From a virus, in the IMG/VR virus record IMGVR_UViG_3300050343_000230, positions 1-64,000 of that record: a DNA stretch of 64,000 nt, one strand, 5' to 3'. The translations under genes were made by a program, and so were the position numbers. The notes beneath the pieces are model-generated. The model was given only the letters and a program-made list of their open reading frames with translations, was not told where the DNA came from and did no database searches. Below, one piece after another: positions 1 to 64,000 of this stretch. Positions within the stretch are counted from its first letter, which is position 1; each line of letters opens with the position of its first letter.

Positions 1-79
1 GTAAGAGCGCGGTTGGCGCTGAGGTATTTTGGCGCGAAAGTGAGGAATAACTCAACAGCGAAGCAGTGATTTGCGGTGG

Positions 80-100
80 TTTTCCACAGCTTTCTCCACA
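80..100 (+). promoter_or_regulatory. Two DnaA-box-like sites
   Basis: TTTTCCACA at 80-88 and TTCTCCACA at 92-100 each differ by one base from the bacterial DnaA box and lie on the same strand with a 12-base period. They could let host DnaA load at this site. Two boxes can occur by chance, so this is tentative. Confidence 0.35.
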
Positions 101-260
101 GGTCAGTTGATTAACTGTCCATCGTAGTTAGGTAGCAACGCCGCCGCCTTCACCTCTATCCCGCCCTGTCATATGTACCCATCCCACCCTTTCTTTTTTT
201 CTATACGGGTTATCAGTCGGACGGCTGTTGTAAGAACACTCAGGTAAATCTATTCATTTT

Positions 261-288
261 CGGTGTAAAAAGTGGGCCGGTGTAAAAA
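261..288 (+). repeat. Direct repeat of CGGTGTAAAAA
   Basis: An exact 11-base direct repeat at 261-271 and 278-288, with a 17-base period, lies inside the non-coding left region between the DnaA-like sites and the AT-rich block. Its function is unknown. Confidence 0.6.
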
Positions 289-447
289 TCGGCGCATAAA
301 AAAAGATCTGGAGTAGTTAATTACCCCAAATCACAAAAAAATAAAAAATTTTATATTATTAAATGCTGATATAAAAATTTATAGCCCAAAATATCACAAA
401 AGGGGGTGCTTACCCCAAACTTTTAGCCCAAATGCCCGGTCTTTGTT

Positions 448-726
448 CTAGATGCCTTGTCCTGGGCGCTGGCCTGGGTCACGTGCGCGTTGATATTCGC
501 GTGATACCTGGAATGCATCTTCCATCTTCTTTGTATCTGGGAGTTCACGGGCGAGTTCCCGACGAGCACCGTTGATAAATGTTTGTGTTTCTAGTGGACT
601 TTCGCCTGCCGAAGATCTTTTCTGGGCTTGATCTGCAATCGCAAGTAATGCAACGGCTTTTTCTTTCTTTTCGATGCCGCTTAAACCGCGATCCATGGCA
701 ATACTTTCAAAAACCAATGAATACAT
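448..726 (-). CDS. Hypothetical protein (92 aa)
   Basis: Not recognised. The protein is hydrophilic and rich in Arg, Glu and Gln, with a mostly helical look and no membrane segment. The ATG start gives a short first helix (LVFESIAMDRGL). It is transcribed leftward, away from the structural operon that starts at 796, so the 69 bases between them probably hold both promoters. It is the only gene next to the candidate origin. Confidence 0.55.
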   Translation of the reverse strand: MYSLVFESIAMDRGLSGIEKKEKAVALLAIADQAQKRSSAGESPLETQTFINGARRELARELPDTKKMEDAFQVSREYQRARDPGQRPGQGI

Positions 727-751
727 CCTATAGCTAAGAAATTTTAGGCCT

Positions 752-761
752 TAAAATAAAT
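752..761 (+). promoter_or_regulatory. Promoter-like element TAAAATAAAT
   Basis: One copy of a recurring ten-base element, ending 34 bases before the ATG at 796, in the gap between divergent genes. It probably drives the long structural operon. Confidence 0.45.
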
Positions 762-795
762 ATATTCAAACAATGTTGTCAATAACTTTTTCATC

Positions 796-3333
796 ATGCT
801 GTCACCTGCTGATTACGCCGCTTATTCACGGGCTACTGGACTGGCTTACCCCCAATCAGACGAAGAAAAAGCAGGGATGTACGGTGATGTTCGTGATTTT
901 CGCCGCAATCAACTAAAAAAAGACGATGGTCCTAACCTTGCCGGGACAATGGCTATTGGCGCAGCCGCAATAGGTGGCATCGCAGGTGCAGGGCTACTTG
1001 GTAGAAAACTGTTAGCAAATGCCAGGAGGAATCAAACCCCATTAGGAGCTAAGACCGAGGGAGCCAGCGGCCAACCTGGGAAACAAGGAGGGGATTTAAG
1101 CGATCTTGCAACTGTACGCCGTATGGCTACGGCAGATATTCCTCAAACAGCTGCAAGTAACTCATTCACAAACTCTATTGTACGTGAAAACGCGCAAGGA
1201 CCGCGAACAAATTCATTAAGTGAGCAATTCACCGCCGATAATATTCAAGCGGGGGCTGAAAGCAAAGCAAAATCTAATGTTGCTACAGGATCTGTCTCAG
1301 GGTTAGCAGTACCGGGCAGTGGCTTTAGACAATTCAGTCAATCAGCCGATCAGATTGCAGGCGAAGCGGCAACTCCGCAGATCGTAGAGAAAAAAATTAC
1401 ATTTCAAGATGCATCACCGGCACCTGCGACTCGTTCTCAACAAGTAGCTGCTGAATCCGCAGAACAGAGAGCAAAGAACTTTGCTTCTGCCTCTGTTGAC
1501 ACAATGGTTGACATTCAAGAGAACAGAGAGCCGATCATTAAGGTTCAATCGACTGATGCATTAGATACTGCAGGCGATCAACTGGATAATAAGTTTGAAT
1601 CCGTTGTTCAACGTGATACTGACTCGATCTTTAAAGGTAAGCAAGCAGTTGCCTCCGAATTAAAGTTCACTGCTAAAGATTTGCTCAATTCACAGTTGCC
1701 AATGGATGAAGCAACCGATCGAATCATGGCAGCAGCTTCTGCAGGTAATGAAACTGCCAATATGCTTCTTGATCCCAATGTGCCTACCCGTCAATTGGCA
1801 CAAATGGGTGTATTAGGTAGTTCGATGAAGATGGATAAGGCATCAGGTCGTGTTGAAGCTAATCCAACGTATGAGATCAAAGGAGGTGCTGGTGCATCGA
1901 TGTCTGACCGTCCATCAAAGGCGCGAAAGCTAGTTGGAGCCTCTGTTGATGACGAAGGTGCTTCTAATTACGGTGATTTGTATGGATCTTCTGATGGTGA
2001 GTACCTTGATCTAGATACAGGCGCTGGTATTGAAGGGTCTGCTTATCTGAAAGAAACTGAAGGCTACAAAGAGCGTACCAATAAGGGGAAAACTTTCTTA
2101 GCAGGTAAAGTACAAGAGATGACAGGTTCTGTTCCTGGTTCGTCAAGACAAGAACGCGTTATTGATGAATTCATACCTATTCGTCAAGTACAAGGCGAGG
2201 AAAGTGCTGGTTATGTTGTTAGGCCAAGTATCCCTAAAGAAGAGCAATTTGCTTTAAGGTCTAAACGCCGTGTTGGCGCTGAGCCACGCGTTCAAGCAGG
2301 AACCGAAGGAGAAGATTTAAATGTTACTGGCAGCAGATTGATTGGTAACTTTGAAGCACCAGAATCTACTCCTTTCTTCCAGTTTGACGATGAAGTTGGT
2401 GTCTTGGTTTCAGATGAGGGTTTTATCAATCCCACTATCCGAGGTCGTGGCATTAAAGATTTAAAAACAGCACAGAACATTCCTTTGACAGGACGTTATA
2501 ACCCTGGGGATGATCGCTTAACAACTCAGCCTTATATGCTGTTCAATACAATCAATACTGAAGCAGGAGAGAAGAGTGTAAAGCAGCCCATCTATGGACC
2601 CCTTCTTCAGACTGTTAAAAATGAAAAGGGCGAACGTCGTGCTGTACCAACTGCTTTAAGTCGTGCTGAATTGTCTGATGCAGCAGATCGAGCTTCTGCT
2701 GAATTCATGGATCCTTCTGTACAACGTGCGTATCTTGGTGCAACAGATCCTGAATACTTAAAAATTCAAGAAGGCCCGATTGAAACACGTCCTTTTGATC
2801 GAACTGGTTATGTTGCAATGCGTTTGAATGAAGAAGCCATTATGCCTGACGGGATGATCAGGAAAGGACAATCTATTGAACTTCCTATCTTGTCAGATCC
2901 TTCTGCTAAACATCGTTTTGTTTCTGATATAAGCAGTGGTAGTTATGATTCTCAACAGTATGGCCGCGTTCCATATAAGAAAGGAGCGGAAGCAGAACCT
3001 ACTGGAGGAACAGAGCGCAAAGGTTTTGGTGGTGTGAATCCTATGGAACTGGAAGATGCTTCCGGGTATGAAGGAAAAGTTGCCTTCCGTACTCCTCGTG
3101 TTGAAGGAGGTCGTTCTCTTACACCAGCAGAATCACGCCCAGTAGCAGCACCTTCTAATCCTGTTGCAACTGGCATAGCAGAAACACGAACTAAGTTGGA
3201 ACAAGTAAAACCAAGTCGTGTCGTGTACGCTCCTGAACCTAGCCCTGATAGCATTGATTCATATGATGTTGGTTCTGTAATGCAACAAACCATGGCACAA
3301 GCAGGCCGTCGCCGTGGCTCAAGGAGGAACTGA
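796..3333 (+). CDS. Large putative virion protein with glycine zipper
   Basis: 845 residues, first gene of the rightward structural operon. Residues of about 50-75 form a Gly/Ala-rich hydrophobic segment (GTMAIGAAAIGGIAGAGLLG) that could cross or insert in a membrane; the rest is hydrophilic and rich in Ser, Glu, Gln and Arg, ending with a basic tail (RRRGSRRN). No enzyme motif was recognised. Its place at the head of a run of similar glycine-zipper proteins upstream of terminase and portal suggests a virion component, perhaps released with the DNA. That role is inferred from context only. Confidence 0.75.
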   Translation: MLSPADYAAYSRATGLAYPQSDEEKAGMYGDVRDFRRNQLKKDDGPNLAGTMAIGAAAIGGIAGAGLLGRKLLANARRNQTPLGAKTEGASGQPGKQGGDLSDLATVRRMATADIPQTAASNSFTNSIVRENAQGPRTNSLSEQFTADNIQAGAESKAKSNVATGSVSGLAVPGSGFRQFSQSADQIAGEAATPQIVEKKITFQDASPAPATRSQQVAAESAEQRAKNFASASVDTMVDIQENREPIIKVQSTDALDTAGDQLDNKFESVVQRDTDSIFKGKQAVASELKFTAKDLLNSQLPMDEATDRIMAAASAGNETANMLLDPNVPTRQLAQMGVLGSSMKMDKASGRVEANPTYEIKGGAGASMSDRPSKARKLVGASVDDEGASNYGDLYGSSDGEYLDLDTGAGIEGSAYLKETEGYKERTNKGKTFLAGKVQEMTGSVPGSSRQERVIDEFIPIRQVQGEESAGYVVRPSIPKEEQFALRSKRRVGAEPRVQAGTEGEDLNVTGSRLIGNFEAPESTPFFQFDDEVGVLVSDEGFINPTIRGRGIKDLKTAQNIPLTGRYNPGDDRLTTQPYMLFNTINTEAGEKSVKQPIYGPLLQTVKNEKGERRAVPTALSRAELSDAADRASAEFMDPSVQRAYLGATDPEYLKIQEGPIETRPFDRTGYVAMRLNEEAIMPDGMIRKGQSIELPILSDPSAKHRFVSDISSGSYDSQQYGRVPYKKGAEAEPTGGTERKGFGGVNPMELEDASGYEGKVAFRTPRVEGGRSLTPAESRPVAAPSNPVATGIAETRTKLEQVKPSRVVYAPEPSPDSIDSYDVGSVMQQTMAQAGRRRGSRRN

Positions 3334-3335
3334 TT

Positions 3336-3569
3336 ATGACAGAAAAGAAAACAAAGACCAAAAACAAAGAAGACAAGGATTGGATTGGTAAAGCAGTCAA
3401 ACGTCCTGGTAGCTTTACGGCTAAAGCAAAAAAGAAAGGTATCACTTCTGCACAGCTGCAAGCCAACGTGGAAAAAGATCCTGATAAGTTTGACGAAAAA
3501 ACGCAGAAGCAGGCACGTCTTCGCGAAACTCTTGTACGATTAAACAAAAACAAAAAAGCTAAAAAATAA
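3336..3569 (+). CDS. Small lysine-rich protein (77 aa)
   Basis: About one third of the residues are Lys, with the core KDWIGKAVKRPGSFTAKAKK and a C-terminal ARLRETLVRLNK helix. A strong Shine-Dalgarno (AAGGAGG) lies before the ATG, which is 2 bases after the preceding stop. Proteins of this look (a WI.KA.K.PG start and an AR.AETL.KL end) are frequent in phage structural operons. It may bind DNA or the capsid interior. It overlaps the next gene by one base. Confidence 0.75.
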   Translation: MTEKKTKTKNKEDKDWIGKAVKRPGSFTAKAKKKGITSAQLQANVEKDPDKFDEKTQKQARLRETLVRLNKNKKAKK

Positions 3570-4171
3570 TGCCCATCGATCCGCGCCTCGTTTCTTCAAA
3601 TCCCAGTAAGGTACTTGAGAATTCAAAGCTTAAGTTCTTTAAGGAAGTAAACATTGACTATGCGGATTCTTTTAAAAAGAAATCGACAGAGCCTCCTTTC
3701 ACAATTAACCGCTTTGATTCATCTGACTTAAGACGTAAAGTTCAGGCAAAGAAACCAAAGCTCAATCCTCGTCTTAGTTTTATTACAGAAGATAATGCAC
3801 AGGAGTTCGAGCTGTTTACTGGTGTAGGTAGATTCGATAGTCAGAAGCAAGACCTATATAGTTTTGAAAACGGTAGGCCCAATACAAAGGAAAACTTTAC
3901 TCAATACCCAGACTACAAACCTGTATGGGCTGATTTGTATTATGCAAGCCCAACAGTAGAAAAACGTGCCAAGAATCCAATGCCTAGCGTTCGTGATCCT
4001 GACCCACAAGGAATCATCATGTCACGTGCTGAATCTAAAGCTGAGAAGAATTTCGAAGATGAACTAAGCGTGGCACAGCTAATTAATCCTTCTCCGGAAG
4101 CTTCTAAATCTAGTAAGAAGCCAGCTGAAGCAGCAGACAAAAAAGAAGGTGTAGGAGAGAAAGAAAAATAA
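3569..4171 (+). CDS. Hypothetical structural-operon protein (200 aa)
   Basis: Unrecognised, basic N-terminal half and acidic, low-complexity C-terminal tail (KPAEAADKKEGVGEKEK). No hydrophobic segment. The start overlaps the preceding stop by one base (TAATG), so it is translated in step with the operon. Probably a virion or assembly protein. Confidence 0.7.
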   Translation: MPIDPRLVSSNPSKVLENSKLKFFKEVNIDYADSFKKKSTEPPFTINRFDSSDLRRKVQAKKPKLNPRLSFITEDNAQEFELFTGVGRFDSQKQDLYSFENGRPNTKENFTQYPDYKPVWADLYYASPTVEKRAKNPMPSVRDPDPQGIIMSRAESKAEKNFEDELSVAQLINPSPEASKSSKKPAEAADKKEGVGEKEK

Positions 4172-4205
4172 GTCAGCTTAAAATTAAAATATAGTCGGAC
4201 ATGTT

Positions 4206-4874
4206 ATGGCATACGCTCAGATTGCAAGAGGATTAGGACAAGTCCTAGGTAAAGGATTCCTGCGTAATCTGGGCGGAAAGAAAGCAGTAAAAGAAATTGC
4301 ACAAGAATCTCTGCTTAGTGGTGGCCTTAACTTTGGTTTAGGCATTGGTGGGCAAGTAATGGCAAACCAGCCTATTGATGTAGGCCAGGCTCTTTTATAT
4401 GCTGGTGCAGATACATTGGCGTCAGGTGCTTCACTAGCTGGTGTTCGTGGTTCAAGACCAAGACGAATGCGCAAAGTTCAAGTTACAGATCCTAAGACAG
4501 GACAAAAGATAATGCAGACAGAACGGGTGCGTTCTAAGTTAGAAACACCTGTAAATATTCTTGCTTCTATTGGATCAAGTATTCCTGTAGGGATGTTAGC
4601 GGGTCAAGGTAATGGCAATGCTTTGCAAGGACAAGGAACTACCTTAATTCAAAACCCACAAACAGTTCAGGTAGCACAGCAAAATGCTCAACGTGCTCTT
4701 GTCAATATGGATCCTAACCTTATAGCAGGAGCTTATATGCCAGGTACTATGATGCAGAATACAAATGCACCTAGTAGCTCTGCTATGTACCAGCAGTTTT
4801 TAAATGATGCTGGAAGGGGTGTTGGTAATGATGCTACATTCCACGCCAACTCAATGGCAATTATGGGTCTGTAA
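4206..4874 (+). CDS. Glycine-zipper putative virion protein (222 aa)
   Basis: The N-terminal third is Gly/Ala/Leu-rich (GGLNFGLGIGGQVMANQP, then ALLYAGADTLASGASLAGV), giving two possible membrane-active segments around residues 33-85, followed by a basic patch GSRPRRMRK and a Gln/Asn/Met-rich C-terminus. No enzyme motif. It belongs to the glycine-zipper series of the 0.8-9.3 kb block. Confidence 0.7.
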   Translation: MAYAQIARGLGQVLGKGFLRNLGGKKAVKEIAQESLLSGGLNFGLGIGGQVMANQPIDVGQALLYAGADTLASGASLAGVRGSRPRRMRKVQVTDPKTGQKIMQTERVRSKLETPVNILASIGSSIPVGMLAGQGNGNALQGQGTTLIQNPQTVQVAQQNAQRALVNMDPNLIAGAYMPGTMMQNTNAPSSSAMYQQFLNDAGRGVGNDATFHANSMAIMGL

Positions 4875-4876
4875 TT

Positions 4877-5887
4877 ATGTTGGCAGGATTACGTAAAGGC
4901 TGGGAGACAGCTTCCAAAGTAATGCAGAACACAGGTGACTATGGTCACTCAATTATTCCTGCAAATACAAGAAGTAGAGACTTTTATAAAAATTTAGCTG
5001 CAGAAGGAGTCACCAAAGAAACACCTGCGCAACTAGCTGGGGCCTTAGGTGCACGGATGGTTACCGACTTAGGCACTGATGGTACACGTAATCTTTATTG
5101 GCGCTACAACCATCCCTCTCAAGTTACACAGAAAGGATTTGAAAAAGCAGTAGGGCCTGCAATTAACCAATACACGCAGCCACAGAAAGCTGCTATTGGT
5201 TTAACTGCAATTGGTTTACCAGTAGGTGCCTCCCTTGGCACAATGGATCTTACTAATCTGGGAGAGCTTGGAAGACCAAAAGGTTTTGCTCAAAGTTATT
5301 CAGAAGTAGGTGCAGAAGATCGCCGTGAGACTGGACAAGTTGTGCCAGAACTTATTGATCGTTTTGCATTAGGCCGCCAGGGGCGTCCTCTTAAATTTGA
5401 AACTGCACAACAAGATATTCCTGATTTAACGAAAGAACGTTACAGCAATTATCAAAAGTTTTTGTATAACGAAAAAGGTCCATTAGGTGTTGGAATACTT
5501 AAAGGCACCATGGAAAACTTACAGGGTGAACCTGAGATACGACTAGCAGGCTTCCCAGTAGGCCTTCAAGCAGCTGGTGCTGCCGTTGGCGGTACGTTAG
5601 GTGTTAGAGCTGCTACAGCTGGTAATACAAAGATTAAAGATACGATTGGAGGACAGCAGGTTTTAAGACCAGGAACTAAAATGCCAGCACGTAAAGTTGT
5701 TGGTATTGGTGCAGCAGGTGCTTTAGCCGGTGGTCTGACAGGTAAATTAATCAACATGGCAATTGCTCGTGGAGCACGTAAGGATCTGCCAAGTACTTAT
5801 GAGTACAGCAATCAGCACAACCAAGCAGTAAACAACATGCTTGCAGAAGGGCAAATTGATGAACAACAGTATCGCGCAATGCTTTGA
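4877..5887 (+). CDS. Glycine-zipper putative virion protein (336 aa)
   Basis: Three Gly/Ala-rich hydrophobic segments are seen: AIGLTAIGLPVGASLGTM near residue 105, LQAAGAAVGGTLGVRAATAG near 235, and VVGIGAAGALAGGLTGKLI near 275. Each carries small-xxx-small spacing typical of helices packing in membranes. The remaining sequence is soluble. It starts two bases after the preceding stop. A pore-forming or ejected virion protein is a reasonable inference. Confidence 0.7.
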   Translation: MLAGLRKGWETASKVMQNTGDYGHSIIPANTRSRDFYKNLAAEGVTKETPAQLAGALGARMVTDLGTDGTRNLYWRYNHPSQVTQKGFEKAVGPAINQYTQPQKAAIGLTAIGLPVGASLGTMDLTNLGELGRPKGFAQSYSEVGAEDRRETGQVVPELIDRFALGRQGRPLKFETAQQDIPDLTKERYSNYQKFLYNEKGPLGVGILKGTMENLQGEPEIRLAGFPVGLQAAGAAVGGTLGVRAATAGNTKIKDTIGGQQVLRPGTKMPARKVVGIGAAGALAGGLTGKLINMAIARGARKDLPSTYEYSNQHNQAVNNMLAEGQIDEQQYRAML

Positions 5888-5937
5888 ATTGGTTGCGATA
5901 GAATTTAATTAAATAATGTACATAGGCGGATTAAACA

Positions 5938-6867
5938 ATGATGTATGGAACATATGGTGGAGGTGTTCCCGGAGCACCCGGTAATATGGGTGGAGTAGGC
6001 GCTCCTGTTTCATTTGCTGGCGGTGTCTCACCTTCAGTGCGCGTTAGTGGTGGTAACAACCCCACAAGTGTTGCAGTTCCAGACATCAGCCTTGGTGGCG
6101 GCGGTAACTTAAACAATGCTGGGATGATGGAACGTGCACGAGCCATGACGGGACAGGCTCGGAACATGGCGGACAGCATGCACACTCGTGTCGTTAATAA
6201 CTCACAACGTGGTGGTTTGTTCCCTAGAGGTGCCTTACTTGGCGGTGCCCTGATGGGTGGAATCGTGCCAGGCGCTCAAGCTATTCAACGAGGTGATGCC
6301 GTAGAAGGTGTAGCAACTATTGGTGCTACTGCTGGTATTGCTGCTGGTGTTGGTAAAGCTGCTCAGAGGATAAACAATCCTTACGCCAAGATCGGAGCAA
6401 TGGCTGTAGGCGGTCTGCTTTCAGGTGGTATTGGCCAAGGCGTTGGTCAGCTCGCAGAAGATGTTGTTGGTGGTATTACCGGCAAAGGATCTAGCGAAGG
6501 AGCAGGTCGCAAGCGGAATGTTAAGGATGCAAGGAACCAAGCTGAGGTAATGGAAATCCTTGGCGGTGCAGCAATGCAACCTTATGTTCAAGCAAATATT
6601 GAACTTAGTGAAGCTGCAATGAATCAGCGCATTCTTGAAGCCCAAAGGATGCTGCCAACAATTAACCGGATGAAGAACGCTGATTTGGTTCGTCAGCAAG
6701 CTATTAATGCTTCTAACACCCAAAACTATATGGCGATGGGTACTGTTGCTACTGCTGGCAAACTTGCACTAGGTGCTCAAGAACAAGCCGGTGCAAACCT
6801 TCGCACTGCAATGACTGCTAATCCTTATGCGAATAGCACCATGCAGGCTCCTTCCATTAGCTACTGA
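5938..6867 (+). CDS. Glycine-zipper putative virion protein (309 aa)
   Basis: A Gly/Pro-rich N-terminus is followed by a hydrophobic stretch (RGALLGGALMGGIVPGAQAI), then ATIGATAGIAAGVGKAA and AMAVGGLLSGGIGQGVGQL at residues of about 95-180, and by a helical soluble C-terminal half. The composition strongly matches its upstream neighbours. Inferred to be a membrane-active virion protein. Confidence 0.7.
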   Translation: MMYGTYGGGVPGAPGNMGGVGAPVSFAGGVSPSVRVSGGNNPTSVAVPDISLGGGGNLNNAGMMERARAMTGQARNMADSMHTRVVNNSQRGGLFPRGALLGGALMGGIVPGAQAIQRGDAVEGVATIGATAGIAAGVGKAAQRINNPYAKIGAMAVGGLLSGGIGQGVGQLAEDVVGGITGKGSSEGAGRKRNVKDARNQAEVMEILGGAAMQPYVQANIELSEAAMNQRILEAQRMLPTINRMKNADLVRQQAINASNTQNYMAMGTVATAGKLALGAQEQAGANLRTAMTANPYANSTMQAPSISY

Positions 6868-6872
6868 GTAAG

Positions 6873-7463
6873 ATGACACGTATTTCCGCTTACGCTTCTC
6901 CTTTGATAGGCCAAACTGTTGGCGGAGATATTGACCCTGACATCTTGGCGCGAGCTTCTTTGATTCAAAAAGGGCAAGAGAATGGGTTAATTCCAGAGAT
7001 GGCAACCCCTGGCAATCCTGTTGCTGTTGAAATTCAACCTTTTCAGACTTATCTAAACAGTACCCAATTAGATACTGGATTGGATGCTACACCTTCTGGT
7101 AGTGATCTTCCTGCTACTCCTGAAAGTCCCAAGCCGATGAGCGAGCTGGACTTTTTTGAAAGACTACTGAAGACTCAAACAGATGCAAAGATGTATGAAA
7201 ATAGCCCAGAAGTAATGAAGGCAAAAACTGATGAAGCCTTAAGACTGATGAATGCAATTGGTGATCGTCAACAGAAATATGGTTGGCAGTCACAACTGGT
7301 TGGCTTTGCTTTAAATAAACTGCCAGACATGCTGTCTGCTGGGGCACGTAATCGTAATTACTACTTAGATCAACTAGTAAGTAAAGGTCCAGCAATTAGC
7401 CAAGCCGCTTCAAGTATGTATACAGGAGCAGGAACTGGTAATTACTTTGGCAGAGGAGTCTAG
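6873..7463 (+). CDS. Hypothetical structural-operon protein (196 aa)
   Basis: Soluble, helical protein with a central acidic helix (MSELDFFERLLKTQTDAKMY) and a Gly-rich C-terminal end (YTGAGTGNYFGRGV). Not recognised. Five bases separate it from the preceding stop. Confidence 0.65.
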   Translation: MTRISAYASPLIGQTVGGDIDPDILARASLIQKGQENGLIPEMATPGNPVAVEIQPFQTYLNSTQLDTGLDATPSGSDLPATPESPKPMSELDFFERLLKTQTDAKMYENSPEVMKAKTDEALRLMNAIGDRQQKYGWQSQLVGFALNKLPDMLSAGARNRNYYLDQLVSKGPAISQAASSMYTGAGTGNYFGRGV

Positions 7464-7481
7464 TAGCTGTAAAATATTAAG

Positions 7482-7979
7482 ATGGCAGGCCTTAATTCCG
7501 CGCCCTCGTCTGTTGCCACTTCTTTCCTGAATCAGACCGCTGGAACCAATACTTCTCAGTTTTGGAATCCCAGCAATATGGCAAACACCTGGGGAATCCA
7601 AAACCCGACACCCACAACATCAACAGGAGGTAATATGGTATTTCCATGGGCAGCCGCAGCAACCGTAGCAGCTCCTCTAATCGGAGGTCTGTTCCAAGGC
7701 AATGCGCAGAATCAAAAGCGAGAAGGAGCTAAAGAAGCTGTTGGCTTGCAGAATGCCATGCAGCAAGACACGGCATTGGCTGGGTTTGGTGCACAGGAAT
7801 TAACAAGAGATAATGATTGGCAGAGGCAACTAGCAGGTCAAATTGCGATGCTTGATTTAAGAAATAGTCCAGGTTACATCGCTGACATGTCGAGGCAAGC
7901 AGGCTTCGCTGGTTCTCTCGCTGGCCAATCACCGGCAACATTAGCTAGAGCAAATGCAATGTTTGGAGGTTTCGCATGA
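7482..7979 (+). CDS. Small virion-like protein with one hydrophobic segment
   Basis: 165 residues. A Ser/Thr/Asn-rich N-terminus leads to MVFPWAAAATVAAPLIGGLF, a single probable membrane segment at residues of about 52-71, then a long Gln-rich helix. This layout (linker, hydrophobic segment, amphipathic helix) resembles internal virion proteins ejected by short-tailed phages, but there is no sequence match I can name. It overlaps the next gene by four bases. Confidence 0.65.
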   Translation: MAGLNSAPSSVATSFLNQTAGTNTSQFWNPSNMANTWGIQNPTPTTSTGGNMVFPWAAAATVAAPLIGGLFQGNAQNQKREGAKEAVGLQNAMQQDTALAGFGAQELTRDNDWQRQLAGQIAMLDLRNSPGYIADMSRQAGFAGSLAGQSPATLARANAMFGGFA

Positions 7980-8518
7980 TTTTTGGATTATTTGGTGGCA
8001 ATAAACCTGCCGAAAGCCCTGAGCAATTAGGTTATGAACCTAATGAGGCTACACAGTACTTAATGGACTACCTTCAAAATGGTAGTAAATTTTCTAGCTC
8101 AAACGAAGCCTTTCGAGACAATTTAAACAGCACTTTAGGTACAGAACGTGGAGTTAATGTTGTAGGAGCAGCGTTTGCTCCGCAGATGAGCAGATACGGC
8201 AGTGAAGAAGAAATCAATTCTCTTTACAATGCTGCTCGCCTTGCAGGCGCTGCTGACAATCCTAACGAGCTACGTAACTTCACTTCACAATATCTTGCGA
8301 TGACACCTGCTGGCCAAGCGCAAGACATGAGTCCTTATTACAATAACCAGTCTTACTTGGGAGCAACAGCTAGAGATGCAAAAGGTGAATACGTAGGGCA
8401 ACGTGTATTTGGAAATAACGAAGAGATGTATACAAAAGCAAAGGACTTGATCGGGACTTCCACTGATTTAGCTCAAAATTATATTGCCAAACTAGGTGCT
8501 AAAGGAGGCTTTTCGTAA
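7976..8518 (+). CDS. Hypothetical structural-operon protein (180 aa)
   Basis: Starts with a short hydrophobic MIFGLFGG and continues as a soluble, mostly helical protein rich in Asn, Ala and Tyr. Overlaps both neighbours (ATGA at the start, one base at the end), so it is translationally coupled. Function unknown. Confidence 0.65.
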   Translation: MIFGLFGGNKPAESPEQLGYEPNEATQYLMDYLQNGSKFSSSNEAFRDNLNSTLGTERGVNVVGAAFAPQMSRYGSEEEINSLYNAARLAGAADNPNELRNFTSQYLAMTPAGQAQDMSPYYNNQSYLGATARDAKGEYVGQRVFGNNEEMYTKAKDLIGTSTDLAQNYIAKLGAKGGFS

Positions 8519-9273
8519 TGACAAGAGTAGGAAAGAGAGAGTATCTAGATTGGGCTGGTGATCGCGAATGCGGTACAGAAGATAGAGCTCTTGAGGTAGC
8601 ACGGCAAATTGGCATTTCAAATGTCAATAGCCAAAATGATGCCAATCAAATGAATGCTGAGTGTAGGAGGCAGAACAATGAAAACAATTCTCCTTCTCCT
8701 TCTCCTTCGCCAGAGCCAGAGCCTTTTGTAGACTCAGGCCCTACTTTTGTTGGTACTAATGCAGATGGGCAGGGCTTAACTGCCGCTGAGTTTGATTTGT
8801 ACGCCCAACAAACAATGTTTGGGTTGCAGTCTGCACAGCAGTCGCAGATGCAAGATTCTATTAATTCTACTTCGCTAGCAATTCAGAATCTTGAAAATGA
8901 AGCTTCTGCTTATGCACAAGACTCAGAAACGGGTCGTAATGTTTACAGCGAAGATGCTGCTAGTTGGCGTACTGACATCAGTACTAAACGCCAGCAAGAA
9001 TGGACTATGTATGATTCAGCGATGGATTATAAGGCGTCCGTTGATTCTCAAAAAATTAAAGGGGAATACGATGTTAGCCTTCGTAAAATCATGAATGCTG
9101 GCAATGAATCTGTAGCCAAAATTCAAGGCGAGTACAGTACAGCTAATACTCGTTTATCAGGTGAATATGATTTAGCAGGTGAGAAAGTTCGTGGTGCCGC
9201 TGCTCGTGATGTAGCGCAACGCAATAAAGAAGCAAGCATGTTTGGCAGTTTCTTAGGCGGCTTTTGGTCTTGA
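8518..9273 (+). CDS. Hypothetical coiled structural-operon protein (251 aa)
   Basis: A Ser-Pro repeat linker (SPSPSPSPEPEP, residues of about 58-69) separates a charged N-terminal part from a long Gln/Ser/Asp-rich helical part. Near the C-terminus the phrase EYD or EYS recurs (KGEYDVS, QGEYSTA, SGEYDLA) with about 20-residue spacing, suggesting a short helical repeat. It ends with a Phe/Gly-rich tail. Virion role inferred from context. Confidence 0.65.
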   Translation: MTRVGKREYLDWAGDRECGTEDRALEVARQIGISNVNSQNDANQMNAECRRQNNENNSPSPSPSPEPEPFVDSGPTFVGTNADGQGLTAAEFDLYAQQTMFGLQSAQQSQMQDSINSTSLAIQNLENEASAYAQDSETGRNVYSEDAASWRTDISTKRQQEWTMYDSAMDYKASVDSQKIKGEYDVSLRKIMNAGNESVAKIQGEYSTANTRLSGEYDLAGEKVRGAAARDVAQRNKEASMFGSFLGGFWS

Positions 9274-9324
9274 TTTAAGATGTAGTATCAGTAGTATAAT
9301 TAGTATAGTCAATTCGTTTATAGC

Positions 9325-9507
9325 ATGTCTAACAACCCAGGCGAATCCAACCTCAATAAAAATGATGCCGCCGTTGACCTTAAGACTTTCCAATCACTTT
9401 TGGACAAGCTAGAAGGATCTAAGAAGCGCCAACAGCGTCAGAAATCAGTAGAAGGTCGTCGTGACATCTACAGCCAAGGTCTTGCTTCCATGATGAGCAA
9501 CTTCTAA
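9325..9507 (+). CDS. Hypothetical small protein (60 aa)
   Basis: A short charged helical protein, rich in Lys, Arg and Gln (GSKKRQQRQKSVEGRR). TATAAT-like elements at 9295-9300 and 9304-9309 precede it. No family recognised. It may be a small assembly or DNA-binding factor. Confidence 0.6.
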   Translation: MSNNPGESNLNKNDAAVDLKTFQSLLDKLEGSKKRQQRQKSVEGRRDIYSQGLASMMSNF

Positions 9508-9518
9508 GGAGTGGATCC

Positions 9519-9818
9519 ATGGTTGTAGGAGCACCTAAACCCCCAGCAGGACAAGTAGGAGTAACATCAGCTACGCCTAAAAATGTTGATGACACCTACG
9601 CAAATGACGATTGGTTTGATCTAGACCAATACAAAAAAGCTGCACAAGTTGCATACGATTTTTCCATTGGAAAGATGGAAAAAAGCGGTGACGAAGAACG
9701 TGAAACCATCGGGAAAGGAGCTTTTGAACAACGCAAGTCAGCGGACCAGCAGCAACAGTTCAGCGAAAAAGACGAAGCCAGGGATTACCGCCAGGCACAA
9801 AAGGGATATCGATTCTAA
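9519..9818 (+). CDS. Hypothetical protein (99 aa), may be extended by frameshift
   Basis: Starts after a good Shine-Dalgarno (AAGGAG, about 6 bases before the ATG). N-terminus is Pro/Ala-rich; the second half is acidic and Gln-rich, helical (EQRKSADQQQQFSEKDEARD). It stops at 9816-9818, exactly where good coding sequence continues in the +1 frame without a usual start codon. So this may be the first part of a frameshifted small terminase. Confidence 0.6.
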   Translation: MVVGAPKPPAGQVGVTSATPKNVDDTYANDDWFDLDQYKKAAQVAYDFSIGKMEKSGDEERETIGKGAFEQRKSADQQQQFSEKDEARDYRQAQKGYRF

Positions 9819-10317
9819 TATCAATGTCAAAGTCTTTGAACATTGGTTAGATAATTTAGATAGCGCATCGAGAGAGTCTTTTTCTGCTTTTGCAGAAGAG
9901 ACTTTTTCTCCTATCCAGGTTTATTTATACGCTAAATTCCTGGGGTATGAAAGCAGCATCATTGCTGTGGACCATTGGGTAGCAGCTGTATACCCAAAGC
10001 CTGATCATTATCGAGTGCTGCTGCATGAGATTAATGAGATGCAAGAAGACATCCGCAAACTCCGGGAAGACATTGAGAATACTGCAGTCAAGCGTGATGC
10101 TGGCGTAGCACGTATTGCTCAAATGCAGAAAGAGCTTCGAGGGACTATTGCCCAGGTTGATTCCTTTGTGTCATCTAAAGATAGAAAAGGATTATTGATG
10201 GCAGGAGCAGACCGAGCCTTACGTGAACTGGCTTCTGTGTTTAAAGATGATCCTATTGAAGGGCCTTTACAAGAAGCTTCAATGTCTGTATGGGCTAGAA
10301 TTCAGTTTGAAGAATAG
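9649..10317 (+). CDS. Possible small terminase subunit; no normal start codon
   Basis: From about 9799 the frame gives convincing protein: WLDNLDSASRESFSAF, then YLYAKFLGYESS and a coiled coil (INEMQEDIRKLREDIENTAV). Size, coiled coil and place upstream of the large terminase suggest a small terminase subunit; there is no family match I can verify. The only usual start in frame is a TTG at 9649 with no Shine-Dalgarno, inside the previous gene, where this frame looks unnatural. An ATG at 9824 is in the wrong frame. A +1 frameshift from the 99-residue gene, a rare start such as ATC 9820, or a real indel are all possible. Confidence 0.55.
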   Translation: MHTIFPLERWKKAVTKNVKPSGKELLNNASQRTSSNSSAKKTKPGITARHKRDIDSNINVKVFEHWLDNLDSASRESFSAFAEETFSPIQVYLYAKFLGYESSIIAVDHWVAAVYPKPDHYRVLLHEINEMQEDIRKLREDIENTAVKRDAGVARIAQMQKELRGTIAQVDSFVSSKDRKGLLMAGADRALRELASVFKDDPIEGPLQEASMSVWARIQFEE

Positions 10318-10326
10318 GTTTATTTA

Positions 10327-10512
10327 GTGGAAGAATCTGCTGGACCATCTGTAGAATCTTCGTTCACGCATAAGTCGATGAACAATATTTTGCAGACCTT
10401 AGATCGTAACCGCCGTTTAAGTCCTGGCTTCAATAACTTCCGCCCAGTGGATGAAACCCCACAGGGAGGTAACCCATATCCCGATCAACCCTTAGCAGGG
10501 AAGTATATGTAA
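10327..10512 (+). CDS. Hypothetical small protein (61 aa)
   Basis: GTG start. Short Pro/Gly/Asn-rich sequence (FRPVDETPQGGNPYPDQPL) with one predicted helix (MNNILQTLDRNRRL). No family recognised. Its stop overlaps the next ATG by one base. Confidence 0.55.
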   Translation: MEESAGPSVESSFTHKSMNNILQTLDRNRRLSPGFNNFRPVDETPQGGNPYPDQPLAGKYM

Positions 10513-10667
10513 TGGCTAAGAAAAAAATGCCGCCTCAACTGGTGGAATATTACAAAAAGAAAACAGGCGGTAAGGACGGAGATGATGCTGAGAAATCAGC
10601 AGAGAAAGGATTGAAAGCTGCTAAGGCAGCTAAAAAACATAAAGATTGTAACTGCAAAGACAAGTAA
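10512..10667 (+). CDS. Small lysine-rich protein (51 aa)
   Basis: Begins MAKKKMPPQLVEYYKKKTGG, then an Ala/Lys helix (GLKAAKAAKKHKD) and a C-terminal CNCKDK. The CNC could bind metal or form disulfides. The ATG overlaps the previous stop (TAATG). One of at least seven very basic small proteins scattered among the structural genes, so a DNA- or capsid-binding role is plausible. Confidence 0.65.
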   Translation: MAKKKMPPQLVEYYKKKTGGKDGDDAEKSAEKGLKAAKAAKKHKDCNCKDK

Positions 10668-10697
10668 GTTACTATTTAGTAACTACTAGGTCTGCTT

Positions 10698-12224
10698 GTG
10701 CCTTCTCATCTTCACTTAGCTTATCGGCGTAATGCAAAAGCTGCTGCAGCAAACCATCGCATACGCAAGAGTGATCAAGACGAGATTTACGAAAGAGCAA
10801 GAGAAGACTTTGGTTTTTTCTGTGAGTACGTAGCTGATAAAGCTCCAGCAGAACATCACAAGCACTGGAACCAACAGTTAGTTACAAACCAGAACAGCTC
10901 ATGTCTAACAAAAATTGCTGGACCCAATATTGACCTATTGGGGCCGCGTGGATCAGCCAAGAGCACTGTCCTAGGTTTATATACTGCCTGGGCCATTGGT
11001 GTACATACCACAGCCAAAAAGCCCCTACAAATTCTTTACCTCAGTTATACAGTTGATATTGCAAGATCCAAATCTGCCACGATCAAACGGATCATCGAAT
11101 CTAAAAAATATCAGAATGTATTCCCTACCGTTAAGCTGCTCAAAAACGTTACTAGCAACGAGTACTGGTCCATCGACCACAAGTTTGCTGGTATTGATAC
11201 AACTGGTGAAGAACAGTTTACTTTATGTGCCGCTGGCCTTAAAGGATCGGTGACTTCAAAACGATCTCATCTTGTCATCATTGATGACCCTGTGAAATCT
11301 GCAGCAGATATTGGCAACCCAGACATCCGCAAGATGATGCAGGATAACTGGAATGCAGTGATTGCTCCCACGATGTTTGAAGGCGGCCGTGCGATATGCT
11401 TGGGGACACGATTCCGTCATGACGATATACATGCGACAACGTTCTGCCAACAGAACAATTGGATGCAGATCGTCCTATCAGCGATCTTAAATAACGAGGA
11501 GACAGGCGAAGAAGAGTCATACTGGCCGGACATGTGGTCACTAGAGTACCTAAAAGAAAAGAAAAGGCAAGCACCAATTGCATTCTCTTTCCAGTACATG
11601 AATCAAATTGTCAGACAGAATGAACTGTCCTTGGCACCTGAGTTACTGGTTAAAGCAGAGATTGCAACAGAATTTGATTGCCTTGGTATTGGTGTTGACT
11701 TGTCCGCTGGCATTAAAGAGAAGAACGATTACACCGTTATGGTCTTAGGAGGAAAAATTGGTAACAAGATTCATATCATTGACTATCGAAGAATTCGTGT
11801 CATGGGTAACCTAGAGAAACTTGATGCAATGAAAGAGCTTCTTAATGACTGGTCAATCGTTGGCCGTCAAGATGACGGCTTATACTTTCCTACTTTCTCT
11901 ACATGTGACATCTGGTCTGAAGCAGTTCAGTATCAAGCATCACTAGAAGCAGATTTCAAACGTGTTTGTTTAGAGCAAGAAGATCTTTACAATCTTATTT
12001 GGCATCCAGTTAAAGGATTCCGTGCAGATAAGCTTGCACGTTTCAGAGGTATAATGGGTATGTTCGAAGACCACAAAATCATTTTTAATCGTTACCGTAA
12101 TTTCACTACTATGTTCGAAGAGCTTACTAACTTTGGTGTTAGCTCTCATGACGACTGCGTGGATGCCTTGGTATGGCTTGTTAATGGTTTAATGAAACGA
12201 GGAAAACTCCAGGTAGATTATTAA
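10698..12224 (+). CDS. terL: Terminase large subunit
   Basis: 508 residues, the DNA-packaging motor. The ATPase half shows Walker A GPRGSAKST (residues 82-90), the Walker B LVIIDDP near 195, and the usual coupling region (GGRAICLGTRF). The nuclease half shows VDLSAG near 334, CDIWSEA, and the last acidic motif SSHDDCVDALVWL near 483. It acts on the portal to cut and pump viral DNA into the prohead. Start is GTG 10698; an AGG lies 7 bases upstream. Followed with a one-base overlap by a membrane/coiled-coil protein. Confidence 0.95.
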   Translation: MPSHLHLAYRRNAKAAAANHRIRKSDQDEIYERAREDFGFFCEYVADKAPAEHHKHWNQQLVTNQNSSCLTKIAGPNIDLLGPRGSAKSTVLGLYTAWAIGVHTTAKKPLQILYLSYTVDIARSKSATIKRIIESKKYQNVFPTVKLLKNVTSNEYWSIDHKFAGIDTTGEEQFTLCAAGLKGSVTSKRSHLVIIDDPVKSAADIGNPDIRKMMQDNWNAVIAPTMFEGGRAICLGTRFRHDDIHATTFCQQNNWMQIVLSAILNNEETGEEESYWPDMWSLEYLKEKKRQAPIAFSFQYMNQIVRQNELSLAPELLVKAEIATEFDCLGIGVDLSAGIKEKNDYTVMVLGGKIGNKIHIIDYRRIRVMGNLEKLDAMKELLNDWSIVGRQDDGLYFPTFSTCDIWSEAVQYQASLEADFKRVCLEQEDLYNLIWHPVKGFRADKLARFRGIMGMFEDHKIIFNRYRNFTTMFEELTNFGVSSHDDCVDALVWLVNGLMKRGKLQVDY

Positions 12225-12448
12225 TGGAACATTTAGTAGCTGTTGTAATTGCTGGTATTACAGGAATTGGCTGGGGTACAGGCAAGCTCTTTGGTAGGCT
12301 TCGTACTCTAGAAGATCGTATTGATCGTCTCCCAATTGAGTACGTCTTAAAACAAGACTACATTCGGGAGATGCAACGAACGAATGATGAGTTCAGCGAA
12401 ATCAACGTTAAGCTTGATAAACTTGTGGAAAAGATTTTGTCCAAATGA
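12224..12448 (+). CDS. Small membrane plus coiled-coil protein, holin-like
   Basis: 74 residues: one hydrophobic segment (LVAVVIAGITGIGWGTGKLF, residues 4-23) followed by a charged coiled coil (LRTLEDRIDRLPIEYVLKQD and further). This layout resembles XhlA-type haemolysin/holin-associated proteins and is common right after terminase genes in cyanophages (from memory). It might take part in lysis or in anchoring. The start overlaps the terminase stop. Confidence 0.7.
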   Translation: MEHLVAVVIAGITGIGWGTGKLFGRLRTLEDRIDRLPIEYVLKQDYIREMQRTNDEFSEINVKLDKLVEKILSK

Positions 12449-12624
12449 GCTACTACGTAGAATTGATGGAAGATAACAATGGTGATTTGGTTATGCAAAT
12501 TCCTGAAGAAGTAATGGAAACATTAGGTTGGGAACCAGGTCAGCTTCTTACTTGGGATTTAAAAGGGGATGGGATTATCTTGCAAAGATTAAATGGAGAA
12601 GGAGGTTATGAACCGGTAGAATAA
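12445..12624 (+). CDS. AbrB/MazE-like small protein (59 aa)
   Basis: ATG overlaps the previous stop by four bases (ATGA). The core VMQIPEEVMETLGWEPGQLL followed by a short strand and GIILQRL fits the swapped-hairpin AbrB/SpoVT/MazE DNA-binding fold, in which a strand, a P-E-E helix, a G-x-x-x-G turn and a strand follow in this order. The family includes antitoxins and transition-state regulators. Here it may be a phage regulator or only a structural use of the fold. Acidic C-terminal tail. Confidence 0.6.
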   Translation: MSYYVELMEDNNGDLVMQIPEEVMETLGWEPGQLLTWDLKGDGIILQRLNGEGGYEPVE

Positions 12625-12642
12625 TTAAAAGCTTTATTAGAT

Positions 12643-13245
12643 ATGATTGGTGGATTAGCAGGAAGAGCACTTTCCACTATAGGCAACTCAGGGGGTTTAG
12701 CTTCTCAGTACCCACTTGGCCTTGCTGGTCAAATTGGTGGCCTTAATAATCAGATCTCTCCTCAAGCAGAAGGCGGTAATTTCTTTGGGAGCGGTACTTC
12801 TTTTGGGGTAGGTGGATTGGTAGGACAGCTGCTTCCTCCTATTGACCCTGCAAAGCATCGTGATGTAATGGGAAGAGAAAGAAAACGAGGGAGGATACAA
12901 GACTTAATTAACGATCCAGCAGCTACTCCAGGAGAGGTACGTAATGGCGAAGGGTTTTTAGGAACGACCCTTCCACGTTTAGCGCAAGGTTTACCTAATG
13001 GAGAGCAAGGACCATCACAAGGGCCTAACACTCCAGAAGGGCCTAACACTCCAGTAAAATATTATCCAGGTATGGGCTACGGACCAGTTGGCCCAATGGG
13101 TGGCGGGTTACCTCCTACACCAATGGCTAGTATGTATGGCGGTCCTCAGATGGGACAAGCAATGCCTCAAATGGGACAAGTAGGTGGCTTACTTGGTAAT
13201 GCCAATTTCTTTAATGATCCAATGACTATCAAACGCGTAAGCTGA
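12643..13245 (+). CDS. Gly/Pro/Met-rich putative virion protein (200 aa)
   Basis: Low-complexity sequence: a hydrophobic Gly-rich N-terminus (MIGGLAGRALSTIGNSGGLA), a short basic helix, a repeated NTPEGPNTP, and a C-terminal Gly/Met/Pro-rich region (YYPGMGYGPVGPMGGG). No enzyme motif. It overlaps the next ATG by one base. Probably structural. Confidence 0.65.
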   Translation: MIGGLAGRALSTIGNSGGLASQYPLGLAGQIGGLNNQISPQAEGGNFFGSGTSFGVGGLVGQLLPPIDPAKHRDVMGRERKRGRIQDLINDPAATPGEVRNGEGFLGTTLPRLAQGLPNGEQGPSQGPNTPEGPNTPVKYYPGMGYGPVGPMGGGLPPTPMASMYGGPQMGQAMPQMGQVGGLLGNANFFNDPMTIKRVS

Positions 13246-13532
13246 TGGCACAAGACGACTCAAAATATACCAAGCCAGGAGTTCGTGAACGGATTAAAAA
13301 CCGTGTCATGAAAGGAACTAAAGGTGGTAAAGCCGGTCAGTGGTCTGCGCGTAAAGCACAGCTCGTAGCTTCCGAGTACAAGAAAGCTGGTGGCGGGTAC
13401 AAAGGTGGAGAAGGAAAGAAGCAAAAATCTTTAAAGAAATGGGGCAAAGAGGATTGGCAGACCAAAGATCAATATGAAAAAGGTAGAAAAGCTGCTACTG
13501 CAGCTAAAAAAGCTAAGGACAAAAGATCATGA
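13245..13532 (+). CDS. Lysine-rich protein, resembles N-half of DUF5872
   Basis: 95 residues. The phrases VRERIKNRVMKGTKGGKAGQ, QWSARKAQLVASEYKKAGGG and LKKWGKEDW match my memory of the N-terminal part of the DUF5872 family found in phages and large viruses. In the family the sequence continues with a YLP..AW..LS motif; here that part occurs in a separate gene at 14352-14561. Function of the family is unknown; the charge suggests nucleic-acid binding. Ends with a four-base overlap with the next gene. Confidence 0.7.
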   Translation: MAQDDSKYTKPGVRERIKNRVMKGTKGGKAGQWSARKAQLVASEYKKAGGGYKGGEGKKQKSLKKWGKEDWQTKDQYEKGRKAATAAKKAKDKRS

Positions 13533-13651
13533 AACAAGCTAAAAAAGATTTACAGAAAATCTCCAAACAGTTAAAAGGCAGTGCCAAGATGCATGCCAGC
13601 CAAGCTAAAAAAATTGACAAGCTTGCCGGTAAATACATGGAGAAAAAATAA
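13529..13651 (+). CDS. Tiny lysine-rich protein (40 aa)
   Basis: Starts MKQAKKDLQKISKQLKGSAK and continues as one amphipathic basic helix to LAGKYMEKK. ATGA overlap with the previous gene and TAATG overlap with the next make it a coupled member of the operon. Probably binds DNA or an acidic partner; no family recognised. Confidence 0.6.
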   Translation: MKQAKKDLQKISKQLKGSAKMHASQAKKIDKLAGKYMEKK

Positions 13652-14349
13652 TGGATTTAGCAGGTAAATTGATGGGCGGACTTAAATCTGTTGCAGGAGC
13701 AGGTTTAAATTTATTGCCAGACAGAATCAATTTGTTTGGTCGTTACTTGACAGGTGTCGGTAATTCTAATTTGCAATTAGATCGTTCTACTGAACAATCC
13801 TTAATCAATGCAACTGAAAAACCTCCTGTCTCTATGGGAATGGTACGTAGTTGGCCAGATCAAAGAACTGCAATAGAAGGTGATCTTTCTAAAAGCAAGA
13901 TGGTAGAAAGCCCAGTGGTTGCAGCAGGCCCAGGCATTCCAACCTCTGGTCCAACGATGCCATATATGAGTGGTGATCAAGTAGCTTCTCAAACACTCGG
14001 ACGCTTTAATGCAGAAGTGACTCCAACCACTGTTCGTGTTAAAGATACTTATGACATGGTCAATGAATCAGAAGATCCTGATTTAGTTAGCGGTCAATTC
14101 CAACCAGGCAAAGCGTATAGAACTTTGCAAGGAGCTTTTGATCCGACAAAAATTTATCATCCAAGGATTGATCAACTACAAGATATCAGCCATTTACTAA
14201 AACCTGAAGAAAAAGATTTTGGTGCTTACATGCGCGAGGTGGGTAAAGGCACAACAAGAAGTCCCTTAACAGATGTGGCTCGTGCTGCCATGTACGCATT
14301 ACCTGTTCAATTTCAACCGTATGAAATTGATTACACGATTCAACGCTAA
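13651..14349 (+). CDS. Hypothetical structural-operon protein (232 aa)
   Basis: N-terminus has an amphipathic Gly/Leu segment (LAGKLMGGLKSVAGAGLNLL); the rest is soluble and rich in Pro, Thr and Asp, with a C-terminal YALPVQFQPYEIDY. Not recognised. Position between terminase and portal suggests a head protein. Confidence 0.65.
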   Translation: MDLAGKLMGGLKSVAGAGLNLLPDRINLFGRYLTGVGNSNLQLDRSTEQSLINATEKPPVSMGMVRSWPDQRTAIEGDLSKSKMVESPVVAAGPGIPTSGPTMPYMSGDQVASQTLGRFNAEVTPTTVRVKDTYDMVNESEDPDLVSGQFQPGKAYRTLQGAFDPTKIYHPRIDQLQDISHLLKPEEKDFGAYMREVGKGTTRSPLTDVARAAMYALPVQFQPYEIDYTIQR

Positions 14350-14351
14350 CC

Positions 14352-14561
14352 ATGGCAGACAAAGCAATCCAATCTGACGGTACGACCAAACGTTACCTCC
14401 CCAAGAAAGCATGGGCTTCTCTTTCCAAAGAAGAAAGGGAAGATACTGACCGCAAGAAACGAGAGGGATCTCGTAAAGGAAAACAATTTGTCGGTAACAC
14501 AGAGAAAGCAAAGAAAGCTGGTAAAGCTGCTAGGATGTATAAAAGTAAGGCTGGTAAATAA
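14352..14561 (+). CDS. Lysine-rich protein, resembles C-half of DUF5872
   Basis: 69 residues with KRYLPKKAWASLSKEER, DRKKREGSRKGKQFVGNTEK and a basic AKKAGKAARMYK tail. These phrases follow, in the DUF5872 proteins I remember, the sequence encoded by the gene at 13245. The two pieces therefore look like one protein split in two by two inserted genes, or two genes that elsewhere were fused. The stop overlaps the portal ATG (TAATG). Confidence 0.7.
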   Translation: MADKAIQSDGTTKRYLPKKAWASLSKEEREDTDRKKREGSRKGKQFVGNTEKAKKAGKAARMYKSKAGK

Positions 14562-16942
14562 TGGCCGGAACGAGCGCCCGTCTAAGAGAAATCGTTAACT
14601 CATACATCGAAAGAGATGGTAATGAGTACGTTGACACGGGCATTGTCGCAGGTCATATCGCTCAGATGAAGCTCTTTGGTATCCGCCAAGGTGTTGAGTT
14701 CTTCCCTTCACAAGATAACTTCGGGAATCAGCGAAAAGATTTTATCGATAAAGTAATTAAATACAACAAGCTAGACACAAGACTTGATTCGATATGGGAT
14801 TATTTTCTTTGTGATGGAAAAGGGCTTTTCTACATCAGACCTACTAAAAATAATTATCGTCTCTATTATTTCCGTAGCCATGAGTATCGCTCTTATTACA
14901 ACGTAGATGGTGAATTAGAAGAAGTCGTAATCATCTACAGCTATAAAGTCAAGACTGGAAAAGGAGGCATTTACCAGGACATTGGTTTGTCCGGACTAAG
15001 TGGTGCCACTGATCATGAAAATCCTGGACAGAAGCGTTACATCCGTTTGTCAATCAAACCTGATGTTATCGAAGAAACTCACTCAGAAGGTGAAATTTCA
15101 TTTGACAATGTCAACATGATGACCCCTGGCAAAACCCAGAAATTTGCCAATGAGCTTTTATATATTCCTTGCGTTGAGATCTTCAACAACCCCAAGGGCT
15201 TCTCCATGGAAGGCAGTGGGGAATTTGACCAATTAGCCAACCACATCATTACGCATGATGAGTTGGTACGCAACATGAAAAAGAACTTGCAGTTCTTTGG
15301 TAATCCTACGTTGCTTTCTTCCCGTCCCAAGACGGATCTGATGGAGCCAGGGGGAGGTGGGGATGGATCTGCGCAACGTCCCTCTATTGCTGCAAACTCA
15401 GGTTTCAATAGTATGTCGCCAATGTCGCGATCTACCTTTAAACAAGATCCTATTCAACGTGGTGTTGACGGACAACTCCGTGTGCCACGTGTTATTGCCA
15501 ACCTTGAGCCTAACGATCGAGTTGGTTATATTGTTCCTGATGCAATTTCAGGTGACCAGAATGCATTTGTACGACAATATAGAGAAGAGATTCGTACAGC
15601 CCTTGGAGGTGTAGATGAACTTTCAATCTCCGCAGGTGTTACTGCGACCGAATATAAAAGTTTGTTTGGTCGTGTTGCAGCCACCAGCAAAAAGAAAGCG
15701 AATTCGATTTATACGCATGGGCTCTGCCGATGCATGGAACTAATCATTTTTCAAGAGGAACAACTCTTCAAAGATACATTGGCAGCTGCTGCACAATTTG
15801 AAAAACCAATCACGCCTTCGCCAGGAAGTGGTCCAGAAGAAATGCAGTTTTATCGCGAGGCGATGGAAGAATATGACCAGCGTGTAAATCAACTTATGAT
15901 GGCATGCGTTAAAGCACAGATGATTCCACCTGGTGTTAGGGGACTAATACCAGATGGAGACATTACAATGCTTTGGCGTTGGCTTGGGCCGGTTTATGAA
16001 GAATCGACTCAAGATATCCTGAACAATTCAATTGTTGTAAGAAACTTACAAGAATTGGGTGTTGATAGCATAGAAGCACTGAAATATCTTTTCCCTTCAA
16101 AAACAGAAGAGGAAAGAGCGGAGATGCTTTCAGGATTTCCGTTCAGGATGGTTAACGAGTTACAAGGTGCTTACAACCAATTCTCTCGTTTGATAGGGGG
16201 CATGATGCAGACCCCTCATCCCCAATCTCCAGATTTGCCTATGGCAGCTGACCCGAGATTGGACCTTACTCCATATCTGTATCGAACACTAGAAGCATTA
16301 CAAAAGGAGATGAGTTATGCAGGACGCTTCCGTCCAATCGATCCCACAGATGAGCCAGCCATCCGTGGCCCCGAGCAGTTACGTGGCGGCAGCACCGGCA
16401 GCTCCGGTAGCGGCTCCTCAGGCAGCCCCGGCTCAGGTGGGGACGTACTTCCCCCAGGCGGTGCCCCAGGCGGCTCCAGCCTCGACTACCAGTTACCAAT
16501 CAAACCCGTCAGCATTCGTCCCCCCTTCCCAGGGCCAGGCGGATCAGGGGAACCCATGGGAATCGGCCTTCAACAAGGTGGTGAACCTACTGGGCAGTCC
16601 GGTGCAATCCCCGTTCCAGGGAGCACCATCACAGGCCCCGGTTCAGACTCCGGGTCAGTATACCCCGGCCAATTGGGGTCAAACAGCATCGACCCAACCC
16701 GACGCATCAACGAGCTGGGGTCAGCAGACCTCGCAAACAAGCCCGACCTCATACAGCAGCTCTTCCCAAACTTCATCGATCAACTCCTTAGCCGACGTGG
16801 CGGATCTCCTTCAGTGGAGTCCGGAGAGTCAGATGGTAGTGGCGAACTACGGGACGGAAGCGCCAGCGATTCTAAACCAGTACGCTCTAAACCTGGAAGG
16901 AATGCTGGACAGCGCGGTCGCGTGGGGAAGCGAGGCAACTAA
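14561..16942 (+). CDS. Portal protein with overprinted C-terminal tail
   Basis: 793 residues. The portal is the dodecameric ring through which DNA enters and leaves the head. Support: size, place between terminase and capsid, and a sequence with many mixed alpha/beta stretches (YFLCDGKGLFYIRPTKNN, KLDTRLDSIWDYFL). The folded part probably ends near residue 585 (ALQKEMSYAGRF). After that comes a Gly/Ser/Pro-rich tail with one helix (INELGSADLANKPDLIQQLF). That tail, 208 codons, is read in a second frame by the scaffold-like gene at 16317. Such a long tail is unusual for portals. Confidence 0.85.
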   Translation: MAGTSARLREIVNSYIERDGNEYVDTGIVAGHIAQMKLFGIRQGVEFFPSQDNFGNQRKDFIDKVIKYNKLDTRLDSIWDYFLCDGKGLFYIRPTKNNYRLYYFRSHEYRSYYNVDGELEEVVIIYSYKVKTGKGGIYQDIGLSGLSGATDHENPGQKRYIRLSIKPDVIEETHSEGEISFDNVNMMTPGKTQKFANELLYIPCVEIFNNPKGFSMEGSGEFDQLANHIITHDELVRNMKKNLQFFGNPTLLSSRPKTDLMEPGGGGDGSAQRPSIAANSGFNSMSPMSRSTFKQDPIQRGVDGQLRVPRVIANLEPNDRVGYIVPDAISGDQNAFVRQYREEIRTALGGVDELSISAGVTATEYKSLFGRVAATSKKKANSIYTHGLCRCMELIIFQEEQLFKDTLAAAAQFEKPITPSPGSGPEEMQFYREAMEEYDQRVNQLMMACVKAQMIPPGVRGLIPDGDITMLWRWLGPVYEESTQDILNNSIVVRNLQELGVDSIEALKYLFPSKTEEERAEMLSGFPFRMVNELQGAYNQFSRLIGGMMQTPHPQSPDLPMAADPRLDLTPYLYRTLEALQKEMSYAGRFRPIDPTDEPAIRGPEQLRGGSTGSSGSGSSGSPGSGGDVLPPGGAPGGSSLDYQLPIKPVSIRPPFPGPGGSGEPMGIGLQQGGEPTGQSGAIPVPGSTITGPGSDSGSVYPGQLGSNSIDPTRRINELGSADLANKPDLIQQLFPNFIDQLLSRRGGSPSVESGESDGSGELRDGSASDSKPVRSKPGRNAGQRGRVGKRGN

Positions 16943-17315
16943 CACCCTGATGGGTTATGCCAACTTCTCCGTCAATGAGCATCGCGAGAATCTGGCTTAC
17001 AACGAAATTCTTACTAACCCTGACATCTTGTCGGATTACACCTTGAATTTCTTTGGTCCTCAAGGTCCATATCCAGTCTACGAATCTGAAGCAGAATTAG
17101 CTACCCCTGGTTATCCAACTCAGCAGGTATCTAACGAGCAAATGATTCCTGGCGCAAACTTCCCTGCACCTCCACAGGCTGCTGCTCCTCAAGCTCCCCA
17201 AGATTTCTGGGGTTCTTTCAAGCAACAGATGGATCAAGATCCTACGCAAGCATGGCGTGTGATCAACCAGGCTTCACCTCAGGTGATGGCTAACAAACTC
17301 TTCGTCATGGAGTGA
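16317..17315 (+). CDS. Scaffold-like protein overprinting the portal gene
   Basis: 332 residues in the +1 frame relative to the portal, sharing 626 bases with it. The start is well supported: AAGGAG at 16304-16309, seven bases before ATG. The first 200 residues are Pro/Ala/Gln/Ser-rich with one helix (WESAFNKVVNLLG); after the overlap comes a more ordered part (SLADVADLLQWSPESQMVVA, LAYNEILTNPDILSDYTLNF). Its place between portal and capsid is the usual place of the scaffolding protein or prohead protease. I see no protease motif, so scaffold is preferred, by inference. Confidence 0.75.
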   Translation: MQDASVQSIPQMSQPSVAPSSYVAAAPAAPVAAPQAAPAQVGTYFPQAVPQAAPASTTSYQSNPSAFVPPSQGQADQGNPWESAFNKVVNLLGSPVQSPFQGAPSQAPVQTPGQYTPANWGQTASTQPDASTSWGQQTSQTSPTSYSSSSQTSSINSLADVADLLQWSPESQMVVANYGTEAPAILNQYALNLEGMLDSAVAWGSEATNTLMGYANFSVNEHRENLAYNEILTNPDILSDYTLNFFGPQGPYPVYESEAELATPGYPTQQVSNEQMIPGANFPAPPQAAAPQAPQDFWGSFKQQMDQDPTQAWRVINQASPQVMANKLFVME

Positions 17316-17319
17316 TCCA

Positions 17320-17841
17320 ATGCGTAACGCTTTGAAATATGGTATTCCTGCGGCTGCCGGTCTCGGCGCTGCAGGTCTTGTTGCCAGTCAAGGCGGGAAT
17401 CCTGTTGAAGCCGGTGGCGCTGCTATTGCTGCTGGCTTAGGCGGTGCTGCTGGTTTAGTAGGCGCTCGTCTACTTGCGGGTAAATACAGCCCTCAATTAG
17501 TATCTAAAATCCAACGTGGTTTAGGTACAGTTGAGGATCGGCTTTCCCAGGCAAGTGCAAATCGCCCTGATGGTTCGATGAGAGCCAATGCCTTACTGGA
17601 TTTATCTAGCGCGGCAGGTAACATTGCTGATTCAGTCACTGAACGTGGCATGGCTAAAGCTACTGCTGCTGGCCTAGTTCCAGCTTCTGCTGCTACTGCT
17701 GCCCTTGGCGGCTATGGTGCAGGACAAGCAGTTGGTGCTGTTGCCCAAATGATTGGCATTGATCCAGAACTCCCTGGTTCAAGCAATACAGTTAATTCCC
17801 GATTAAACATGCAAGGTATGAACTACCTTCCCATGTATTGA
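17320..17841 (+). CDS. Glycine-zipper head-region protein (173 aa)
   Basis: Very Gly/Ala-rich. Hydrophobic segments are GIPAAAGLGAAGLVASQGG, AAIAAGLGGAAGLVGARLLA and, near the end, VPASAATAALGGYGAGQAVG. Soluble helix in between. Same composition as the series at 4.2-7.9 kb, although it lies between scaffold and capsid. Possibly a membrane-active virion protein. Confidence 0.65.
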   Translation: MRNALKYGIPAAAGLGAAGLVASQGGNPVEAGGAAIAAGLGGAAGLVGARLLAGKYSPQLVSKIQRGLGTVEDRLSQASANRPDGSMRANALLDLSSAAGNIADSVTERGMAKATAAGLVPASAATAALGGYGAGQAVGAVAQMIGIDPELPGSSNTVNSRLNMQGMNYLPMY

Positions 17842-17929
17842 TTAGCACTTAAAATATTTAAGACTGCTAAACTTTTATTTAGATAGGGTGATTGTTTTGC
17901 CCGAATCTTTCGTTTGACAAACTTACTAT

Positions 17930-17939
17930 CCGTATACGG
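17930..17939. promoter_or_regulatory. Palindrome CCGTATACGG over capsid ribosome site
   Basis: A perfect ten-base palindrome overlapping the GGAGG Shine-Dalgarno (17938-17942) of the capsid gene. It could be an operator or form a small RNA hairpin affecting capsid translation; it may also be chance. A TTGACA at 17914-17919 lies upstream, but spacing to TATACG is only 13 bases, so a standard promoter is not supported. Confidence 0.3.
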
Positions 17940-17952
17940 AGGATAAACACAA

Positions 17953-19116
17953 GTGTTTTTAGATAACGACTTTCCTAAGATTTTAGGTGCGGAACTATAC
18001 CGTCCGCATCCCGCTTATGTCTGTGAAATGGCTGTCGAGCCTGTAGTCGTACATGACTTCACCTCGCAGCCCGGCCAGACCGTGCAGCTGGATCGCTATA
18101 AGTTCTGGGGAACTCCTGGTACTAAGGATTCACGCGAGCGTATTGCTGACCAGACTATTGGTACAGCTAATAGCCGTAACATCACGAAGGAGAAAGTCCT
18201 CGTGGTGCTTAAGGAATACACCGGCCCTGCGGACCCAGGTGATCCTACCCAGCCTTCAACCTTTAAGATTGCTCGTGAGACCCTGGTCACCGCGCAGCGT
18301 TTGCTGCTCGACACTGGCAACTTGAACATGTTCCACCAGTCAATCGGTAGCTTGACGCTGCTTGATGACTATCGTCGTTGGCGTGACCGCGTCTTCATTG
18401 ACGAACTTGCAAAAGCAGAAGCACAAGGTGCAGCTTCTTCAAGCCAAGGCGGTTATTACTTCGCTGGTGGTAAAGGTAAAGATGGTACTGGCCGTATTTC
18501 TTATACAGCTGCTGAGTACACCGCACAAGTACAACAGTTCTCTGTTCGTACCGACCTTCTCGAAGTTGTAAAAGATCTTCGTAAGCGCAACGTACCTACA
18601 TTTGCTGATGGTCTGTATCGCTGTATTTGCGATCCTACCTTCATGATGCACTTGCGTCGTGACGAAGATTTCCGTGAGATCGCTCGCTACGCAGGCAATC
18701 CTGGACAAGGCATGTACATGGCTAACCCCATGATGCCTAACAACTCCAGTTTCTACATGGGACCACAAGCTGGTCAGGGCTACTTCCTGGCTGGTGAACC
18801 TGTGATGCCTACTGGCGTTCAGTTTGAAGGCGTTAAGTTCTTTGAGTCAACCAACTTCCCAAATAAGAGTGTAACCACCTCATTTGATGCGGGTGCTAAC
18901 TACGCTTCTGAAGAAGTTGCACAAGGTTACTTCTTCGGTCCTCAGTCTGTTGGTGTTGGTATTGGCGGTCCTAACGCACAAGTACTCATTAACAACAATG
19001 ATGACTTCTCTCGCTTTATCATCCTGATTTGGCAGCTCTATGCTGGTTTCGAGGTCTTGAACAAAGACTTCATCACTACTGCATTCAGCTACCTCTCCGA
19101 TGACGGCGTAGTCTGA
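17953..19116 (+). CDS. Major capsid protein
   Basis: 387 residues, GTG start ten bases after GGAGG. Size, place after portal and scaffold, and high codon quality fit an HK97-fold major capsid protein. The N-terminus is compact (MFLDNDFPKILGAELYRPHP) and shows no scaffold-like delta domain; the centre has a long helix-rich part (LLEVVKDLRKRNVPTFADGL) and the C-terminal third is Gly/Asn/Pro-rich with aromatic residues. Sequence alone does not let me prove the fold. This should be the most abundant late protein. Confidence 0.8.
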   Translation: MFLDNDFPKILGAELYRPHPAYVCEMAVEPVVVHDFTSQPGQTVQLDRYKFWGTPGTKDSRERIADQTIGTANSRNITKEKVLVVLKEYTGPADPGDPTQPSTFKIARETLVTAQRLLLDTGNLNMFHQSIGSLTLLDDYRRWRDRVFIDELAKAEAQGAASSSQGGYYFAGGKGKDGTGRISYTAAEYTAQVQQFSVRTDLLEVVKDLRKRNVPTFADGLYRCICDPTFMMHLRRDEDFREIARYAGNPGQGMYMANPMMPNNSSFYMGPQAGQGYFLAGEPVMPTGVQFEGVKFFESTNFPNKSVTTSFDAGANYASEEVAQGYFFGPQSVGVGIGGPNAQVLINNNDDFSRFIILIWQLYAGFEVLNKDFITTAFSYLSDDGVV

Positions 19117-19146
19117 TCATAAATAAGTAAACCTCTATCAAGAAAA

Positions 19147-19914
19147 ATGGCATACTTATCTGCTAAGAAAATCTTCCCAGGTGACATGACTGAACCCCTT
19201 AATGGGTGGTATCAGAATATTGACACTACTGGTGGATCACAAAATAATGCATCCTTGGCAGGCCCGACTTCGGTCTTGGCCAATCCTGGATGGCAGTTTT
19301 ATCAACTGCGTGGATACGTACCTGTTACCAATACTGTTGGTGCAGGCTACGTCACTGTGGGCGATGTGATCATCCCTTCTCCTTACAAGAATGATGACAC
19401 CCGCGTCAACATCACTGGCATGACTGTCACTGCTGATGCTGAGCGCCCTGCTTACGTTTATCGCACTGCTGTTTCCGTAGCCTCTGGCTGGGGTGACGGA
19501 CGCGTTGCACTGGATGGCATCACTACTTCTGGCGCTACTCAGGTAATCGGTTTCGGTCCTGGTACTGCTACTGCTCCTGTAAGTTTCTCAGGTGTAGTTG
19601 AAGGAGCTAATATCACTGCTGCTGCTAGCAATCTTGCTGCAGGTACTGGTGGATTGGGTGCTTGCCCTCTAGATTCTTCTGTTGATTACGAAGTCTTAAC
19701 TGCTAACACAAACTTCCGTGTTTATTCCAAAGCATTGACTAACTCCACTGCCACTAATGGCGGCTGGGCTATCTCTAATGCTGACGCAGCTGCTGGCCGT
19801 GCTGGCTACATCCTTTGCGAAGTTTGCTTCGTACGTCAAGATGTTCCTGTCGATTACGACGAGCTTGAGCAGTATCTTCCCTACAAGATCGCTTCTAACT
19901 ATCCTGGTTATTGA
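19147..19914 (+). CDS. Putative head decoration or minor capsid protein (255 aa)
   Basis: Beta-rich and Gly/Ala/Thr/Asn-rich with little charge, typical of virion surface proteins (YVTVGDVIIPSPYK, NITGMTVTADAERPAYVYR). It lies just after the capsid gene, the usual place for decoration proteins. The C-terminus returns to a mixed acidic part (VDYDELEQYLPYKIASNYPG). Inference from position and composition. Confidence 0.6.
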   Translation: MAYLSAKKIFPGDMTEPLNGWYQNIDTTGGSQNNASLAGPTSVLANPGWQFYQLRGYVPVTNTVGAGYVTVGDVIIPSPYKNDDTRVNITGMTVTADAERPAYVYRTAVSVASGWGDGRVALDGITTSGATQVIGFGPGTATAPVSFSGVVEGANITAAASNLAAGTGGLGACPLDSSVDYEVLTANTNFRVYSKALTNSTATNGGWAISNADAAAGRAGYILCEVCFVRQDVPVDYDELEQYLPYKIASNYPGY

Positions 19915-19957
19915 TATTTAGGGTAACATGGGGCTAGTTAATAAATAGCTAGTCCCA

Positions 19958-20368
19958 ATGCTCTTTAAACACAATAAAACCGGTGTAAGGTTAAAGATCG
20001 TGTCTGAATGGGATGAGGGCGATTGGTTCATGGTCGAAGACCAAGACGGTCGCATCTTTACTGTTTACAAGACAGAAATTGTTGAAGACAAGGAAGCATC
20101 TAAGAAGGTTAAAACTCTTCAAGTAAAAGATGCAGCCAAAGGTGACGAGCCTCGTAAATTTCCTACAGATGTTCGGCTTAATGTCAATGGAGCTACGGCT
20201 CAAATGATTGCCGATCATATCAAAGGAGTCGGTCTTAAAACTGCAAAAGAGATTAAGGATTTACAGCTTTCTTTGTCAGGCGAAAGGTTCACTAGCCTTG
20301 AGCAGTTAAAATCGATTCCCCGCGTAGATTGGGACTCAGTGTTTGCAGCTGATCTAATCCGCGTCTAA
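19958..20368 (+). CDS. Helix-hairpin-helix protein (136 aa)
   Basis: The N-terminal half looks like a small beta barrel (KTGVRLKIVSEWDEGDWFMV). The C-terminal half carries a helix-hairpin-helix core (MIADHIKGVGLKTAKEIKDL) followed by TSLEQLKSIPRVDW, as in ComEA-type DNA-binding repeats. HhH domains grip the DNA backbone without sequence preference. In the head-gene block it may help DNA retention or head completion. A terminator follows directly. Confidence 0.65.
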   Translation: MLFKHNKTGVRLKIVSEWDEGDWFMVEDQDGRIFTVYKTEIVEDKEASKKVKTLQVKDAAKGDEPRKFPTDVRLNVNGATAQMIADHIKGVGLKTAKEIKDLQLSLSGERFTSLEQLKSIPRVDWDSVFAADLIRV

Positions 20369-20374
20369 TGGTTA

Positions 20375-20394
20375 AGCCCCTGTAGGGGCTTTTC
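20375..20394 (+). terminator. Rho-independent terminator
   Basis: Stem AGCCCC (20375-20380), loop TGTA, stem GGGGCT (20385-20390), then TTTCT. It starts seven bases after the stop of the helix-hairpin-helix gene and ends the capsid transcription unit. A promoter-like element follows at 20411. Confidence 0.85.
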
Positions 20395-20410
20395 TATTAT
20401 TTGTGCAGAT

Positions 20411-20420
20411 TATAATTAAC
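20411..20420 (+). promoter_or_regulatory. Promoter-like element TATAATTAAC
   Basis: Recurring ten-base element, ending 18 bases before the GTG at 20439, directly downstream of a terminator, which is where a promoter is needed. Confidence 0.55.
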
Positions 20421-20438
20421 AAATACTGACGGTGCATT

Positions 20439-20918
20439 GTGCAGTTATCTGATTTCAATAAAAGCCGCGTCAGGTATCATCTTGGGTATTACGTTACCAG
20501 TGTCCCAGCAGGTGACTATGCGCGGCTAGAAGAAGCTTTGAATTCTGTCCCTGATTCAGTGTTCAACGATAAGATCATTTATCAGATCAATCGTTGTGAC
20601 GCTGCAGAGAAGAAAACACAGCTTGCTTCTTATGAGGATGACTTCACTCCTCCAAGCACAAGAGTCGAAGGTATTGTGGGAGACGTTGATCGTACGATTC
20701 GCTCCAGCAATGTCAAAGATGCTTTGAAAGTATGGGACGAAGTTTATCTGTATGAGACTAATCGTCTTGCACAGATTCTTTATGTACCTAACTACAAAGA
20801 TCCCTTCCAGGCACGTTATCGCTATGAGCGTTCTGGGGCAGAATTTATCATGGCTCTACCAGGCCCAGCTGATACAGCAGTGGGCGCAAACCTTTACCTT
20901 CGCGTTAACTACAGATAG
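20439..20918 (+). CDS. Putative head completion/connector protein (159 aa)
   Basis: GTG start. Begins with a helix (LSDFNKSRVRYHLGYYV) and ends with a strand-rich ANLYLRVNYR. Size and place after the capsid genes suggest a connector or adaptor, as helical connector proteins of this length normally follow the capsid. No motif proves this. Confidence 0.6.
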   Translation: MQLSDFNKSRVRYHLGYYVTSVPAGDYARLEEALNSVPDSVFNDKIIYQINRCDAAEKKTQLASYEDDFTPPSTRVEGIVGDVDRTIRSSNVKDALKVWDEVYLYETNRLAQILYVPNYKDPFQARYRYERSGAEFIMALPGPADTAVGANLYLRVNYR

Positions 20919-20920
20919 CC

Positions 20921-22279
20921 ATGCCCCTTAACTTTCTCGCTAAGCAAGCTGTACGATTTGGCAGGCCGGTTGTTAGTTCTGCTGTTGATGCTATTACAAA
21001 CCCCCAGACTTATATCAAACTGGGAGACCAGGCTAGTGACGTACTGCAACGGACACTTCCGACTCGTTTTCAAGGAGCTGGCTTTAAAGATATCCCGACT
21101 GCGTTTACTGGAACGCTTAATGATATTGCAGGCATGGCCCCTGGCGCAGCTAGAGAGCAAGCACGTAATAGTGCAAAGACACAATTAAACCAGGTTGCGC
21201 GTTCTTTAGAGCCTACCCTTCGTCGCCCTGCAGGACAAACAGCATCAGGTTTGTTAAGAGCGCCTAACGTAGGCAGTGCAGCACCGCGCCCAACTGTAGC
21301 GACAAGTGTGCCTGTTACACAGCTTCCACAGGCCGGTGGTCCTTTAGCTCGTGATTACGCCTTAGGACGTAGCTCAGGAGCTGTTAATGAAATGGCAGAT
21401 GTTCGTAAGCTTTTAACACAAGCACCTGCTAAAGCCACAAGTTTTTTAAACAACTTAAATCCTTTTAATAAGCCCGGTCGCCTTCTGAATCCCACTGGAT
21501 TTCGTGGGGGTCTTCTTTACGGTACAGCTGCTGACCAACTTCTTCCTCGTATAGGTTTAGATAAAAAGAATACAGCCGCTATTTCCACTGCACTTACAAT
21601 GCCTGGACCCCCATCGTTGAAACTTTTAGCGGGTCTTATGGCGCATGATTTTAACAATCCGCTTGCTACTGGAACCTTGGCGGATGCCCCGCAGCTCACT
21701 CCTGCACAAATAAAAGTAGCCAATAAAGCGCGTAAAGAACAAGGATTTTCTCCTTTAGGGCCTAATGGAGAAGTAGATAATAGACAAGAAAAGCTAACAC
21801 CACCTAAATCTGAAGAAATCTACGGATCCATTCCTCCTTCTGTCAATGATGATCTTCCCGGACAGAACTATGATTCAAGTGTGACACTGCCTGGTGCACC
21901 CACAATAAATAATCCTCCTTACGTACCACCCACAACGCTGACACCTGATCCCGTACCTCCTACGCCAACACCAGACATTGGGCAAGCAATGGATCCTTAT
22001 GCATATCAATTAAATGTATATGGACAAGGACGCCAAGATGCTGCTACACAGTCTTCACAAGCTGCTGTGCGTGACCTAGGACTTTCTATTCACAGGCAAC
22101 TGTATCCCGGCCTTTACCCAAATGAAGGGCCTAAAACACCCTTGCAAGAGCCAAGCACAATGAACAATTTGGATGCAATGTCTGAACTAGATGCATCCAC
22201 GAACGCAGTAGAAGAATTAATTGATCCTACAATTCTTGCTCAACTCAATGCAATGAACTTAAGGAGGTCAGGTTATTAA
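20921..22279 (+). CDS. Hypothetical virion protein, Pro-rich (452 aa)
   Basis: A basic, Ala/Thr/Arg-rich N-terminal half is followed by one weakly hydrophobic region (TALTMPGPPSLKLLAGLMAH) and a Pro/Thr/Asn-rich linker (YVPPTTLTPDPVPPTPTPDI), then an acidic helical end. Could be a large internal or connector-associated virion protein. Not recognised. One-base overlap with the next ATG. Confidence 0.65.
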   Translation: MPLNFLAKQAVRFGRPVVSSAVDAITNPQTYIKLGDQASDVLQRTLPTRFQGAGFKDIPTAFTGTLNDIAGMAPGAAREQARNSAKTQLNQVARSLEPTLRRPAGQTASGLLRAPNVGSAAPRPTVATSVPVTQLPQAGGPLARDYALGRSSGAVNEMADVRKLLTQAPAKATSFLNNLNPFNKPGRLLNPTGFRGGLLYGTAADQLLPRIGLDKKNTAAISTALTMPGPPSLKLLAGLMAHDFNNPLATGTLADAPQLTPAQIKVANKARKEQGFSPLGPNGEVDNRQEKLTPPKSEEIYGSIPPSVNDDLPGQNYDSSVTLPGAPTINNPPYVPPTTLTPDPVPPTPTPDIGQAMDPYAYQLNVYGQGRQDAATQSSQAAVRDLGLSIHRQLYPGLYPNEGPKTPLQEPSTMNNLDAMSELDASTNAVEELIDPTILAQLNAMNLRRSGY

Positions 22280-23097
22280 TGGATTACCAAATCACTGATA
22301 ACGATAAAGCAGCCATTGTCAGAACGGCACAACAGTTAGGAGTTACCCCTATTGAACTAGGAGCCGTTCTTCAGCGTGAGTCAGGCATGAACCCTAATAT
22401 CTGGGGTGGTAAAGGCGGCAATTACTATGGTGCTATTCAATTTGGTGGTCCGGAACGCAAAGAAGCTGGCTTAGATCCTAATAAGATTGGCAACTACAGC
22501 CTGGCAGAGCAAATGCCACATGTTCAAAAATGGCTTGGTGGTCGAGGGTATGAGCGAGGAATGGGAGTAGCTCTTTTATACAACACAATTCTTGGTGGCA
22601 ATCCAAATGCCAACATGAATACACAAGATTCGTTTGGTAGTTCAGTAAACAACTCTTTGCGAAGATTCCAACCCGGTGGTGCTGATTACACTGCAGCACA
22701 GAAAAAGCTAGGAGATCTAACTAGCTACGGTGTAGGGCAAGGCGGTCCAGGCTTCCCCCAACTCTCCTACCAATTCGACGAAGACGGAAACGTTATCGGC
22801 ATTGACCCCAGCTCAGCTGGTGGATCTACTACTTCCGGTGGTAATACTTACAACACTACTATCAATGTCACGGAAGGCAAAGATAAAGCGAACTTTATGG
22901 ATGCGATCAAAAAGCAACTTATGGGTCAAGCGCTTCTGGACCAGAATAAAAAAAGTTCAACCTCGTACGACCCGATGAGTATTGTCCAGCAGTACACAGG
23001 CATGAATTTAAAGCAATTTATGCCAGGAGAAACGACTAAAGAGGAGACACCTGGATATTTAGATCCAGCAACCTATCTAAACTTAATCAATAAGTAG
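22279..23097 (+). CDS. Virion-associated lytic transglycosylase-like protein
   Basis: 272 residues. The N-terminal 150 residues have the lysozyme/SLT look: catalytic-type Glu in LQRESGMNPNIWGG (E34), then YYGAIQFGGPERKEAG, and ALLYNTILGG. It should cut the glycan backbone of host peptidoglycan when the virion delivers its DNA. A Ser/Gly/Thr linker (SAGGSTTSGGNTYNTTINVT) joins a helical C-terminal part that may anchor it in the particle. Confidence 0.8.
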   Translation: MDYQITDNDKAAIVRTAQQLGVTPIELGAVLQRESGMNPNIWGGKGGNYYGAIQFGGPERKEAGLDPNKIGNYSLAEQMPHVQKWLGGRGYERGMGVALLYNTILGGNPNANMNTQDSFGSSVNNSLRRFQPGGADYTAAQKKLGDLTSYGVGQGGPGFPQLSYQFDEDGNVIGIDPSSAGGSTTSGGNTYNTTINVTEGKDKANFMDAIKKQLMGQALLDQNKKSSTSYDPMSIVQQYTGMNLKQFMPGETTKEETPGYLDPATYLNLINK

Positions 23098-23107
23098 TAA
23101 AATAAAC
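23098..23107 (+). promoter_or_regulatory. Promoter-like element TAAAATAAAC
   Basis: Exact copy of the element at 29806. Its end lies 19 bases before the ATG at 23127. Confidence 0.5.
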
Positions 23108-23126
23108 TGATACTAGAAGTGGAAAC

Positions 23127-23912
23127 ATGACCGCTACGAATACTAATAAGCAGCCAGTATTTGTTGATCGGCCGCTAATTGCTCGGACTCGTTTAACAAA
23201 TCAGGTTGTTGGTAGTAACGCAACGGTCGAAGTCCAGGGTGGCCAAAGCCCTGCTCTACTGGTTGATATGGATGCAAACCTAAGCTCCGACAACAACAGT
23301 GGCGGCATCATCGATTCAGTAAGGGCTGTTCGTGATGACATGAACACCTCTATTGATCCTGACTATATTGTTAATACAACAACTTCAGGACAATTCATTG
23401 GCTTGGTTAGCGGCCAGACTGTTTACGTTACTAGTACTGGTCTTTTGGCTACTGGTACTTCTAACGGCCCTGGGTATTACACCTATACAGGAACTACTGT
23501 TACTGGAGAAATCAATACAGAAATCCTTTACTCAGGAGGAGTCGTCAATGGTTTTACATACACTTCCCTTGAAGCTGGCACTCTTCCCGCAGTCACATTA
23601 GCTCTTTATCACACTCGTGGAACCACAGTTCCCATCCCAGCAGATGGTGACTACCACATGGTTAGCTACAAGACCCTAGCCGTGGGCGAAACTAACATGG
23701 ATTTCACAGATGTCTTGCCTGAACTCAGCGTACCAGTTCCTAATACAGGTAATACCGCAGGACTTGGAGAAGCCAGTCCTCTTCGTAATAGGGCTATCAA
23801 TCTTCAACGCGGTGATCGTCTTTATGTTGGTGTTGTACAGCGCGGTGCACAGTCTTCTCAAACTGGTTATGTAAACGGAATTAGAATTACAGCGCAAGGC
23901 GGTTTCTATTGA
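23127..23912 (+). CDS. Beta-rich putative virion protein (261 aa)
   Basis: Thr/Gly/Val-rich with many short strands (TSGQFIGLVSGQTVYVTSTG, GYYTYTGTTVTGEI), no charged helices and no enzyme motif. Typical of capsid or tail surface proteins. The C-terminus (RLYVGVVQRGAQSSQTGYV) resembles a jelly-roll edge. Function inferred from composition and place. Confidence 0.6.
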   Translation: MTATNTNKQPVFVDRPLIARTRLTNQVVGSNATVEVQGGQSPALLVDMDANLSSDNNSGGIIDSVRAVRDDMNTSIDPDYIVNTTTSGQFIGLVSGQTVYVTSTGLLATGTSNGPGYYTYTGTTVTGEINTEILYSGGVVNGFTYTSLEAGTLPAVTLALYHTRGTTVPIPADGDYHMVSYKTLAVGETNMDFTDVLPELSVPVPNTGNTAGLGEASPLRNRAINLQRGDRLYVGVVQRGAQSSQTGYVNGIRITAQGGFY

Positions 23913-23913
23913 T

Positions 23914-25647
23914 ATGACACGAAGAAGACCCGGAGGAAACTTTGGAAACTTCGGGACCGATTCTTTTGCAAAAAGACCAGACAAGAAAGATAAAAATTAT
24001 AAAGTAAAACCAATCACAGGAGCTTTTGGGGGTAGCGTTCCAGACTCTCTTTATAGCAGCAATAGAGAAGCAGCCTGGACACGATGGCGCAAAGGATGGG
24101 AGCTTGCTGTTGGAGATGGGGCACGTAAGTCTTTCTTGTATCCGTTTGACTATGAAATTCCTTTTCCTCCAGGAATCATTACACCCATTGGTGCAAGACA
24201 ACCTGTTATCTCCGGTGTCTTACAGGGTTTTCCAACTCAGAACAAAGAACTGGGTATGCACTGGGCCGGTGTTGTAGAAGCAGGTAACTTAAGATTTGAT
24301 GGCTTACAAGCACAAGATGGAACCCTGCTGGCAGTTTCTGGAGAAGCTGATCCAAGAGTTTTGTTTCTCAGCAGTGGCCAAGACAATACAAACTATTGGT
24401 ATATACAGCTCAGTGGTACGTTTAGCTCAGGTACTATTTCTGGCGTAACAGGGCCTTTACCTCCGCCTTTGTATGTAAGCTTTGGTCCTGCTGGCAGTCT
24501 TAAAGCAATCAACGGAGACATACTGGAAGATACGATTTTAACTGTGTCAGGAGAAGCAATCGATGCAGAGACACGTGATCCATTAACCAATAAACTTTAC
24601 GGTTTTGTACAAGCTGTTCTTATTGATGTTGATCAAAATCAAGGCATCCTTAAAGTTGCAAAGACTGGTTCAGTAGAGACAACGATTGATTCCGGCGTTA
24701 GAAGAACGCCGTCTCGTATACCATTTCATCCAGGACGATTTCTTCAGACAGGCAGACGTTACTGTTGCTCTTGCCAGGATTACATGCGTCGTGATTACGC
24801 TTACCTATCTAATCTTGGACTTAGAAAGAAACCTTTGTTTCCTGTTACAAGGTGCGCCACGACTAAACCGGGTCGCTACGAAGTGATGACAATGAATGGG
24901 CAGGTGATGAATGCAGCCCAAACCAAAGTTAATGCACAGATTCAACAAAACCGTTTGATGACTCTTGTCTATCCAAGCGGTAATCCAAATGATTACTCTT
25001 TACCAGGGGTTGGAACATTTGAGTCAGGCAAAAACATTGAAGATCCTAAGAACTTGTATAGAGATTTACCAGGTGTCTTCTCTGATTTCGGCAAAGCGTA
25101 TACCAGAGGAGTTGGACCAAATCCTGATCAAGTTGCAGAAGGCATGCCTAACTACAACGATTACAGGGCACCCGGCGGAGAGCTTACTTTCATCGCTGAC
25201 AACTGGACCTACACACTTGATTCCTATCGTTGGTGCAAGCACATTTATGCAATGAAATTTGCTGCTGGCGAAGCACCACCAGAACCATCAGATTTTCCTG
25301 TAGAAATAGGGCTTATGAGTGAATGGGAAACAAAATTAGTTCTCAGAACCCAAGCAGAACAGGTACGTGCATTTAATAAACTGGATTATTACGGAATGGG
25401 GTACATGGATGTACCACCATTCAATATCCAGGCACCAATGATGATGCCAATGATGCAAAGACTGTTCAATGTACCTAGTACTTTTATCGATATAAAAAAC
25501 TTCATGATGAAAGATAAAGACGGTAATTACTATAGTGTTGCTTCAGGACAGAAACCTGATTCAGGCGGTCAGTCAAGTGGATTCACTATTAATGACTGGA
25601 ACTTTAAAACCAACGCTTACGACTTAGGACCAGGCATAAATTACTAG
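23914..25647 (+). CDS. Large virion protein with SWIM-like cysteines
   Basis: 577 residues. An N-terminal basic tail (MTRRRPGGNFGNFG) is followed by beta-rich sequence. At residues of about 282-290 there is YCCSCQDYM, and about 155 residues later WCKHIYAMKF. Together they have the ligand order of a SWIM zinc finger (C-x-C ... C-x-H), but with a far longer insert than usual. The C-terminal end is Met/Pro-rich (APMMMPMMQRLFNVP). Place suggests a tail-hub or adsorption protein; unproven. Confidence 0.65.
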   Translation: MTRRRPGGNFGNFGTDSFAKRPDKKDKNYKVKPITGAFGGSVPDSLYSSNREAAWTRWRKGWELAVGDGARKSFLYPFDYEIPFPPGIITPIGARQPVISGVLQGFPTQNKELGMHWAGVVEAGNLRFDGLQAQDGTLLAVSGEADPRVLFLSSGQDNTNYWYIQLSGTFSSGTISGVTGPLPPPLYVSFGPAGSLKAINGDILEDTILTVSGEAIDAETRDPLTNKLYGFVQAVLIDVDQNQGILKVAKTGSVETTIDSGVRRTPSRIPFHPGRFLQTGRRYCCSCQDYMRRDYAYLSNLGLRKKPLFPVTRCATTKPGRYEVMTMNGQVMNAAQTKVNAQIQQNRLMTLVYPSGNPNDYSLPGVGTFESGKNIEDPKNLYRDLPGVFSDFGKAYTRGVGPNPDQVAEGMPNYNDYRAPGGELTFIADNWTYTLDSYRWCKHIYAMKFAAGEAPPEPSDFPVEIGLMSEWETKLVLRTQAEQVRAFNKLDYYGMGYMDVPPFNIQAPMMMPMMQRLFNVPSTFIDIKNFMMKDKDGNYYSVASGQKPDSGGQSSGFTINDWNFKTNAYDLGPGINY

Positions 25648-25650
25648 GAT

Positions 25651-25680
25651 TTGACTTAGCATAACTTAATCCTTTATAAT
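25651..25680 (+). promoter_or_regulatory. Sigma70-type promoter
   Basis: TTGACT at 25651-25656 and TATAAT at 25675-25680 with an 18-base spacer. It is the best bacterial consensus promoter in the window and needs only the host sigma factor, so it could act early. It reads into the integrase-like gene at 25785. Confidence 0.65.
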
Positions 25681-25686
25681 GTTTTT

Positions 25687-25712
25687 ATCAAGGAACAATA
25701 AGTTCTCTTGAT
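25687..25712. promoter_or_regulatory. Inverted repeat after the promoter
   Basis: ATCAAGGAAC (25687-25696), loop AATAA, GTTCTCTTGAT (25702-25712); the arms pair fully except for one bulged base. It begins six bases after the -10 box, so it spans the likely transcription start. It may be an operator or a 5-prime RNA hairpin. No U-run follows, so it is not a terminator. Confidence 0.5.
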
Positions 25713-25784
25713 ATTCAAATCAAGTTACTCGTCGAGCTGGTTGACCAGTGTCTATAGTGCCATTATTCTTTTTCTCCTCTTACC

Positions 25785-26204
25785 ATGATCCATCAACACC
25801 TTCCGAACGACGCCCGGATAGTTGACGAAGTTTTCAATGTAGTTGCAAAACCAGGACTGGCAAAAGTAGGGTGGCTTCTTGCAATGGTTGCCGTTTACGG
25901 TAAAGCACCTATTGAACTAGAAGGGTTTACCTGGAATGAAGATAATTCAATTAACATCAAATCAAAAAAAAGACCCATTCACCCTCTGCATCCTCAGTGG
26001 GTTTTTATTTTTCAACTCAAAGAAAAGCAGCCTCTCAAAAAGAAAAGCTGCTGGAATCTCCTCGTCGTCAGCTTAACTGATGCAATGAATAAAGAACAGA
26101 TCAATCTTTCAATTGATGGTCTTATTCTTGCTCATAAGATTCGTAAAATTTATTACACTCCTATTAAACGACAGAAGCAGTTGCCTGCTCTTGTTTCTGC
26201 TTGA
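25785..26204 (+). CDS. Truncated tyrosine-recombinase-like protein (139 aa)
   Basis: The region LAKVGWLLAMVAVYGKAPIE, then LEGFTWN and PIHPLHPQW, has the shape of the start of a tyrosine recombinase catalytic domain (A-x-YG-x-R-x-x-E-L ... HP). The catalytic Arg of box I is replaced by Lys/Ala (YGKAPIEL), the N-terminal core-binding domain is absent, and I see no box II R-x-x-H-x(n)-Y. So it is either an inactive relic or a regulator built from an integrase. The resemblance is by eye. Confidence 0.5.
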   Translation: MIHQHLPNDARIVDEVFNVVAKPGLAKVGWLLAMVAVYGKAPIELEGFTWNEDNSINIKSKKRPIHPLHPQWVFIFQLKEKQPLKKKSCWNLLVVSLTDAMNKEQINLSIDGLILAHKIRKIYYTPIKRQKQLPALVSA

Positions 26205-26382
26205 GAAGCTTCTCTACCAAAGGAATATTCCAATAGTAAGTGTCACGGCACCTAGTCATTGGTCCCGCACCAAAGTGCTTTCCTAGTTTGTAGTCACCAC
26301 TATCCCGCATGCGATAGAGCGTACTGGTATCTACGCCAAGCATCTTTACTGCGCGATGCCTTGGTTGCCAGCTACTAGCCAT
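26164..26382 (-). CDS. Excisionase/MerR-like DNA-binding protein (72 aa)
   Basis: Contains RAVKMLGVDTSTLYRMRDSG and later YYWNIPLVEKLLKQKQ, the winged helix-turn-helix pattern of Xis/MerR proteins. It is convergent with the integrase-like gene and overlaps its 3-prime end by 41 bases. An integrase remnant beside an excisionase-like gene suggests a former lysogeny module, or a repurposed regulator pair. Confidence 0.6.
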   Translation of the reverse strand: MASSWQPRHRAVKMLGVDTSTLYRMRDSGDYKLGKHFGAGPMTRCRDTYYWNIPLVEKLLKQKQEQATASVV

Positions 26383-26460
26383 TAGTTTTAATCATGTACA
26401 TATCTAAAATAGTTCCAGATACAGAAAAGTCAAGCTGTGTGCAGAGGATGTTAACAGAGT

Positions 26461-26476
26461 CTTCAACAGGTTGAAG
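26461..26476. promoter_or_regulatory. Operator-like dyad CTTCAAC-AG-GTTGAAG
   Basis: Seven-base perfect arms with a two-base centre, in the 141-base gap between the excisionase-like gene and the HNH gene. Followed by TTTT but the loop is too small for a good terminator. It could be the binding site of the neighbouring helix-turn-helix protein. Confidence 0.4.
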
Positions 26477-26523
26477 TTTTATGATATTTACCTGACATAG
26501 GATGGATTAACGGCTAGAACAAC

Positions 26524-26886
26524 ATGTTCAAAACGGAGAACGAACCGCTCGCACTCCTACTTGAACTCCGACCGAAACAAGCGAAAAAACGTTTTAGAGA
26601 TGAAATATACAAAGCCTGGAACTATAAATGTGGATATTGTGGAAACGAGGCAACCAGCCTGGACCATATTATCCCAAAATTTAAATCGGGTTCTTCCAAC
26701 CGAAATAATTTAATTCCTTGTTGTCGTACATGCAATACTAATAAAGCTTCAAGCCCAATGGAAGAATGGTACAGACAACAAGAATTCTTTTCCCAAAAAA
26801 AATTAGATGCTGTTCATGAATGGACAAAAGGAGATAAAATAGTATTTACTTCTGATATGAGCCAGCTAAGGCTAGGTGTTGCATAA
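26524..26886 (+). CDS. HNH endonuclease (120 aa)
   Basis: A compact HNH domain: C-x-x-C zinc pair (CGYCGNEATSLDHIIPK), the catalytic DH, a long loop with SNRNNLIPCC and the second pair (CCRTCNTNKAS). It nicks or cuts DNA with a metal ion. In phages such genes are free-standing homing endonucleases or packaging helpers. Its place between regulators and a huge virion gene, away from terminase, suggests homing. It ends directly before the next ATG. Confidence 0.85.
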   Translation: MFKTENEPLALLLELRPKQAKKRFRDEIYKAWNYKCGYCGNEATSLDHIIPKFKSGSSNRNNLIPCCRTCNTNKASSPMEEWYRQQEFFSQKKLDAVHEWTKGDKIVFTSDMSQLRLGVA

Positions 26887-29808
26887 ATGGCTACATATAC
26901 AAGCAAAGGATGGAAAGCAACAAATTTAAAATACAACGGAAGAAGCTCAAGTAATAATCCATATACAGCAGGTGAGTTTTCAGAAGCTATACCTACAAGA
27001 TCAGCAAACCGTAAAACGGATGCAAAGACTAATCGTCCAGAAGAAACATCAACACAAATTTATGTAAAAATTAGAAATGGAAGAGTAGTAGATCTTAAAA
27101 ATGATGGCAAAGATTATCAAGGAGATGAATGGAAAGCATTTACTATAAGGCAACCGAATGACTATGATGGTTACGGGTTAAAGCAGTTTGCAGAAAATAG
27201 AAACTTTGAATGGACTGATAAATATTTAAATGAGGCACGTGGTTTTGGCGACCGAATAAAAACTGAGCGAGAAAATAACATCAAAGATAATGAGACAGCT
27301 AGAAGAACAAATGATGCGAATAGAATTTTAAATGAAACAGACCAAGCTTATAACGAAACAGTCCCTGCGTTACGTCAAGAAAAAGCAGATGAATTTAATG
27401 CAAAAGGTGATAAGCAAGTAACAAAAGTAAATTCCATAAACCAATGGAGTTCTTCTGCTGTTAAATGGGCGAAGGCTAGTCCGACTGGTCGCTATGTTGG
27501 TAATCGTTCTCAAATAAATTCAAATGCTTCTGGAGGCCAAGGTGAGTTCTTAACTTCATTAGTTAATGATGGTTATATTACAAATAAGGAAAAAAAGGAT
27601 CTTTTAGGTACTTTAACAACTTCTTATAAGACCTACTACGGCAGCACAAGGGTAACAGCCTGGAATTACGAAGCACAAGGAATCAATCCCCCTGTAGGGG
27701 GCTTTGATAGTAAGTATTACATAAACCAAAATGAAGGCAACAGTAATTTAGAAAAAAAATGGAATAATGCTGTAAAAAACGATGACCTTGATATTCTTGT
27801 TCGTTATGAAAACAAAGGTAATTTTGCATGGAATGATTACAGTACAGTAGGAAAATCAGCTGGTTATAGAGGTAATAAAGAAAAACCAACAGCACAAACA
27901 GATGCTTATAGAGAAGATTTTCAAAAGAATTTTTCAGATGCTGATAGACAATTAATTCGTGATAACCAGCTAGGCCTTACGGGTGAAAGGATATCAGATG
28001 GCAAACCTATTCGCACTGTTAACTGGGACGACGGAGTAGGTGGCGATTTAGAAGTAATTATTGGCGGCAGTATTGCACAAAGAGAATTAACAGAACAAGA
28101 TAAGTTTAAAGGCCTTGGTCTTGACATGGCAACTGATGCAATTAATGAATTAAATAAAGCAAGAGCAAGAGAAAGAGAATTAGATATATACAAAGGTTTA
28201 CCAGGATTTAGTGAAATATTTAATATGAATGCGACACTTTCAAACTCTATCCTGGGTGACTCAGGTGTAGGCGGAATCCTAGGAACGATGGGTGTTAATA
28301 CATCCCAATTAGAAGAAAGTTTTGAAGATCAAATAGGGGCGGTTACAGGCGTAAACTTCAATAGCTCAGAATACAACTGGCAAAAATGGTTTAACGATAC
28401 TTTAATTAAAGATATAGAGAGTAAAAGTGAAGTACTAGGTTTTGGTGTTGATTACAATAAAGATACAGGAGAGGTAAAAATCGGAGACGAACGTACAACT
28501 GTTTATGAACTAGAAGAAGATTTTAAAAAGAACTTTATCGATAACTATGTAACGCCACGTTTTGATCAATCAAAATCTATGGATGAATTTATTAGTTACA
28601 TTGACACTATTGATAAAGAAACAGAACAAAATATTTTTCAAACACAAACAGCAGTAAATGCACTGCGTGATGTCGCAGCATTACGTGCAGAAGAGTTTTA
28701 TGCAGGACTAGAAGGAAAAGTAGGAGATAGTTATCAAAAATCTTTTAATCCTGAATTTTATTTTAATCCTGGGAATTCCGCTAAGTATGGAACTGTAAAT
28801 GATGCCAAAAAATTAGATTATGCAAATCAGAAAAAAGAAGTTGCTGCTGACTGGAAAAAAGCAAAAGCAAATCCTAATTCCATCGCTTACGCATTGACTA
28901 AAAAGGAAGCTAAGGACTTTGGTTTAACGGGGTCAAGAACTGGAGTAACCTGGGCAGAGCTTGCTTATTATTATGGTCTAGATTTAAAAGATAAAAATTC
29001 TTTTGCCAAGTTACATTACGACAAAATAGGACGAAGCAAAAATTTTGACCCTGCACGTGATGTAGTAACAGACAGTGATGTAAAAAGTTTTATTAGCAAT
29101 AACGTTTTATCTGCAGTAGATGATTCACGTGATAAGTTTGGTGATTCACCTTTCCTTGCTTTTGTTACACCTGAAGAATTTGCAAATGAAATACTTGAAG
29201 GTATTGATCCCTTAGAAAATAAAGATGAATGGAAAGAATTGCTTGAGCTATATGGACTAGATGAAAGCGCAACATTAAATGAAGTAAAGGAATATATTCT
29301 TGAATCCGTTAGGACAGGTGCAGCAAAAGATATAAGAGAAGGTATTAAATATTTAAACCAAAAAAGTAAAAAGCCTACGCAAAAAGAGTTAGGCGTCACA
29401 TACATCGAAAGAGACGAAGACGCAAATCCTGAAGAAGATCCTGATGCTGATGCCTTATACAAAACATTTAAAAATGCTGGTTTTGGTGGTACGCAAGAAG
29501 AATTTTATGAAACGTTTTTGCCAGATATGGATAGAAATGATCTTAATATGATCACCCAAGGTCTTGAGGGGCTTCAACTTAAAGATGCTGACATGAGTGA
29601 TCCATTCACCGCCTTAGGTTCTGTTCAAGGCTTCCTAGGTGACGACGGTAGTGATCTATTTGGATCGTCAGACGAAGATAAAGATAAAGAAGAAGACAAA
29701 GAACCTAGTTATTTTGATTTATTTGCTGATGAAAAAAATTATGATAACGATTACGCAAGCGATTCAGGAAGAGAGTTGATTACAGATTTTACAAGTTTCT
29801 TTAAGTAA
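26887..29808 (+). CDS. Very large putative virion protein (973 aa)
   Basis: Hydrophilic, rich in Asn, Lys, Asp and Glu, with no membrane segments; helical for most of its length (NIKDNETARRTNDANRILNE) and a very acidic end (DEDKDKEEDKEPSYFDLF). Codon use is visibly more AT-rich than in the genes to its left, suggesting separate origin. One region (AGLEGKVGDSYQKSFNPEFY) repeats in no obvious way. Length and place fit a large internal or tail protein, but there is no family I can name. Confidence 0.65.
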   Translation: MATYTSKGWKATNLKYNGRSSSNNPYTAGEFSEAIPTRSANRKTDAKTNRPEETSTQIYVKIRNGRVVDLKNDGKDYQGDEWKAFTIRQPNDYDGYGLKQFAENRNFEWTDKYLNEARGFGDRIKTERENNIKDNETARRTNDANRILNETDQAYNETVPALRQEKADEFNAKGDKQVTKVNSINQWSSSAVKWAKASPTGRYVGNRSQINSNASGGQGEFLTSLVNDGYITNKEKKDLLGTLTTSYKTYYGSTRVTAWNYEAQGINPPVGGFDSKYYINQNEGNSNLEKKWNNAVKNDDLDILVRYENKGNFAWNDYSTVGKSAGYRGNKEKPTAQTDAYREDFQKNFSDADRQLIRDNQLGLTGERISDGKPIRTVNWDDGVGGDLEVIIGGSIAQRELTEQDKFKGLGLDMATDAINELNKARARERELDIYKGLPGFSEIFNMNATLSNSILGDSGVGGILGTMGVNTSQLEESFEDQIGAVTGVNFNSSEYNWQKWFNDTLIKDIESKSEVLGFGVDYNKDTGEVKIGDERTTVYELEEDFKKNFIDNYVTPRFDQSKSMDEFISYIDTIDKETEQNIFQTQTAVNALRDVAALRAEEFYAGLEGKVGDSYQKSFNPEFYFNPGNSAKYGTVNDAKKLDYANQKKEVAADWKKAKANPNSIAYALTKKEAKDFGLTGSRTGVTWAELAYYYGLDLKDKNSFAKLHYDKIGRSKNFDPARDVVTDSDVKSFISNNVLSAVDDSRDKFGDSPFLAFVTPEEFANEILEGIDPLENKDEWKELLELYGLDESATLNEVKEYILESVRTGAAKDIREGIKYLNQKSKKPTQKELGVTYIERDEDANPEEDPDADALYKTFKNAGFGGTQEEFYETFLPDMDRNDLNMITQGLEGLQLKDADMSDPFTALGSVQGFLGDDGSDLFGSSDEDKDKEEDKEPSYFDLFADEKNYDNDYASDSGRELITDFTSFFK

Positions 29809-29815
29809 AATAAAC
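29806..29815 (+). promoter_or_regulatory. Promoter-like element TAAAATAAAC
   Basis: Identical to the element at 23098. It overlaps the stop codon of the large gene and its end lies 17 bases before the ATG at 29833. Confidence 0.5.
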
Positions 29816-29832
29816 AAAAGGATCTTATCCAA

Positions 29833-30132
29833 ATGTCAGACAAGCCTAAGAGAGCAGCGAAGGCTGCCAAGCTGCATAAAGATAAGATGAAATGCAATAA
29901 GCCACAAAAAACACCAGGGCATAAAACTAAGTCCCACGTCGTAAAAGCTTGCGAAAACGGTAAAGAAAAGATAATCCGTTTTGGCCAGCAGGGCGTGAAG
30001 GGAGCCGGTAAAAATCCCCAGACAGACAAAGAGCGAGCACGTAAGAAGTCATATTACGCAAGACACAATGCACAGGATAGCAAGCCATCTAAAATGAGTG
30101 CCAGGTATTGGAGTCATAAGGTCAAATGGTAA
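29833..30132 (+). CDS. DUF6321-like basic protein (99 aa)
   Basis: Phrases KCNKPQKTPGHKTKSHVVKA, ENGKEKIIRFGQQGVKGAGK and SKMSARYWSHKVKW match the phage family I remember as DUF6321 (a KCNKP..TP.H..KSHVVK start and a KMSA.YW..KVKW end). Function unknown. Strongly basic, with two or three Cys/His that could bind zinc. Probably nucleic-acid-binding or virion-packaged. Confidence 0.8.
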   Translation: MSDKPKRAAKAAKLHKDKMKCNKPQKTPGHKTKSHVVKACENGKEKIIRFGQQGVKGAGKNPQTDKERARKKSYYARHNAQDSKPSKMSARYWSHKVKW

Positions 30133-30135
30133 CTT

Positions 30136-30315
30136 ATGACTCATGTAGACATTAAAGTTTCAGTAGAAGGAGTACGTACTCTTTACCAAGCAGTCAATGA
30201 TGCACTGGAATACTGGCCTGGATCACCAGCCAGACCAGCAGAGGAGCAAGAAAATTATAGACAAATGAAATTATTTTTGTTTAGTATAGTTTGTGAAGCT
30301 AATTATGACTTATGA
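30136..30315 (+). CDS. Hypothetical small protein (59 aa)
   Basis: Helical protein with LYQAVNDALEYWPGSPARPA followed by EEQENYRQMKLFLF. The pattern LY.AV...L..WPG.P.RP.EEQ is, from memory, common among small cyanophage proteins of unknown function. It starts three bases after the previous stop and overlaps the next gene by four bases. Confidence 0.65.
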   Translation: MTHVDIKVSVEGVRTLYQAVNDALEYWPGSPARPAEEQENYRQMKLFLFSIVCEANYDL

Positions 30316-30425
30316 ATACCGCTGGCTCTTATGTTCAAGCAAAGCCTAAGAAAACACGTCAAGGTCAAGGCAAGCATTCAAAGCCTTCTCATCGCCGTAA
30401 ACAGTTACGAGGGCAAGGAAAGTAA
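30312..30425 (+). CDS. Tiny arginine/lysine-rich protein (37 aa)
   Basis: Half of the residues are Lys, Arg, Gln or Ser (KPKKTRQGQGKHSKPSHRRK). No fold is likely without nucleic acid. ATGA overlap with the previous gene supports that it is translated. Similar QGQGKHSK peptides occur in cyanophages, from memory. Confidence 0.6.
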   Translation: MNTAGSYVQAKPKKTRQGQGKHSKPSHRRKQLRGQGK

Positions 30426-30458
30426 TATATAGTTAAAGGGATTCTCTTTCAGCGTTCA

Positions 30459-31121
30459 ATGTACCCCTATAAGACTGCGTTGAACATCATTAAAACCTTT
30501 GAGGGCTTTAATGAAAAAGCATACCCAGACCCTGGGTCTGGAGGAGAACCCTACACGATTGGCCATGGAACACAGTTCTACCCTGATGGTACTGCTGTTA
30601 AGCAAGGACATATGTGTACCAAGAAGAAAGCTCTTGAGTATGTTCTCAAAGACATCAATATCATTGCGCATGAACTCAAAGCTTTAAACATGGGTCTATA
30701 CCCATCCAGCCTGGAAGCATTGATTTCTTTTATCCATTCCATTGGATGGGAAGCTTTTTTGTACAGTGAAATTATTGACCAATTAGACAGCAACGATTAC
30801 AAGGCAGTAACTGAATCCATCAACCAATGGGTCTTTGATAAAAACCACCAGGTGATAGGAGGTTTACTGGATAGACGCAGACAAGAAGTCAGGCTATTTC
30901 TGCAAGATATAGAGATGAACCCATGGCCTTCAGACATGATTCTACTAAAGGCTTTTAGAAATTATTCTGCAGCACCTCACCAGGTACGTGCTATTCGGGA
31001 ATTAGAAAGCGCAGTCAGCCCTTACGTTTTAAGTGAGTTCGCAAATGCCTTTTGCGTGACAGATACAATAGATGAAATGGAAGACGAAGAGCTAAGAGAC
31101 ATCTTTAGTTCTTGGAGTTAG
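30459..31121 (+). CDS. T4-type lysozyme (GH24) endolysin
   Basis: 220 residues. The N-terminal 140 residues are a GH24 domain: catalytic Glu15 (IIKTFEGFNEKAY), Asp24 and Thr33 (GEPYTIGHGTQFYP) follow the E-8aa-D-..-T order of T4 lysozyme, and RRRQEVRLF closes the domain as in the family. It hydrolyses host peptidoglycan. The C-terminal 75 residues are an extra helical domain. It could be the lysis enzyme or a virion-borne one; the second endolysin is at 45.8 kb. Confidence 0.88.
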   Translation: MYPYKTALNIIKTFEGFNEKAYPDPGSGGEPYTIGHGTQFYPDGTAVKQGHMCTKKKALEYVLKDINIIAHELKALNMGLYPSSLEALISFIHSIGWEAFLYSEIIDQLDSNDYKAVTESINQWVFDKNHQVIGGLLDRRRQEVRLFLQDIEMNPWPSDMILLKAFRNYSAAPHQVRAIRELESAVSPYVLSEFANAFCVTDTIDEMEDEELRDIFSSWS

Positions 31122-31128
31122 AATTATT
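31119..31128 (+). promoter_or_regulatory. Promoter-like element TAGAATTATT
   Basis: Overlaps the lysozyme stop codon and ends 17 bases before the ATG at 31146. A weaker match to the recurring element (the last bases differ). Confidence 0.35.
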
Positions 31129-31145
31129 CCAACAAGGTCTGAAGA

Positions 31146-31442
31146 ATGGAAGATTTCACATCGTTGAAAGAAATGGATCTGCCTTTACACTTACAGCTTT
31201 CTATGCGTAAAGCCGAGTTGGCAGCGCAAGAGATGACATGGGACCAGCTGCAGATTGCTCTTTTGAATCTGTACCACCAACGAATGCTTGAGCTGCAAGC
31301 AATTAAGGACATGCTCCAGGCTGAAGACGTTGAAATTGAATTTGATATCCCCACAGATCTAGAGCTTACTCAGCTTGCTATCAGCATGATGAGTCAAGAG
31401 ATGGACGACGAAGAGGATGATGAACAGCCAATTTTTGGTTAA
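31146..31442 (+). CDS. Possible NblA-like protein (98 aa)
   Basis: The middle (LHLQLSMRKAELAAQEMTWD, then QLQIALLNLYHQRMLELQ) has the two-helix pattern of NblA: F/L-x-L-x(6)-V/A, a short turn with T/S-x-E/D-x, and L-x-x-L-Y-x-Q-x-M. NblA is a small protein that leads phycobilisomes to protease; some cyanophages carry it. Here an acidic tail of 35 residues is added, longer than in NblA. The match is by eye and moderate, but the next genes to the right include Hli. Confidence 0.55.
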   Translation: MEDFTSLKEMDLPLHLQLSMRKAELAAQEMTWDQLQIALLNLYHQRMLELQAIKDMLQAEDVEIEFDIPTDLELTQLAISMMSQEMDDEEDDEQPIFG

Positions 31443-31448
31443 ATTGTC

Positions 31449-31766
31449 ATGCTATCAACTGAATACAGGCTACGCCTAGAGTACATTTGCAAGCGCATTG
31501 CAAATCAAGAAGAGGTAAAACTCACCGATATGATCTGGGCTGAGAAGCTAGGAAAAGCTAATCGTTCAGCAGGTGAGATGATGCGCAAAGCAAGGCGAAA
31601 AGCAAATAAACCAGAAATGGAAGAAGGTAGTCTTGACAGCTTTATGAATGCAATGGATCTAGGTGATCCAGACCCAAGCAATCATCGGACTAAGTTCAAT
31701 GGTCCAGATGATATTGCAAATTGGTTTAGTCAAGAAAAAACTGATGATTGGCGTCAACGCGATTAA
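31449..31766 (+). CDS. Hypothetical protein, cyanophage-type (105 aa)
   Basis: Helical protein starting YRLRLEYICKRIANQEEVKL with DMIWAEKLGKANRSAGEMMR and a basic MMRKARRKA. I recall proteins with this YICK.I......L.DM.W..K....N pattern in several cyanophages, of unknown function. The C-terminal third is acidic and disordered. It overlaps the convergent leftward gene by four bases. Confidence 0.65.
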   Translation: MLSTEYRLRLEYICKRIANQEEVKLTDMIWAEKLGKANRSAGEMMRKARRKANKPEMEEGSLDSFMNAMDLGDPDPSNHRTKFNGPDDIANWFSQEKTDDWRQRD

Positions 31767-31948
31767 GGCCACCCAGTAGGAGCTACAATTCCTGGGTGCA
31801 AAAAGTTTTGTCCACATCGACGACGAAGATTATTTAAAACTTTTCTTTTATCTTCTGTCTTAAGGACAGGAGTATGGATTATCTCCCAAGCAACCTCCGC
31901 ACACAGCTTTGCAGGCAATGGCGGAGGAGTGTAGTGTGCACCTACCAC
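31763..31948 (-). CDS. Hypothetical small protein (61 aa)
   Basis: GTG start overlapping the Hli stop by seven bases, so it is probably translated together with Hli. Pro-rich start (YTPPPLPAKLCAEVAWEI) and a basic middle (DKRKVLNNLRRRCGQNF). Not recognised. If real it is co-expressed with Hli and could act with it. Confidence 0.5.
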   Translation of the reverse strand: MVGAHYTPPPLPAKLCAEVAWEIIHTPVLKTEDKRKVLNNLRRRCGQNFLHPGIVAPTGWP

Positions 31949-32133
31949 AAGCCAGGAATCAATTGACCTGTGGTCGCATACGCACCGATAGCAGCAATGA
32001 TTCCAAGCATTGCGAACCTACCGTTTAAACGTTCTGCTTTTGTGTTGTGGTCTTCGGTCACTTTAATTACCTCCATTGTGGGTTCTTTAGCAAAGACGTT
32101 TGTTTGTCCATGCTCGTTAGTTGTTACCGTCAT
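31942..32133 (-). CDS. hli: High-light-inducible protein (Hli)
   Basis: 63 residues. The C-terminal half holds the chlorophyll a/b-binding motif and single membrane helix: KAERLNGRFAMLGIIAAIGA, with the Glu, Asn and Arg that bind and bridge chlorophyll, ending TTGQLIPGLW. Hli proteins dimerise in the thylakoid, bind chlorophyll and carotenoid and quench excess excitation; phage copies are thought to protect photosystem II during infection. The N-terminal 30 residues are hydrophilic. A promoter-like element lies 16 bases upstream. Confidence 0.95.
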   Translation of the reverse strand: MTVTTNEHGQTNVFAKEPTMEVIKVTEDHNTKAERLNGRFAMLGIIAAIGAYATTGQLIPGLW

Positions 32134-32149
32134 AGTTTTTCATGATCTT

Positions 32150-32159
32150 GTTTATTCTA
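32150..32159 (-). promoter_or_regulatory. Promoter-like element TAGAATAAAC before hli
   Basis: On the minus strand, reading 32159 to 32150, ending 16 bases before the Hli ATG. A close match to the recurring element. It lies at the 3-prime end of the DUF3310 gene, so Hli may have its own start inside the leftward block. Confidence 0.5.
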
Positions 32160-32433
32160 TATCTACAAGACGCGTGAGATACCATTGCGCTTTTTGTAAT
32201 GACTGAACCCCTCCTTTATATTTTTCTCTCCACAAATATTTGGCGACGTTACCTTTTAAGTACCCTCTATATTCTTCTGGCGTTAGCTGCGCTTCAATTG
32301 CTTCAATGCATTCAATATTGCCATCAGTGTAGTGTGCAGGATGATTGACAAGATCTTCTTTTATATCATCTCCGCTTGTATCTGTTGCCCAAGGGACAGG
32401 ACAAACACCCCCCGGACAATCAGAAAACTCCAT
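32152..32433 (-). CDS. DUF3310 protein (T7 gp1.7-related)
   Basis: 93 residues from the ATG at 32433, two bases after the previous stop; a longer reading upstream overlaps that gene and looks unnatural. Contains VNHPAHYTDGNIECIEAIEA, then GYLKGNVAKYLWREKYKGG and AQWYLTRLVD, which is the full DUF3310 signature. The family includes T7 gp1.7, a nucleotide kinase. A role in nucleotide supply fits the dCTP deaminase gene 1 kb away. Confidence 0.85.
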   Translation of the reverse strand: MEFSDCPGGVCPVPWATDTSGDDIKEDLVNHPAHYTDGNIECIEAIEAQLTPEEYRGYLKGNVAKYLWREKYKGGVQSLQKAQWYLTRLVDIE

Positions 32434-32435
32434 AA

Positions 32436-32828
32436 TCACATCGCTAGATTCTGAAGAACCGCTCCCGACCGGTTCAAACCAGTCTGTAGTTTGCGTTGCT
32501 GGTTCATCGCTACTTCCTGCTCCTCTGGTGACAGCTGACCCATGTCTACTATCAGCTGCCTTGGCTGAGGTTCCGCTCCGTGCATCATTCCGGTTTCTGC
32601 GCTTGGAATCGTTCCCGTTACTCCGCATCTGGGCTGTGCTCTTGGATCAATACTTAGGTTAATACGATCGCTCATATTTTGCTGCGTTGCAGCAAGACCA
32701 GTATTGTATTGGTCATACAAAGGAACATCATTAGCCTCATTATCCAAAGGCTGACCAAAACTATCAAGAGTCAACATACGATCTTTTAACGTATCATTCG
32801 TTCCCATGAATTCATTGAGGAAACTCAT
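32436..32828 (-). CDS. Hypothetical protein (130 aa)
   Basis: Not recognised. Rich in Asn, Gln, Pro and Leu (LDSFGQPLDNEANDVPLYDQ), no hydrophobic segment; one helix near the end (LSPEEQEVAMNQQRKLQTGL). First gene of its leftward group, diverging from the rightward gene at 32867, with TATAAT at 32855-32860 between them serving the rightward gene. Confidence 0.65.
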   Translation of the reverse strand: MSFLNEFMGTNDTLKDRMLTLDSFGQPLDNEANDVPLYDQYNTGLAATQQNMSDRINLSIDPRAQPRCGVTGTIPSAETGMMHGAEPQPRQLIVDMGQLSPEEQEVAMNQQRKLQTGLNRSGAVLQNLAM

Positions 32829-32866
32829 TACACTATGCCCTGGTTTAAGTCAACTATAATTCTATT

Positions 32867-33220
32867 ATGGCTTATTCAAAGAATTATGACCGCAGTTTAG
32901 ATGCGGGATCTTCTGGTGGAGAGGTTAATGACCTTAACCCACAAAGGGCTTATGACGTAGATATTCGTCGATTAGATGAGGATGAGAGAGAAATCGCGAA
33001 GGCTGCGGACACTCGCAACGTAGGGAAGCAAAATCGTGTTGAAAAGTTTCTGCGAGCAAAGCGATCTGCAGGTAAGTTTTCTCAGAAGAGAAAATTCGAC
33101 GGTCCATGGACGAACAGAGAAGGACAAGTCCCTGCTTTTACCGAAGGTGATCAGTTTGGCAGGGCCGGTTCAACGAACTATGCAGATAAACCACAAGCGT
33201 CAACCAGTAGCTTTTTCTAA
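32867..33220 (+). CDS. Hypothetical basic protein (117 aa)
   Basis: Charged, no hydrophobic core; central Lys/Arg helix (NRVEKFLRAKRSAGKFSQKR) and an N-terminal acidic part (DVDIRRLDEDEREIAKAAD). A TATAAT lies 6 bases before the start, an unusually short leader. A lone rightward gene within a leftward block. It overlaps the dCTP deaminase end by four bases. Confidence 0.65.
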   Translation: MAYSKNYDRSLDAGSSGGEVNDLNPQRAYDVDIRRLDEDEREIAKAADTRNVGKQNRVEKFLRAKRSAGKFSQKRKFDGPWTNREGQVPAFTEGDQFGRAGSTNYADKPQASTSSFF

Positions 33221-33801
33221 GCCTTAGCTAATATTACTTCCAGCGGCTGGTTCTGATATTTTCCTTTGCGTTCTAAATAGCTCACTTCACAGGGCTCACC
33301 CTGGTAGAACAAGAGCTGGCAAATACCTTCGTTGGCGTAAATTCTATTGAACAAAGGAGTGCAATTACTAATCTCCAAAGTCAAATGCCCTTCCCAACCA
33401 GCCTCCGCAGGAGTAATGTTAGCCATAATGCCAGCCCTGGCATAAGTACTTTTGCCTACAGCCACCACCGTAACGTCCCTGGGTAGAGCCAGGCGTTCAA
33501 TAGCAACGCCAAGGCAGTAACCGTAAGGAGGCAAGATAAAATACTTTCCGCGCTCGTCTTCATGAAGTGCAGTCTCCTTTAAAATTTCAGGATCGAAGTT
33601 CTTAGCATCGCACATTCCGTGCTGAACGCCACCAAACAAAAGGCACTGACTGGGAGATAACCGGATATCGTAACCATAAGAGCTAAGTCCGTAACTAAGT
33701 ACAGGTACATCTTTTTCTTTGGTCACAAGACGATCCTGAAAGGGTTCAATCATCCCCTTCTTTGCAAATTTACGGATCTCTTTATCGCTTAGAACGCTCA
33801 T
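33217..33801 (-). CDS. dcd: dCTP deaminase
   Basis: 194 residues, the usual length. Deaminates dCTP to dUTP, feeding dTTP synthesis. Family marks are SYGLSSYGYDIRLSPSQ near residue 35, VGKSTYARAGIMANITPAEA near 115 with the catalytic Glu in the PAEAG motif, then GWEGHLTLEISN and EGICQLLFYQGEP. It clusters with the DUF3310 gene as a nucleotide supply pair and may help to keep deoxynucleotide ratios right for the phage. Confidence 0.95.
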   Translation of the reverse strand: MSVLSDKEIRKFAKKGMIEPFQDRLVTKEKDVPVLSYGLSSYGYDIRLSPSQCLLFGGVQHGMCDAKNFDPEILKETALHEDERGKYFILPPYGYCLGVAIERLALPRDVTVVAVGKSTYARAGIMANITPAEAGWEGHLTLEISNCTPLFNRIYANEGICQLLFYQGEPCEVSYLERKGKYQNQPLEVILAKA

Positions 33802-33824
33802 CTGACTATGTCTGTTCAGATAAT

Positions 33825-34418
33825 CTACACCAGCACTCTACCTTTTTCAGAGTAAATATCGACAAAATTTTCAGTTGCTTCAGCGATATTGTCTGGTGGA
33901 CCTAAGTAGACAATCATAGAAACCCCAGTAGACTTTGGCTCCACTTTGTCATCAGCATAATAGTGACGCAATAAAGAAGGTCTTTGCTTCATGATGCACA
34001 CTGGATGATCAAAGATGTCCTGGCTGTACATCACCATATCCACATAATTGGTAAGATAAACAGCTTGCTCTACTTCACGAGCCAACCATTTACGCTTTAA
34101 AGTTCTCCACCAGAGAGAATGCCCTGATGTAAGAGTGGGTGACAAACCTCTAGTCGGCTTCCAGCGAGCATTCTTTTTATCCCAGAAGTAAGACTGGTGT
34201 GGAGGAAATAAGTAGACTTTGCCAAACCATTTTTGATCGTTAAGCCCATCGTCAACTGGGTTGTAATAATTTTTTGCTCCTACATACGGATTGGCAAAGG
34301 CTGAGCTAGCAGGATCAAGATCAATTTCACCCATGAGCATATGGGCAGAGTCAACTAAATCACGATTTGAAATCCATTCAAAGTCTTCAGACTTTAAGTT
34401 CCCTCTCCTTAATCCCAT
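33825..34418 (-). CDS. Degenerate N6-adenine methyltransferase-like protein
   Basis: 197 residues. EIDLDPASSAFAN, AKNYYNPVDDGLNDQKWFGK and VYLFPPHQSYFW follow the layout of the phage N6-adenine methyltransferase (Dam) family: D-x-x-D-A, a Y.....DGL..W turn, then the catalytic (N/D)PP(Y/F/W). Here that motif is FPPHQ, losing both the Asn/Asp and the aromatic residue, so classic catalysis is doubtful. It may bind DNA or SAM in another role. ATG overlaps the upstream stop by one base. Confidence 0.65.
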   Translation of the reverse strand: MGLRRGNLKSEDFEWISNRDLVDSAHMLMGEIDLDPASSAFANPYVGAKNYYNPVDDGLNDQKWFGKVYLFPPHQSYFWDKKNARWKPTRGLSPTLTSGHSLWWRTLKRKWLAREVEQAVYLTNYVDMVMYSQDIFDHPVCIMKQRPSLLRHYYADDKVEPKSTGVSMIVYLGPPDNIAEATENFVDIYSEKGRVLV

Positions 34419-34801
34419 TATTTTGCATCCTTTTCATAATCAACTACAAAATAACGCATCCCCTGACTGTCATTGAGAATATAAGCAGCTGCTGCAGTGG
34501 GATCGATCTTAGCTGCTGACTCAAGAATTGTATTAAATGTTTCTGCCATTTTCTTTTCACCCTTACGTTCAGACTCTTCCTTGGCAGCGTGGAGTTCTTC
34601 TAGTGTCAGCCAGAACATTGAACGTTCATCCTCTGGTTGCATTACCAATGCACCAGGGCCTTCTGTTTTCCAAAATTCAAAAAAATATTTACCCATATCT
34701 GCCAAGATAATTCTGGCAGTTACGTCTGCGTAAGCTGCGCTATTACCATCGACATCCTTCCCGCAAACAGCTTGGAGGATTTTTTCTCTTCTATCTGTCA
34801 T
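34418..34801 (-). CDS. Hypothetical protein (127 aa)
   Basis: Soluble, mixed charge, helical (LTLEELHAAKEESERKGEKK) with a C-terminal strand MRYFVVDYEKD. Not recognised. Overlaps both neighbours (11 bases upstream, one base downstream), so it belongs to the dcd operon. Confidence 0.65.
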   Translation of the reverse strand: MTDRREKILQAVCGKDVDGNSAAYADVTARIILADMGKYFFEFWKTEGPGALVMQPEDERSMFWLTLEELHAAKEESERKGEKKMAETFNTILESAAKIDPTAAAAYILNDSQGMRYFVVDYEKDAK

Positions 34802-35255
34802 TGGTGATCAGTTTTTGTTTTTGCAAGACAGTCAACATCTTAGGTAATGGCTGATAGATAACAACCATTTTTCCCAAAACGCCCCGCTTTTTAATCAGCT
34901 TACCATTTTCATGACGCATTTTTTCAAACTCACCTGAACGGATTAAATACTCAGCAACGCAACGTAACCGCCGTTTCAAGGGTAGATCAGCATTGGGAAA
35001 ACGAGTACAAATCGTATCAGGTGTCATATCACGGAAAGCCAACCGTAAACGGTTAGCTAACGTCATATTGCTATTAGGATCCTCTAACTCAAAATCTTTG
35101 AGCAATTGGATGTATCGCTGTAGTACCTCGTTATCAAAAGAACCTGATGGAGGTGTGAATGGTTCCACTTGCAAGATCAAGCTTTCAGGAAGAAGCTCGA
35201 CATAATTATCAATAGTTAAGTTTTCGATCTCAACTTTGTCAAAACGATGCGGCAT
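34791..35255 (-). CDS. Hypothetical protein (154 aa)
   Basis: The ATG at 35255 (MPHRFDKVEIENLTIDN) is chosen; the frame extends further but reads through the previous gene. Basic C-terminal half with LKRRLRCVAEYLIRSGEFEK, possibly a winged helix. No firm family. A role in DNA binding is plausible. Confidence 0.6.
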   Translation of the reverse strand: MPHRFDKVEIENLTIDNYVELLPESLILQVEPFTPPSGSFDNEVLQRYIQLLKDFELEDPNSNMTLANRLRLAFRDMTPDTICTRFPNADLPLKRRLRCVAEYLIRSGEFEKMRHENGKLIKKRGVLGKMVVIYQPLPKMLTVLQKQKLITNDR

Positions 35256-35709
35256 CTTTTTCTTCCTGAGTTCTAGGGATAGGAACGTTGTCCCAATGCG
35301 AGCGGTCATGAGGCTCATAAAGAGGACGCTTGCTTTTGTCAAAAGTCCTGAGGGTAGCCTCTGGGCCTTTGTGATAAGACAAGATCAACTGGTTCCAAGG
35401 GATACGAACCAATTGTTTTTTGGCACCTGCGGGAATAACAATGTAATGAACCCCCTGGACCCAGCCGTCAAAGCCCTTGGTCTTGTTACGTTTCTTGCCT
35501 TGCAAAATCCAATTACGAATCGTTTGATCCGTTACGCCTAAACGTTTTGCACACTCCTCAGTGGAAATGTATTCATCAGAATAGATTTCAGGACTGACCA
35601 TATCAGTCTCATCCTTGCTATACCGAGAATGCCACATAGAAGCAAGTATATTACGGATGCCTTTCAGCTCTCCTGCAATAACGTCTAAGCTCTTATTTAC
35701 TTCCGACAT
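35239..35709 (-). CDS. Helix-turn-helix regulator, excisionase-like (156 aa)
   Basis: ATG at 35709 is used; an upstream start gives nine more residues. The centre reads YISTEECAKRLGVTDQTIRN, WILQGKKRNKTKGFDG and VHYIVIPAGAKKQLVRIPW, a MerR/Xis-type winged helix domain. The N-terminal 35 residues form an amphipathic helix that could dimerise. As first gene of the leftward block and divergent from the gene at 35757, it may repress its own promoter. Confidence 0.75.
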   Translation of the reverse strand: MSEVNKSLDVIAGELKGIRNILASMWHSRYSKDETDMVSPEIYSDEYISTEECAKRLGVTDQTIRNWILQGKKRNKTKGFDGWVQGVHYIVIPAGAKKQLVRIPWNQLILSYHKGPEATLRTFDKSKRPLYEPHDRSHWDNVPIPRTQEEKDAASF

Positions 35710-35756
35710 ATACGAAAGTTTAATGCTACAGTTCATTTGAAAATACTGTGTTTTTG

Positions 35757-36248
35757 ATGGAAGATCAAGTAACTCAGCAAAGGGATTTTGTTACTCCCAG
35801 TCAAGTCCCTCAAGAAGGGAACTATTTTGAGAACCCTGAAGGCCCTCGCTACAACAATCCAGCTGAATACGAGCAGGCCATGGCAGCTCAAACACCTCAA
35901 CCACAACAGCCTGGTGTTCAGTTCAATGTGCCTGATTTTGCAGCCATGCGGCAAGCTGCTTTACAGCAAGCAATTGAACAAGTAAAAGGTCAGCAAGTCC
36001 CTACTCCTCAAGCTCCTCCCGCAAGACCACCACAAGCGATTCCCCCTAATCCACCACGGGCTATCCCACCTAATCCCCCAAAGCCTCAGGTTCAACAAAA
36101 CCCTGAAGTCATATATGTCAGGCGCAACCTGACATTTGCAGAATTAATTATTGTATTCGCCCTTTCAGTTGGTGTTGTAACAGGTATTCAATTTGGATGG
36201 TATGTAGCTACTGATGTCTTGCCACGAATTGAGATCCGCGATAAATAA
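35757..36248 (+). CDS. Pro-rich protein with C-terminal membrane helix
   Basis: 163 residues from the ATG at 35757. Long Pro/Gln/Ala-rich region (PPARPPQAIPPNPPRAIPPN) followed by YVRRNLTFAELIIVFALSV and VGVVTGIQFGWYVATDV, one membrane span, and a short charged end. A tail-anchored protein whose Pro-rich arm could span the periplasm, as spanins do, but no lipoprotein partner is visible, so this is weak. Confidence 0.6.
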   Translation: MEDQVTQQRDFVTPSQVPQEGNYFENPEGPRYNNPAEYEQAMAAQTPQPQQPGVQFNVPDFAAMRQAALQQAIEQVKGQQVPTPQAPPARPPQAIPPNPPRAIPPNPPKPQVQQNPEVIYVRRNLTFAELIIVFALSVGVVTGIQFGWYVATDVLPRIEIRDK

Positions 36249-36255
36249 GCAGTCC

Positions 36256-36265
36256 TATAATCAAC
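36256..36265 (+). promoter_or_regulatory. Promoter-like element TATAATCAAC
   Basis: Ends 24 bases before the GTG at 36290 of the first fibre gene. One copy of the recurring element; likely drives the fibre operon. Confidence 0.5.
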
Positions 36266-36289
36266 AAAGGATCTTAGCGTTATAGCAGG

Positions 36290-38746
36290 GTGGCAAATAG
36301 AAGAATAACGCAATTCCCTGTTATTGCACCAGGGGATATCAACGATCAAGACGTGCTTACTTTGGTGCACGTTTTTGAAGTTGACCCTGCACTGCGTAAT
36401 AAAAAGTTTAGCTTTGAACAGCTTCGTTTATATCTAGACGAATACTATATCAACACAGCAGAGTTTGATCCTCTGGTAGCAGGAAATGTTATTGTTTCTG
36501 GATACGCCATTATCAGTGGCGAAAGCATTTTTGGATCAACGTTAAATGTTAGTGGTAATACTTTTTTCTCTTCTGATGTAACAATCACAGGAGACCTAAA
36601 CGTATTAGGAGATTTAAATCTCACTGGTGACTTAAACGTAGACGATATTGATGCAGTTTTTATTACCACTGATGGATTCGAAGCTCAAGTATCTGGTTTT
36701 ATTAATAATCTTTCTGGTAATACAATCCAAGCCACAAGTGGAACGTATCAACACACTTCTACTGTTACGCAAACAGGTATTACTTCTAATTTTGTTAACG
36801 GTAATTTCACCAACTTAACAGCAGATTTTGTTGATATAGGAACAATTGAAGTCAGTGGTATCACTATTACAGGTGAGCTGATTTCTAGTGGAACAATCAA
36901 TGCAAATGATATCAATGTAACTGGCACCCTATCGGGCGCAACAATTACTGGTGATGTTGTTAATGTTACAGATCTGAACGTTACCAGCGGGAATTTCGAT
37001 TACATCTCCGGTATCACAATTACTGGCGACAACGTTGGAATTGCTAACGGTGAATTTACCAGTATGACTGGTGAAGACCTACGCTCCCTTAATCTCTCTG
37101 GTACGACAATCACCGGAGAAGATGTTTTCATCTTTAACGCGACCATTGTTAGTGGCAGCTATCAAACTCTGACGGGGCAAACCTTTACAGGAAACACTAG
37201 CAATATTCTGGACGCAAACATTACTGACTTGTATGCAGAAGTTGCAAACATTGATAATGCAACAATTACTGGTTTAACAGTACACACAATTACTGGAGAT
37301 GTTGCACAGTTTGAAGCCTTGTACGTTAGTGGTGATGCCACTATTACAGGCAATATAAATGTCAGCGGTGACCTTGTTATTGATGACATTACTGCTGATC
37401 ACATTGTTGCCAACAGCGGAGAATTTGGATCAGGCTATTTTCAATACCTTTCAGGCTTAGTAATCTCTGGGGAGAAAGGAGAATTTGGTCAAATTGACGT
37501 TACAGTTCTCAATGCGGCTGCTCTTCAATTTTCAGGTAACCAGGCTATTAGTGGAAGTTTAGATGTTATTGGAGATATTACAGTTACCGGAGATGTTTAT
37601 GTTCGAAGCGGTTTAACCGTCACAGGAACAATCAGTGGCACTTCAGGAATCTTCCCAACACTTGATTCAGATGTAACCAGAGTTAGTGGCCTCGAAGCTC
37701 AAGTTATCTGGATCAGTGGCGATGCTGTGGTCAGTGGTAATACTGAGTTACAAGGCAATTTAGATGTTAGTGGTTCACTGTCTACCAGTGGTGTTCTTAC
37801 CGTTCTTGACAACGTATTCGTCAGTGGTGATGTTGTAGTTGGCCCAAGTGGTGATCTTATTGTTTCTGGTGAAAGCCTCTTTGAAGGCAGTGGTTTATTC
37901 CTGGAAGATGCAATCTTTGCATCTGATGCAACAATCACTGGTGGCCTTAGTGTCTCAGGTGATTTAGAAATTGCTGGAGGCATTATGCTCACTGGTGATT
38001 TAAATGTCAATGATTTAACAGTTCGCAATGAATTATATGTAGGCAGCAATACAGTTATTAGTGGAGACCTCACTGTTACTGGTGGACTGTCAGTCAGTGG
38101 AGCAGCAGAATTTTTAAATGCCGTAACAATCTCAGGTGACCTGTCAGCTGATAACATTGTTGCGACAGGAAACATTATTGTTACAGACAATATTACTGCT
38201 ACAGGAGATATTTCTGGAGATAACGGCAATTTCCTCGGAACAATTACTGGTGACACAGTTCATGCGATCACAGTAACGGGAACGACTGCCAGTTTTACCT
38301 CTGGTTTATTTGACACGATTGTTGTCAGTGGTTCTCATACAATCAGCGGCAACTTAGCGGTAAGTGGTGATTTAGAAGTTGATGGTTCCGGTTTATTCCA
38401 AGGAACAGTAACGGGATCAACAGCAGACTTTACTTTCGTATATGGAAGGAATACCGTATCAGGATTAATTGTCACTGGCGAAACAGGTAATTTTACAGAG
38501 ATCCTTGCGAGTGGCATTGAATGTAGTGGCATCACTGTCATTGATGAACTTAACGTACCCTTTGGAACAGTAACTGAACCTGGATTAGGTTTTAAACGAC
38601 AAGGGCAGCCAACCGTTTATGACGGCATCATGTGTGAAAATATTGGCGGACAGTACAGTGAAATGACTTTCGTTAACCAGCAAGCGTCAGGAATGACACT
38701 TTCTTCTGGTAATGGAAGGTTCATTCTAACAATTTGGGGTGGCTAA
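36290..38746 (+). CDS. Repetitive tail-fibre/adhesin protein (818 aa)
   Basis: GTG start. The first 65 residues (RRITQFPVIAPGDINDQDVL) form an attachment domain of a type often seen in cyanophages. Then about 700 residues are a repetitive beta structure with units like VSGDLTVTGDV and ITGDLNVLGDL, where S-G, T-G and V recur about every 10-20 residues; such sequence folds as a trimeric beta-helix or beta-solenoid. The C-terminus (FVNQQASGMTLSSGNGRFIL) is a short closing domain. It probably binds the host surface. Confidence 0.8.
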   Translation: MANRRITQFPVIAPGDINDQDVLTLVHVFEVDPALRNKKFSFEQLRLYLDEYYINTAEFDPLVAGNVIVSGYAIISGESIFGSTLNVSGNTFFSSDVTITGDLNVLGDLNLTGDLNVDDIDAVFITTDGFEAQVSGFINNLSGNTIQATSGTYQHTSTVTQTGITSNFVNGNFTNLTADFVDIGTIEVSGITITGELISSGTINANDINVTGTLSGATITGDVVNVTDLNVTSGNFDYISGITITGDNVGIANGEFTSMTGEDLRSLNLSGTTITGEDVFIFNATIVSGSYQTLTGQTFTGNTSNILDANITDLYAEVANIDNATITGLTVHTITGDVAQFEALYVSGDATITGNINVSGDLVIDDITADHIVANSGEFGSGYFQYLSGLVISGEKGEFGQIDVTVLNAAALQFSGNQAISGSLDVIGDITVTGDVYVRSGLTVTGTISGTSGIFPTLDSDVTRVSGLEAQVIWISGDAVVSGNTELQGNLDVSGSLSTSGVLTVLDNVFVSGDVVVGPSGDLIVSGESLFEGSGLFLEDAIFASDATITGGLSVSGDLEIAGGIMLTGDLNVNDLTVRNELYVGSNTVISGDLTVTGGLSVSGAAEFLNAVTISGDLSADNIVATGNIIVTDNITATGDISGDNGNFLGTITGDTVHAITVTGTTASFTSGLFDTIVVSGSHTISGNLAVSGDLEVDGSGLFQGTVTGSTADFTFVYGRNTVSGLIVTGETGNFTEILASGIECSGITVIDELNVPFGTVTEPGLGFKRQGQPTVYDGIMCENIGGQYSEMTFVNQQASGMTLSSGNGRFILTIWGG

Positions 38747-38748
38747 AG

Positions 38749-38758
38749 TAGAATGAAA
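38749..38758 (+). promoter_or_regulatory. Promoter-like element TAGAATGAAA
   Basis: Ends 30 bases before the ATG at 38789. A weaker copy of the recurring element. Confidence 0.35.
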
Positions 38759-38788
38759 AGATCAGTAGTGGTAGTCAGGTAGAAAATT

Positions 38789-39574
38789 ATGCCACAGTAT
38801 GGCGAAGTACGGGTTGATTACATCACCTATACAACCGGCGTTGTTCCGGCTGAAGGCAATCGGACTGTCACAGTTTCAAGCCTGATCGGTAACCCTACTT
38901 TTACTGGTGATGTCATTATCTCTGGTAACACATTTATCAGTGGTCAATTAGATGTTAGCGGTAACGTAATCTTTGACCAGAATTTAAATGTTAGTGGGGA
39001 TACTACTCTCAACAATTTAACTGTCACAGGAATTGCTTTTGTCGATGAATTGTATGTAAGTGGTGACACTACTGTTACTGGCAATGTTGGCATCAGTGGT
39101 GATACTGATATTCGCGGAAACTTAACTGTTACCGGGACATCTCAACAGATAGGAAATGCACAATTTGGAAGTGATGTTTGGATCAGTGGTCTAACCACAA
39201 TTAGTGGTGATCTTTACGTATCTGGCACTATTTCAGGTGCCACGGATGGTGGCGTAAATGGTTCTGGTTATTGGAAGATTCCTTCCGGTACATCTGCTGA
39301 ACGTCCTACTGGTGCAGGCCAAGTTCGTGCTGGCATGATCCGGTACAACACTACTCTTGATACATATGAAGGATTTGATGGTGGTGAATGGGGACCACTT
39401 GGTGGAGGTGCAACCGGTTCTGGGACTGATCGCGTATTTGTACTGAATGAACAAAGTGTCAACACTAACTACACGATCCCCGATCAGATGAACGCTACCA
39501 GCTGTGGACCGATTACAATTGAAAATACAGCAGAAGTCATCATTGGCGATGGCGAAAACTGGTCAATCGTTTAA
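38789..39574 (+). CDS. Second repetitive fibre protein (261 aa)
   Basis: Same S-G/T-G repeats as the preceding gene (NPTFTGDVIISGNTFISGQL), but shorter. The N-terminus (VRVDYITYTTGVVPAEGNR) differs, and residues of about 160-215 (SGYWKIPSGTSAERPTGAGQ, RAGMIRYNTTLDTYEGFDGG) form a knob-like module seen in many phage fibres. It may be a partner or distal segment of the first fibre. Confidence 0.75.
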   Translation: MPQYGEVRVDYITYTTGVVPAEGNRTVTVSSLIGNPTFTGDVIISGNTFISGQLDVSGNVIFDQNLNVSGDTTLNNLTVTGIAFVDELYVSGDTTVTGNVGISGDTDIRGNLTVTGTSQQIGNAQFGSDVWISGLTTISGDLYVSGTISGATDGGVNGSGYWKIPSGTSAERPTGAGQVRAGMIRYNTTLDTYEGFDGGEWGPLGGGATGSGTDRVFVLNEQSVNTNYTIPDQMNATSCGPITIENTAEVIIGDGENWSIV

Positions 39575-39585
39575 CTTAAAGAGCA

Positions 39586-41016
39586 ATGACATTACAACTA
39601 GGCGGCGACGGTGTAATTACAGGTTGTACTTCTCTTCAAGAACCTGATCTTACTGTTAGTGGTTTAACAATTAATGGCGCTCTAGAAGCTCCAAAAGCAA
39701 TCGTTAGTTCTGGTACTGCTGCAGAACCTTCTTATACGTTTAGTGGTGATATAGATACAGGTTTATATTATGCAGGCACTAACACTATTGGTGTGTCTAC
39801 TAATGGCACCCCTGCAGTAATAGTTAACGCTGTTCGCCAAGTGCTAGTGGGAACGACTAGTGCGCGTAGCGATTTTAATAACGGTACTGCATCTTGCAAA
39901 GTGCAGTTAGAAGGTACTAACTTTCCTTCTTCAAGTATTTCAATTACACGAAACTCTAGCGGTGTAGGAGCCCCCGCTCTTGAACTTGCAAAAACAAAAA
40001 GTACCGATGTTGGAGGAGTTGCGGCTGTTGTAGCTAATGACAAGCTTGGAACCATTAATTTTTCCGGATCGGATGGAACAGATCTTATCCGTGGTGCCAG
40101 GATTGAAGCTCACGTAGACGGTACACCTGGCACTGATGACATGCCAGGTCGCCTAGTGTTCTTAACTACTGCAGCTGGTATGGCATCACCAGCCGAACGT
40201 TTGAGAATTAATAAGGAAGGTAAGCTGTTGGTGGGGATTACTAGTGATTTTGGATCAGGTTCTGCCGGAGATCTTATTCAAGCTGCGTCAGGTTCAGGAG
40301 GTCATCTTTTACTTGGAAGAGAAGACTCCGCAGTAAGTGCCAATGAAACTATGGGACTTATCCGTGGCTATAGTTACGCAGGTAGCGTATGGGGAGAAGC
40401 TGCAAGAATTTCTCTTCAAGCTGATTCTAATCACATATCTACATCTAAACCCGGTCGCATACTTTTCTCCATTACTCCTGATAGTGCGACTACCCCTACG
40501 GAGCGTTTTAGACTTGATAATGAGGGTAGAGTTGATCATTTTGCTAGTGACGCAAATGCTTATGACTTACATGTCGCAGACAGTGGTGCTACTGACGTAG
40601 CTTTTGCGGTTAAAAGTGGTGCGACTAGCCTTGACGACGGCACCCTAGTCATGAACATATTGGCAGATGGTGATATAGAAAATGCAACTGGTAGGTACAC
40701 ACAAATTTCTGATCTTAAATTCAAAGAAAATATTATAAATGCTTCATCTCAATGGGAAGATCTTAAAGCGATTAGAATAGTAAACTTTAACTTCAAAGAA
40801 GAAAAAAATTGGGGTACGCACAAGCAAATTGGTGTTGTCGCTCAAGAAATTGAGGCTGTTTCTCCTGGTCTTGTTTGTCAAAGAAAAGAGGAAAATGGCG
40901 AAGAGTATAAATCCGTTGCATACTCCGTGCTCTATATGAAGGCAGTCAAAGCTCTTCAAGAAGCGATAGAGCGTATCGAAACCCTTGAACAACGCCTAAC
41001 TGATGCTGGCCTTTGA
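39586..41016 (+). CDS. Fibre with self-cleaving S74 chaperone domain
   Basis: 476 residues. Fibre body with GDIDTGLYYAGTNTIGVSTN modules; the last 100 residues are an intramolecular chaperone (peptidase S74): catalytic SDLKFKENI near residue 378, then WEDLKAIRIVNFNF, IGVVAQEIEAVSPGLV and a C-terminal coiled coil (ALQEAIERIETLEQRL). The domain trimerises the fibre and then cuts itself off at the Ser. Paralogue of the next gene. Confidence 0.9.
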   Translation: MTLQLGGDGVITGCTSLQEPDLTVSGLTINGALEAPKAIVSSGTAAEPSYTFSGDIDTGLYYAGTNTIGVSTNGTPAVIVNAVRQVLVGTTSARSDFNNGTASCKVQLEGTNFPSSSISITRNSSGVGAPALELAKTKSTDVGGVAAVVANDKLGTINFSGSDGTDLIRGARIEAHVDGTPGTDDMPGRLVFLTTAAGMASPAERLRINKEGKLLVGITSDFGSGSAGDLIQAASGSGGHLLLGREDSAVSANETMGLIRGYSYAGSVWGEAARISLQADSNHISTSKPGRILFSITPDSATTPTERFRLDNEGRVDHFASDANAYDLHVADSGATDVAFAVKSGATSLDDGTLVMNILADGDIENATGRYTQISDLKFKENIINASSQWEDLKAIRIVNFNFKEEKNWGTHKQIGVVAQEIEAVSPGLVCQRKEENGEEYKSVAYSVLYMKAVKALQEAIERIETLEQRLTDAGL

Positions 41017-41039
41017 TCTTAAATAAAAATCTCTCACGT

Positions 41040-41049
41040 TAGAATAGTT
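41040..41049 (+). promoter_or_regulatory. Promoter-like element TAGAATAGTT
   Basis: Ends 19 bases before the ATG at 41069. The same ten bases occur on the other strand at 47135-47126. Confidence 0.45.
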
Positions 41050-41068
41050 AAAAAGTAGTTGGTAAAAA

Positions 41069-42829
41069 ATGTCTGGCGTTCTTCGTTTAAGCAATAACGT
41101 TACTGGTCGCAGCACCATTGTTGCTTCTGCAAATACTGACCAGACTTTTACTTTGCCTTCAATTGGCGGTACACTGTTAACTGGTGGAAGCAGCTTAGAA
41201 GTAATATTTCCTCCAGGAACAGAAGCCTTACCTGGTCTTCATGTACAAGGTGATGTAGATACAGGTTTATATGCTCCTGCAGCAAATTCATTAGGTATTT
41301 CTACGGCAGGATCCCAGCGCCTAATAATTGACGCTTCTGGCAGGGTTGGAATTGGAAATTCAACTATGTACCAATACTTAGAAGTAGGCTTTACTGACGA
41401 CAATGCTACTTTTCAAGGCACTGGTGCTTTCGGAGATTGGGGTGCAGGTTCTAGAGGGATTTTACTTGAAAACAAAAGTTCTACTACTGGCTCTAAAGTA
41501 TTAGCTCAATTTAGAAACACTGCTAATGATTGGTTTGCAGGCACCGCTCATAATGGAACTAACACTGATTTTATACTTCAGCGTGAAAATTTTGATCCTA
41601 CCCTAATAGTTAGTGCCGAGGGCAGGCTGTTGATGGGCACACCGTCTGATATTACTGGTAGTACAAATTATATTCTCCAAGCTGCAACCACAGGTGGTGG
41701 AAGTATAGCTCTTGCTAGAAATGATGGGACAGTAGGAGTAAATGAATCCATGGGGAGGATTACCTTTTATGGTAATGACGGGGGAACTTATGAAGCTGTT
41801 GGTCAAATTGATTGTCAAGCAGATGATCCTCATGCAGCAGGTGACAAACCAGGTCGCCTAGTGTTCTCCACTACTGCAGATGGTGCGTCAGCAGTAACTG
41901 AGCGAATGCGACTGGACAGTTCGGGTTCGTTGTTGATTGGGTCTACTCAAAATCAGATAGTTGGAAGAGGATCTATTGGCGGACGTCTTCAAGTTAGTGC
42001 TGATGACAACGAAGCAGCAATAACAATTAAAAGAGCCACTGCGGGTGCATTCGGTAGCTATCTTGGCCTTGGTAAAGCGAGAGGAACACTAGCGTCACCT
42101 AGCATCGTTCTAGATGGTGATGAACTTGGAACAATTTCTTTTGGAGCTTATGACGGAACAGACTACGCATCATTTGCTGCACAAATCACAGCTATTGTAG
42201 ATGGTCTTACCGGTGAAAATAACACTCCAGGGAAGCTTCATATCTATACGACTCCTGCTGGAGGTAGTCAATCATTGGCACGAATGCAGATAGATGCTCG
42301 TGGGCAGTTTATAGCTATATCAGATGGAACAGGCTCTGTTGACAATATGTTATCAACTCTAGGTGCCAGTAGTAGTAGCACAAAACTACTTTCTTGTCGG
42401 CGTAATGCAACTAGTGAAAATTTTGGATCAGGAACAGAAGTCTGTGTAATCCGAAGAAATGGAGATCTTGATAACACGAACAATTCGTATGGCGCTCTTT
42501 CTGATATTAAACTAAAAGAAAATATCGTTGATGCTGGCTCTCAGTGGGAGGACTTAAAAGCAATTCGGTTCCGTAAATACAATTACAAAAAAGAAACCAG
42601 AAACGATACGCTTACGCAACTAGGTGTTATTGCACAAGAGCTTGAACTTGTTTCCCCTGGCCTGGTTACCACTACTCCAGACCTGGACGAAAACGATGTT
42701 GATCTTGGCACAACTACTAAAAGTGTCAAATATTCGGTGTTAACCCTGAAAGCACTTGTTGCATTACAAGAAGCCATGACTCGAATTGAAGCTCTTGAAA
42801 CCGAAGTCAGCTCACTTCGAGCTAAATGA
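41069..42829 (+). CDS. Second S74-chaperone fibre (586 aa)
   Basis: Paralogue of the upstream gene: shared GDVDTGLYAPAANSLGIST module, a body with several RMRLDSSGSLLIGS-type repeats, and an S74 end with SDIKLKENI near residue 479, QWEDLKAIRFRKYNYKKE and LTQLGVIAQELELVSPGLV. A 10-residue insertion before the final coiled coil sets it apart. The N-terminus (LRLSNNVTGRSTIVASANTD) is different, so the two may attach at different sites or compete for one. Confidence 0.9.
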   Translation: MSGVLRLSNNVTGRSTIVASANTDQTFTLPSIGGTLLTGGSSLEVIFPPGTEALPGLHVQGDVDTGLYAPAANSLGISTAGSQRLIIDASGRVGIGNSTMYQYLEVGFTDDNATFQGTGAFGDWGAGSRGILLENKSSTTGSKVLAQFRNTANDWFAGTAHNGTNTDFILQRENFDPTLIVSAEGRLLMGTPSDITGSTNYILQAATTGGGSIALARNDGTVGVNESMGRITFYGNDGGTYEAVGQIDCQADDPHAAGDKPGRLVFSTTADGASAVTERMRLDSSGSLLIGSTQNQIVGRGSIGGRLQVSADDNEAAITIKRATAGAFGSYLGLGKARGTLASPSIVLDGDELGTISFGAYDGTDYASFAAQITAIVDGLTGENNTPGKLHIYTTPAGGSQSLARMQIDARGQFIAISDGTGSVDNMLSTLGASSSSTKLLSCRRNATSENFGSGTEVCVIRRNGDLDNTNNSYGALSDIKLKENIVDAGSQWEDLKAIRFRKYNYKKETRNDTLTQLGVIAQELELVSPGLVTTTPDLDENDVDLGTTTKSVKYSVLTLKALVALQEAMTRIEALETEVSSLRAK

Positions 42830-42858
42830 TTTAAACTAGTATTACTAGGACGTAAAAA

Positions 42859-45651
42859 ATGAGTACGCTACGCGCATCTAATTTGATTCATGGTACTACA
42901 AGTATCAACAACATTGTTCTAGATGGACAAGGTCGCGCAATTTTTGGCCCTAATAGTTCTTTTGGTCGCGCTGCTCTTTATGTAGATCCGCAAACTAATA
43001 GAATAGGAGTTAACAAGGAGACTCCTACTGTTGCTTTAGATGTTGATGGCTCTATTAATGCAACAGGAAGTCTTAATTTTAGTGGTACTTTAAATCTTAC
43101 AGCAGATTTAGCAGTTGATACAAATACTTTATACGTAAATTCAACTACTAATCGTGTCGGACTTAAAAATAGTTCTCCTCAGTCTTTGCTACAAATTGGG
43201 TCTAGCACACCAGATGAAGAAGTTTATATTACTTTTGGTAAAACACTAGCATCCACTCAAACTAATCTACCTGTTATTGGACAGACGTCGCTTGATGGCG
43301 TAAGTAATGATTTAGCTATTGCTACTCGTTCTAGCACCGGAAAATTATTATTTTATACAGGGGCAGCTAACATTGCTAATATTGGTATAGGTACAAGTGA
43401 TAATAAAGCCCGTCTTCAAATTAATGAAGAAGGTCAACTTTTAGTTAACCCAAACAATGCATCAACAGGTGCAGCTGAAGCGGTTGTTATTTATGGTTAT
43501 GGTGATAGTAACAATATCTTAAAAGTATATGGCGCAGACGTAACTGCCGCGCCTTTTACATCCTTAGGTATAAATGGTGATATCGCATATGTAACAGGAG
43601 GCAACAACGGCACTGCATTTTGCAATCTAGCCCTCAGATGTACGCCTGCCACCGGAGTGGAAGCAACAGAATTATTTATATCAAGCAATGATGGTACATA
43701 TGCTGCCTTCTTTGGTGGAGATGCAAGCAGTAATGTTACGAACAGTAGCAATAATGTTCAAGTATATGGAGGAACTACTAACCGACCAAGACTTAGCCTG
43801 ATAACGAGTGATACCAGCATCGGAGATACCGCTGAGCTAGGTCGCTTTAACTGGTGGAATAACGACGGAGGGACATACGATGAGCTTGCGTATATGCGTG
43901 TTCTTGCTGATCAAGCCTTTAGTGCTGGTAATAAAGGATCACGTATTACCTGGGGCACTACGGCTAATGGTGCTACAACACCTACTGATCATATGATCTT
44001 GAGTTCGGCAGGTGATTTAACAGTTAGTAACGTTTTAAACGTAAGAGAAGCAATTGATTTAGCCGATAATGATGTCTTGCGCTTTGGCAGTGGTGATGAT
44101 TGTCAGATGGTGCATGATGGCTCACATTTCTATATTAAATTATTAGCTGATGACGACTTAATTATTAAAGATGAAAACAACGACGTAACTGCACTTAGGC
44201 TTGATTCTAGTGCTCGTCGTCTTTATGTTCAAGATAATATATACGCTGGTTATAACTTAACTGATTACAATAGCGGTACAAGTAATGCTGTAACTACATA
44301 CTGTAGAGATGCTGCTAATCAAGCTGCTGATACATGGACTGCCTATGCAAGTATCACTGCTGATTTCCGTGGTAATGCAAATGAAACAACTACTGAATCT
44401 ACACATCATTTTATTTCAGAAATAAAAGACCGAGCGGGTAATAGAACTGTTATTAACAAACTCGATGTTAACGGATCGCATTGGGCCTTTGGAAGTGTGT
44501 ATGCAGGACGGACGCAAAATTCTACAACCAGTACAGCTACAAATTACTATCAGCGTACTGGTAATGGCTATGGATTTCATAGTTATAACAGCATACCGTA
44601 TGCGACGGGTAAGAAATATGGAACTACCTATCGCGCTTATATAAAAATGAGTGCAGTATTTGATGATGCAGATGATAGAAAAGCTTTGTATGGGATCAAA
44701 TCAGATGCTGATAGTGTTATTGATTACGACGCAGATCAATATTTAGCCTGCTCTGCAATGGGGCGGTTTGATGTAAAAGGTGGTATTCGATCAGGGCGTG
44801 TTGAATCAGATGAAGCATCTCCTAACCAAATTTATGCACCAGTAGGCTGGGGTGGTGGTACTGGCATATTATCGTACACAACCAATAGTAATTCTTACAC
44901 TGCAATTTATGGACGCACTACAGCTAATACCGATCCTGTCTTACGCGTCCGTGTTAACCAAAGTGCTGATAAAGTACGTATTCAATCAAACGGTCAAGCT
45001 TATACAGATGGAGCTTGGAACAATGTCCCTGCTGACTATGCAGAATATTTTGAATGGGAAGATGGTAACCTTAACGATGAAGATAGAAGGGGTTTGCCTG
45101 TAGTCTTAGTTCAAGATGGCAAAATTCGTATTGCAACAACGGAAGACGATAGTGAAAGTATTATCGGTGTTATTTCAGCTTATCCAGCATTTGTTGGCGA
45201 TGCAGCGGAATTATCTTGGCATGGAATGTATGAGAAAGATTCTTTTGGTAAACCTGTTGAAGAAGACGAGTTATGGTTGATTTGGAACAAAGACTATAAA
45301 GATGGACTCCCTATCAACCAGCCAATTGCAAGTGACCCAGATACCTGGGGAGCTTCTGACGGTTTTCCTTTGTCAGATCTTCCAGGCATTGAAAAAGCCA
45401 TGGCTGATGGAGTAGATACAGGCATTCCACGCTGGGCGATTGCTCAAAATTGCATTGTCAATAAGCCAAAGCAAATTGTATCAAGTGCTTATGATGCAAG
45501 TAAAGCCTATATTCCAAGATCAGAACGTAAGGAATGGGATACTGTTGGTTTAATTGGAAAATTACCAGTAGTTAAAGGTTCTCCTATAGGTTCTAGGTGG
45601 ATTAAGATGGGTGAGTTGTCCGATACCTTAGATCGTTATTTTGTCCGTTAA
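42859..45651 (+). CDS. Fibre with Peptidase_G2 self-cleaving end (930 aa)
   Basis: Long fibre with modules shared with its neighbours (NRIGVNKETPTVALDVDGSI). The last 210 residues match the Peptidase_G2 (IMC autoproteolytic) domain: VPADYAEYFEWEDGNLNDED, then GLPVVLVQDGKIRIATTEDD, IIGVISAYPAFVGDAAELSW and HGMYEKDSFGKP. Like S74 it helps folding and then cleaves itself. A mid-chain part (HDGSHFYIKLLADDDLIIKD) resembles other virus fibre knobs. Probably a third receptor-binding fibre. Confidence 0.88.
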   Translation: MSTLRASNLIHGTTSINNIVLDGQGRAIFGPNSSFGRAALYVDPQTNRIGVNKETPTVALDVDGSINATGSLNFSGTLNLTADLAVDTNTLYVNSTTNRVGLKNSSPQSLLQIGSSTPDEEVYITFGKTLASTQTNLPVIGQTSLDGVSNDLAIATRSSTGKLLFYTGAANIANIGIGTSDNKARLQINEEGQLLVNPNNASTGAAEAVVIYGYGDSNNILKVYGADVTAAPFTSLGINGDIAYVTGGNNGTAFCNLALRCTPATGVEATELFISSNDGTYAAFFGGDASSNVTNSSNNVQVYGGTTNRPRLSLITSDTSIGDTAELGRFNWWNNDGGTYDELAYMRVLADQAFSAGNKGSRITWGTTANGATTPTDHMILSSAGDLTVSNVLNVREAIDLADNDVLRFGSGDDCQMVHDGSHFYIKLLADDDLIIKDENNDVTALRLDSSARRLYVQDNIYAGYNLTDYNSGTSNAVTTYCRDAANQAADTWTAYASITADFRGNANETTTESTHHFISEIKDRAGNRTVINKLDVNGSHWAFGSVYAGRTQNSTTSTATNYYQRTGNGYGFHSYNSIPYATGKKYGTTYRAYIKMSAVFDDADDRKALYGIKSDADSVIDYDADQYLACSAMGRFDVKGGIRSGRVESDEASPNQIYAPVGWGGGTGILSYTTNSNSYTAIYGRTTANTDPVLRVRVNQSADKVRIQSNGQAYTDGAWNNVPADYAEYFEWEDGNLNDEDRRGLPVVLVQDGKIRIATTEDDSESIIGVISAYPAFVGDAAELSWHGMYEKDSFGKPVEEDELWLIWNKDYKDGLPINQPIASDPDTWGASDGFPLSDLPGIEKAMADGVDTGIPRWAIAQNCIVNKPKQIVSSAYDASKAYIPRSERKEWDTVGLIGKLPVVKGSPIGSRWIKMGELSDTLDRYFVR

Positions 45652-45655
45652 CTGC

Positions 45656-45665
45656 TATAGTATTT
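45656..45665 (+). promoter_or_regulatory. Promoter-like element TATAGTATTT
   Basis: Ends 18 bases before the ATG at 45684, at the start of the lysis group. A weaker copy of the recurring element. Confidence 0.35.
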
Positions 45666-45683
45666 AGTGTTTAAACAAGACTA

Positions 45684-45863
45684 ATGGCCTGTAAAAAAAG
45701 TGAATTGATCGAAGCTATTAATACTTTGATCAGTGCAGTATCAACGAGGAACCAGAAGCTCTTAGCTTTTAGTTCTGAAGAGCTTTCATCTTGTATTGAT
45801 ACACTTGAATTCGAGCCAGAAGAGGAGATGATTAATGACGATCAACCTGAGCAAGTCGGCTAA
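45684..45863 (+). CDS. Hypothetical small protein (59 aa)
   Basis: Two-helix acidic protein (KKSELIEAINTLISAVSTRN, LSSCIDTLEFEPEEE). It overlaps the endolysin start by 29 bases in another frame, so the pair is translationally linked. Not recognised; could be an endolysin partner. Confidence 0.55.
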   Translation: MACKKSELIEAINTLISAVSTRNQKLLAFSSEELSSCIDTLEFEPEEEMINDDQPEQVG

Positions 45864-46518
45864 GTACTACAAGGAAGAATCACATCAGTTAGCTGCCTGG
45901 AACTGGCTAGAAAGTCAGCTATCTGATGCTGTCCTTGATGAGTTTGCTGAACTGTATCGTGCTGGGCCTGTTAACCCCAGCACTAAAATCATCACACCAC
46001 AGATCTGTCAACAGTTAACTGGTTATTCAGCCAGTTCTTTTGACGATACTTTCTGTGGTGACTTTAATAAGTTGCTAACGATGACTGGCTTTGACAAGCA
46101 CAGAGAAGCAATGTGCATGTTGATTGCTAATCTCATGCACGAAACTGGCAACTTTAAGTGGATGTCTGAGATTGCTGATGGCTCAGCGTATGAAGGACGT
46201 CAAGATCTCGGAAATACGTCCCCTGGTGACGGGAAAAAATATAAAGGGGCCGGAGTCTTGATGCTGACAGGTAAGTACAATTACTCACGTGCAGCAGAGA
46301 AATTACAAGACCCGCTTATCTTGGAACGCGGATGGAAATATGTAACTGATCAGTATCCGTTTAGGTCCGCCTTAGGCTGGATTGAAGATAATGATTTGTT
46401 AAATGTCTGTCTTACAAAAGGATTCGACGACTGTTGCTACCGAATCAACGGAGGTTGGAACGGGTATGACGACCGGGCCGCAAAATTCTCCATCACTAAA
46501 AACGTATTCGGCGTTTAG
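45835..46518 (+). CDS. GH19 endolysin (chitinase-type lysozyme)
   Basis: 227 residues. GH19 marks: catalytic Glu103 in LMHETGNFKWMSE, the second acid region AYEGRQDLGNTSPGDGKKY, KGAGVLMLTGKYNYSRA (family YKGRG...L.G..NY), and the terminal RINGGWNGYDDRAAKF. It hydrolyses peptidoglycan and is the more likely lysis enzyme because small membrane proteins follow it directly. No signal peptide, so it would need a holin. Confidence 0.92.
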   Translation: MTINLSKSAKYYKEESHQLAAWNWLESQLSDAVLDEFAELYRAGPVNPSTKIITPQICQQLTGYSASSFDDTFCGDFNKLLTMTGFDKHREAMCMLIANLMHETGNFKWMSEIADGSAYEGRQDLGNTSPGDGKKYKGAGVLMLTGKYNYSRAAEKLQDPLILERGWKYVTDQYPFRSALGWIEDNDLLNVCLTKGFDDCCYRINGGWNGYDDRAAKFSITKNVFGV

Positions 46519-46597
46519 TTCTACCGTCAGTGTGTTCTTAGGCATATGGGCTTTAACGTCCGTTACTATTTTATTGCGAGCAATGAACTATGTCTAA
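46466..46597 (+). CDS. Small single-span membrane protein, holin candidate (43 aa)
   Basis: Starts inside the endolysin gene in another frame; GGAGG at about 46450-46454 lies 11 bases before ATG. After a short polar part comes FSSTVSVFLGIWALTSVTIL, one membrane helix, with LRAMNYV as a positive end. A tiny membrane protein coupled to an endolysin fits a pinholin or antiholin. The overlap lets it be made only with the endolysin. Evidence is position and hydrophobicity. Confidence 0.55.
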   Translation: MTTGPQNSPSLKTYSAFSSTVSVFLGIWALTSVTILLRAMNYV

Positions 46598-46748
46598 AGA
46601 TAAAAGGATTCGTGTCAACGTTTGCTGGACACAAAGTGGTGAAAACCATTGCAAGACAATGGAAAAAGAAGAAGCCTATGCTCTCAAGCGTTGGTTAGAT
46701 AAGAGCAAAGAAGGCTTTACATATTGGTTTCAAGCACTTGAAAATTAA
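46590..46748 (+). CDS. Hypothetical small protein (52 aa)
   Basis: Overlaps the membrane gene by eight bases. Strand-turn-helix look (RIRVNVCWTQSGENHCKTME, YALKRWLDKSKEGFTYWF) as in small nucleic-acid or nuclease-inhibitor folds. Last rightward gene of the fibre-lysis block; its 3-prime end overlaps the convergent gene by four bases. Not recognised. Confidence 0.6.
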   Translation: MSKDKRIRVNVCWTQSGENHCKTMEKEEAYALKRWLDKSKEGFTYWFQALEN

Positions 46749-46963
46749 TCTTTTCTTCTACGTTTGAGGCGTTTAGAACGCTTAAACGCTTCATCACTCC
46801 ACTCAGGAGCTTCTTTTTTGTACTGCTTGATCGCTTCATCAATCGTATAGGGAAGCATTGCTTCGTTCTTACGACGCTCAAGTTCTTGGGCGATACGATC
46901 TTTATCACTCCTCAAACTCCATGTTGCTAAGAACACAGCATCTGGAGGAGTGACACCCTTCAC
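46745..46963 (-). CDS. Hypothetical basic protein (72 aa)
   Basis: GTG start overlapping the stop of the upstream small membrane gene by four bases (GTGA). Helical with KDRIAQELERRKNEAMLPYT and a strongly basic end (FKRSKRLKRRRKD). Probably translated together with the membrane protein. Function unknown. Confidence 0.6.
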   Translation of the reverse strand: MKGVTPPDAVFLATWSLRSDKDRIAQELERRKNEAMLPYTIDEAIKQYKKEAPEWSDEAFKRSKRLKRRRKD

Positions 46964-47106
46964 TTTTTTACAGAAGGCTTTAACTTAAGTACAGCACGTA
47001 GGACAAGCTGGATCACGCTGTTGTCTTTATACTTAGACATACCAATGATCTCAGACGCTGCAGCAATAATGATCCAAGTAATTGGACTGGATAAAATTTC
47101 TTGCAT
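46960..47106 (-). CDS. Small membrane protein (48 aa)
   Basis: MQEILSSPITWIIIAAASEI starts the protein with one membrane helix of about 20 residues, followed by GMSKYKDNS and a basic amphipathic helix (VIQLVLRAVLKLKPSVKK). I recall close relatives of this small protein in T4-like cyanophages, function unknown. A promoter-like element lies 19 bases upstream. It could be a holin-like protein near the lysis group. Confidence 0.7.
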   Translation of the reverse strand: MQEILSSPITWIIIAAASEIIGMSKYKDNSVIQLVLRAVLKLKPSVKK

Positions 47107-47125
47107 GATAGAACTAATGAAGTAT

Positions 47126-47135
47126 AACTATTCTA
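47126..47135 (-). promoter_or_regulatory. Promoter-like element TAGAATAGTT
   Basis: Reads 47135 to 47126 on the minus strand, ending 19 bases before the ATG at 47106; identical to the element at 41040 on the plus strand. Confidence 0.45.
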
Positions 47136-47864
47136 ACGATCAAATTTTTCGTCGTTTTCATGCGGCGTATAAACAGTAAATTTATATTTACTTTTTGTTT
47201 CTGTTTTGGTTTCCCAGAAGTAATCTTCTGATTCCCCTAAACGCCCCCACTTAGCATTTGGATATTCGACATTGAAGTACCTGGTCGAGACAAGAAAATC
47301 GGGTGTCTTAAGTTCTTCTGGCGACAAACTAGGGTCAGTAATACAACATCGGTTGTTGGGGTACGCTGCGAATTGACCATTTCGCAATGCAATGACATTG
47401 AAGGATTTATGTTCGTCTGGCGTTTCTGCGAAAGATAAATCAGTCCTAGAGCGGTCCCCATTAAAACTGTCAATAGTAAACAGATAATCTCCGGAGAGAG
47501 AACCGTGGGTTTTGGTTCTGATTTCCCAGCCCATTGTGTAGGTAAGATTTTTTTCCAAGGTGGTAATGTCATAGCTAAAGCAATTCCAAAATTGAAGTTC
47601 TTCTAAAGGCAGATCAGGTGTGGGTGCTTCTGGTATTTCTGGATGATCTGAATCCCATACTAAGAAAGCAGAAATAGGAAGCTTGTCGTATAACGCACCA
47701 TATGACGGTATGAACGTCTCGAAGTAAAAGCACCGCCCTGGAAGGGATTTAATACTGACCCAATAACCAAGCACATACTCACCATGCCCATCACGCATAT
47801 CGCGTAAGTACTCTTTACGTACCCAAACTTTTTGTGCGGGTGCATTCGTAATCAGTGTTGACAC
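47133..47864 (-). CDS. Hypothetical protein (243 aa)
   Basis: GTG start. Beta-rich with many aromatics (WVRKEYLRDMRDGHGEYVLG, PGRCFYFETFIPSYGALYDK) and no membrane segment. Not recognised. It may be a structural or surface protein made separately from the rightward blocks. Follows the 54-residue gene by four bases. Confidence 0.65.
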   Translation of the reverse strand: MSTLITNAPAQKVWVRKEYLRDMRDGHGEYVLGYWVSIKSLPGRCFYFETFIPSYGALYDKLPISAFLVWDSDHPEIPEAPTPDLPLEELQFWNCFSYDITTLEKNLTYTMGWEIRTKTHGSLSGDYLFTIDSFNGDRSRTDLSFAETPDEHKSFNVIALRNGQFAAYPNNRCCITDPSLSPEELKTPDFLVSTRYFNVEYPNAKWGRLGESEDYFWETKTETKSKYKFTVYTPHENDEKFDR

Positions 47865-47868
47865 CTAA

Positions 47869-48033
47869 TCACACATCGTATTCACGGCACTCTAACGCCC
47901 ATGGCTCTAGCCTGCAATACTCTTTAAACGCTTCTGTTGGACGAGAAGATAACTTTATATCTGTTTTATTTTTTGTTCCTTCCCAATAGCTTCTAATCAA
48001 ATCAACAGGGGATGTTACTAATGGATTAGTCAT
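47869..48033 (-). CDS. Hypothetical small protein (54 aa)
   Basis: Reads MTNPLVTSPVDLIRSYWEGT, then LSSRPTEAFKEYCRLEPW and ends ALECREYDV. The end resembles short cyanophage proteins with an E.C..Y motif. ATG at 48033 follows the stop of the 311-residue gene by 24 bases. Function unknown. Confidence 0.6.
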   Translation of the reverse strand: MTNPLVTSPVDLIRSYWEGTKNKTDIKLSSRPTEAFKEYCRLEPWALECREYDV

Positions 48034-48057
48034 CACATATTTATCAGTCAGTATAGT

Positions 48058-48993
48058 TTACTGGGAGGTAGCGAAAGGAGCGAAGACCCCTGATGGGAAA
48101 CGCTCATCATATGAATGATCTCTATCCCACGCTGCTTTCCATTCAGACAGCGAATGGTTAGGAGGAATCGTATTATACCAATTCTCTGTTGCATCTAAAT
48201 TAATCTTGCTACCCTCATTTGGCGCTTCTAAATCAGGACCAATGACCCACGTTAAAGGGTTTTTTGTCACAGTATTTTCAAAATTTACTTGCACAAAAAT
48301 TCCTGATGCAATCTCCGAAAATACAGGTGTATAAGCACTTAGTTCATTAAGCGTGACAGTTTGCGTAACTACCTGAGGGATTTCCAGGAACCCTGCACTG
48401 CTGTTTCCAAAATCTTCTTGCAACATATAAGCAACAAGAAAATCTTCAGTCATAATAAAGTTTTCTTCAATCTCTGAAAACTCAACAACTAAACCAACTC
48501 CATACTGGAATAGTTCATTGCGTGTAGCAGACACGCAGAACATGTACTCACCTGGAACAAGGTCGTAAAATAATTCGTCGCCCTTGTTATAAGCTTTTGG
48601 ATCATATGTATTGTATAAATCTGACTGACCACCTGCTACATCACCCTTGTAGGCACGGGGTTCTTGATGAATAACCCGACTTTCAATCGGGTTTTTATTC
48701 ATGTCATAGAAAGCAATCTCAAAACGAGTGGAGGTATCACTAAACCGATTGGTAGGTACGTAGTTACTAGTAGCTAATTTAGTGCCTGCTTTAATAGCAA
48801 TTATGCAAGCATCATCTAATAGTGTAAGTTTGAACCAGTTGTTATAAGTGTCATTGCCATACCCCCCTTGAATGATCTGACTTTTTGGTCCAAGCGTTCC
48901 TGTAAGAAGACGCAAGGATGTGCGATCAAAACGACCTAGGTTAAGGGGATTAAATTGTGATCGCTCCCTTTGAGGTACGCTCGGGTTCGTCAT
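48058..48993 (-). CDS. Hypothetical beta-rich protein (311 aa)
   Basis: GNDTYNNWFKLTLLDDACII and YDLVPGEYMFCVSATRNELF resemble pre-peptidase/bacterial jelly-roll modules that bind surfaces. No signal peptide. Overlaps the HNH gene by 44 bases in another frame. A virion or host-contact protein is possible. Confidence 0.6.
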   Translation of the reverse strand: MTNPSVPQRERSQFNPLNLGRFDRTSLRLLTGTLGPKSQIIQGGYGNDTYNNWFKLTLLDDACIIAIKAGTKLATSNYVPTNRFSDTSTRFEIAFYDMNKNPIESRVIHQEPRAYKGDVAGGQSDLYNTYDPKAYNKGDELFYDLVPGEYMFCVSATRNELFQYGVGLVVEFSEIEENFIMTEDFLVAYMLQEDFGNSSAGFLEIPQVVTQTVTLNELSAYTPVFSEIASGIFVQVNFENTVTKNPLTWVIGPDLEAPNEGSKINLDATENWYNTIPPNHSLSEWKAAWDRDHSYDERFPSGVFAPFATSQ

Positions 48994-49690
48994 CTATATC
49001 TTGCCGAGTCTGCGTATTGCTTTCTATTTTAGGATCTCTAATTGTTGGCCTATACAACTGTTTTAATAGGTAATCAATTGTCTGTCCTTTGCTTTGACGC
49101 AAAGCCATGATGGCATGTTTCTGCGGATCCCAATCCAGGGACAAGTATTGGAATGAAACTGGCCTGCGCTTAGCAGAAGAATTAAAGCTGGAGGTTGTAT
49201 GTAAAGGATTTACACAGCTTTCATCACCACAAAGATTGGCTGCTGTTGTTACGTACATCCTGCCCACGTCACCCCAGAAGGCTTGGTAAATAATTTTCTT
49301 TGTCTGCACACGGTCAGTAAGACGACCAGTGTTGTGGCTTCTCCAAGAGGGATAAGACGGTGCTTTAAAACTTTTACGCACATGCCAGCAACCTTCGTGA
49401 GGTGCCTCTGGATTATCCATCACCACGTTTTTCATCACCCTAGTAAGGATGTTCTGGTAATCTCTGTGGATAAAGTTCAGATCAAGACCACAAACGTTGG
49501 ATTCGATCTTCAAAGCGCAGTGATAACACCAGTGTCTTTCTGAGTCTCGTATGCGATGACCGAGATGGCAGGGAAAACCAAGGTAGAAACCTTGCTCTTC
49601 AAGGGAACCATTGGGATCTAGGTAACGAAAACTCCTGTCAATCACTGCTTTCTTGCCTCTGATGCCCTTCCTGTCATCAACATTGGCCAT
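48950..49690 (-). CDS. Zinc-binding HNH-type endonuclease (246 aa)
   Basis: Two zinc ribbons are visible: CHLGHRIRD with HWCYHC near residues 41-58, and a C-terminal CGDESCVNPLHTTSSFN near 155-170, whose C-x(4)-C-V-N-P-x-H is typical of phage HNH endonucleases of the homing type. Between them is a basic stretch (WHVRKSFKAPSYPSWRSHNT). It lies just beside the inverted-repeat array at 49.7 kb, so it could act there. Promoter-like TAGAATAAAA lies 43 bases upstream. Confidence 0.75.
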   Translation of the reverse strand: MANVDDRKGIRGKKAVIDRSFRYLDPNGSLEEQGFYLGFPCHLGHRIRDSERHWCYHCALKIESNVCGLDLNFIHRDYQNILTRVMKNVVMDNPEAPHEGCWHVRKSFKAPSYPSWRSHNTGRLTDRVQTKKIIYQAFWGDVGRMYVTTAANLCGDESCVNPLHTTSSFNSSAKRRPVSFQYLSLDWDPQKHAIMALRQSKGQTIDYLLKQLYRPTIRDPKIESNTQTRQDIDDEPERTSKGAITI

Positions 49691-49700
49691 AGTTCAAGCA

Positions 49701-49876
49701 AAGTTGAGGAGTTGAGGGTCCAATACTAACTCTTTTATTCTATGCAGTGTCATTTTAGCCCGACATTTTAGCCGTAACTTTAGCCCTCAGACAGCGCAGG
49801 CCCAAAATCGCGGCCAAAGTTGCAGGCCAAAATGACACTACATACATGAAGGGAGTAGGAATGAACCCCTCAACTT
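49701..49876. repeat. Nested inverted-repeat array, six iterons
   Basis: The 261-base gap between two leftward genes contains a near-symmetric structure. Outer arms AAGTTGAGG (49701-49709) and CCTCAACTT (49868-49876). Inner perfect arms AGTGTCATTTT (49746-49756) and AAAATGACACT (49829-49839). Inside, TTTAGCC stands three times (49754, 49767, 49779) and its mirror form GGCCAAA or GGCCCAAA three times (49799, 49812, 49825), with 12-13 base period. The inner arms align over about 46 bases. Candidate origin, partition site or operator. Confidence 0.75.
49733..49742 (-). promoter_or_regulatory. Promoter-like element TAGAATAAAA
   Basis: Reads 49742 to 49733, 42 bases before the HNH gene start, and only four bases from the inner arm of the inverted-repeat array, so proteins bound at the array could control it. 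Confidence 0.45.
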
Positions 49877-49927
49877 CTGAACTCCAACCGTCGCATTTGA
49901 ATCTCAGACTGAGACTGGTTAGCCATT

Positions 49928-49946
49928 AAAAAAGCCCCGAAGGGCT
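49928..49946 (-). terminator. Rho-independent terminator
   Basis: On the minus strand: AGCCC (49946-49942), loop TTCG, GGGCT (49937-49933), then a run of T (49933-49928). It begins five bases after the glycosyltransferase stop and ends the leftward primase/glycosyltransferase transcript. The UUCG tetraloop makes it strong. Confidence 0.88.
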
Positions 49947-49951
49947 GGTGG

Positions 49952-51208
49952 TCAGTCAGCCACGCCTACTGGTTCAAGCTTCTTTCCACCCTTGCGGCGA
50001 CGGCGTACCTTGGGGCGGGGGGGCTCGATCTCTTTCAGGGTCTCAGCAAAGACTTCCTCGAACTGGTAAGCGACGGTATCCCACTGGTACTTGGTATCCG
50101 TGGCACGTTCATAGCAAGCCTTGCCAACCTCTTCAAGCTTCTCGCGATTCTCATATAAGTCGCAAAGGATCTCACAGAGATGCTCGGCGCTAGGCACCGG
50201 CATATCACGGTTGTAGTTCATGTCCACATCAATGAAGCAGTTATCGATCAATGGTGCGGCACCTTCAAAGATCTCCTTGAGACTCGTGTGATTAGGCACC
50301 ACCTGGGCGATGCCACAGGCGGCGGACTCATGGTTGACTAACCCGTGTCCCTCACCTTTACAAGTATTTACCGAGACATCGGCCGTGTTGTAGATAAGAT
50401 TCAGTAACTCAACAGGGACTGAAGGCGGATGCGGAGACTGAGCAGTCATGACGATCCTGCCATTGGGATCCAGCCCACGCTTGAGCATCTCCCTGGAGAA
50501 CAGGGGCATGATGTCCCACCCTTGATCTTTCAATCCCATGTGAAGATACAGCTTGGTATCTGGTCGGCCAACGGCGAACTGAGCAAAAGCATCAATCGTG
50601 ATATCGATGCGCTTACGTCCTTGGTTCCGATTTCCATTGAAAACAATGAAGCCCTCCTCGGGAATGCCGAGTTTTTTCCTCGCTTCCTTCTTATTGACAG
50701 AGAAGAACTGTCCGTCAGTGACGCCGTGGGGGATTACAGTCACAGGCTTTTGGATTCCTGCGGCCATAAGTTCGTAAGCCCCGAAGTCTGTGTAGACAAC
50801 AATGTTGTCCCAGGCATTGGCGTGGTCTTTCAAGCAGCCCGTCCAGCCGTAGCTGTCCATCGGCATGTAAGCAATGAACTTAAAGTGCTTTGCTTCATGC
50901 AGATCCTTGATCTTGGCATAGATCGCATTGACGATCCACGCATCATTATTGATAAAAATCAGATCGGGTTTTTCCTTCTCAACGATCTCGCGGACACGAA
51001 GAGTACCGAAGGGCTCCGTTTGGAAACGGTTGGATGAGGGATACATCTTGAAGTCCTTCTGGAATTCATTTGGATCACCCCACCAGTTATTACCCAATAC
51101 AACGATCTCATATTTATCTTTCAATCGTGTAATCAAATTTTCTGTTACACGAGCAAAGCCAGTACGAGCAACGATGTCACCTGACCATAGGATCTTCGGC
51201 TTCGACAT
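49952..51208 (-). CDS. Glycosyltransferase family 4-like (418 aa)
   Basis: ATG at 51208 is chosen (MSKPKILWSGDIVARTGFAR); the longer frame has a poor start. GT-B features: ILWSGD..ARTGFARVTENL at the N-terminus, VTVIPHGVTDGQFF near residue 180, FNGNRNQGRKRIDI near 210, and the donor-site CKGEGHGLVNHESAACG near 310. It moves a sugar from a nucleotide-sugar to an unknown acceptor. The basic end (PKVRRRRKGGKK) is unusual. It overlaps the primase gene by 32 bases. Confidence 0.88.
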   Translation of the reverse strand: MSKPKILWSGDIVARTGFARVTENLITRLKDKYEIVVLGNNWWGDPNEFQKDFKMYPSSNRFQTEPFGTLRVREIVEKEKPDLIFINNDAWIVNAIYAKIKDLHEAKHFKFIAYMPMDSYGWTGCLKDHANAWDNIVVYTDFGAYELMAAGIQKPVTVIPHGVTDGQFFSVNKKEARKKLGIPEEGFIVFNGNRNQGRKRIDITIDAFAQFAVGRPDTKLYLHMGLKDQGWDIMPLFSREMLKRGLDPNGRIVMTAQSPHPPSVPVELLNLIYNTADVSVNTCKGEGHGLVNHESAACGIAQVVPNHTSLKEIFEGAAPLIDNCFIDVDMNYNRDMPVPSAEHLCEILCDLYENREKLEEVGKACYERATDTKYQWDTVAYQFEEVFAETLKEIEPPRPKVRRRRKGGKKLEPVGVAD

Positions 51209-53792
51209 TAGTATTCTTAACCTTATGTTCGAGCTGTATGTTACCGTAAAAATCACGGTACTTGTTAACATCCTGGGCTAAATCAATCAGGGAAGGATAA
51301 CCAGAATCAGTTTCATAGCTACGGATTCTAATGTTGAACAGCTGAATAGTTCGCTGATTCCCCTTGTAAACATTGAGGTTTAGCTGATGGTTGAGGATAT
51401 CCATGAGCATGTTTTCAAACCGTGCTCGTGACATCATATTCACATTGTTGTTACGGCAAAACTCACCGTAGTTGGCATAGAGCCTTGTCTCTGCGTAGTG
51501 ATAATAAGTACGAGCATCCTTAGCAGCAGGCTTGCAATCACCGATGTAGGACATGCAGTTGTTGTCGAACACGATGTTGGTATGCAGCCAGTCCATGATT
51601 GGATTGGATCGGATGTGTTGTTGCGTCGTGAATTTCTGGAAATAAGCAACCCGCTCTTGGGTTTGTAGCAGATAGCTACGCATGTCCTCTTCTGACATTT
51701 GCAGTACCCAGTTGACCAGTCCTGGCATATAAGGAGCAAACTCTCCAGATGTGGTATGGCGATCACAATTAATCAGAACCCTTTGCTGCTTTGCATTACC
51801 AGTGAAGGGACGATCAAAAGGAATTGTTAAGCGACGACGAAACAAGCCAGAGCTTGGGTCAGTAGTTTGGATCTGTTCGTTGGCTGTGATCATGATCAAG
51901 CCATCAAATTTAAATGTTGATTCTGTCTGCTTGTACTTGTGCTCACAGTTGATCAAGTCAGTACCCGTCAGGGCTTTGAGCATTGAAACGTTGCCGCCGT
52001 AACGCTCAACATCATTGAATAGCAGAAGCTTTTTATTAACAAGTTTGGAGGTTTCAAATCTGTTTTTCTCAAGCCGTTCCATGGTTGAGACTGCTGCATT
52101 GTCGAAACCAACCAGTGCATGACAGAGGTTTGCGAAAGTTGACTTACCGGATTTACCGGGTCCGACAATCTCAACAAAGCGTTGGATACTATCTGCGCTA
52201 GTAAGTACAGCCCTTAACCATGCACGAAGGAGTTGCACTCGCTCCCAATCATTGTGCTGTGTAAATTTCAGCCAGCGAACAATAGGTTCGCAGGTTGCGC
52301 TTGAGTCATACTCATAAGGCAATGAACGGTTGATGTAGTTTTCTTTCTTAAAGCCCTCAATCTCCTCTGTTGCAGTATTGAAAATGCCATTACGGAACAG
52401 GATCAACTCTTTATTAATGTTCCATTCAGAATTCTGCAGTGACTGAGACAACAAAATATACTGATCATTGATGGTGGAAACACCAAAACCCCTTGGCAGT
52501 AGTTCGTTTTTGATACGACTGAGCATGGAGTACAGCTCATGTTTCATCTCAGCTTCTGAAACCCCACTCCACAAACCCCATGCTTCACGTTCATAGATAT
52601 AGAACTGGTTTGAAGCAGGATCAAAGAGCAACTTACCGGCAAACATCTGGGTCAAAATGTCACACAGTTCGTTCGCTGGCGCATTTCGTTTTTTATTCAT
52701 CTCATTACCATCGGCATCGCCATCGAACTGCCGAGACTTTGGGAAGGTTTGCACCCTATTAAATGTGATTTCATCAGGTACTTCGGGTTCAGAATCCAAC
52801 ATTGCTTTCAACATGTCGCTTAGTGCCTCTATTGATTCATCGGCTACCGGCATTGCCCGGTATTCCTGAGATGGCTTGAAGCCATACTGTTTTGCATTGT
52901 GATATAAGGTGCCAGCTGTGATACCACCACCAGAAGAAAATGACCGCCACTTTTGATGGCAGGCACCATTCCTATATTTTTCAGACTGCTTAGACCATTC
53001 ATCCCACTCATCACAGAGTGCTTCATCAACTGAATGCAAGGCTTGACCTGCGGTCAGCCATGCGTCGTAATCATCAGCACATTCGGGAGGCAAAGTCCAT
53101 AATGCTTTGACTGCTTCTTTAACTTCAAAGTCATGGCCTAGTTTTGCATTGATAGCAAAGGATTCGCCATACATACGCGAATGCGTTTCGTTTGGCTTAC
53201 CTTGCTTCATATTCTTCAGTACAATGCCAGCAAGAATCCAATCAGGAATCTCAGGCAATTCTTTAGAAAAAGTGAAGTCCTCTTGCTCTTTCGTGAAGTA
53301 GCCCTCAGTATCCGGGTGCATACCCATGAGGACGCCTTGGCACCGCTTCCAAAGTATTTCAAGTTTCTCGCCATCCCCTTCTGCATGCCAGGCATATTTA
53401 TTACGGATGAACTTATCCCAATTGTTTTTGGAAACACGGTAGAGCTTACGCTCTCTACCCTCTCTGCCACTACAGATTGTCAGGGTTGGAGGGAGTGCTT
53501 CGTTGAGGGGCAATCCACTTTCTTTTTTAATAAGTTCGTAAACAGTAGGGCCATCGATGTCAATCCAGACCAAACCATAGGGCTCGTTGTAAACAGGCCC
53601 ACCAATAAGACCAACAGCTTTGGCACGTCCTTCTTCTAGTTCTTTCCCAACATCTTCTACTGCGTATGGTTTGTTTTGCCAGCCCTGGATGTAAGGGTTT
53701 TTTCTATCACCAATCGGGGTAAGAGGCCAGTCAAGAGGGATTAAGCCAAGATTAATTTCGCCGGGTTTTAATGCTGAAGACATTTGATTCAC
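51177..53792 (-). CDS. Primase-polymerase / SF3 helicase
   Basis: 871 residues. N-terminal prim-pol-like domain with GLVWIDIDGP (metal-binding D78 and D80); a PriCT-2-like middle (DYDAWLTAGQALHS, EWDEWSKQSEKYRNGACHQK); then the D5-type helicase: Walker A GPGKSGKST, Walker B KLLLFNDVERYGG and sensor LIMITANEQ. It unwinds DNA and primes replication. GTG 53792 overlaps the previous stop and has GAGGA before it. This replaces the T4 and T7 types of replicative helicase usual in cyanophages. Confidence 0.93.
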   Translation of the reverse strand: MNQMSSALKPGEINLGLIPLDWPLTPIGDRKNPYIQGWQNKPYAVEDVGKELEEGRAKAVGLIGGPVYNEPYGLVWIDIDGPTVYELIKKESGLPLNEALPPTLTICSGREGRERKLYRVSKNNWDKFIRNKYAWHAEGDGEKLEILWKRCQGVLMGMHPDTEGYFTKEQEDFTFSKELPEIPDWILAGIVLKNMKQGKPNETHSRMYGESFAINAKLGHDFEVKEAVKALWTLPPECADDYDAWLTAGQALHSVDEALCDEWDEWSKQSEKYRNGACHQKWRSFSSGGGITAGTLYHNAKQYGFKPSQEYRAMPVADESIEALSDMLKAMLDSEPEVPDEITFNRVQTFPKSRQFDGDADGNEMNKKRNAPANELCDILTQMFAGKLLFDPASNQFYIYEREAWGLWSGVSEAEMKHELYSMLSRIKNELLPRGFGVSTINDQYILLSQSLQNSEWNINKELILFRNGIFNTATEEIEGFKKENYINRSLPYEYDSSATCEPIVRWLKFTQHNDWERVQLLRAWLRAVLTSADSIQRFVEIVGPGKSGKSTFANLCHALVGFDNAAVSTMERLEKNRFETSKLVNKKLLLFNDVERYGGNVSMLKALTGTDLINCEHKYKQTESTFKFDGLIMITANEQIQTTDPSSGLFRRRLTIPFDRPFTGNAKQQRVLINCDRHTTSGEFAPYMPGLVNWVLQMSEEDMRSYLLQTQERVAYFQKFTTQQHIRSNPIMDWLHTNIVFDNNCMSYIGDCKPAAKDARTYYHYAETRLYANYGEFCRNNNVNMMSRARFENMLMDILNHQLNLNVYKGNQRTIQLFNIRIRSYETDSGYPSLIDLAQDVNKYRDFYGNIQLEHKVKNTNVEAEDPMVR

Positions 53793-54010
53793 TACTGGAT
53801 CCTCACTGTAAGTTGTTTTGAGTTGTTTGTAGATTTTTTTGCAATGTCGTAAGCATGTGCGTGAGCGTCTGAGGGCAACAGAAAGCAGTCACCATCACAA
53901 GCTTCATCCAAAGCCTGTGTGATCGCTGAGATCCATTGCCCTGTCTGGATTCTTATCTCCATAGGGCCTCTTTTGTTTGCGTCTTTTAATCTTAGTTGTA
54001 CTGAATCCAA
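53792..54010 (-). CDS. Hypothetical small protein (72 aa)
   Basis: TTG start; TAGTG overlap with the primase gene. Contains EIRIQTGQWISAITQALDEA and CDGDCFLLPSDAHAHAYDIA; short alpha/beta fold. Probably co-translated with the primase. Not recognised. Confidence 0.6.
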   Translation of the reverse strand: MDSVQLRLKDANKRGPMEIRIQTGQWISAITQALDEACDGDCFLLPSDAHAHAYDIAKKSTNNSKQLTVRIQ

Positions 54011-54027
54011 GAAAAATTAGAGTGAAA

Positions 54028-54037
54028 TAGAATAAAT
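54028..54037 (+). promoter_or_regulatory. Promoter-like element TAGAATAAAT
   Basis: Ends 16 bases before the ATG at 54054, the only rightward gene in this stretch, so the element alone should drive it. Confidence 0.55.
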
Positions 54038-54053
54038 AAAAAGATCAGGCAAG

Positions 54054-54848
54054 ATGTACGGTAACAATTTTGATTACACAGGACAACAGCCTGATGTAGA
54101 TCGTGAGATCTTGCAAGAGATCATGGATGATACGCGAAACAATACAAATAAATACACCGCACAAGGATTCCCAGATTCTGACATGGGAGATCGGTTTGAA
54201 GAAGCTGGTGTCGGTGATGTTAGTGCCTTTTTAGACGAAGCTTATGCACCTTTTATACCTGAGCAAACTCCGTCTTATGCAGACTTTATGTCGAAGACAC
54301 CCCAAAATATTGCCAATACAATTGGGGCAGTGCAAGCGCAATATCAAACAGGACGTGCTGCTAGAACACAAGACTTTCAAAACATACTGAATGACGTAAA
54401 AAAATATACGTATGGTGATGATGATGCCTTTGCTAATGCCGGTTCACCAGCAATTCCTAACACTGTAGATCTAGATAATTTGAATGGAAACAACGCAGCT
54501 GCTGCAGAAATTGATGCTCTTAGAATCAAACGTATCCAGGCAGTTGATGGCGAGCCTCTAGAATATTTTGCTGACACATTCGGTAAATCATTTGGTCTTA
54601 ATGACTACGACAGATTACTGGCAGGAGGCCAGAGTGAAGATGTTATACAAGGTCGTATAAACCAGTACGCAAAAGAAGGAGGTACGTTTGGCGCAGGAGT
54701 AAAACAAATGGACTTTTTTGAACCACGCCCTACTATTGGTAGCTTTATGAAAGGCAGTGGCTTTGGTAAAGAAGATAAAGCACGAGCCCAAGGAGCAGGT
54801 TACTCTAATGCTGAAATCAGGGAATGGAAGAAAAAAACTGGTAATTAA
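54054..54848 (+). CDS. Putative virion protein, isolated rightward gene (264 aa)
   Basis: Hydrophilic, acidic, Ala/Asn/Asp/Gly-rich; its style (EEAGVGDVSAFLDEAYAPF, FGKSFGLNDYDRLLAGGQ) matches the virion proteins at 0.8-9.3 kb. It stands alone between leftward genes with its own promoter-like element. Likely a late protein moved away from the main operon. Convergent four-base overlap with the nuclease gene. Confidence 0.65.
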   Translation: MYGNNFDYTGQQPDVDREILQEIMDDTRNNTNKYTAQGFPDSDMGDRFEEAGVGDVSAFLDEAYAPFIPEQTPSYADFMSKTPQNIANTIGAVQAQYQTGRAARTQDFQNILNDVKKYTYGDDDAFANAGSPAIPNTVDLDNLNGNNAAAAEIDALRIKRIQAVDGEPLEYFADTFGKSFGLNDYDRLLAGGQSEDVIQGRINQYAKEGGTFGAGVKQMDFFEPRPTIGSFMKGSGFGKEDKARAQGAGYSNAEIREWKKKTGN

Positions 54849-55693
54849 ATAAGGTCTCTGTCATAGACAGGGCAACGGTCAAGTTGTTTGTAGTATTCCT
54901 CTACAACCTTTAGCCATTTGTCCTGACAAGAATCAAGATGACGACGAGAGATTTTAAAGAGCTGCGTATCCTCTGGTGTTGACACAAGGATGGCAGCTTG
55001 CTGTACTTTCATGTTTAATGTCTGCTCAATACCAAGGGCATAAGCTCCTAGCTGCAAGCATGTTTTATTAAACTTCATATAACCACCAAGACGATCCCGC
55101 CATTCCACACTTCCCTTTGGCAAATCTTTAGGCCACCATCTGCAATATGGCTTTACGCTGGTCTTCAGGTCAGCAAGTGTCAGCTTGTTGCCTGCAACTC
55201 CAATGATGTCAGGTGATCCGACCCATGGTCTCTCTTCCTCGTCCCTTCCCCACACGCGCCCGATACCATCTTCGGATAAAGCGAACTCGTGTTCACGCTT
55301 CAGCGGTGTTTCGGCCCAAAGCACTTCTTGGAATTGGTCAAGAATCTCTGGCATCCCGGTCCAAAAGTTTGCGTAATCCGGAAGAACGTCAAAGGCTTCT
55401 TGCTTCAGGTACATCTCCATACAGCTATGTATCGCCGTACCACGTTCTGCTGCAGCTTCTTTGACACCAGGATTATTCTTGGACCACATCTCAAGCTTTT
55501 TCTTATTAGCTTCTGATGCGGTCTCTGAAATTATTGTTGTTACAGATGCTGCTGGCCCTGTCTGGAACGGGGTTTGATAGTGCCGTTTACCATTGATAGT
55601 GACCCTGGCAGGCTTATTGTTTAACGCTTTAAACTCTTCGGGGTCACGAGTATAAATGTCAAAGACAGTTTCAGTATCTGTGTATCCAACCAC
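54845..55693 (-). CDS. PD-(D/E)XK exonuclease, MGME1-like (282 aa)
   Basis: GTG start. Motifs: VTTIISETAS near residue 51, AAAERGTAIHSCMEMYL near 83, GSPDIIGVAGNKLTLADLKT with the catalytic D...D-x-K near 158-178, and CLQLGAYALGIEQ (the family QLxAYA). RecB/MGME1-type exonucleases of this kind occur in several cyanophages and are thought to process DNA ends in replication or break down host DNA. It sits beside the primase group. The gap to the divergent gene is only about 8 bases. Confidence 0.88.
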   Translation of the reverse strand: MVGYTDTETVFDIYTRDPEEFKALNNKPARVTINGKRHYQTPFQTGPAASVTTIISETASEANKKKLEMWSKNNPGVKEAAAERGTAIHSCMEMYLKQEAFDVLPDYANFWTGMPEILDQFQEVLWAETPLKREHEFALSEDGIGRVWGRDEEERPWVGSPDIIGVAGNKLTLADLKTSVKPYCRWWPKDLPKGSVEWRDRLGGYMKFNKTCLQLGAYALGIEQTLNMKVQQAAILVSTPEDTQLFKISRRHLDSCQDKWLKVVEEYYKQLDRCPVYDRDLI

Positions 55694-55701
55694 GGCGAGT
55701 T

Positions 55702-56454
55702 GTGTATATTAAGTTGAGTGTAGCGCAATCCCTGGTGAATACAACACAGATCTTTCTCAGCACATTACCAAAAGAAAAGCGAGGAGATTTACCATGGCAA
55801 ATACAAGATGCCATGGAATCTGTACTGGATTGGTATAGCGATACTGACTACACGGTTTACGACAACGAAGCGGTTGAAAAATTTCTTGATACCCATTTCG
55901 AGCCAAAAGTTCGCGCTGCATATGAGAAGCTAAATCCTTTGGCATATAAAGCAGATCTAGCGAGGTACTGCATTCTCTATATCAAAGGAGGATGGTATCT
56001 AGATGTAGGCATCACTGCCCTTGGCAGAGTAGAACCAAAAGAAAATCTATTTGCTTTCCGCAGTATGAATAGATATTCCATGACGAGCTGGGCCTGTGAC
56101 AACGGAATGATCTATTGCAAGGAAGGAAACCCTGCATTGAAACGTGCTATTGATCTTGTAATCTCAAACGTCTCAAATAAGTATTACGGTAAGACACCAT
56201 TGTGTCCCACCGGCCCGTCCCTATGGGGCCGTGCCATTGCAGAATCTGTTAGTGAAGGAAATGAAAGCATGCTTTTTGGTGACTGTGACGAGCTAACACC
56301 CAACCTAATCATCAAAAATAAAGCATTTATCACACCGCAAGGCCAAATCTTGGCTGAATGTAAGCCCACACAAGGTGGTGACCTCACTGGAATGGGAGCA
56401 AGGGACACCAATAACTACAATATTTTCTGGCATAACCGGCAGGTTTACCGTTGA
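55702..56454 (+). CDS. DXD-type glycosyltransferase (250 aa)
   Basis: Shows the Gly_transf_sug layout: VRAAYEKLNPLAYKADLARY, CILYIKGGWYLDVGI and later PTGPSLWGRAIAE. The usual metal-binding D-x-D is here D-V-G (YLDVGI), an odd substitution. Start GTG 55702 has little support; GTG 55735 is an alternative. It would transfer a sugar from a nucleotide-sugar, probably to a glycan or to a virion or host surface component. Overlaps the next, convergent gene by ten bases. Confidence 0.8.
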   Translation: MYIKLSVAQSLVNTTQIFLSTLPKEKRGDLPWQIQDAMESVLDWYSDTDYTVYDNEAVEKFLDTHFEPKVRAAYEKLNPLAYKADLARYCILYIKGGWYLDVGITALGRVEPKENLFAFRSMNRYSMTSWACDNGMIYCKEGNPALKRAIDLVISNVSNKYYGKTPLCPTGPSLWGRAIAESVSEGNESMLFGDCDELTPNLIIKNKAFITPQGQILAECKPTQGGDLTGMGARDTNNYNIFWHNRQVYR

Positions 56455-57089
56455 ATCAATAGTTTTCCTGCTGTCAGGTAGGAGAAACGTGCCTCTGGTA
56501 GGACAGAATTTGCTCCTGTGATCTTTTCTTTTACATTGGTGAAGTAATTTTCCTCTACTTCATCTTCAATAGCTGGTAGTTGTAGACCAGGTAAATCAAA
56601 AGTACACAGGAGATAACCTCCTTTCTTAACCATTGAGAACAAACGGCGTAATATTTGTACATGATTACCATTGACTTCTTCCAACGTCGAGACGTTAATG
56701 ACAAAATCAAATGCTTCCCACCAATCAGACGGTGGGTCTTCTAGCAAATTCCAGAGCGTAGTTCGTGGTAGATCAGATCGTTGGATGTCAGTATGAAGAG
56801 TTTCATATCCACGGCCATCTAATGCATCTTTGAATTCTTTGTGGCAAGTATAAGGGCCGCCTTCAAAGCCCCAGCTGGTGTTATGAACAGTAGAAGCTTT
56901 GCTATCTTTAGTCCGTGGTTTTGCTCCTAACTTTTCTAACGTTTGAAGTACCCATTCATATTCATATACACGAGACCATGCACCCCACTTGACATCTGAC
57001 GGATCATCTGTAGAAAAATTTCTAAATTCAAGAACATCAAAGTCCTCGATAGGCCCCGTCACAAGCTTACGTACTTTACGATTCGGCAT
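56445..57089 (-). CDS. Putative SAM-dependent methyltransferase (214 aa)
   Basis: ATG at 57089 is preferred to TTG 57101. A Rossmann-like pattern is weakly seen: GGPYTCHKEFKDALDGRGYE near residue 76, FDFVINVSTLEEVNGNHVQI near 126 and MVKKGGYLLCTFDLPGLQLP near 156. The last is typical of class I methyltransferases. Motif I is not a clear G-x-G, so function is less certain than for the next gene. Part of the glycan island. Confidence 0.65.
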   Translation of the reverse strand: MPNRKVRKLVTGPIEDFDVLEFRNFSTDDPSDVKWGAWSRVYEYEWVLQTLEKLGAKPRTKDSKASTVHNTSWGFEGGPYTCHKEFKDALDGRGYETLHTDIQRSDLPRTTLWNLLEDPPSDWWEAFDFVINVSTLEEVNGNHVQILRRLFSMVKKGGYLLCTFDLPGLQLPAIEDEVEENYFTNVKEKITGANSVLPEARFSYLTAGKLLIQR

Positions 57090-57103
57090 GCACCGGCTCA
57101 AAA

Positions 57104-57751
57104 CTACGTTAAGTATAAGGATAAATACAGAGAATACATCTCTTTTACTTTTGGTTTGTTCAGCGGACCATCGTAAACATGGCTATGGAAATATTGATTC
57201 ATGAAGTCATAAGGCTCTAGTTCTAAGTTGATAGGTCTAAAGACAGACCCGATAGCAAGATCTGTATTGGCTTTACATGTCTTGTTGGTGGTAACAAGCA
57301 AAAGCTTACCGACTCTTGACGCTTCTTTTAAGTATTGAATGTTGTATGCAGTAGGCAGATGCTCTAATGTATGGCGGCATAAGATCAAATCAAATGCATT
57401 GTTAGCTTGATCCTCTAAAAAGGAAAGAGAATCTGTATGGACAAAGCGAGTATGACTATTGCCATAGGTGAAATTATTTCTGACTACAAGTTCTTCTACG
57501 ATGTCTAACCCTGTGTAGTCAGGCAGTCGTTCAGCTAATCTCTTCATCCAATTCCAGTCACCGCAAGAGGTATCAAGCATGCAGTTGACATTGAACTCAC
57601 TGACAATATCGGTGAAATTCTCTAGCAAAGAACCTGCATAACTCATGGTGCTGCCTTCACCACTGCGTGATTCGGCAGACCCCCAGAAATTAGAACGATA
57701 GATATCGGTGAATGTTTCTTCTAAAGCGTGACACTCTTTACTGTTTTCCAT
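57104..57751 (-). CDS. Class I SAM-dependent methyltransferase (215 aa)
   Basis: Motif I MLDTSCGDWNWMKRLAE at residues of about 58-74, acidic TGLDIVEELVV, motif IV-like NAFDLILCRHTLEHLPTAYN and a later strand (VGKLLLVTTNK). In this island it probably methylates a sugar or small molecule rather than DNA, since no target-recognition domain is visible. Overlaps the glycosyltransferase gene by 31 bases. Confidence 0.82.
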   Translation of the reverse strand: MENSKECHALEETFTDIYRSNFWGSAESRSGEGSTMSYAGSLLENFTDIVSEFNVNCMLDTSCGDWNWMKRLAERLPDYTGLDIVEELVVRNNFTYGNSHTRFVHTDSLSFLEDQANNAFDLILCRHTLEHLPTAYNIQYLKEASRVGKLLLVTTNKTCKANTDLAIGSVFRPINLELEPYDFMNQYFHSHVYDGPLNKPKVKEMYSLYLSLYLT

Positions 57752-58482
57752 CCACCAGAAATCGCATTCCTAACTACTTTATCTCGTTGCGAGAAAAATA
57801 GGGAATGTGATAACCAAGTATTGTTAGATGTTGCAACTGCGTCCGTACCCAGTTCAATCGCATGAATGCTACCCCACTTGTCTTCTTCACCTGGGGGATG
57901 TGGAGGACAGAAGGTTTGTACATTGCCATATTTTTGAGCACAGTAACTGAAGTGAATGTCTTCTCCGTTATCCCACGTGTAAGGCTTCTCCCTCCAAAGA
58001 TGAGATAAGCATTCACGATTAAAGAACCAAGCGTGTCCAACAAGATCAACACGTTCTGTTTCTTGATTTTGCCCAGGCCAACCAGAGCGTGTGTGGTTTT
58101 CATATCTAAAACTATTTAATGTGACACCAGCTGAACCAAGAATAGGAGTTTGATAACCTTCTTCTTCTAGCTTGCAGTAAGTACCGAGACAGTTCTCAAA
58201 CCATTCTGGCCCAGGAATCGTGTCATCATCAAACATTGCAATGTATTTAGTGTCAGCTAAGAGCGCCCCTGCGAATCGTCCGAAGAATTTGAAATTATAA
58301 CTACAGTCAATAACCCTGTCGATATCAAGATACTCAAGGCAAAGGTCACTGTTATCAGCATGCTCATTAACCCATACCCAAATTTCTTTCGGTGGGAATG
58401 TCTGGTTGCGCAGAGCCTCAATTTGTCTCGCTAGATTCTGAGGTCTGCGATACAGGTTAAGGATAACCGTTACGTCAAACAT
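57721..58482 (-). CDS. Family 2-like glycosyltransferase (253 aa)
   Basis: ATG at 58482 gives MFDVTVILNLYRRPQNLARQ, the first strand and nucleotide-binding part of a GT-A fold. The metal-binding DxD is in KYIAMFDDDTIPGPEWFENC; VGHAWFFNRECLSHLW and WDNGEDIHFSYCAQKYG complete the acceptor side with the usual E-D. Frame upstream of this ATG is less convincing. Works probably with its three sugar- and methyl-transferring neighbours. Confidence 0.88.
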   Translation of the reverse strand: MFDVTVILNLYRRPQNLARQIEALRNQTFPPKEIWVWVNEHADNSDLCLEYLDIDRVIDCSYNFKFFGRFAGALLADTKYIAMFDDDTIPGPEWFENCLGTYCKLEEEGYQTPILGSAGVTLNSFRYENHTRSGWPGQNQETERVDLVGHAWFFNRECLSHLWREKPYTWDNGEDIHFSYCAQKYGNVQTFCPPHPPGEEDKWGSIHAIELGTDAVATSNNTWLSHSLFFSQRDKVVRNAISGGWKTVKSVTL

Positions 58483-58588
58483 GGCCCACTTGTTTATTTC
58501 TGCACTATAGTTCAATTGGCTTCATGTCGGAAGCCATTCAATTTAGTAAACAAACGTCTCCAAGGTTACGGTTTAAAAGGAAGAACCT

Positions 58589-58612
58589 AGGGCTTGATCA
58601 GCCCTTTTTTTT
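58589..58612 (+). terminator. Rho-independent terminator, rightward
   Basis: Stem AGGGCT (58589-58594), loop TGATC, AGCCCT (58600-58605), then eight T (58605-58612). It points right although the nearest rightward gene upstream ends 2.1 kb away. It may stop read-through antisense transcription, and it insulates the next gene, which starts 30 bases later. Confidence 0.8.
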
Positions 58613-58641
58613 GTTATTATTTACAAAACATATAAATTTTT

Positions 58642-58893
58642 TTGGCAACTAGAGAAGCAAATCTTAGACATAGGTATGGCATTGGGGTCAAAGACTATGA
58701 TGCGATGTACAAAAAACAGAAAGGAAAGTGTGCAATTTGTGGCATCAAGAGGGATAAAAATCTAGATGTAGACCATTGTCATCACACAGGAAAGATTCGC
58801 GGCTTGCTTTGCAATTGCTGCAACCAAGCCTTAGGTTTATTAAACGATGATGAAAAAATTATTAAGAAAGCAGCTGAATATGTTACTTCTTAA
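58642..58893 (+). CDS. Endonuclease VII-like HNH protein (83 aa)
   Basis: TTG start. Pattern YGIGVKDYDAMYKKQKGKCA, CAICG, NLDVDHCHHTGKIRGLLC and CNQALGLLNDD is that of recombination endonuclease VII: a C-x-x-C zinc pair, catalytic D-H, then C-x-x-C. T4 endonuclease VII resolves branched DNA before packaging. At 83 residues it has the nuclease core but not the dimerisation and C-terminal domains. Overlaps the convergent Dps-like gene by four bases. Confidence 0.88.
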   Translation: MATREANLRHRYGIGVKDYDAMYKKQKGKCAICGIKRDKNLDVDHCHHTGKIRGLLCNCCNQALGLLNDDEKIIKKAAEYVTS

Positions 58894-59432
58894 TTGTTTC
58901 TTAGGGTTGCTTTGATTTGCCAAGCAGCGGTAAAGCAATCTTCAACAAGTTCTCCACAATAATTTTCAATATCAAAAGCATCCATCTTAGCTGCTATCTT
59001 GGCTACGTTTTTAGCACACATACCAAAAGCTTCTAAGTTCTCGTAGTAAGTTATAAGCATCGCAGTGCCTTCATATGCTTCGATATGACTGAATTTTTTA
59101 TAAGCTGCCATCAAGCCTTTACAACACATAGGCATCAAATAATCAAGAGAGCGGGTAAGTTCTCCGAGTCTATCCAATTGTTTTTGGTGTTTTTTATATT
59201 GTCCCTTAGTGAATTCATGTACACCAAAGAAATTACCACCTTCAAAATTCAAATGTACGAGGTGCGCTTGAAGCATCAAGTGGGCAGCATGGCTACTAAG
59301 TGTTATGAGTTCATTAGCCAAACGGCTTACGGGTTCTTTTTTACTCTTGGGCTGGGGCTCATTGGATACTGGCTTTTCTGGCTGCCGCTCTGTAGTTTGT
59401 TCCGGCTGTACCGGAGGAATGCCACTATACAT
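58890..59432 (-). CDS. Dps/ferritin-like protein (180 aa)
   Basis: A 35-residue disordered start (Pro/Gln/Lys) precedes a four-helix body: LMLQAHLVHLNFEGGNFFGV, then HEFTKGQYKKHQKQLDRLGE, and later ENYCGELVEDCFTAAWQIKA. The H ... H ... D-x-x-x-E spacing of the first two helices follows Dps proteins (K..HWNV.G..F..LH......D..AE). Dps binds DNA and oxidises iron, guarding DNA from peroxide. Several Cys are extra. If functional it could guard phage DNA under photosynthetic oxidative stress. Confidence 0.65.
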   Translation of the reverse strand: MYSGIPPVQPEQTTERQPEKPVSNEPQPKSKKEPVSRLANELITLSSHAAHLMLQAHLVHLNFEGGNFFGVHEFTKGQYKKHQKQLDRLGELTRSLDYLMPMCCKGLMAAYKKFSHIEAYEGTAMLITYYENLEAFGMCAKNVAKIAAKMDAFDIENYCGELVEDCFTAAWQIKATLRNN

Positions 59433-59514
59433 GAACCTTTGCTCGTGCTAATGATTTACATTCTAATAGAAAGACCGCTGGTAAACTAGATAAAAGCGAT
59501 ACTCAAGGCAGGCA

Positions 59515-60054
59515 ATGGCTAGTTCAAGAAAGAATTTATTAGATCGTTACGCTGAACTTGGTTTTAGACAAGGAGACACAAAAAATGTTGGTCTTGCTGT
59601 TCGTTTAGAAATTGAAGAACGAAAAGAACAGTATAACGAATTAAAAAAAGACATTGAAAAACTTCCTTCCGAAGACAACAGCTCTGTTGTTGATTGCAAT
59701 ACACCTTATTCTCTTGTAGTAGGCGAGCTTGACAGCAACGACTTACTTAAATCAAAAGGTAAAAATGTAGAAGCTACCCAAATTTTAGAGACTATTAGTC
59801 TTAGAGATAAGAAAGGAAACGACCTGGGCAATGTGAGGTTTGAATCAGGTAGCGGAATTGGAGTAGCCTTAAGCAATAGATATAAAGACACTATTTATAT
59901 CCATGGAGGACAACTTCAAAGCAACATCACAAAGAATTCTTCTGACATCAGCGCTAACTACACTGATTTGTTAGGTCAAATCAAAGACCTTCAACGTGAA
60001 GTTGAGGTGCTTAAAAACATTTTAAATGGTTCAAAGGCAACCAAGAAAAAATAA
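59515..60054 (+). CDS. Hypothetical protein with coiled-coil end (179 aa)
   Basis: N-terminal helical part (LEIEERKEQYNELKKDIEKL), a beta-rich centre (GNVRFESGSGIGVALSNRYK, DTIYIHGGQLQSNITKNSSD) and a C-terminal coiled coil (LLGQIKDLQREVEVLKNIL). Looks like a small trimeric structural protein. Not recognised. Confidence 0.65.
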   Translation: MASSRKNLLDRYAELGFRQGDTKNVGLAVRLEIEERKEQYNELKKDIEKLPSEDNSSVVDCNTPYSLVVGELDSNDLLKSKGKNVEATQILETISLRDKKGNDLGNVRFESGSGIGVALSNRYKDTIYIHGGQLQSNITKNSSDISANYTDLLGQIKDLQREVEVLKNILNGSKATKKK

Positions 60055-60064
60055 TGTGTAATGA

Positions 60065-60289
60065 ATGAACTTATCACAAAAAGAAAAAGTATTAATTAGC
60101 TTTCTAGGTATTATCTTTTCAGCCCAGATCATTCTCTATGGGATTGGTCTGGGTTTTTGCATGCGTAATGGTGGATTAAATGCATGTCCTGAAATCGGCA
60201 AAAGAGGAGAGATTATGTTTGCTGGAATGACTGCCACTGTATTAGCATTAATCACAAATATAGGTACTGGCGGCCGTACTCCAAAATGA
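60065..60289 (+). CDS. Small two-span membrane protein (74 aa)
   Basis: Two hydrophobic helices: VLISFLGIIFSAQIILYGIG and, after a loop with a Cys pair (FCMRNGGLNACPEIGKRGE), IMFAGMTATVLALITNIGTG. Size and two spans are compatible with a class II holin. It starts 11 bases after the preceding stop and overlaps the next gene by four. Lysis function is a guess. Confidence 0.6.
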   Translation: MNLSQKEKVLISFLGIIFSAQIILYGIGLGFCMRNGGLNACPEIGKRGEIMFAGMTATVLALITNIGTGGRTPK

Positions 60290-60459
60290 AAAACATGGAT
60301 GACGAAACCCTACACAACTGGCACAAAATAAAAACCCACCTTGAAAAGGTAGGTAAAACAGATAACATGTTTTATACACGTGCAGTAAGTATCACTGCAG
60401 CTAATGGTGACCCATTACCCCAAATCAATTGGCCGAGTTCCAGTGGTGAAATCAACTAA
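60286..60459 (+). CDS. Small conserved cyanophage-type protein (57 aa)
   Basis: Reads MDDETLHNWHKIKTHLEKVG, then KTDNMFYTRAVSITAANGDP. The phrase W.KIK..LE.AGKTD.MFY.RA..I..G..DP is, from memory, a frequent small cyanophage protein of unknown function. ATGA overlap with the membrane gene, and its end overlaps the leftward gene at 60415 by 45 bases. Confidence 0.7.
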   Translation: MKNMDDETLHNWHKIKTHLEKVGKTDNMFYTRAVSITAANGDPLPQINWPSSSGEIN

Positions 60460-60798
60460 GTCATCAAGAGTTTTTATCTCTGCCTTATGCCAGTTTTGTT
60501 GAGCCTTAATTCCTTCAAGGAATGCTTTATAAATGTCTTCACCTGACAGACGTTTCTGTCCGAGGACATCATAAGGCTCTGTGTATTCACTAACAATCTC
60601 TTCAAAAGCATCGACACAGCGTCGGTACTGTAGATAGTGATTGTCAAGATCATCTAATGAACCAGCATGAGTTGTGTCATGAAGGTTTTCTCTTGACGCC
60701 TTGGTTACACCAGGCTCATCAAGTTCAGCAACAACAGGCTTTCCAAACGATTTAGTAGTCATCAATCGTGGAGAGTAGGTACAAATTCTTCTGTGCAT
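60415..60798 (-). CDS. Hypothetical protein (127 aa)
   Basis: Soluble helical protein (QYRRCVDAFEEIVSEYTEPY, GEDIYKAFLEGIKAQQNWH). Overlaps the upstream gene by 37 bases; the real start may be the internal MTTKSFGKPVVAELDEPG, 12 residues in. Not recognised. Confidence 0.6.
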   Translation of the reverse strand: MHRRICTYSPRLMTTKSFGKPVVAELDEPGVTKASRENLHDTTHAGSLDDLDNHYLQYRRCVDAFEEIVSEYTEPYDVLGQKRLSGEDIYKAFLEGIKAQQNWHKAEIKTLDDLVDFTTGTRPIDLG

Positions 60799-61103
60799 CC
60801 ATCTTCTTTAGAACATGGTGAGACATCTTCCCTAGCATCAACACCAGTACCAATCAAGTTCGGATCCATTTTTTCAAGTTGCCTGAATGCTGCTTGATCA
60901 AGAAAGTCTTTGATTGCTCGTTGTTGTTCAAACCACATTTCTTTGCAGTAAGGACCAGCTTCCTTTAAACAAAACTCTTGCCAAAGCCCAGTGAACAAAC
61001 CATTAGTACGTCCTGAACGTTCATACATATGTTGCATGAATATAGTACGTTTGTTTTGTTCATTGATGTCCCAACCAACCATGTCTGGAGTGTCCATTGT
61101 CAT
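60762..61103 (-). CDS. Hypothetical protein (113 aa)
   Basis: Soluble, with several Met/Phe/Gln and four Cys late in the sequence (GPYCKEMWFEQQRAIKDFLD, SPCSKEDGCTEE). No motif recognised. Starts six bases before the next upstream stop region, in a closely packed leftward series. Confidence 0.6.
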   Translation of the reverse strand: MTMDTPDMVGWDINEQNKRTIFMQHMYERSGRTNGLFTGLWQEFCLKEAGPYCKEMWFEQQRAIKDFLDQAAFRQLEKMDPNLIGTGVDAREDVSPCSKEDGCTEEFVPTLHD

Positions 61104-61109
61104 AAGAAT

Positions 61110-61310
61110 TTAGTTGAACTGATCTACTGATACTACCTTGCTAAAGAGACCGTGCACACTATCGCCACGAACATCAAACAATGCAGCGTGAATATCATCT
61201 TCTAAAGAGACAGCAAATTCCTCTGGTGTCTTGCCTTTAAAAGGATCGTATTCAACCTCAAATTCTAAAGTGTACTTAATAGAAAGTAGAGGCTTAGCTT
61301 CGATTTGCAC
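61110..61310 (-). CDS. Hypothetical small protein (66 aa)
   Basis: Alpha/beta look: a strand (LLSIKYTLEFEVEYDPFKGK) then a helix (TPEEFAVSLEDDIHAALFDV) and a final strand. Similar to small ferredoxin-like folds. Function unknown. Confidence 0.6.
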   Translation of the reverse strand: MQIEAKPLLSIKYTLEFEVEYDPFKGKTPEEFAVSLEDDIHAALFDVRGDSVHGLFSKVVSVDQFN

Positions 61311-61337
61311 GGTGTTGTTGTAGATGCTTATACCTTA

Positions 61338-61610
61338 TCATTTATCCATTAATCTTTCCAGATTATTTACGGTGGATCCTTCGTATTGAGCAAGCTTGCT
61401 TTGGATGATGTTGGCATAAGACACAGCAGCTTCTACGATCTGCTCTGCATCAAGGCCTTGAGAAACCTGTGGGTTAGCAAGCAGGCCAGCTACGAGTGTA
61501 GTGACCTGCCATTCCATGCGTCCACCTAAGAACGCTGTTAAGGGCGTACCACCCTTGGTGAAGTTATCGAGGATGTAATAAATATGTTCCTCGTAATTCT
61601 TAGGGTCCAT
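61338..61610 (-). CDS. Hypothetical small protein (90 aa)
   Basis: Helical, with LTAFLGGRMEWQVTTLVAGL followed by QIVEAAVSYANIIQSKLAQY; slightly hydrophobic but not a clear membrane span. Not recognised. Member of the closely packed leftward group. Confidence 0.6.
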   Translation of the reverse strand: MDPKNYEEHIYYILDNFTKGGTPLTAFLGGRMEWQVTTLVAGLLANPQVSQGLDAEQIVEAAVSYANIIQSKLAQYEGSTVNNLERLMDK

Positions 61611-61633
61611 TGGTACAACTCCTTTTCTTTATC

Positions 61634-61921
61634 CTATTGCATGGAATACCAATAGGCATTGGATGCATTGGTGTGATACCGCTTCGCATTAATTAACTTA
61701 ATGCGGCGCTCATATAATGCATTGATCTTGTCCTCGTTATAAGGAACCTCTTCTCCTTTTTCTAGTTCGATCTCTGCCACCAAGACTTCCATTTGCATGT
61801 CGATGTCAGTCACCGCATGCTTATGGCATGTCATCTTTAGGTCAGCATCCTTTTCATTAGCTGGTGCATCAAGAGTTGCGTAGAAGTTTTTCTGTAACGA
61901 AGGATGAAATTTAGTCCACAT
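61634..61921 (-). CDS. Hypothetical protein (95 aa)
   Basis: ATG at 61921 (MWTKFHPSLQKNFYATLDAP) is chosen; the longer frame lies inside the upstream gene and looks unnatural. Contains CHKHAVTDIDMQMEVLVAEI and a helical EDKINALYERRIKLINAKRY. Overlaps the Gp157-like gene by 11 bases. Perhaps a partner of it. Function unknown. Confidence 0.65.
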   Translation of the reverse strand: MWTKFHPSLQKNFYATLDAPANEKDADLKMTCHKHAVTDIDMQMEVLVAEIELEKGEEVPYNEDKINALYERRIKLINAKRYHTNASNAYWYSMQ

Positions 61922-62570
61922 TTTGGTTGAGTTGTTTGTTGAGGATACGTTTGCGACTGATGCGGTACTTTTTGATGAGGCGTACTCCTGAGGGGAGTGG
62001 CTGACCATTTTCATGGGCTGCTCGGATTGCATCGGGATTCGGTACGTGCTTATGCTTGATTTTTTCATCTGACCAAAGGATGTCTTTGCCATTGTTTGAT
62101 CTAACGATAGTGGTCGTGGTGACCTCTTCGACCATAGCGTAGGCTTCTTTGTCTTCGTTGTCCCATTCTTCTACGGGTTTCGATACCTCTAGGGCCAATT
62201 CCGGTAGTGGACTAATGTTGAATTGGTAATTTTTACCTATCAACTTGTTATCTTCTATGCATCCCAGTTGATGCAAGCGTTCTAAGATGCCACGCAATCC
62301 TTTTACTTCTGCTTCATGATGCTTGATTGCAGCATCAAGAAGTTTTTTCTCTTCCTTACCAGTAGCAATTAATTGTTCGTGGTTGGTAAGAGCGTAATGA
62401 ATGCCATCCATCTTTTCAGAACGGATCCGTGCAACTTGCTCAAGCTCAGCCAGAACCAACTGCTTTGATTCAGGAGTGAGCAAAGGCAAGCTGTGCGACA
62501 GGCCAGCATAGTGCTTGTACAAGTCGAAGGTGTTGAGCTTGTTGAGATTAACAGCTGTGATTTGTGTCAT
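61911..62570 (-). CDS. Gp157-like phage protein (219 aa)
   Basis: ATG at 62570, overlapping the previous stop (TGATG). A long coiled coil (EKKLLDAAIKHHEAEVKGLR, GILERLHQLG) is followed by a small beta part (KNYQFNISPLPELALEVSKP) and a conserved-like EAYAMVEEVT. This is the layout of the siphovirus Gp157 family, found near single-strand-annealing or DNA-binding genes. A DNA-replication accessory role is likely. Confidence 0.6.
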   Translation of the reverse strand: MTQITAVNLNKLNTFDLYKHYAGLSHSLPLLTPESKQLVLAELEQVARIRSEKMDGIHYALTNHEQLIATGKEEKKLLDAAIKHHEAEVKGLRGILERLHQLGCIEDNKLIGKNYQFNISPLPELALEVSKPVEEWDNEDKEAYAMVEEVTTTTIVRSNNGKDILWSDEKIKHKHVPNPDAIRAAHENGQPLPSGVRLIKKYRISRKRILNKQLNQNVD

Positions 62571-62680
62571 CAGAATTGTGAAGTAATGTAGTTGATTGCC
62601 ATTGCCATACCGAAGGCAATAGCGCTTTGAAATACCTCGGTCAGGATGTTGGTGACTGCTGAGAAGAAGGCTGAGAACAT
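62570..62680 (-). CDS. Tiny membrane protein (36 aa)
   Basis: Reads MFSAFFSAVTNILTEVFQSA then IAFGMAMAINYITSQF: one hydrophobic, slightly amphipathic helix. It overlaps the next gene by one base (TGATG), strong support that the ribosome uses it, and the 3-prime end of the SWIM gene by 40 bases. Could be a pinholin-like or regulator peptide. Function unknown. Confidence 0.55.
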   Translation of the reverse strand: MFSAFFSAVTNILTEVFQSAIAFGMAMAINYITSQF

Positions 62681-63606
62681 GATTTGAATGCGTTAGAAAC
62701 TGAAAGTAATGCGGTGTGTGGGAAAGGAACAAAGCCTTGTTCAATCATGGCATCGAATAGATCCCATGCATGTGTTTCATCGAAACGTTCTTGTGATTTG
62801 TATACCCGCCAGTATTTCAGCGGAGCATTCTGACCATGTTTAGTGAAGATAATACTGAGACGGCCATGGGTTTGACCAATCTCTGGTGGTGCATAGTACC
62901 AAGCTGTAGCATTGTCTGCCATGTTGCCACGGCAGGATTCGATTAGTTCAGAGCGTTGTGATAGATGTGAACGATACTTGGCGAACCAAGTCATGTGTTT
63001 GCATGTGGGTTGATACCCAGGGATTTCTTCCTGTAGTTGTGGAAGCAATTGAACTTGACGTTGGAAAGAACCACAGTTGCAATAGGGCTTGGGTTCTTCA
63101 GGAGTCTCAGGTGTTTCATCAAGACCTGAACCTAAGATGTCCTTAGGATTAATCTCGGTCTTACCATCTGGTGAAATCAGATAGCCGAGATCGAATGCAC
63201 TCAAGGTGCTTTTGAGTTTTGTCTCGTCATGAATCATCGAGAACTTATTGGCCCAACGACGTTGAGCTACTGCTGAGACGAGTGCGGTACTACCTTGAGA
63301 CTGGTAATGCCAGCCTTTAAACAAGATGTAGCAATTGTTTCTCCAGATACTGGGTCCACGGAAATTTGGTCCGAGGTAAGAGAAGAAGTGCGGCAGTCGG
63401 GAGGTAAAGGTCTTGAAGGCATCGATGATTGGTCGTATGGCATACTCCTGGCTGGTGCCGTCAGTACGACACACAACAAGATCAGAACCCTTACGGAATA
63501 AGCCACTGATGTCGGTATCATCAAATTCAGCAAACGCTCTACGGATGTTTGCACGGGAATAGATAAGTGATTGAGCTTCATTTAGTGGACTTAGTTGTGT
63601 TTCCAT
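62641..63606 (-). CDS. SWIM zinc-finger protein (321 aa)
   Basis: ATG at 63606 (METQLSPLNEAQSLIYSRAN). Near residue 176 PYCNCGSFQRQ and, 26 residues later, PTCKHMTWFA make a C-x-C-x(n)-C-x-H SWIM finger, which binds DNA or proteins. The N-terminal part is mixed alpha/beta, starting with FDDTDISGLFRKGSDLVVCR. Start of the leftward group at the right end, divergent from the gene at 63634. A role in replication or as an accessory DNA-binding protein is plausible. Confidence 0.7.
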   Translation of the reverse strand: METQLSPLNEAQSLIYSRANIRRAFAEFDDTDISGLFRKGSDLVVCRTDGTSQEYAIRPIIDAFKTFTSRLPHFFSYLGPNFRGPSIWRNNCYILFKGWHYQSQGSTALVSAVAQRRWANKFSMIHDETKLKSTLSAFDLGYLISPDGKTEINPKDILGSGLDETPETPEEPKPYCNCGSFQRQVQLLPQLQEEIPGYQPTCKHMTWFAKYRSHLSQRSELIESCRGNMADNATAWYYAPPEIGQTHGRLSIIFTKHGQNAPLKYWRVYKSQERFDETHAWDLFDAMIEQGFVPFPHTALLSVSNAFKSCSQPSSQQSPTS

Positions 63607-63633
63607 TGATAAGATGAAATGAAATGATGTGGT

Positions 63634-63840
63634 GTGATGTTGAACTTTGAACAATCTCCAGAAGAGGAGTTTTGGAAGTTAAGAATGCATCGTGAAATAG
63701 AGAATACAGAATCAAAAGAGGAACTCCGCACGATCGCGAAGCTCCTCGTCAGCATAGCAGCAACTAGGCAGTGTGTGATCAAAGGTCTAGTACGTGATGC
63801 ACTAGACCATATGTCATCACAACATACTGTCAGCTCCTAG
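63634..63840 (+). CDS. Small helical protein, faint NblA likeness (68 aa)
   Basis: SPEEEFWKLRMHREIENTES and KEELRTIAKLLVSIAATRQC give two helices with an F-x-K-L-R entrance and a T-x-S-x-E-E-L turn as in NblA. The rest diverges from NblA, so this is weaker than the gene at 31146. It is divergent from the SWIM gene and converges on a leftward partial gene, overlapping it by 24 bases. Confidence 0.6.
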   Translation: MMLNFEQSPEEEFWKLRMHREIENTESKEELRTIAKLLVSIAATRQCVIKGLVRDALDHMSSQHTVSS

Positions 63841-64000
63841 GTTGTCTCGTTGGTTGAGGACTTTGACTTCAACGGTTTCGTTAGGGTTCCCCCCTCTGGA
63901 CTCCGGAAGAATATTGACACCTTCCGCGATCCCATACGCACCATTGAGCCGACTAGCGTCTTGCTTCGAGTGCTGGTTGATGTAGTCGTTATACATCTCT
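63817..64000 (-). CDS. Hypothetical protein, reaches the window edge
   Basis: Leftward frame open from the edge to the stop at 63817. An ATG at 63996 would give MYNDYINQHSKQDASRLNGA, but the frame also stays open further right, so the gene may be cut by the window. Later VNILPESRGGNPNETVEVKV and a Met/Leu end. Not recognised. Confidence 0.5.
   Translation of the reverse strand, partial: EMYNDYINQHSKQDASRLNGAYGIAEGVNILPESRGGNPNETVEVKVLNQRDNLGADSML

Follow-up and report, generated by a model that had tools for sequence, protein, structure and literature searches.

A long imperfect hairpin next to the primase gene is a probable replication origin of S-EIV1-like cyanophages

We analysed a window of 64,000 nucleotides, which corresponds to positions 1 to 64,000 of the 77.5-kb IMG/VR virus record IMGVR_UViG_3300050343_000230. 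On the minus strand of this window, we found, in the direction of transcription, a gene for a replication protein (51177..53792), a glycosyltransferase (GT) gene (49952..51271), a predicted intrinsic-terminator-like hairpin at the end of the primase-GT operon (49933..49946), the palindromic site GTCTCAnnnTGAGAY (49901..49915), a long imperfect hairpin (49702..49883) and a gene for an HNH/His-Me-finger-like nuclease that is conserved lineage-wide (48950..49690). A preliminary description of the sequence had placed a symmetric repeat array between the HNH gene and the GT/primase operon, and this is where it lies, with the terminator-like hairpin intervening on the operon side. The replication protein consists of Prim-Pol, PriCT_2, D5_N and DUF5906 (SF3-type helicase) domains; this architecture is identical in the window, S-EIV1 and BPP-1 proteins, and the window protein is 48% identical to the S-EIV1 primase. 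The HNH family has an invariant zinc-type motif and a CxNPLH motif and matches homing-endonuclease models weakly. The structure model of the HNH protein is confident (pLDDT 81), and comparison with the PDB gave neither a significant structural match (best E 0.18) nor a sequence match.

When we scanned the window for inverted repeats with an einverted-like procedure, we found that 49702-49883 is one imperfect inverted repeat of 182 bases with 85 aligned pairs, 63 of them Watson-Crick/identical, and a 10-nt loop. The reverse complement of this stretch matches the stretch itself at 70% over 182 bases (E 3.7e-13). Read in the direction of transcription, the 5' arm on the primase/GT operon side (49798..49883) is followed by the loop (49788..49797) and by the 3' arm on the HNH side (49702..49787), and the HNH start codon is 12 nt further. 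The outer arms (49701-49713/49864-49876) are 92% complementary across 13 nt, and the inner pair of 11 bp is AGTGTCATTTT/AAAATGACACT. Both of the nested inverted repeats that had been described earlier (outer 9 bp, inner 11 bp) are therefore present, as parts of one inverted repeat; however, the earlier estimate that the arms can be aligned over about 46 bases was too low. In the whole 77.5-kb record, this hairpin is the top inverted repeat, with a score of 85 as compared to 38 for the runner-up. A protelomerase target of the telRL type was rejected, as there is no perfect central palindrome and the hairpin has 22 mismatches in its 85 aligned pairs plus an unpaired loop. Elsewhere in the window, at 16301-16650 and 17251-17450, coding sequence is predicted to form very stable RNA folds (roughly –80 to –90 kcal/mol per 200 nt), and these are outside the top inverted repeats.

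We collected relatives of this locus from IMG/VR, 80 loci via the GT protein and 80 further matches via HNH alignment that are partly on the same contigs; the isolate among the relatives is Synechococcus phage S-EIV1. In these relatives, the block PrimPol-GT-HNH-g311 is conserved, and the conserved order is PrimPol, GT, terminator, hairpin and HNH. In about 55 of the 80 GT-selected loci, the gap contains an inverted repeat that outscores every background window of its locus. Counting a locus as hairpin-bearing at an inverted-repeat score of 49 or more, we found an inverted repeat at this place in 110 loci, which reduce to 51 nonredundant ones. In S-EIV1, the hairpin (7843-7955) again outranks every other inverted repeat in the genome (62 vs 51). 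Searching related phages had been proposed earlier as a check on the array, and the search shows that its position and structure are conserved across the lineage. In L090, L091 and L168-L170, the GT gene has moved behind the HNH gene and the hairpin is still between PrimPol and HNH, directly after the primase gene, which rules out that the hairpin is a companion of the GT gene. The HNH relatives with enough upstream sequence all have a primase gene too, so the hairpin is not separable from either the primase or the HNH gene. In L081, L084 and L093, a 254-codon glycosyltransferase-like gene (phrog_1574) is found between the hairpin arms, which are ~775 nt apart; both arms are retained (51/61 and 54/73 pairs), and the inserted gene runs from +506 to +1271 relative to the GT end in L081 and L084 and from +471 to +1236 in L093. 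A strong hairpin is missing in some relatives, for example L027, L028, L064, L074, L075, L087 and L089.

Within the arms of the window hairpin, we found three iterons of ~13 bp on each side. The forward iterons, YTTTAGCC (49753..49785, plus strand), are located at 49753 and 49766 (TTTTAGCC) and at 49778 (CTTTAGCC), with spacings of 13 and 12 (arm tandem-repeat p 0.005), and the mirror iterons (49800..49832, minus strand) are located at 49800 (TTTTGGGC), 49812 (CTTTGGCC) and 49825 (TTTTGGCC), with spacings of 12 and 13. The preliminary description had reported three forward and three mirror copies of TTTRGCC at a period of 12-13; the six sites and the spacing hold, but only five sites are exact and the sixth, at 49800, is one base off. 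A same-strand triple of TTTRGCC with 10-16-nt spacing occurs once in the genome and in none of 30 Markov shuffles, and this result, together with the rank of the inverted repeat in the record, bears out the earlier impression that the array is too regular for chance. No second iteron cluster is found in the 77.5-kb record. The six iterons are thus real, but they are a subclade trait inside one long hairpin and not its defining feature: significant tandem iterons are present in only 10 of the 51 nonredundant relatives. Tandem iterons with a 13-bp period and differing sequences occur in the window, L014, L017, L018 and L021, those of S-EIV1 and L154 are 15 bp, and those of L090, L140 and L176 are 8-9 bp. 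A pattern search of IMG/VR for tandem TTTTAGCC returned 11 contigs, none of them with the element of the window; most are simple tandem arrays and several are probably coding. Two IMG/VR contigs, L003 (6276-6310) and L008 (9395-9429), have a stretch in common in which TTTTAGCC is repeated within GC-rich complementary segments, and we saw no relation of them to this lineage.

Two further motifs accompany the hairpin. The first is an AT-rich element in the 3' arm (AAAATGACACTGCATAGAATAAAAGAGT; 49729..49756, minus strand in the window), for which the family consensus over the 3' arms of the 51 nonredundant relatives is the 28-nt motif AatGT.atttA..cTA..AtaAAA.AAA (score 655 vs 410-427 in shuffled sequences). 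The 3' arm beats the 5' arm for this motif in 40/51 relatives (p 2e-6), and the genomes contain no further copy of it. The second is the palindromic site GTCTCAnnnTGAGAY; the copy by the hairpin is the sole match in the window within 2 mismatches, and perfect copies are found at +62 in S-EIV1, +65 in L033 and +473 in L089. Its half-site AGTCTCA is present in 17/29 nonredundant regions (2.1 expected) and AGACTCA in 14/29 (1.0 expected), in loops and immediately 5' of the hairpin. The loop of the window hairpin contains the TCTCATGAGACT of many relatives in only partly recognisable form, as GCGCTGTCTG.

These motifs bear on the main rival to an origin, which is that the element is the promoter/operator of the downstream HNH operon, with the GTCTCA palindromes and the iterons serving as binding sites for a regulator of phage or host origin, and the AT-rich element of the 3' arm serving as promoter. 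Palindromic sites GTCTCAnnnTGAGAC flank the hairpin, several clades have a TATAAT-like sequence in their 3' arm, and the AT-rich motif is stronger in that arm. The hairpin is also always 5' of the HNH gene or of a small HNH_3-like gene, and in many clades the 3' arm ends near the next start codon, often within 30 nt, as a promoter or leader would; this position counts against an origin. However, a promoter/operator leaves unexplained why arms of 70-144 bp are kept complementary via compensatory change, and the AT-rich motif is absent from other operons. The motif is unique in each genome and therefore not a general promoter, so membership in a general phage promoter set was rejected. We consider the promoter/operator explanation unlikely as an alternative, although such a function could coexist with an origin.

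To describe how the stem evolves, we compared the arms within and between clades. The arm sequences are strongly divergent between clades. In clade C, both partners have changed in a compensatory manner in 38/59 pairs, around a loop motif that is retained as TTCTCATGAGAC or a near variant; in clade A, 8/50 pairs have such changes; and within clades B and E the sequences resemble each other too closely to inform on compensatory change. Template switching can also yield compensatory change in a DNA palindrome, so compensation alone is no proof of selection. Among 27 nonredundant relatives, we counted 89 G.T mismatches, 92 A.C mismatches and 244 transversions. The absence of an RNA-strand preference (89:92) favours a DNA element over a transcript, although individual clades lean to either strand (overdispersion p 0.02).

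The same counts weigh on the idea of an RNA leader, in which the transcript forms a hairpin that makes the ribosome-binding site of HNH inaccessible or blocks read-through. RNA hairpins that hide ribosome-binding sites have been described for some phage homing-endonuclease genes. In the window, the minus-strand RNA folds very stably (–92.4 kcal/mol, z –8.5, as compared to z –5.8 for the other strand), and in clade A the 3' side of the outer stem contains AAGGAGG or AGGGGG, which resembles a Shine-Dalgarno sequence. In contrast, there is no obvious Shine-Dalgarno sequence in the arm for the HNH gene of the window, several clades favour the opposite strand, and the wide separation of the arms in L081, L084 and L093 does not fit a leader. 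A cis-regulatory 5' leader would be expected to tolerate G.U and avoid A.C; the window alone is supportive, but the family does not have this pattern, and we rejected it as a candidate. No Rfam family matches the window hairpin at the gathering threshold. Taken together, these data make an RNA leader a very unlikely explanation.

Among experimentally tested systems, the one closest to the hairpin is the archaeal (Sulfolobus) plasmid pRN1. According to Berkner et al. (2014; PMC4234260), the pRN1 origin is a stem-loop ~54 bp after the PrimPol-SF3 gene, beyond a terminator; replication needs it in cis, partial deletion of the stem-loop or deletion of the loop abolishes replication, and relocation of the stem-loop restores it, a dependence demonstrated for pRN1 only. 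These authors describe low sequence conservation and high structural conservation in the stem-loop family, note that in Bordetella phages the gene for the PriCT_2-type primase likewise has a stem-loop on its 3' side, and suggest, without a test, that phages use such an origin. We ran the identical inverted-repeat scan as controls on pRN1, BPP-1, and two further phages with BPP-1-like primases, Acinetobacter phage 4316 and BcepC6B. In pRN1, the top inverted repeat is the tested origin (63 vs 39). In the three phages, the stem-loop 3' of the primase gene ranks first among the inverted repeats of its genome (BPP-1, 88 vs 48; 4316, 59 vs 47; BcepC6B, 86 vs 49), and each arm has two tandem 9-bp iterons (p 0.002-0.006). 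These hairpins are found at L181 6608-6711 (BPP-1 26607-26710), at L184 32337-32438, and at L185 42411-42415 and 1-103. The passages of PMC4234260 consulted make no mention of tandem 9-bp iterons in BIP-1.

The controls also bear on two of the rivals. In pRN1 and the BPP-1-like phages, the downstream genes are unrelated, yet the hairpin has the same placement relative to the primase gene, which argues against a promoter/operator of an HNH operon. Another explanation is that the hairpin is a target of the HNH nuclease or a mobility element (a recombination, resolution or nicking site), with a variant in which the HNH protein nicks the hairpin for rolling-circle or recombination-primed replication. 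The HNH gene always follows the hairpin in this lineage, and the zinc and CxNPLH motifs and the weak match to homing-endonuclease models are consistent with such a role; however, the hairpins of BPP-1 and phage 4316 are followed by a small HTH-like gene instead of HNH, and HNH is a conserved gene of the lineage and no sporadic insertion. We therefore regard a nuclease target or mobility element as most improbable.

The preliminary description had listed origin, partition site, termination site and operator without making a choice, and the comparative evidence favours an origin; none of our results suggests a partition site. We propose that the hairpin array is probably the replication origin of S-EIV1-like cyanophages, of the PrimPol/SF3 stem-loop type as in pRN1, because a hairpin next to the primase-helicase gene is conserved lineage-wide and closely matches the tested pRN1 origin. 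As in pRN1, a Prim-Pol + D5_N/SF3 (D5-type) protein is encoded upstream (directly in L090, L091 and L168-L170, and elsewhere with one gene in between); a large stem-loop, which ranks first among the inverted repeats of the replicon, follows on the 3' side of that operon, beyond a terminator; and structure is conserved where sequence is not. There are also differences: pRN1 has arms of 21 bp and a loop of 58 nt, whereas cyanophage arms reach 144 bp; we saw no tandem iterons in pRN1, whereas some cyanophage clades have them; pRN1 has a pRN1_helical domain where the cyanophages have PriCT_2; and the cyanophage hairpin has conserved loop and flank motifs and usually an intervening GT gene. The Bordetella phages BPP-1/BIP-1/BMP-1, in which the stem-loop is a proposed origin only, share the protein architecture, the rank of the hairpin as top inverted repeat of the genome and the tandem repeats in both arms. 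In contrast to the window, with its 13-bp iterons, they have 9-bp iterons and 48-bp arms, and their downstream gene encodes a small HTH-like protein outside the cyanophage HNH family.

Several observations count against an origin. Across 28 genomes, GC skew at fourfold sites is unchanged across the hairpin (p 0.71), although a change of strand composition would be supportive and not defining, and there is no cumulative-skew extreme at the hairpin in G000 or S-EIV1. The hairpin-less relatives and the three loci with a gene between the arms also weigh against it, as do MR14 and LR797314, SF3-primase phages with more distant primases in which no hairpin is found 3' of the primase gene; the association of primase and hairpin is therefore not universal.

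If the hairpin is an origin, initiation might proceed as follows. The operon whose end lies immediately ahead of the hairpin would supply the Prim-Pol/PriCT_2/SF3 protein, which would bind the repeats on both arms, and the two-fold symmetry would orient two helicase rings in opposite directions, away from one another. The rings would then unwind the AT-rich segment of the arms, perhaps aided by cruciform extrusion of the hairpin, and the primase domain would lay the first primers on the exposed strands. The neighbouring HNH protein may have a role, if any. Dyad origins of herpesviruses (oriS/oriL) and of the SV40 type have palindromic initiator boxes around an AT-rich centre, and in SV40 an SF3 double hexamer is used. 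The likeness to the cyanophage hairpin is in this arrangement; the sequences and proteins are unrelated, so this is an analogy of mechanism only. Phage P4 shares an SF3-type primase-helicase and an alpha-dependent crr directly 3' of alpha, beyond a terminator, with iterons in both orientations; in contrast to the cyanophages, P4 needs two separated regions, and its crr is no long hairpin (top inverted repeat 39, background level). A P4-type ori/crr was rejected, as it requires two separate iteron regions and the 77.5-kb record has a single iteron cluster.

A broader reading, which we put forward tentatively and hold to be possible rather than probable, is that this is a new form of stem-loop origin, with a hairpin of up to ~380 bp, initiator sites placed symmetrically in the arms and a palindromic conserved tip, that loads two PrimPol/SF3 rings by way of a cruciform and is common to a large cyanophage lineage, BPP-1-like phages and archaeal plasmids. 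Under such a scheme, pairing would be kept by selection because cruciform extrusion is required to load the two rings.

Our literature searches returned no published origin for S-EIV1-like cyanophages, and the lineage has many relatives in IMG/VR. The 51 nonredundant elements, with their compensatory changes, iterons, conserved tip and AT-rich element, give the family a defined anatomy and allow the origin proposal to be tested with plasmids or in S-EIV1, a phage that is in culture. They also suggest how origins may be located in other PrimPol/SF3 replicons, namely by looking for the best inverted repeat of the genome 3' of the primase gene.

Some minor observations concern individual records. 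In Pseudomonas phage MR14 (L187), there are two strong inverted repeats, at 66-188 (score 90) and 283-381 (score 64). They are close to where the record begins and, in its coordinates, distant from the primase gene, and they could be an origin or an end structure. In the S-EIV1 record (L101 / KJ410740, 7027-7725), the annotated HNH gene (7027-7467) is too short; its reading frame continues without a stop to 7704, and in this extended form it is homologous to the window HNH. AHV82136 and AHV82137, tiny plus-strand ORFs that overlap the extended part, are probably not genes. In many relatives (among them L033, L045, L060 and L071), the hairpin and the HNH gene are separated by a small HNH_3-like ORF of ~110 aa, which in L026 (7818-8828) is fused to the HNH protein.
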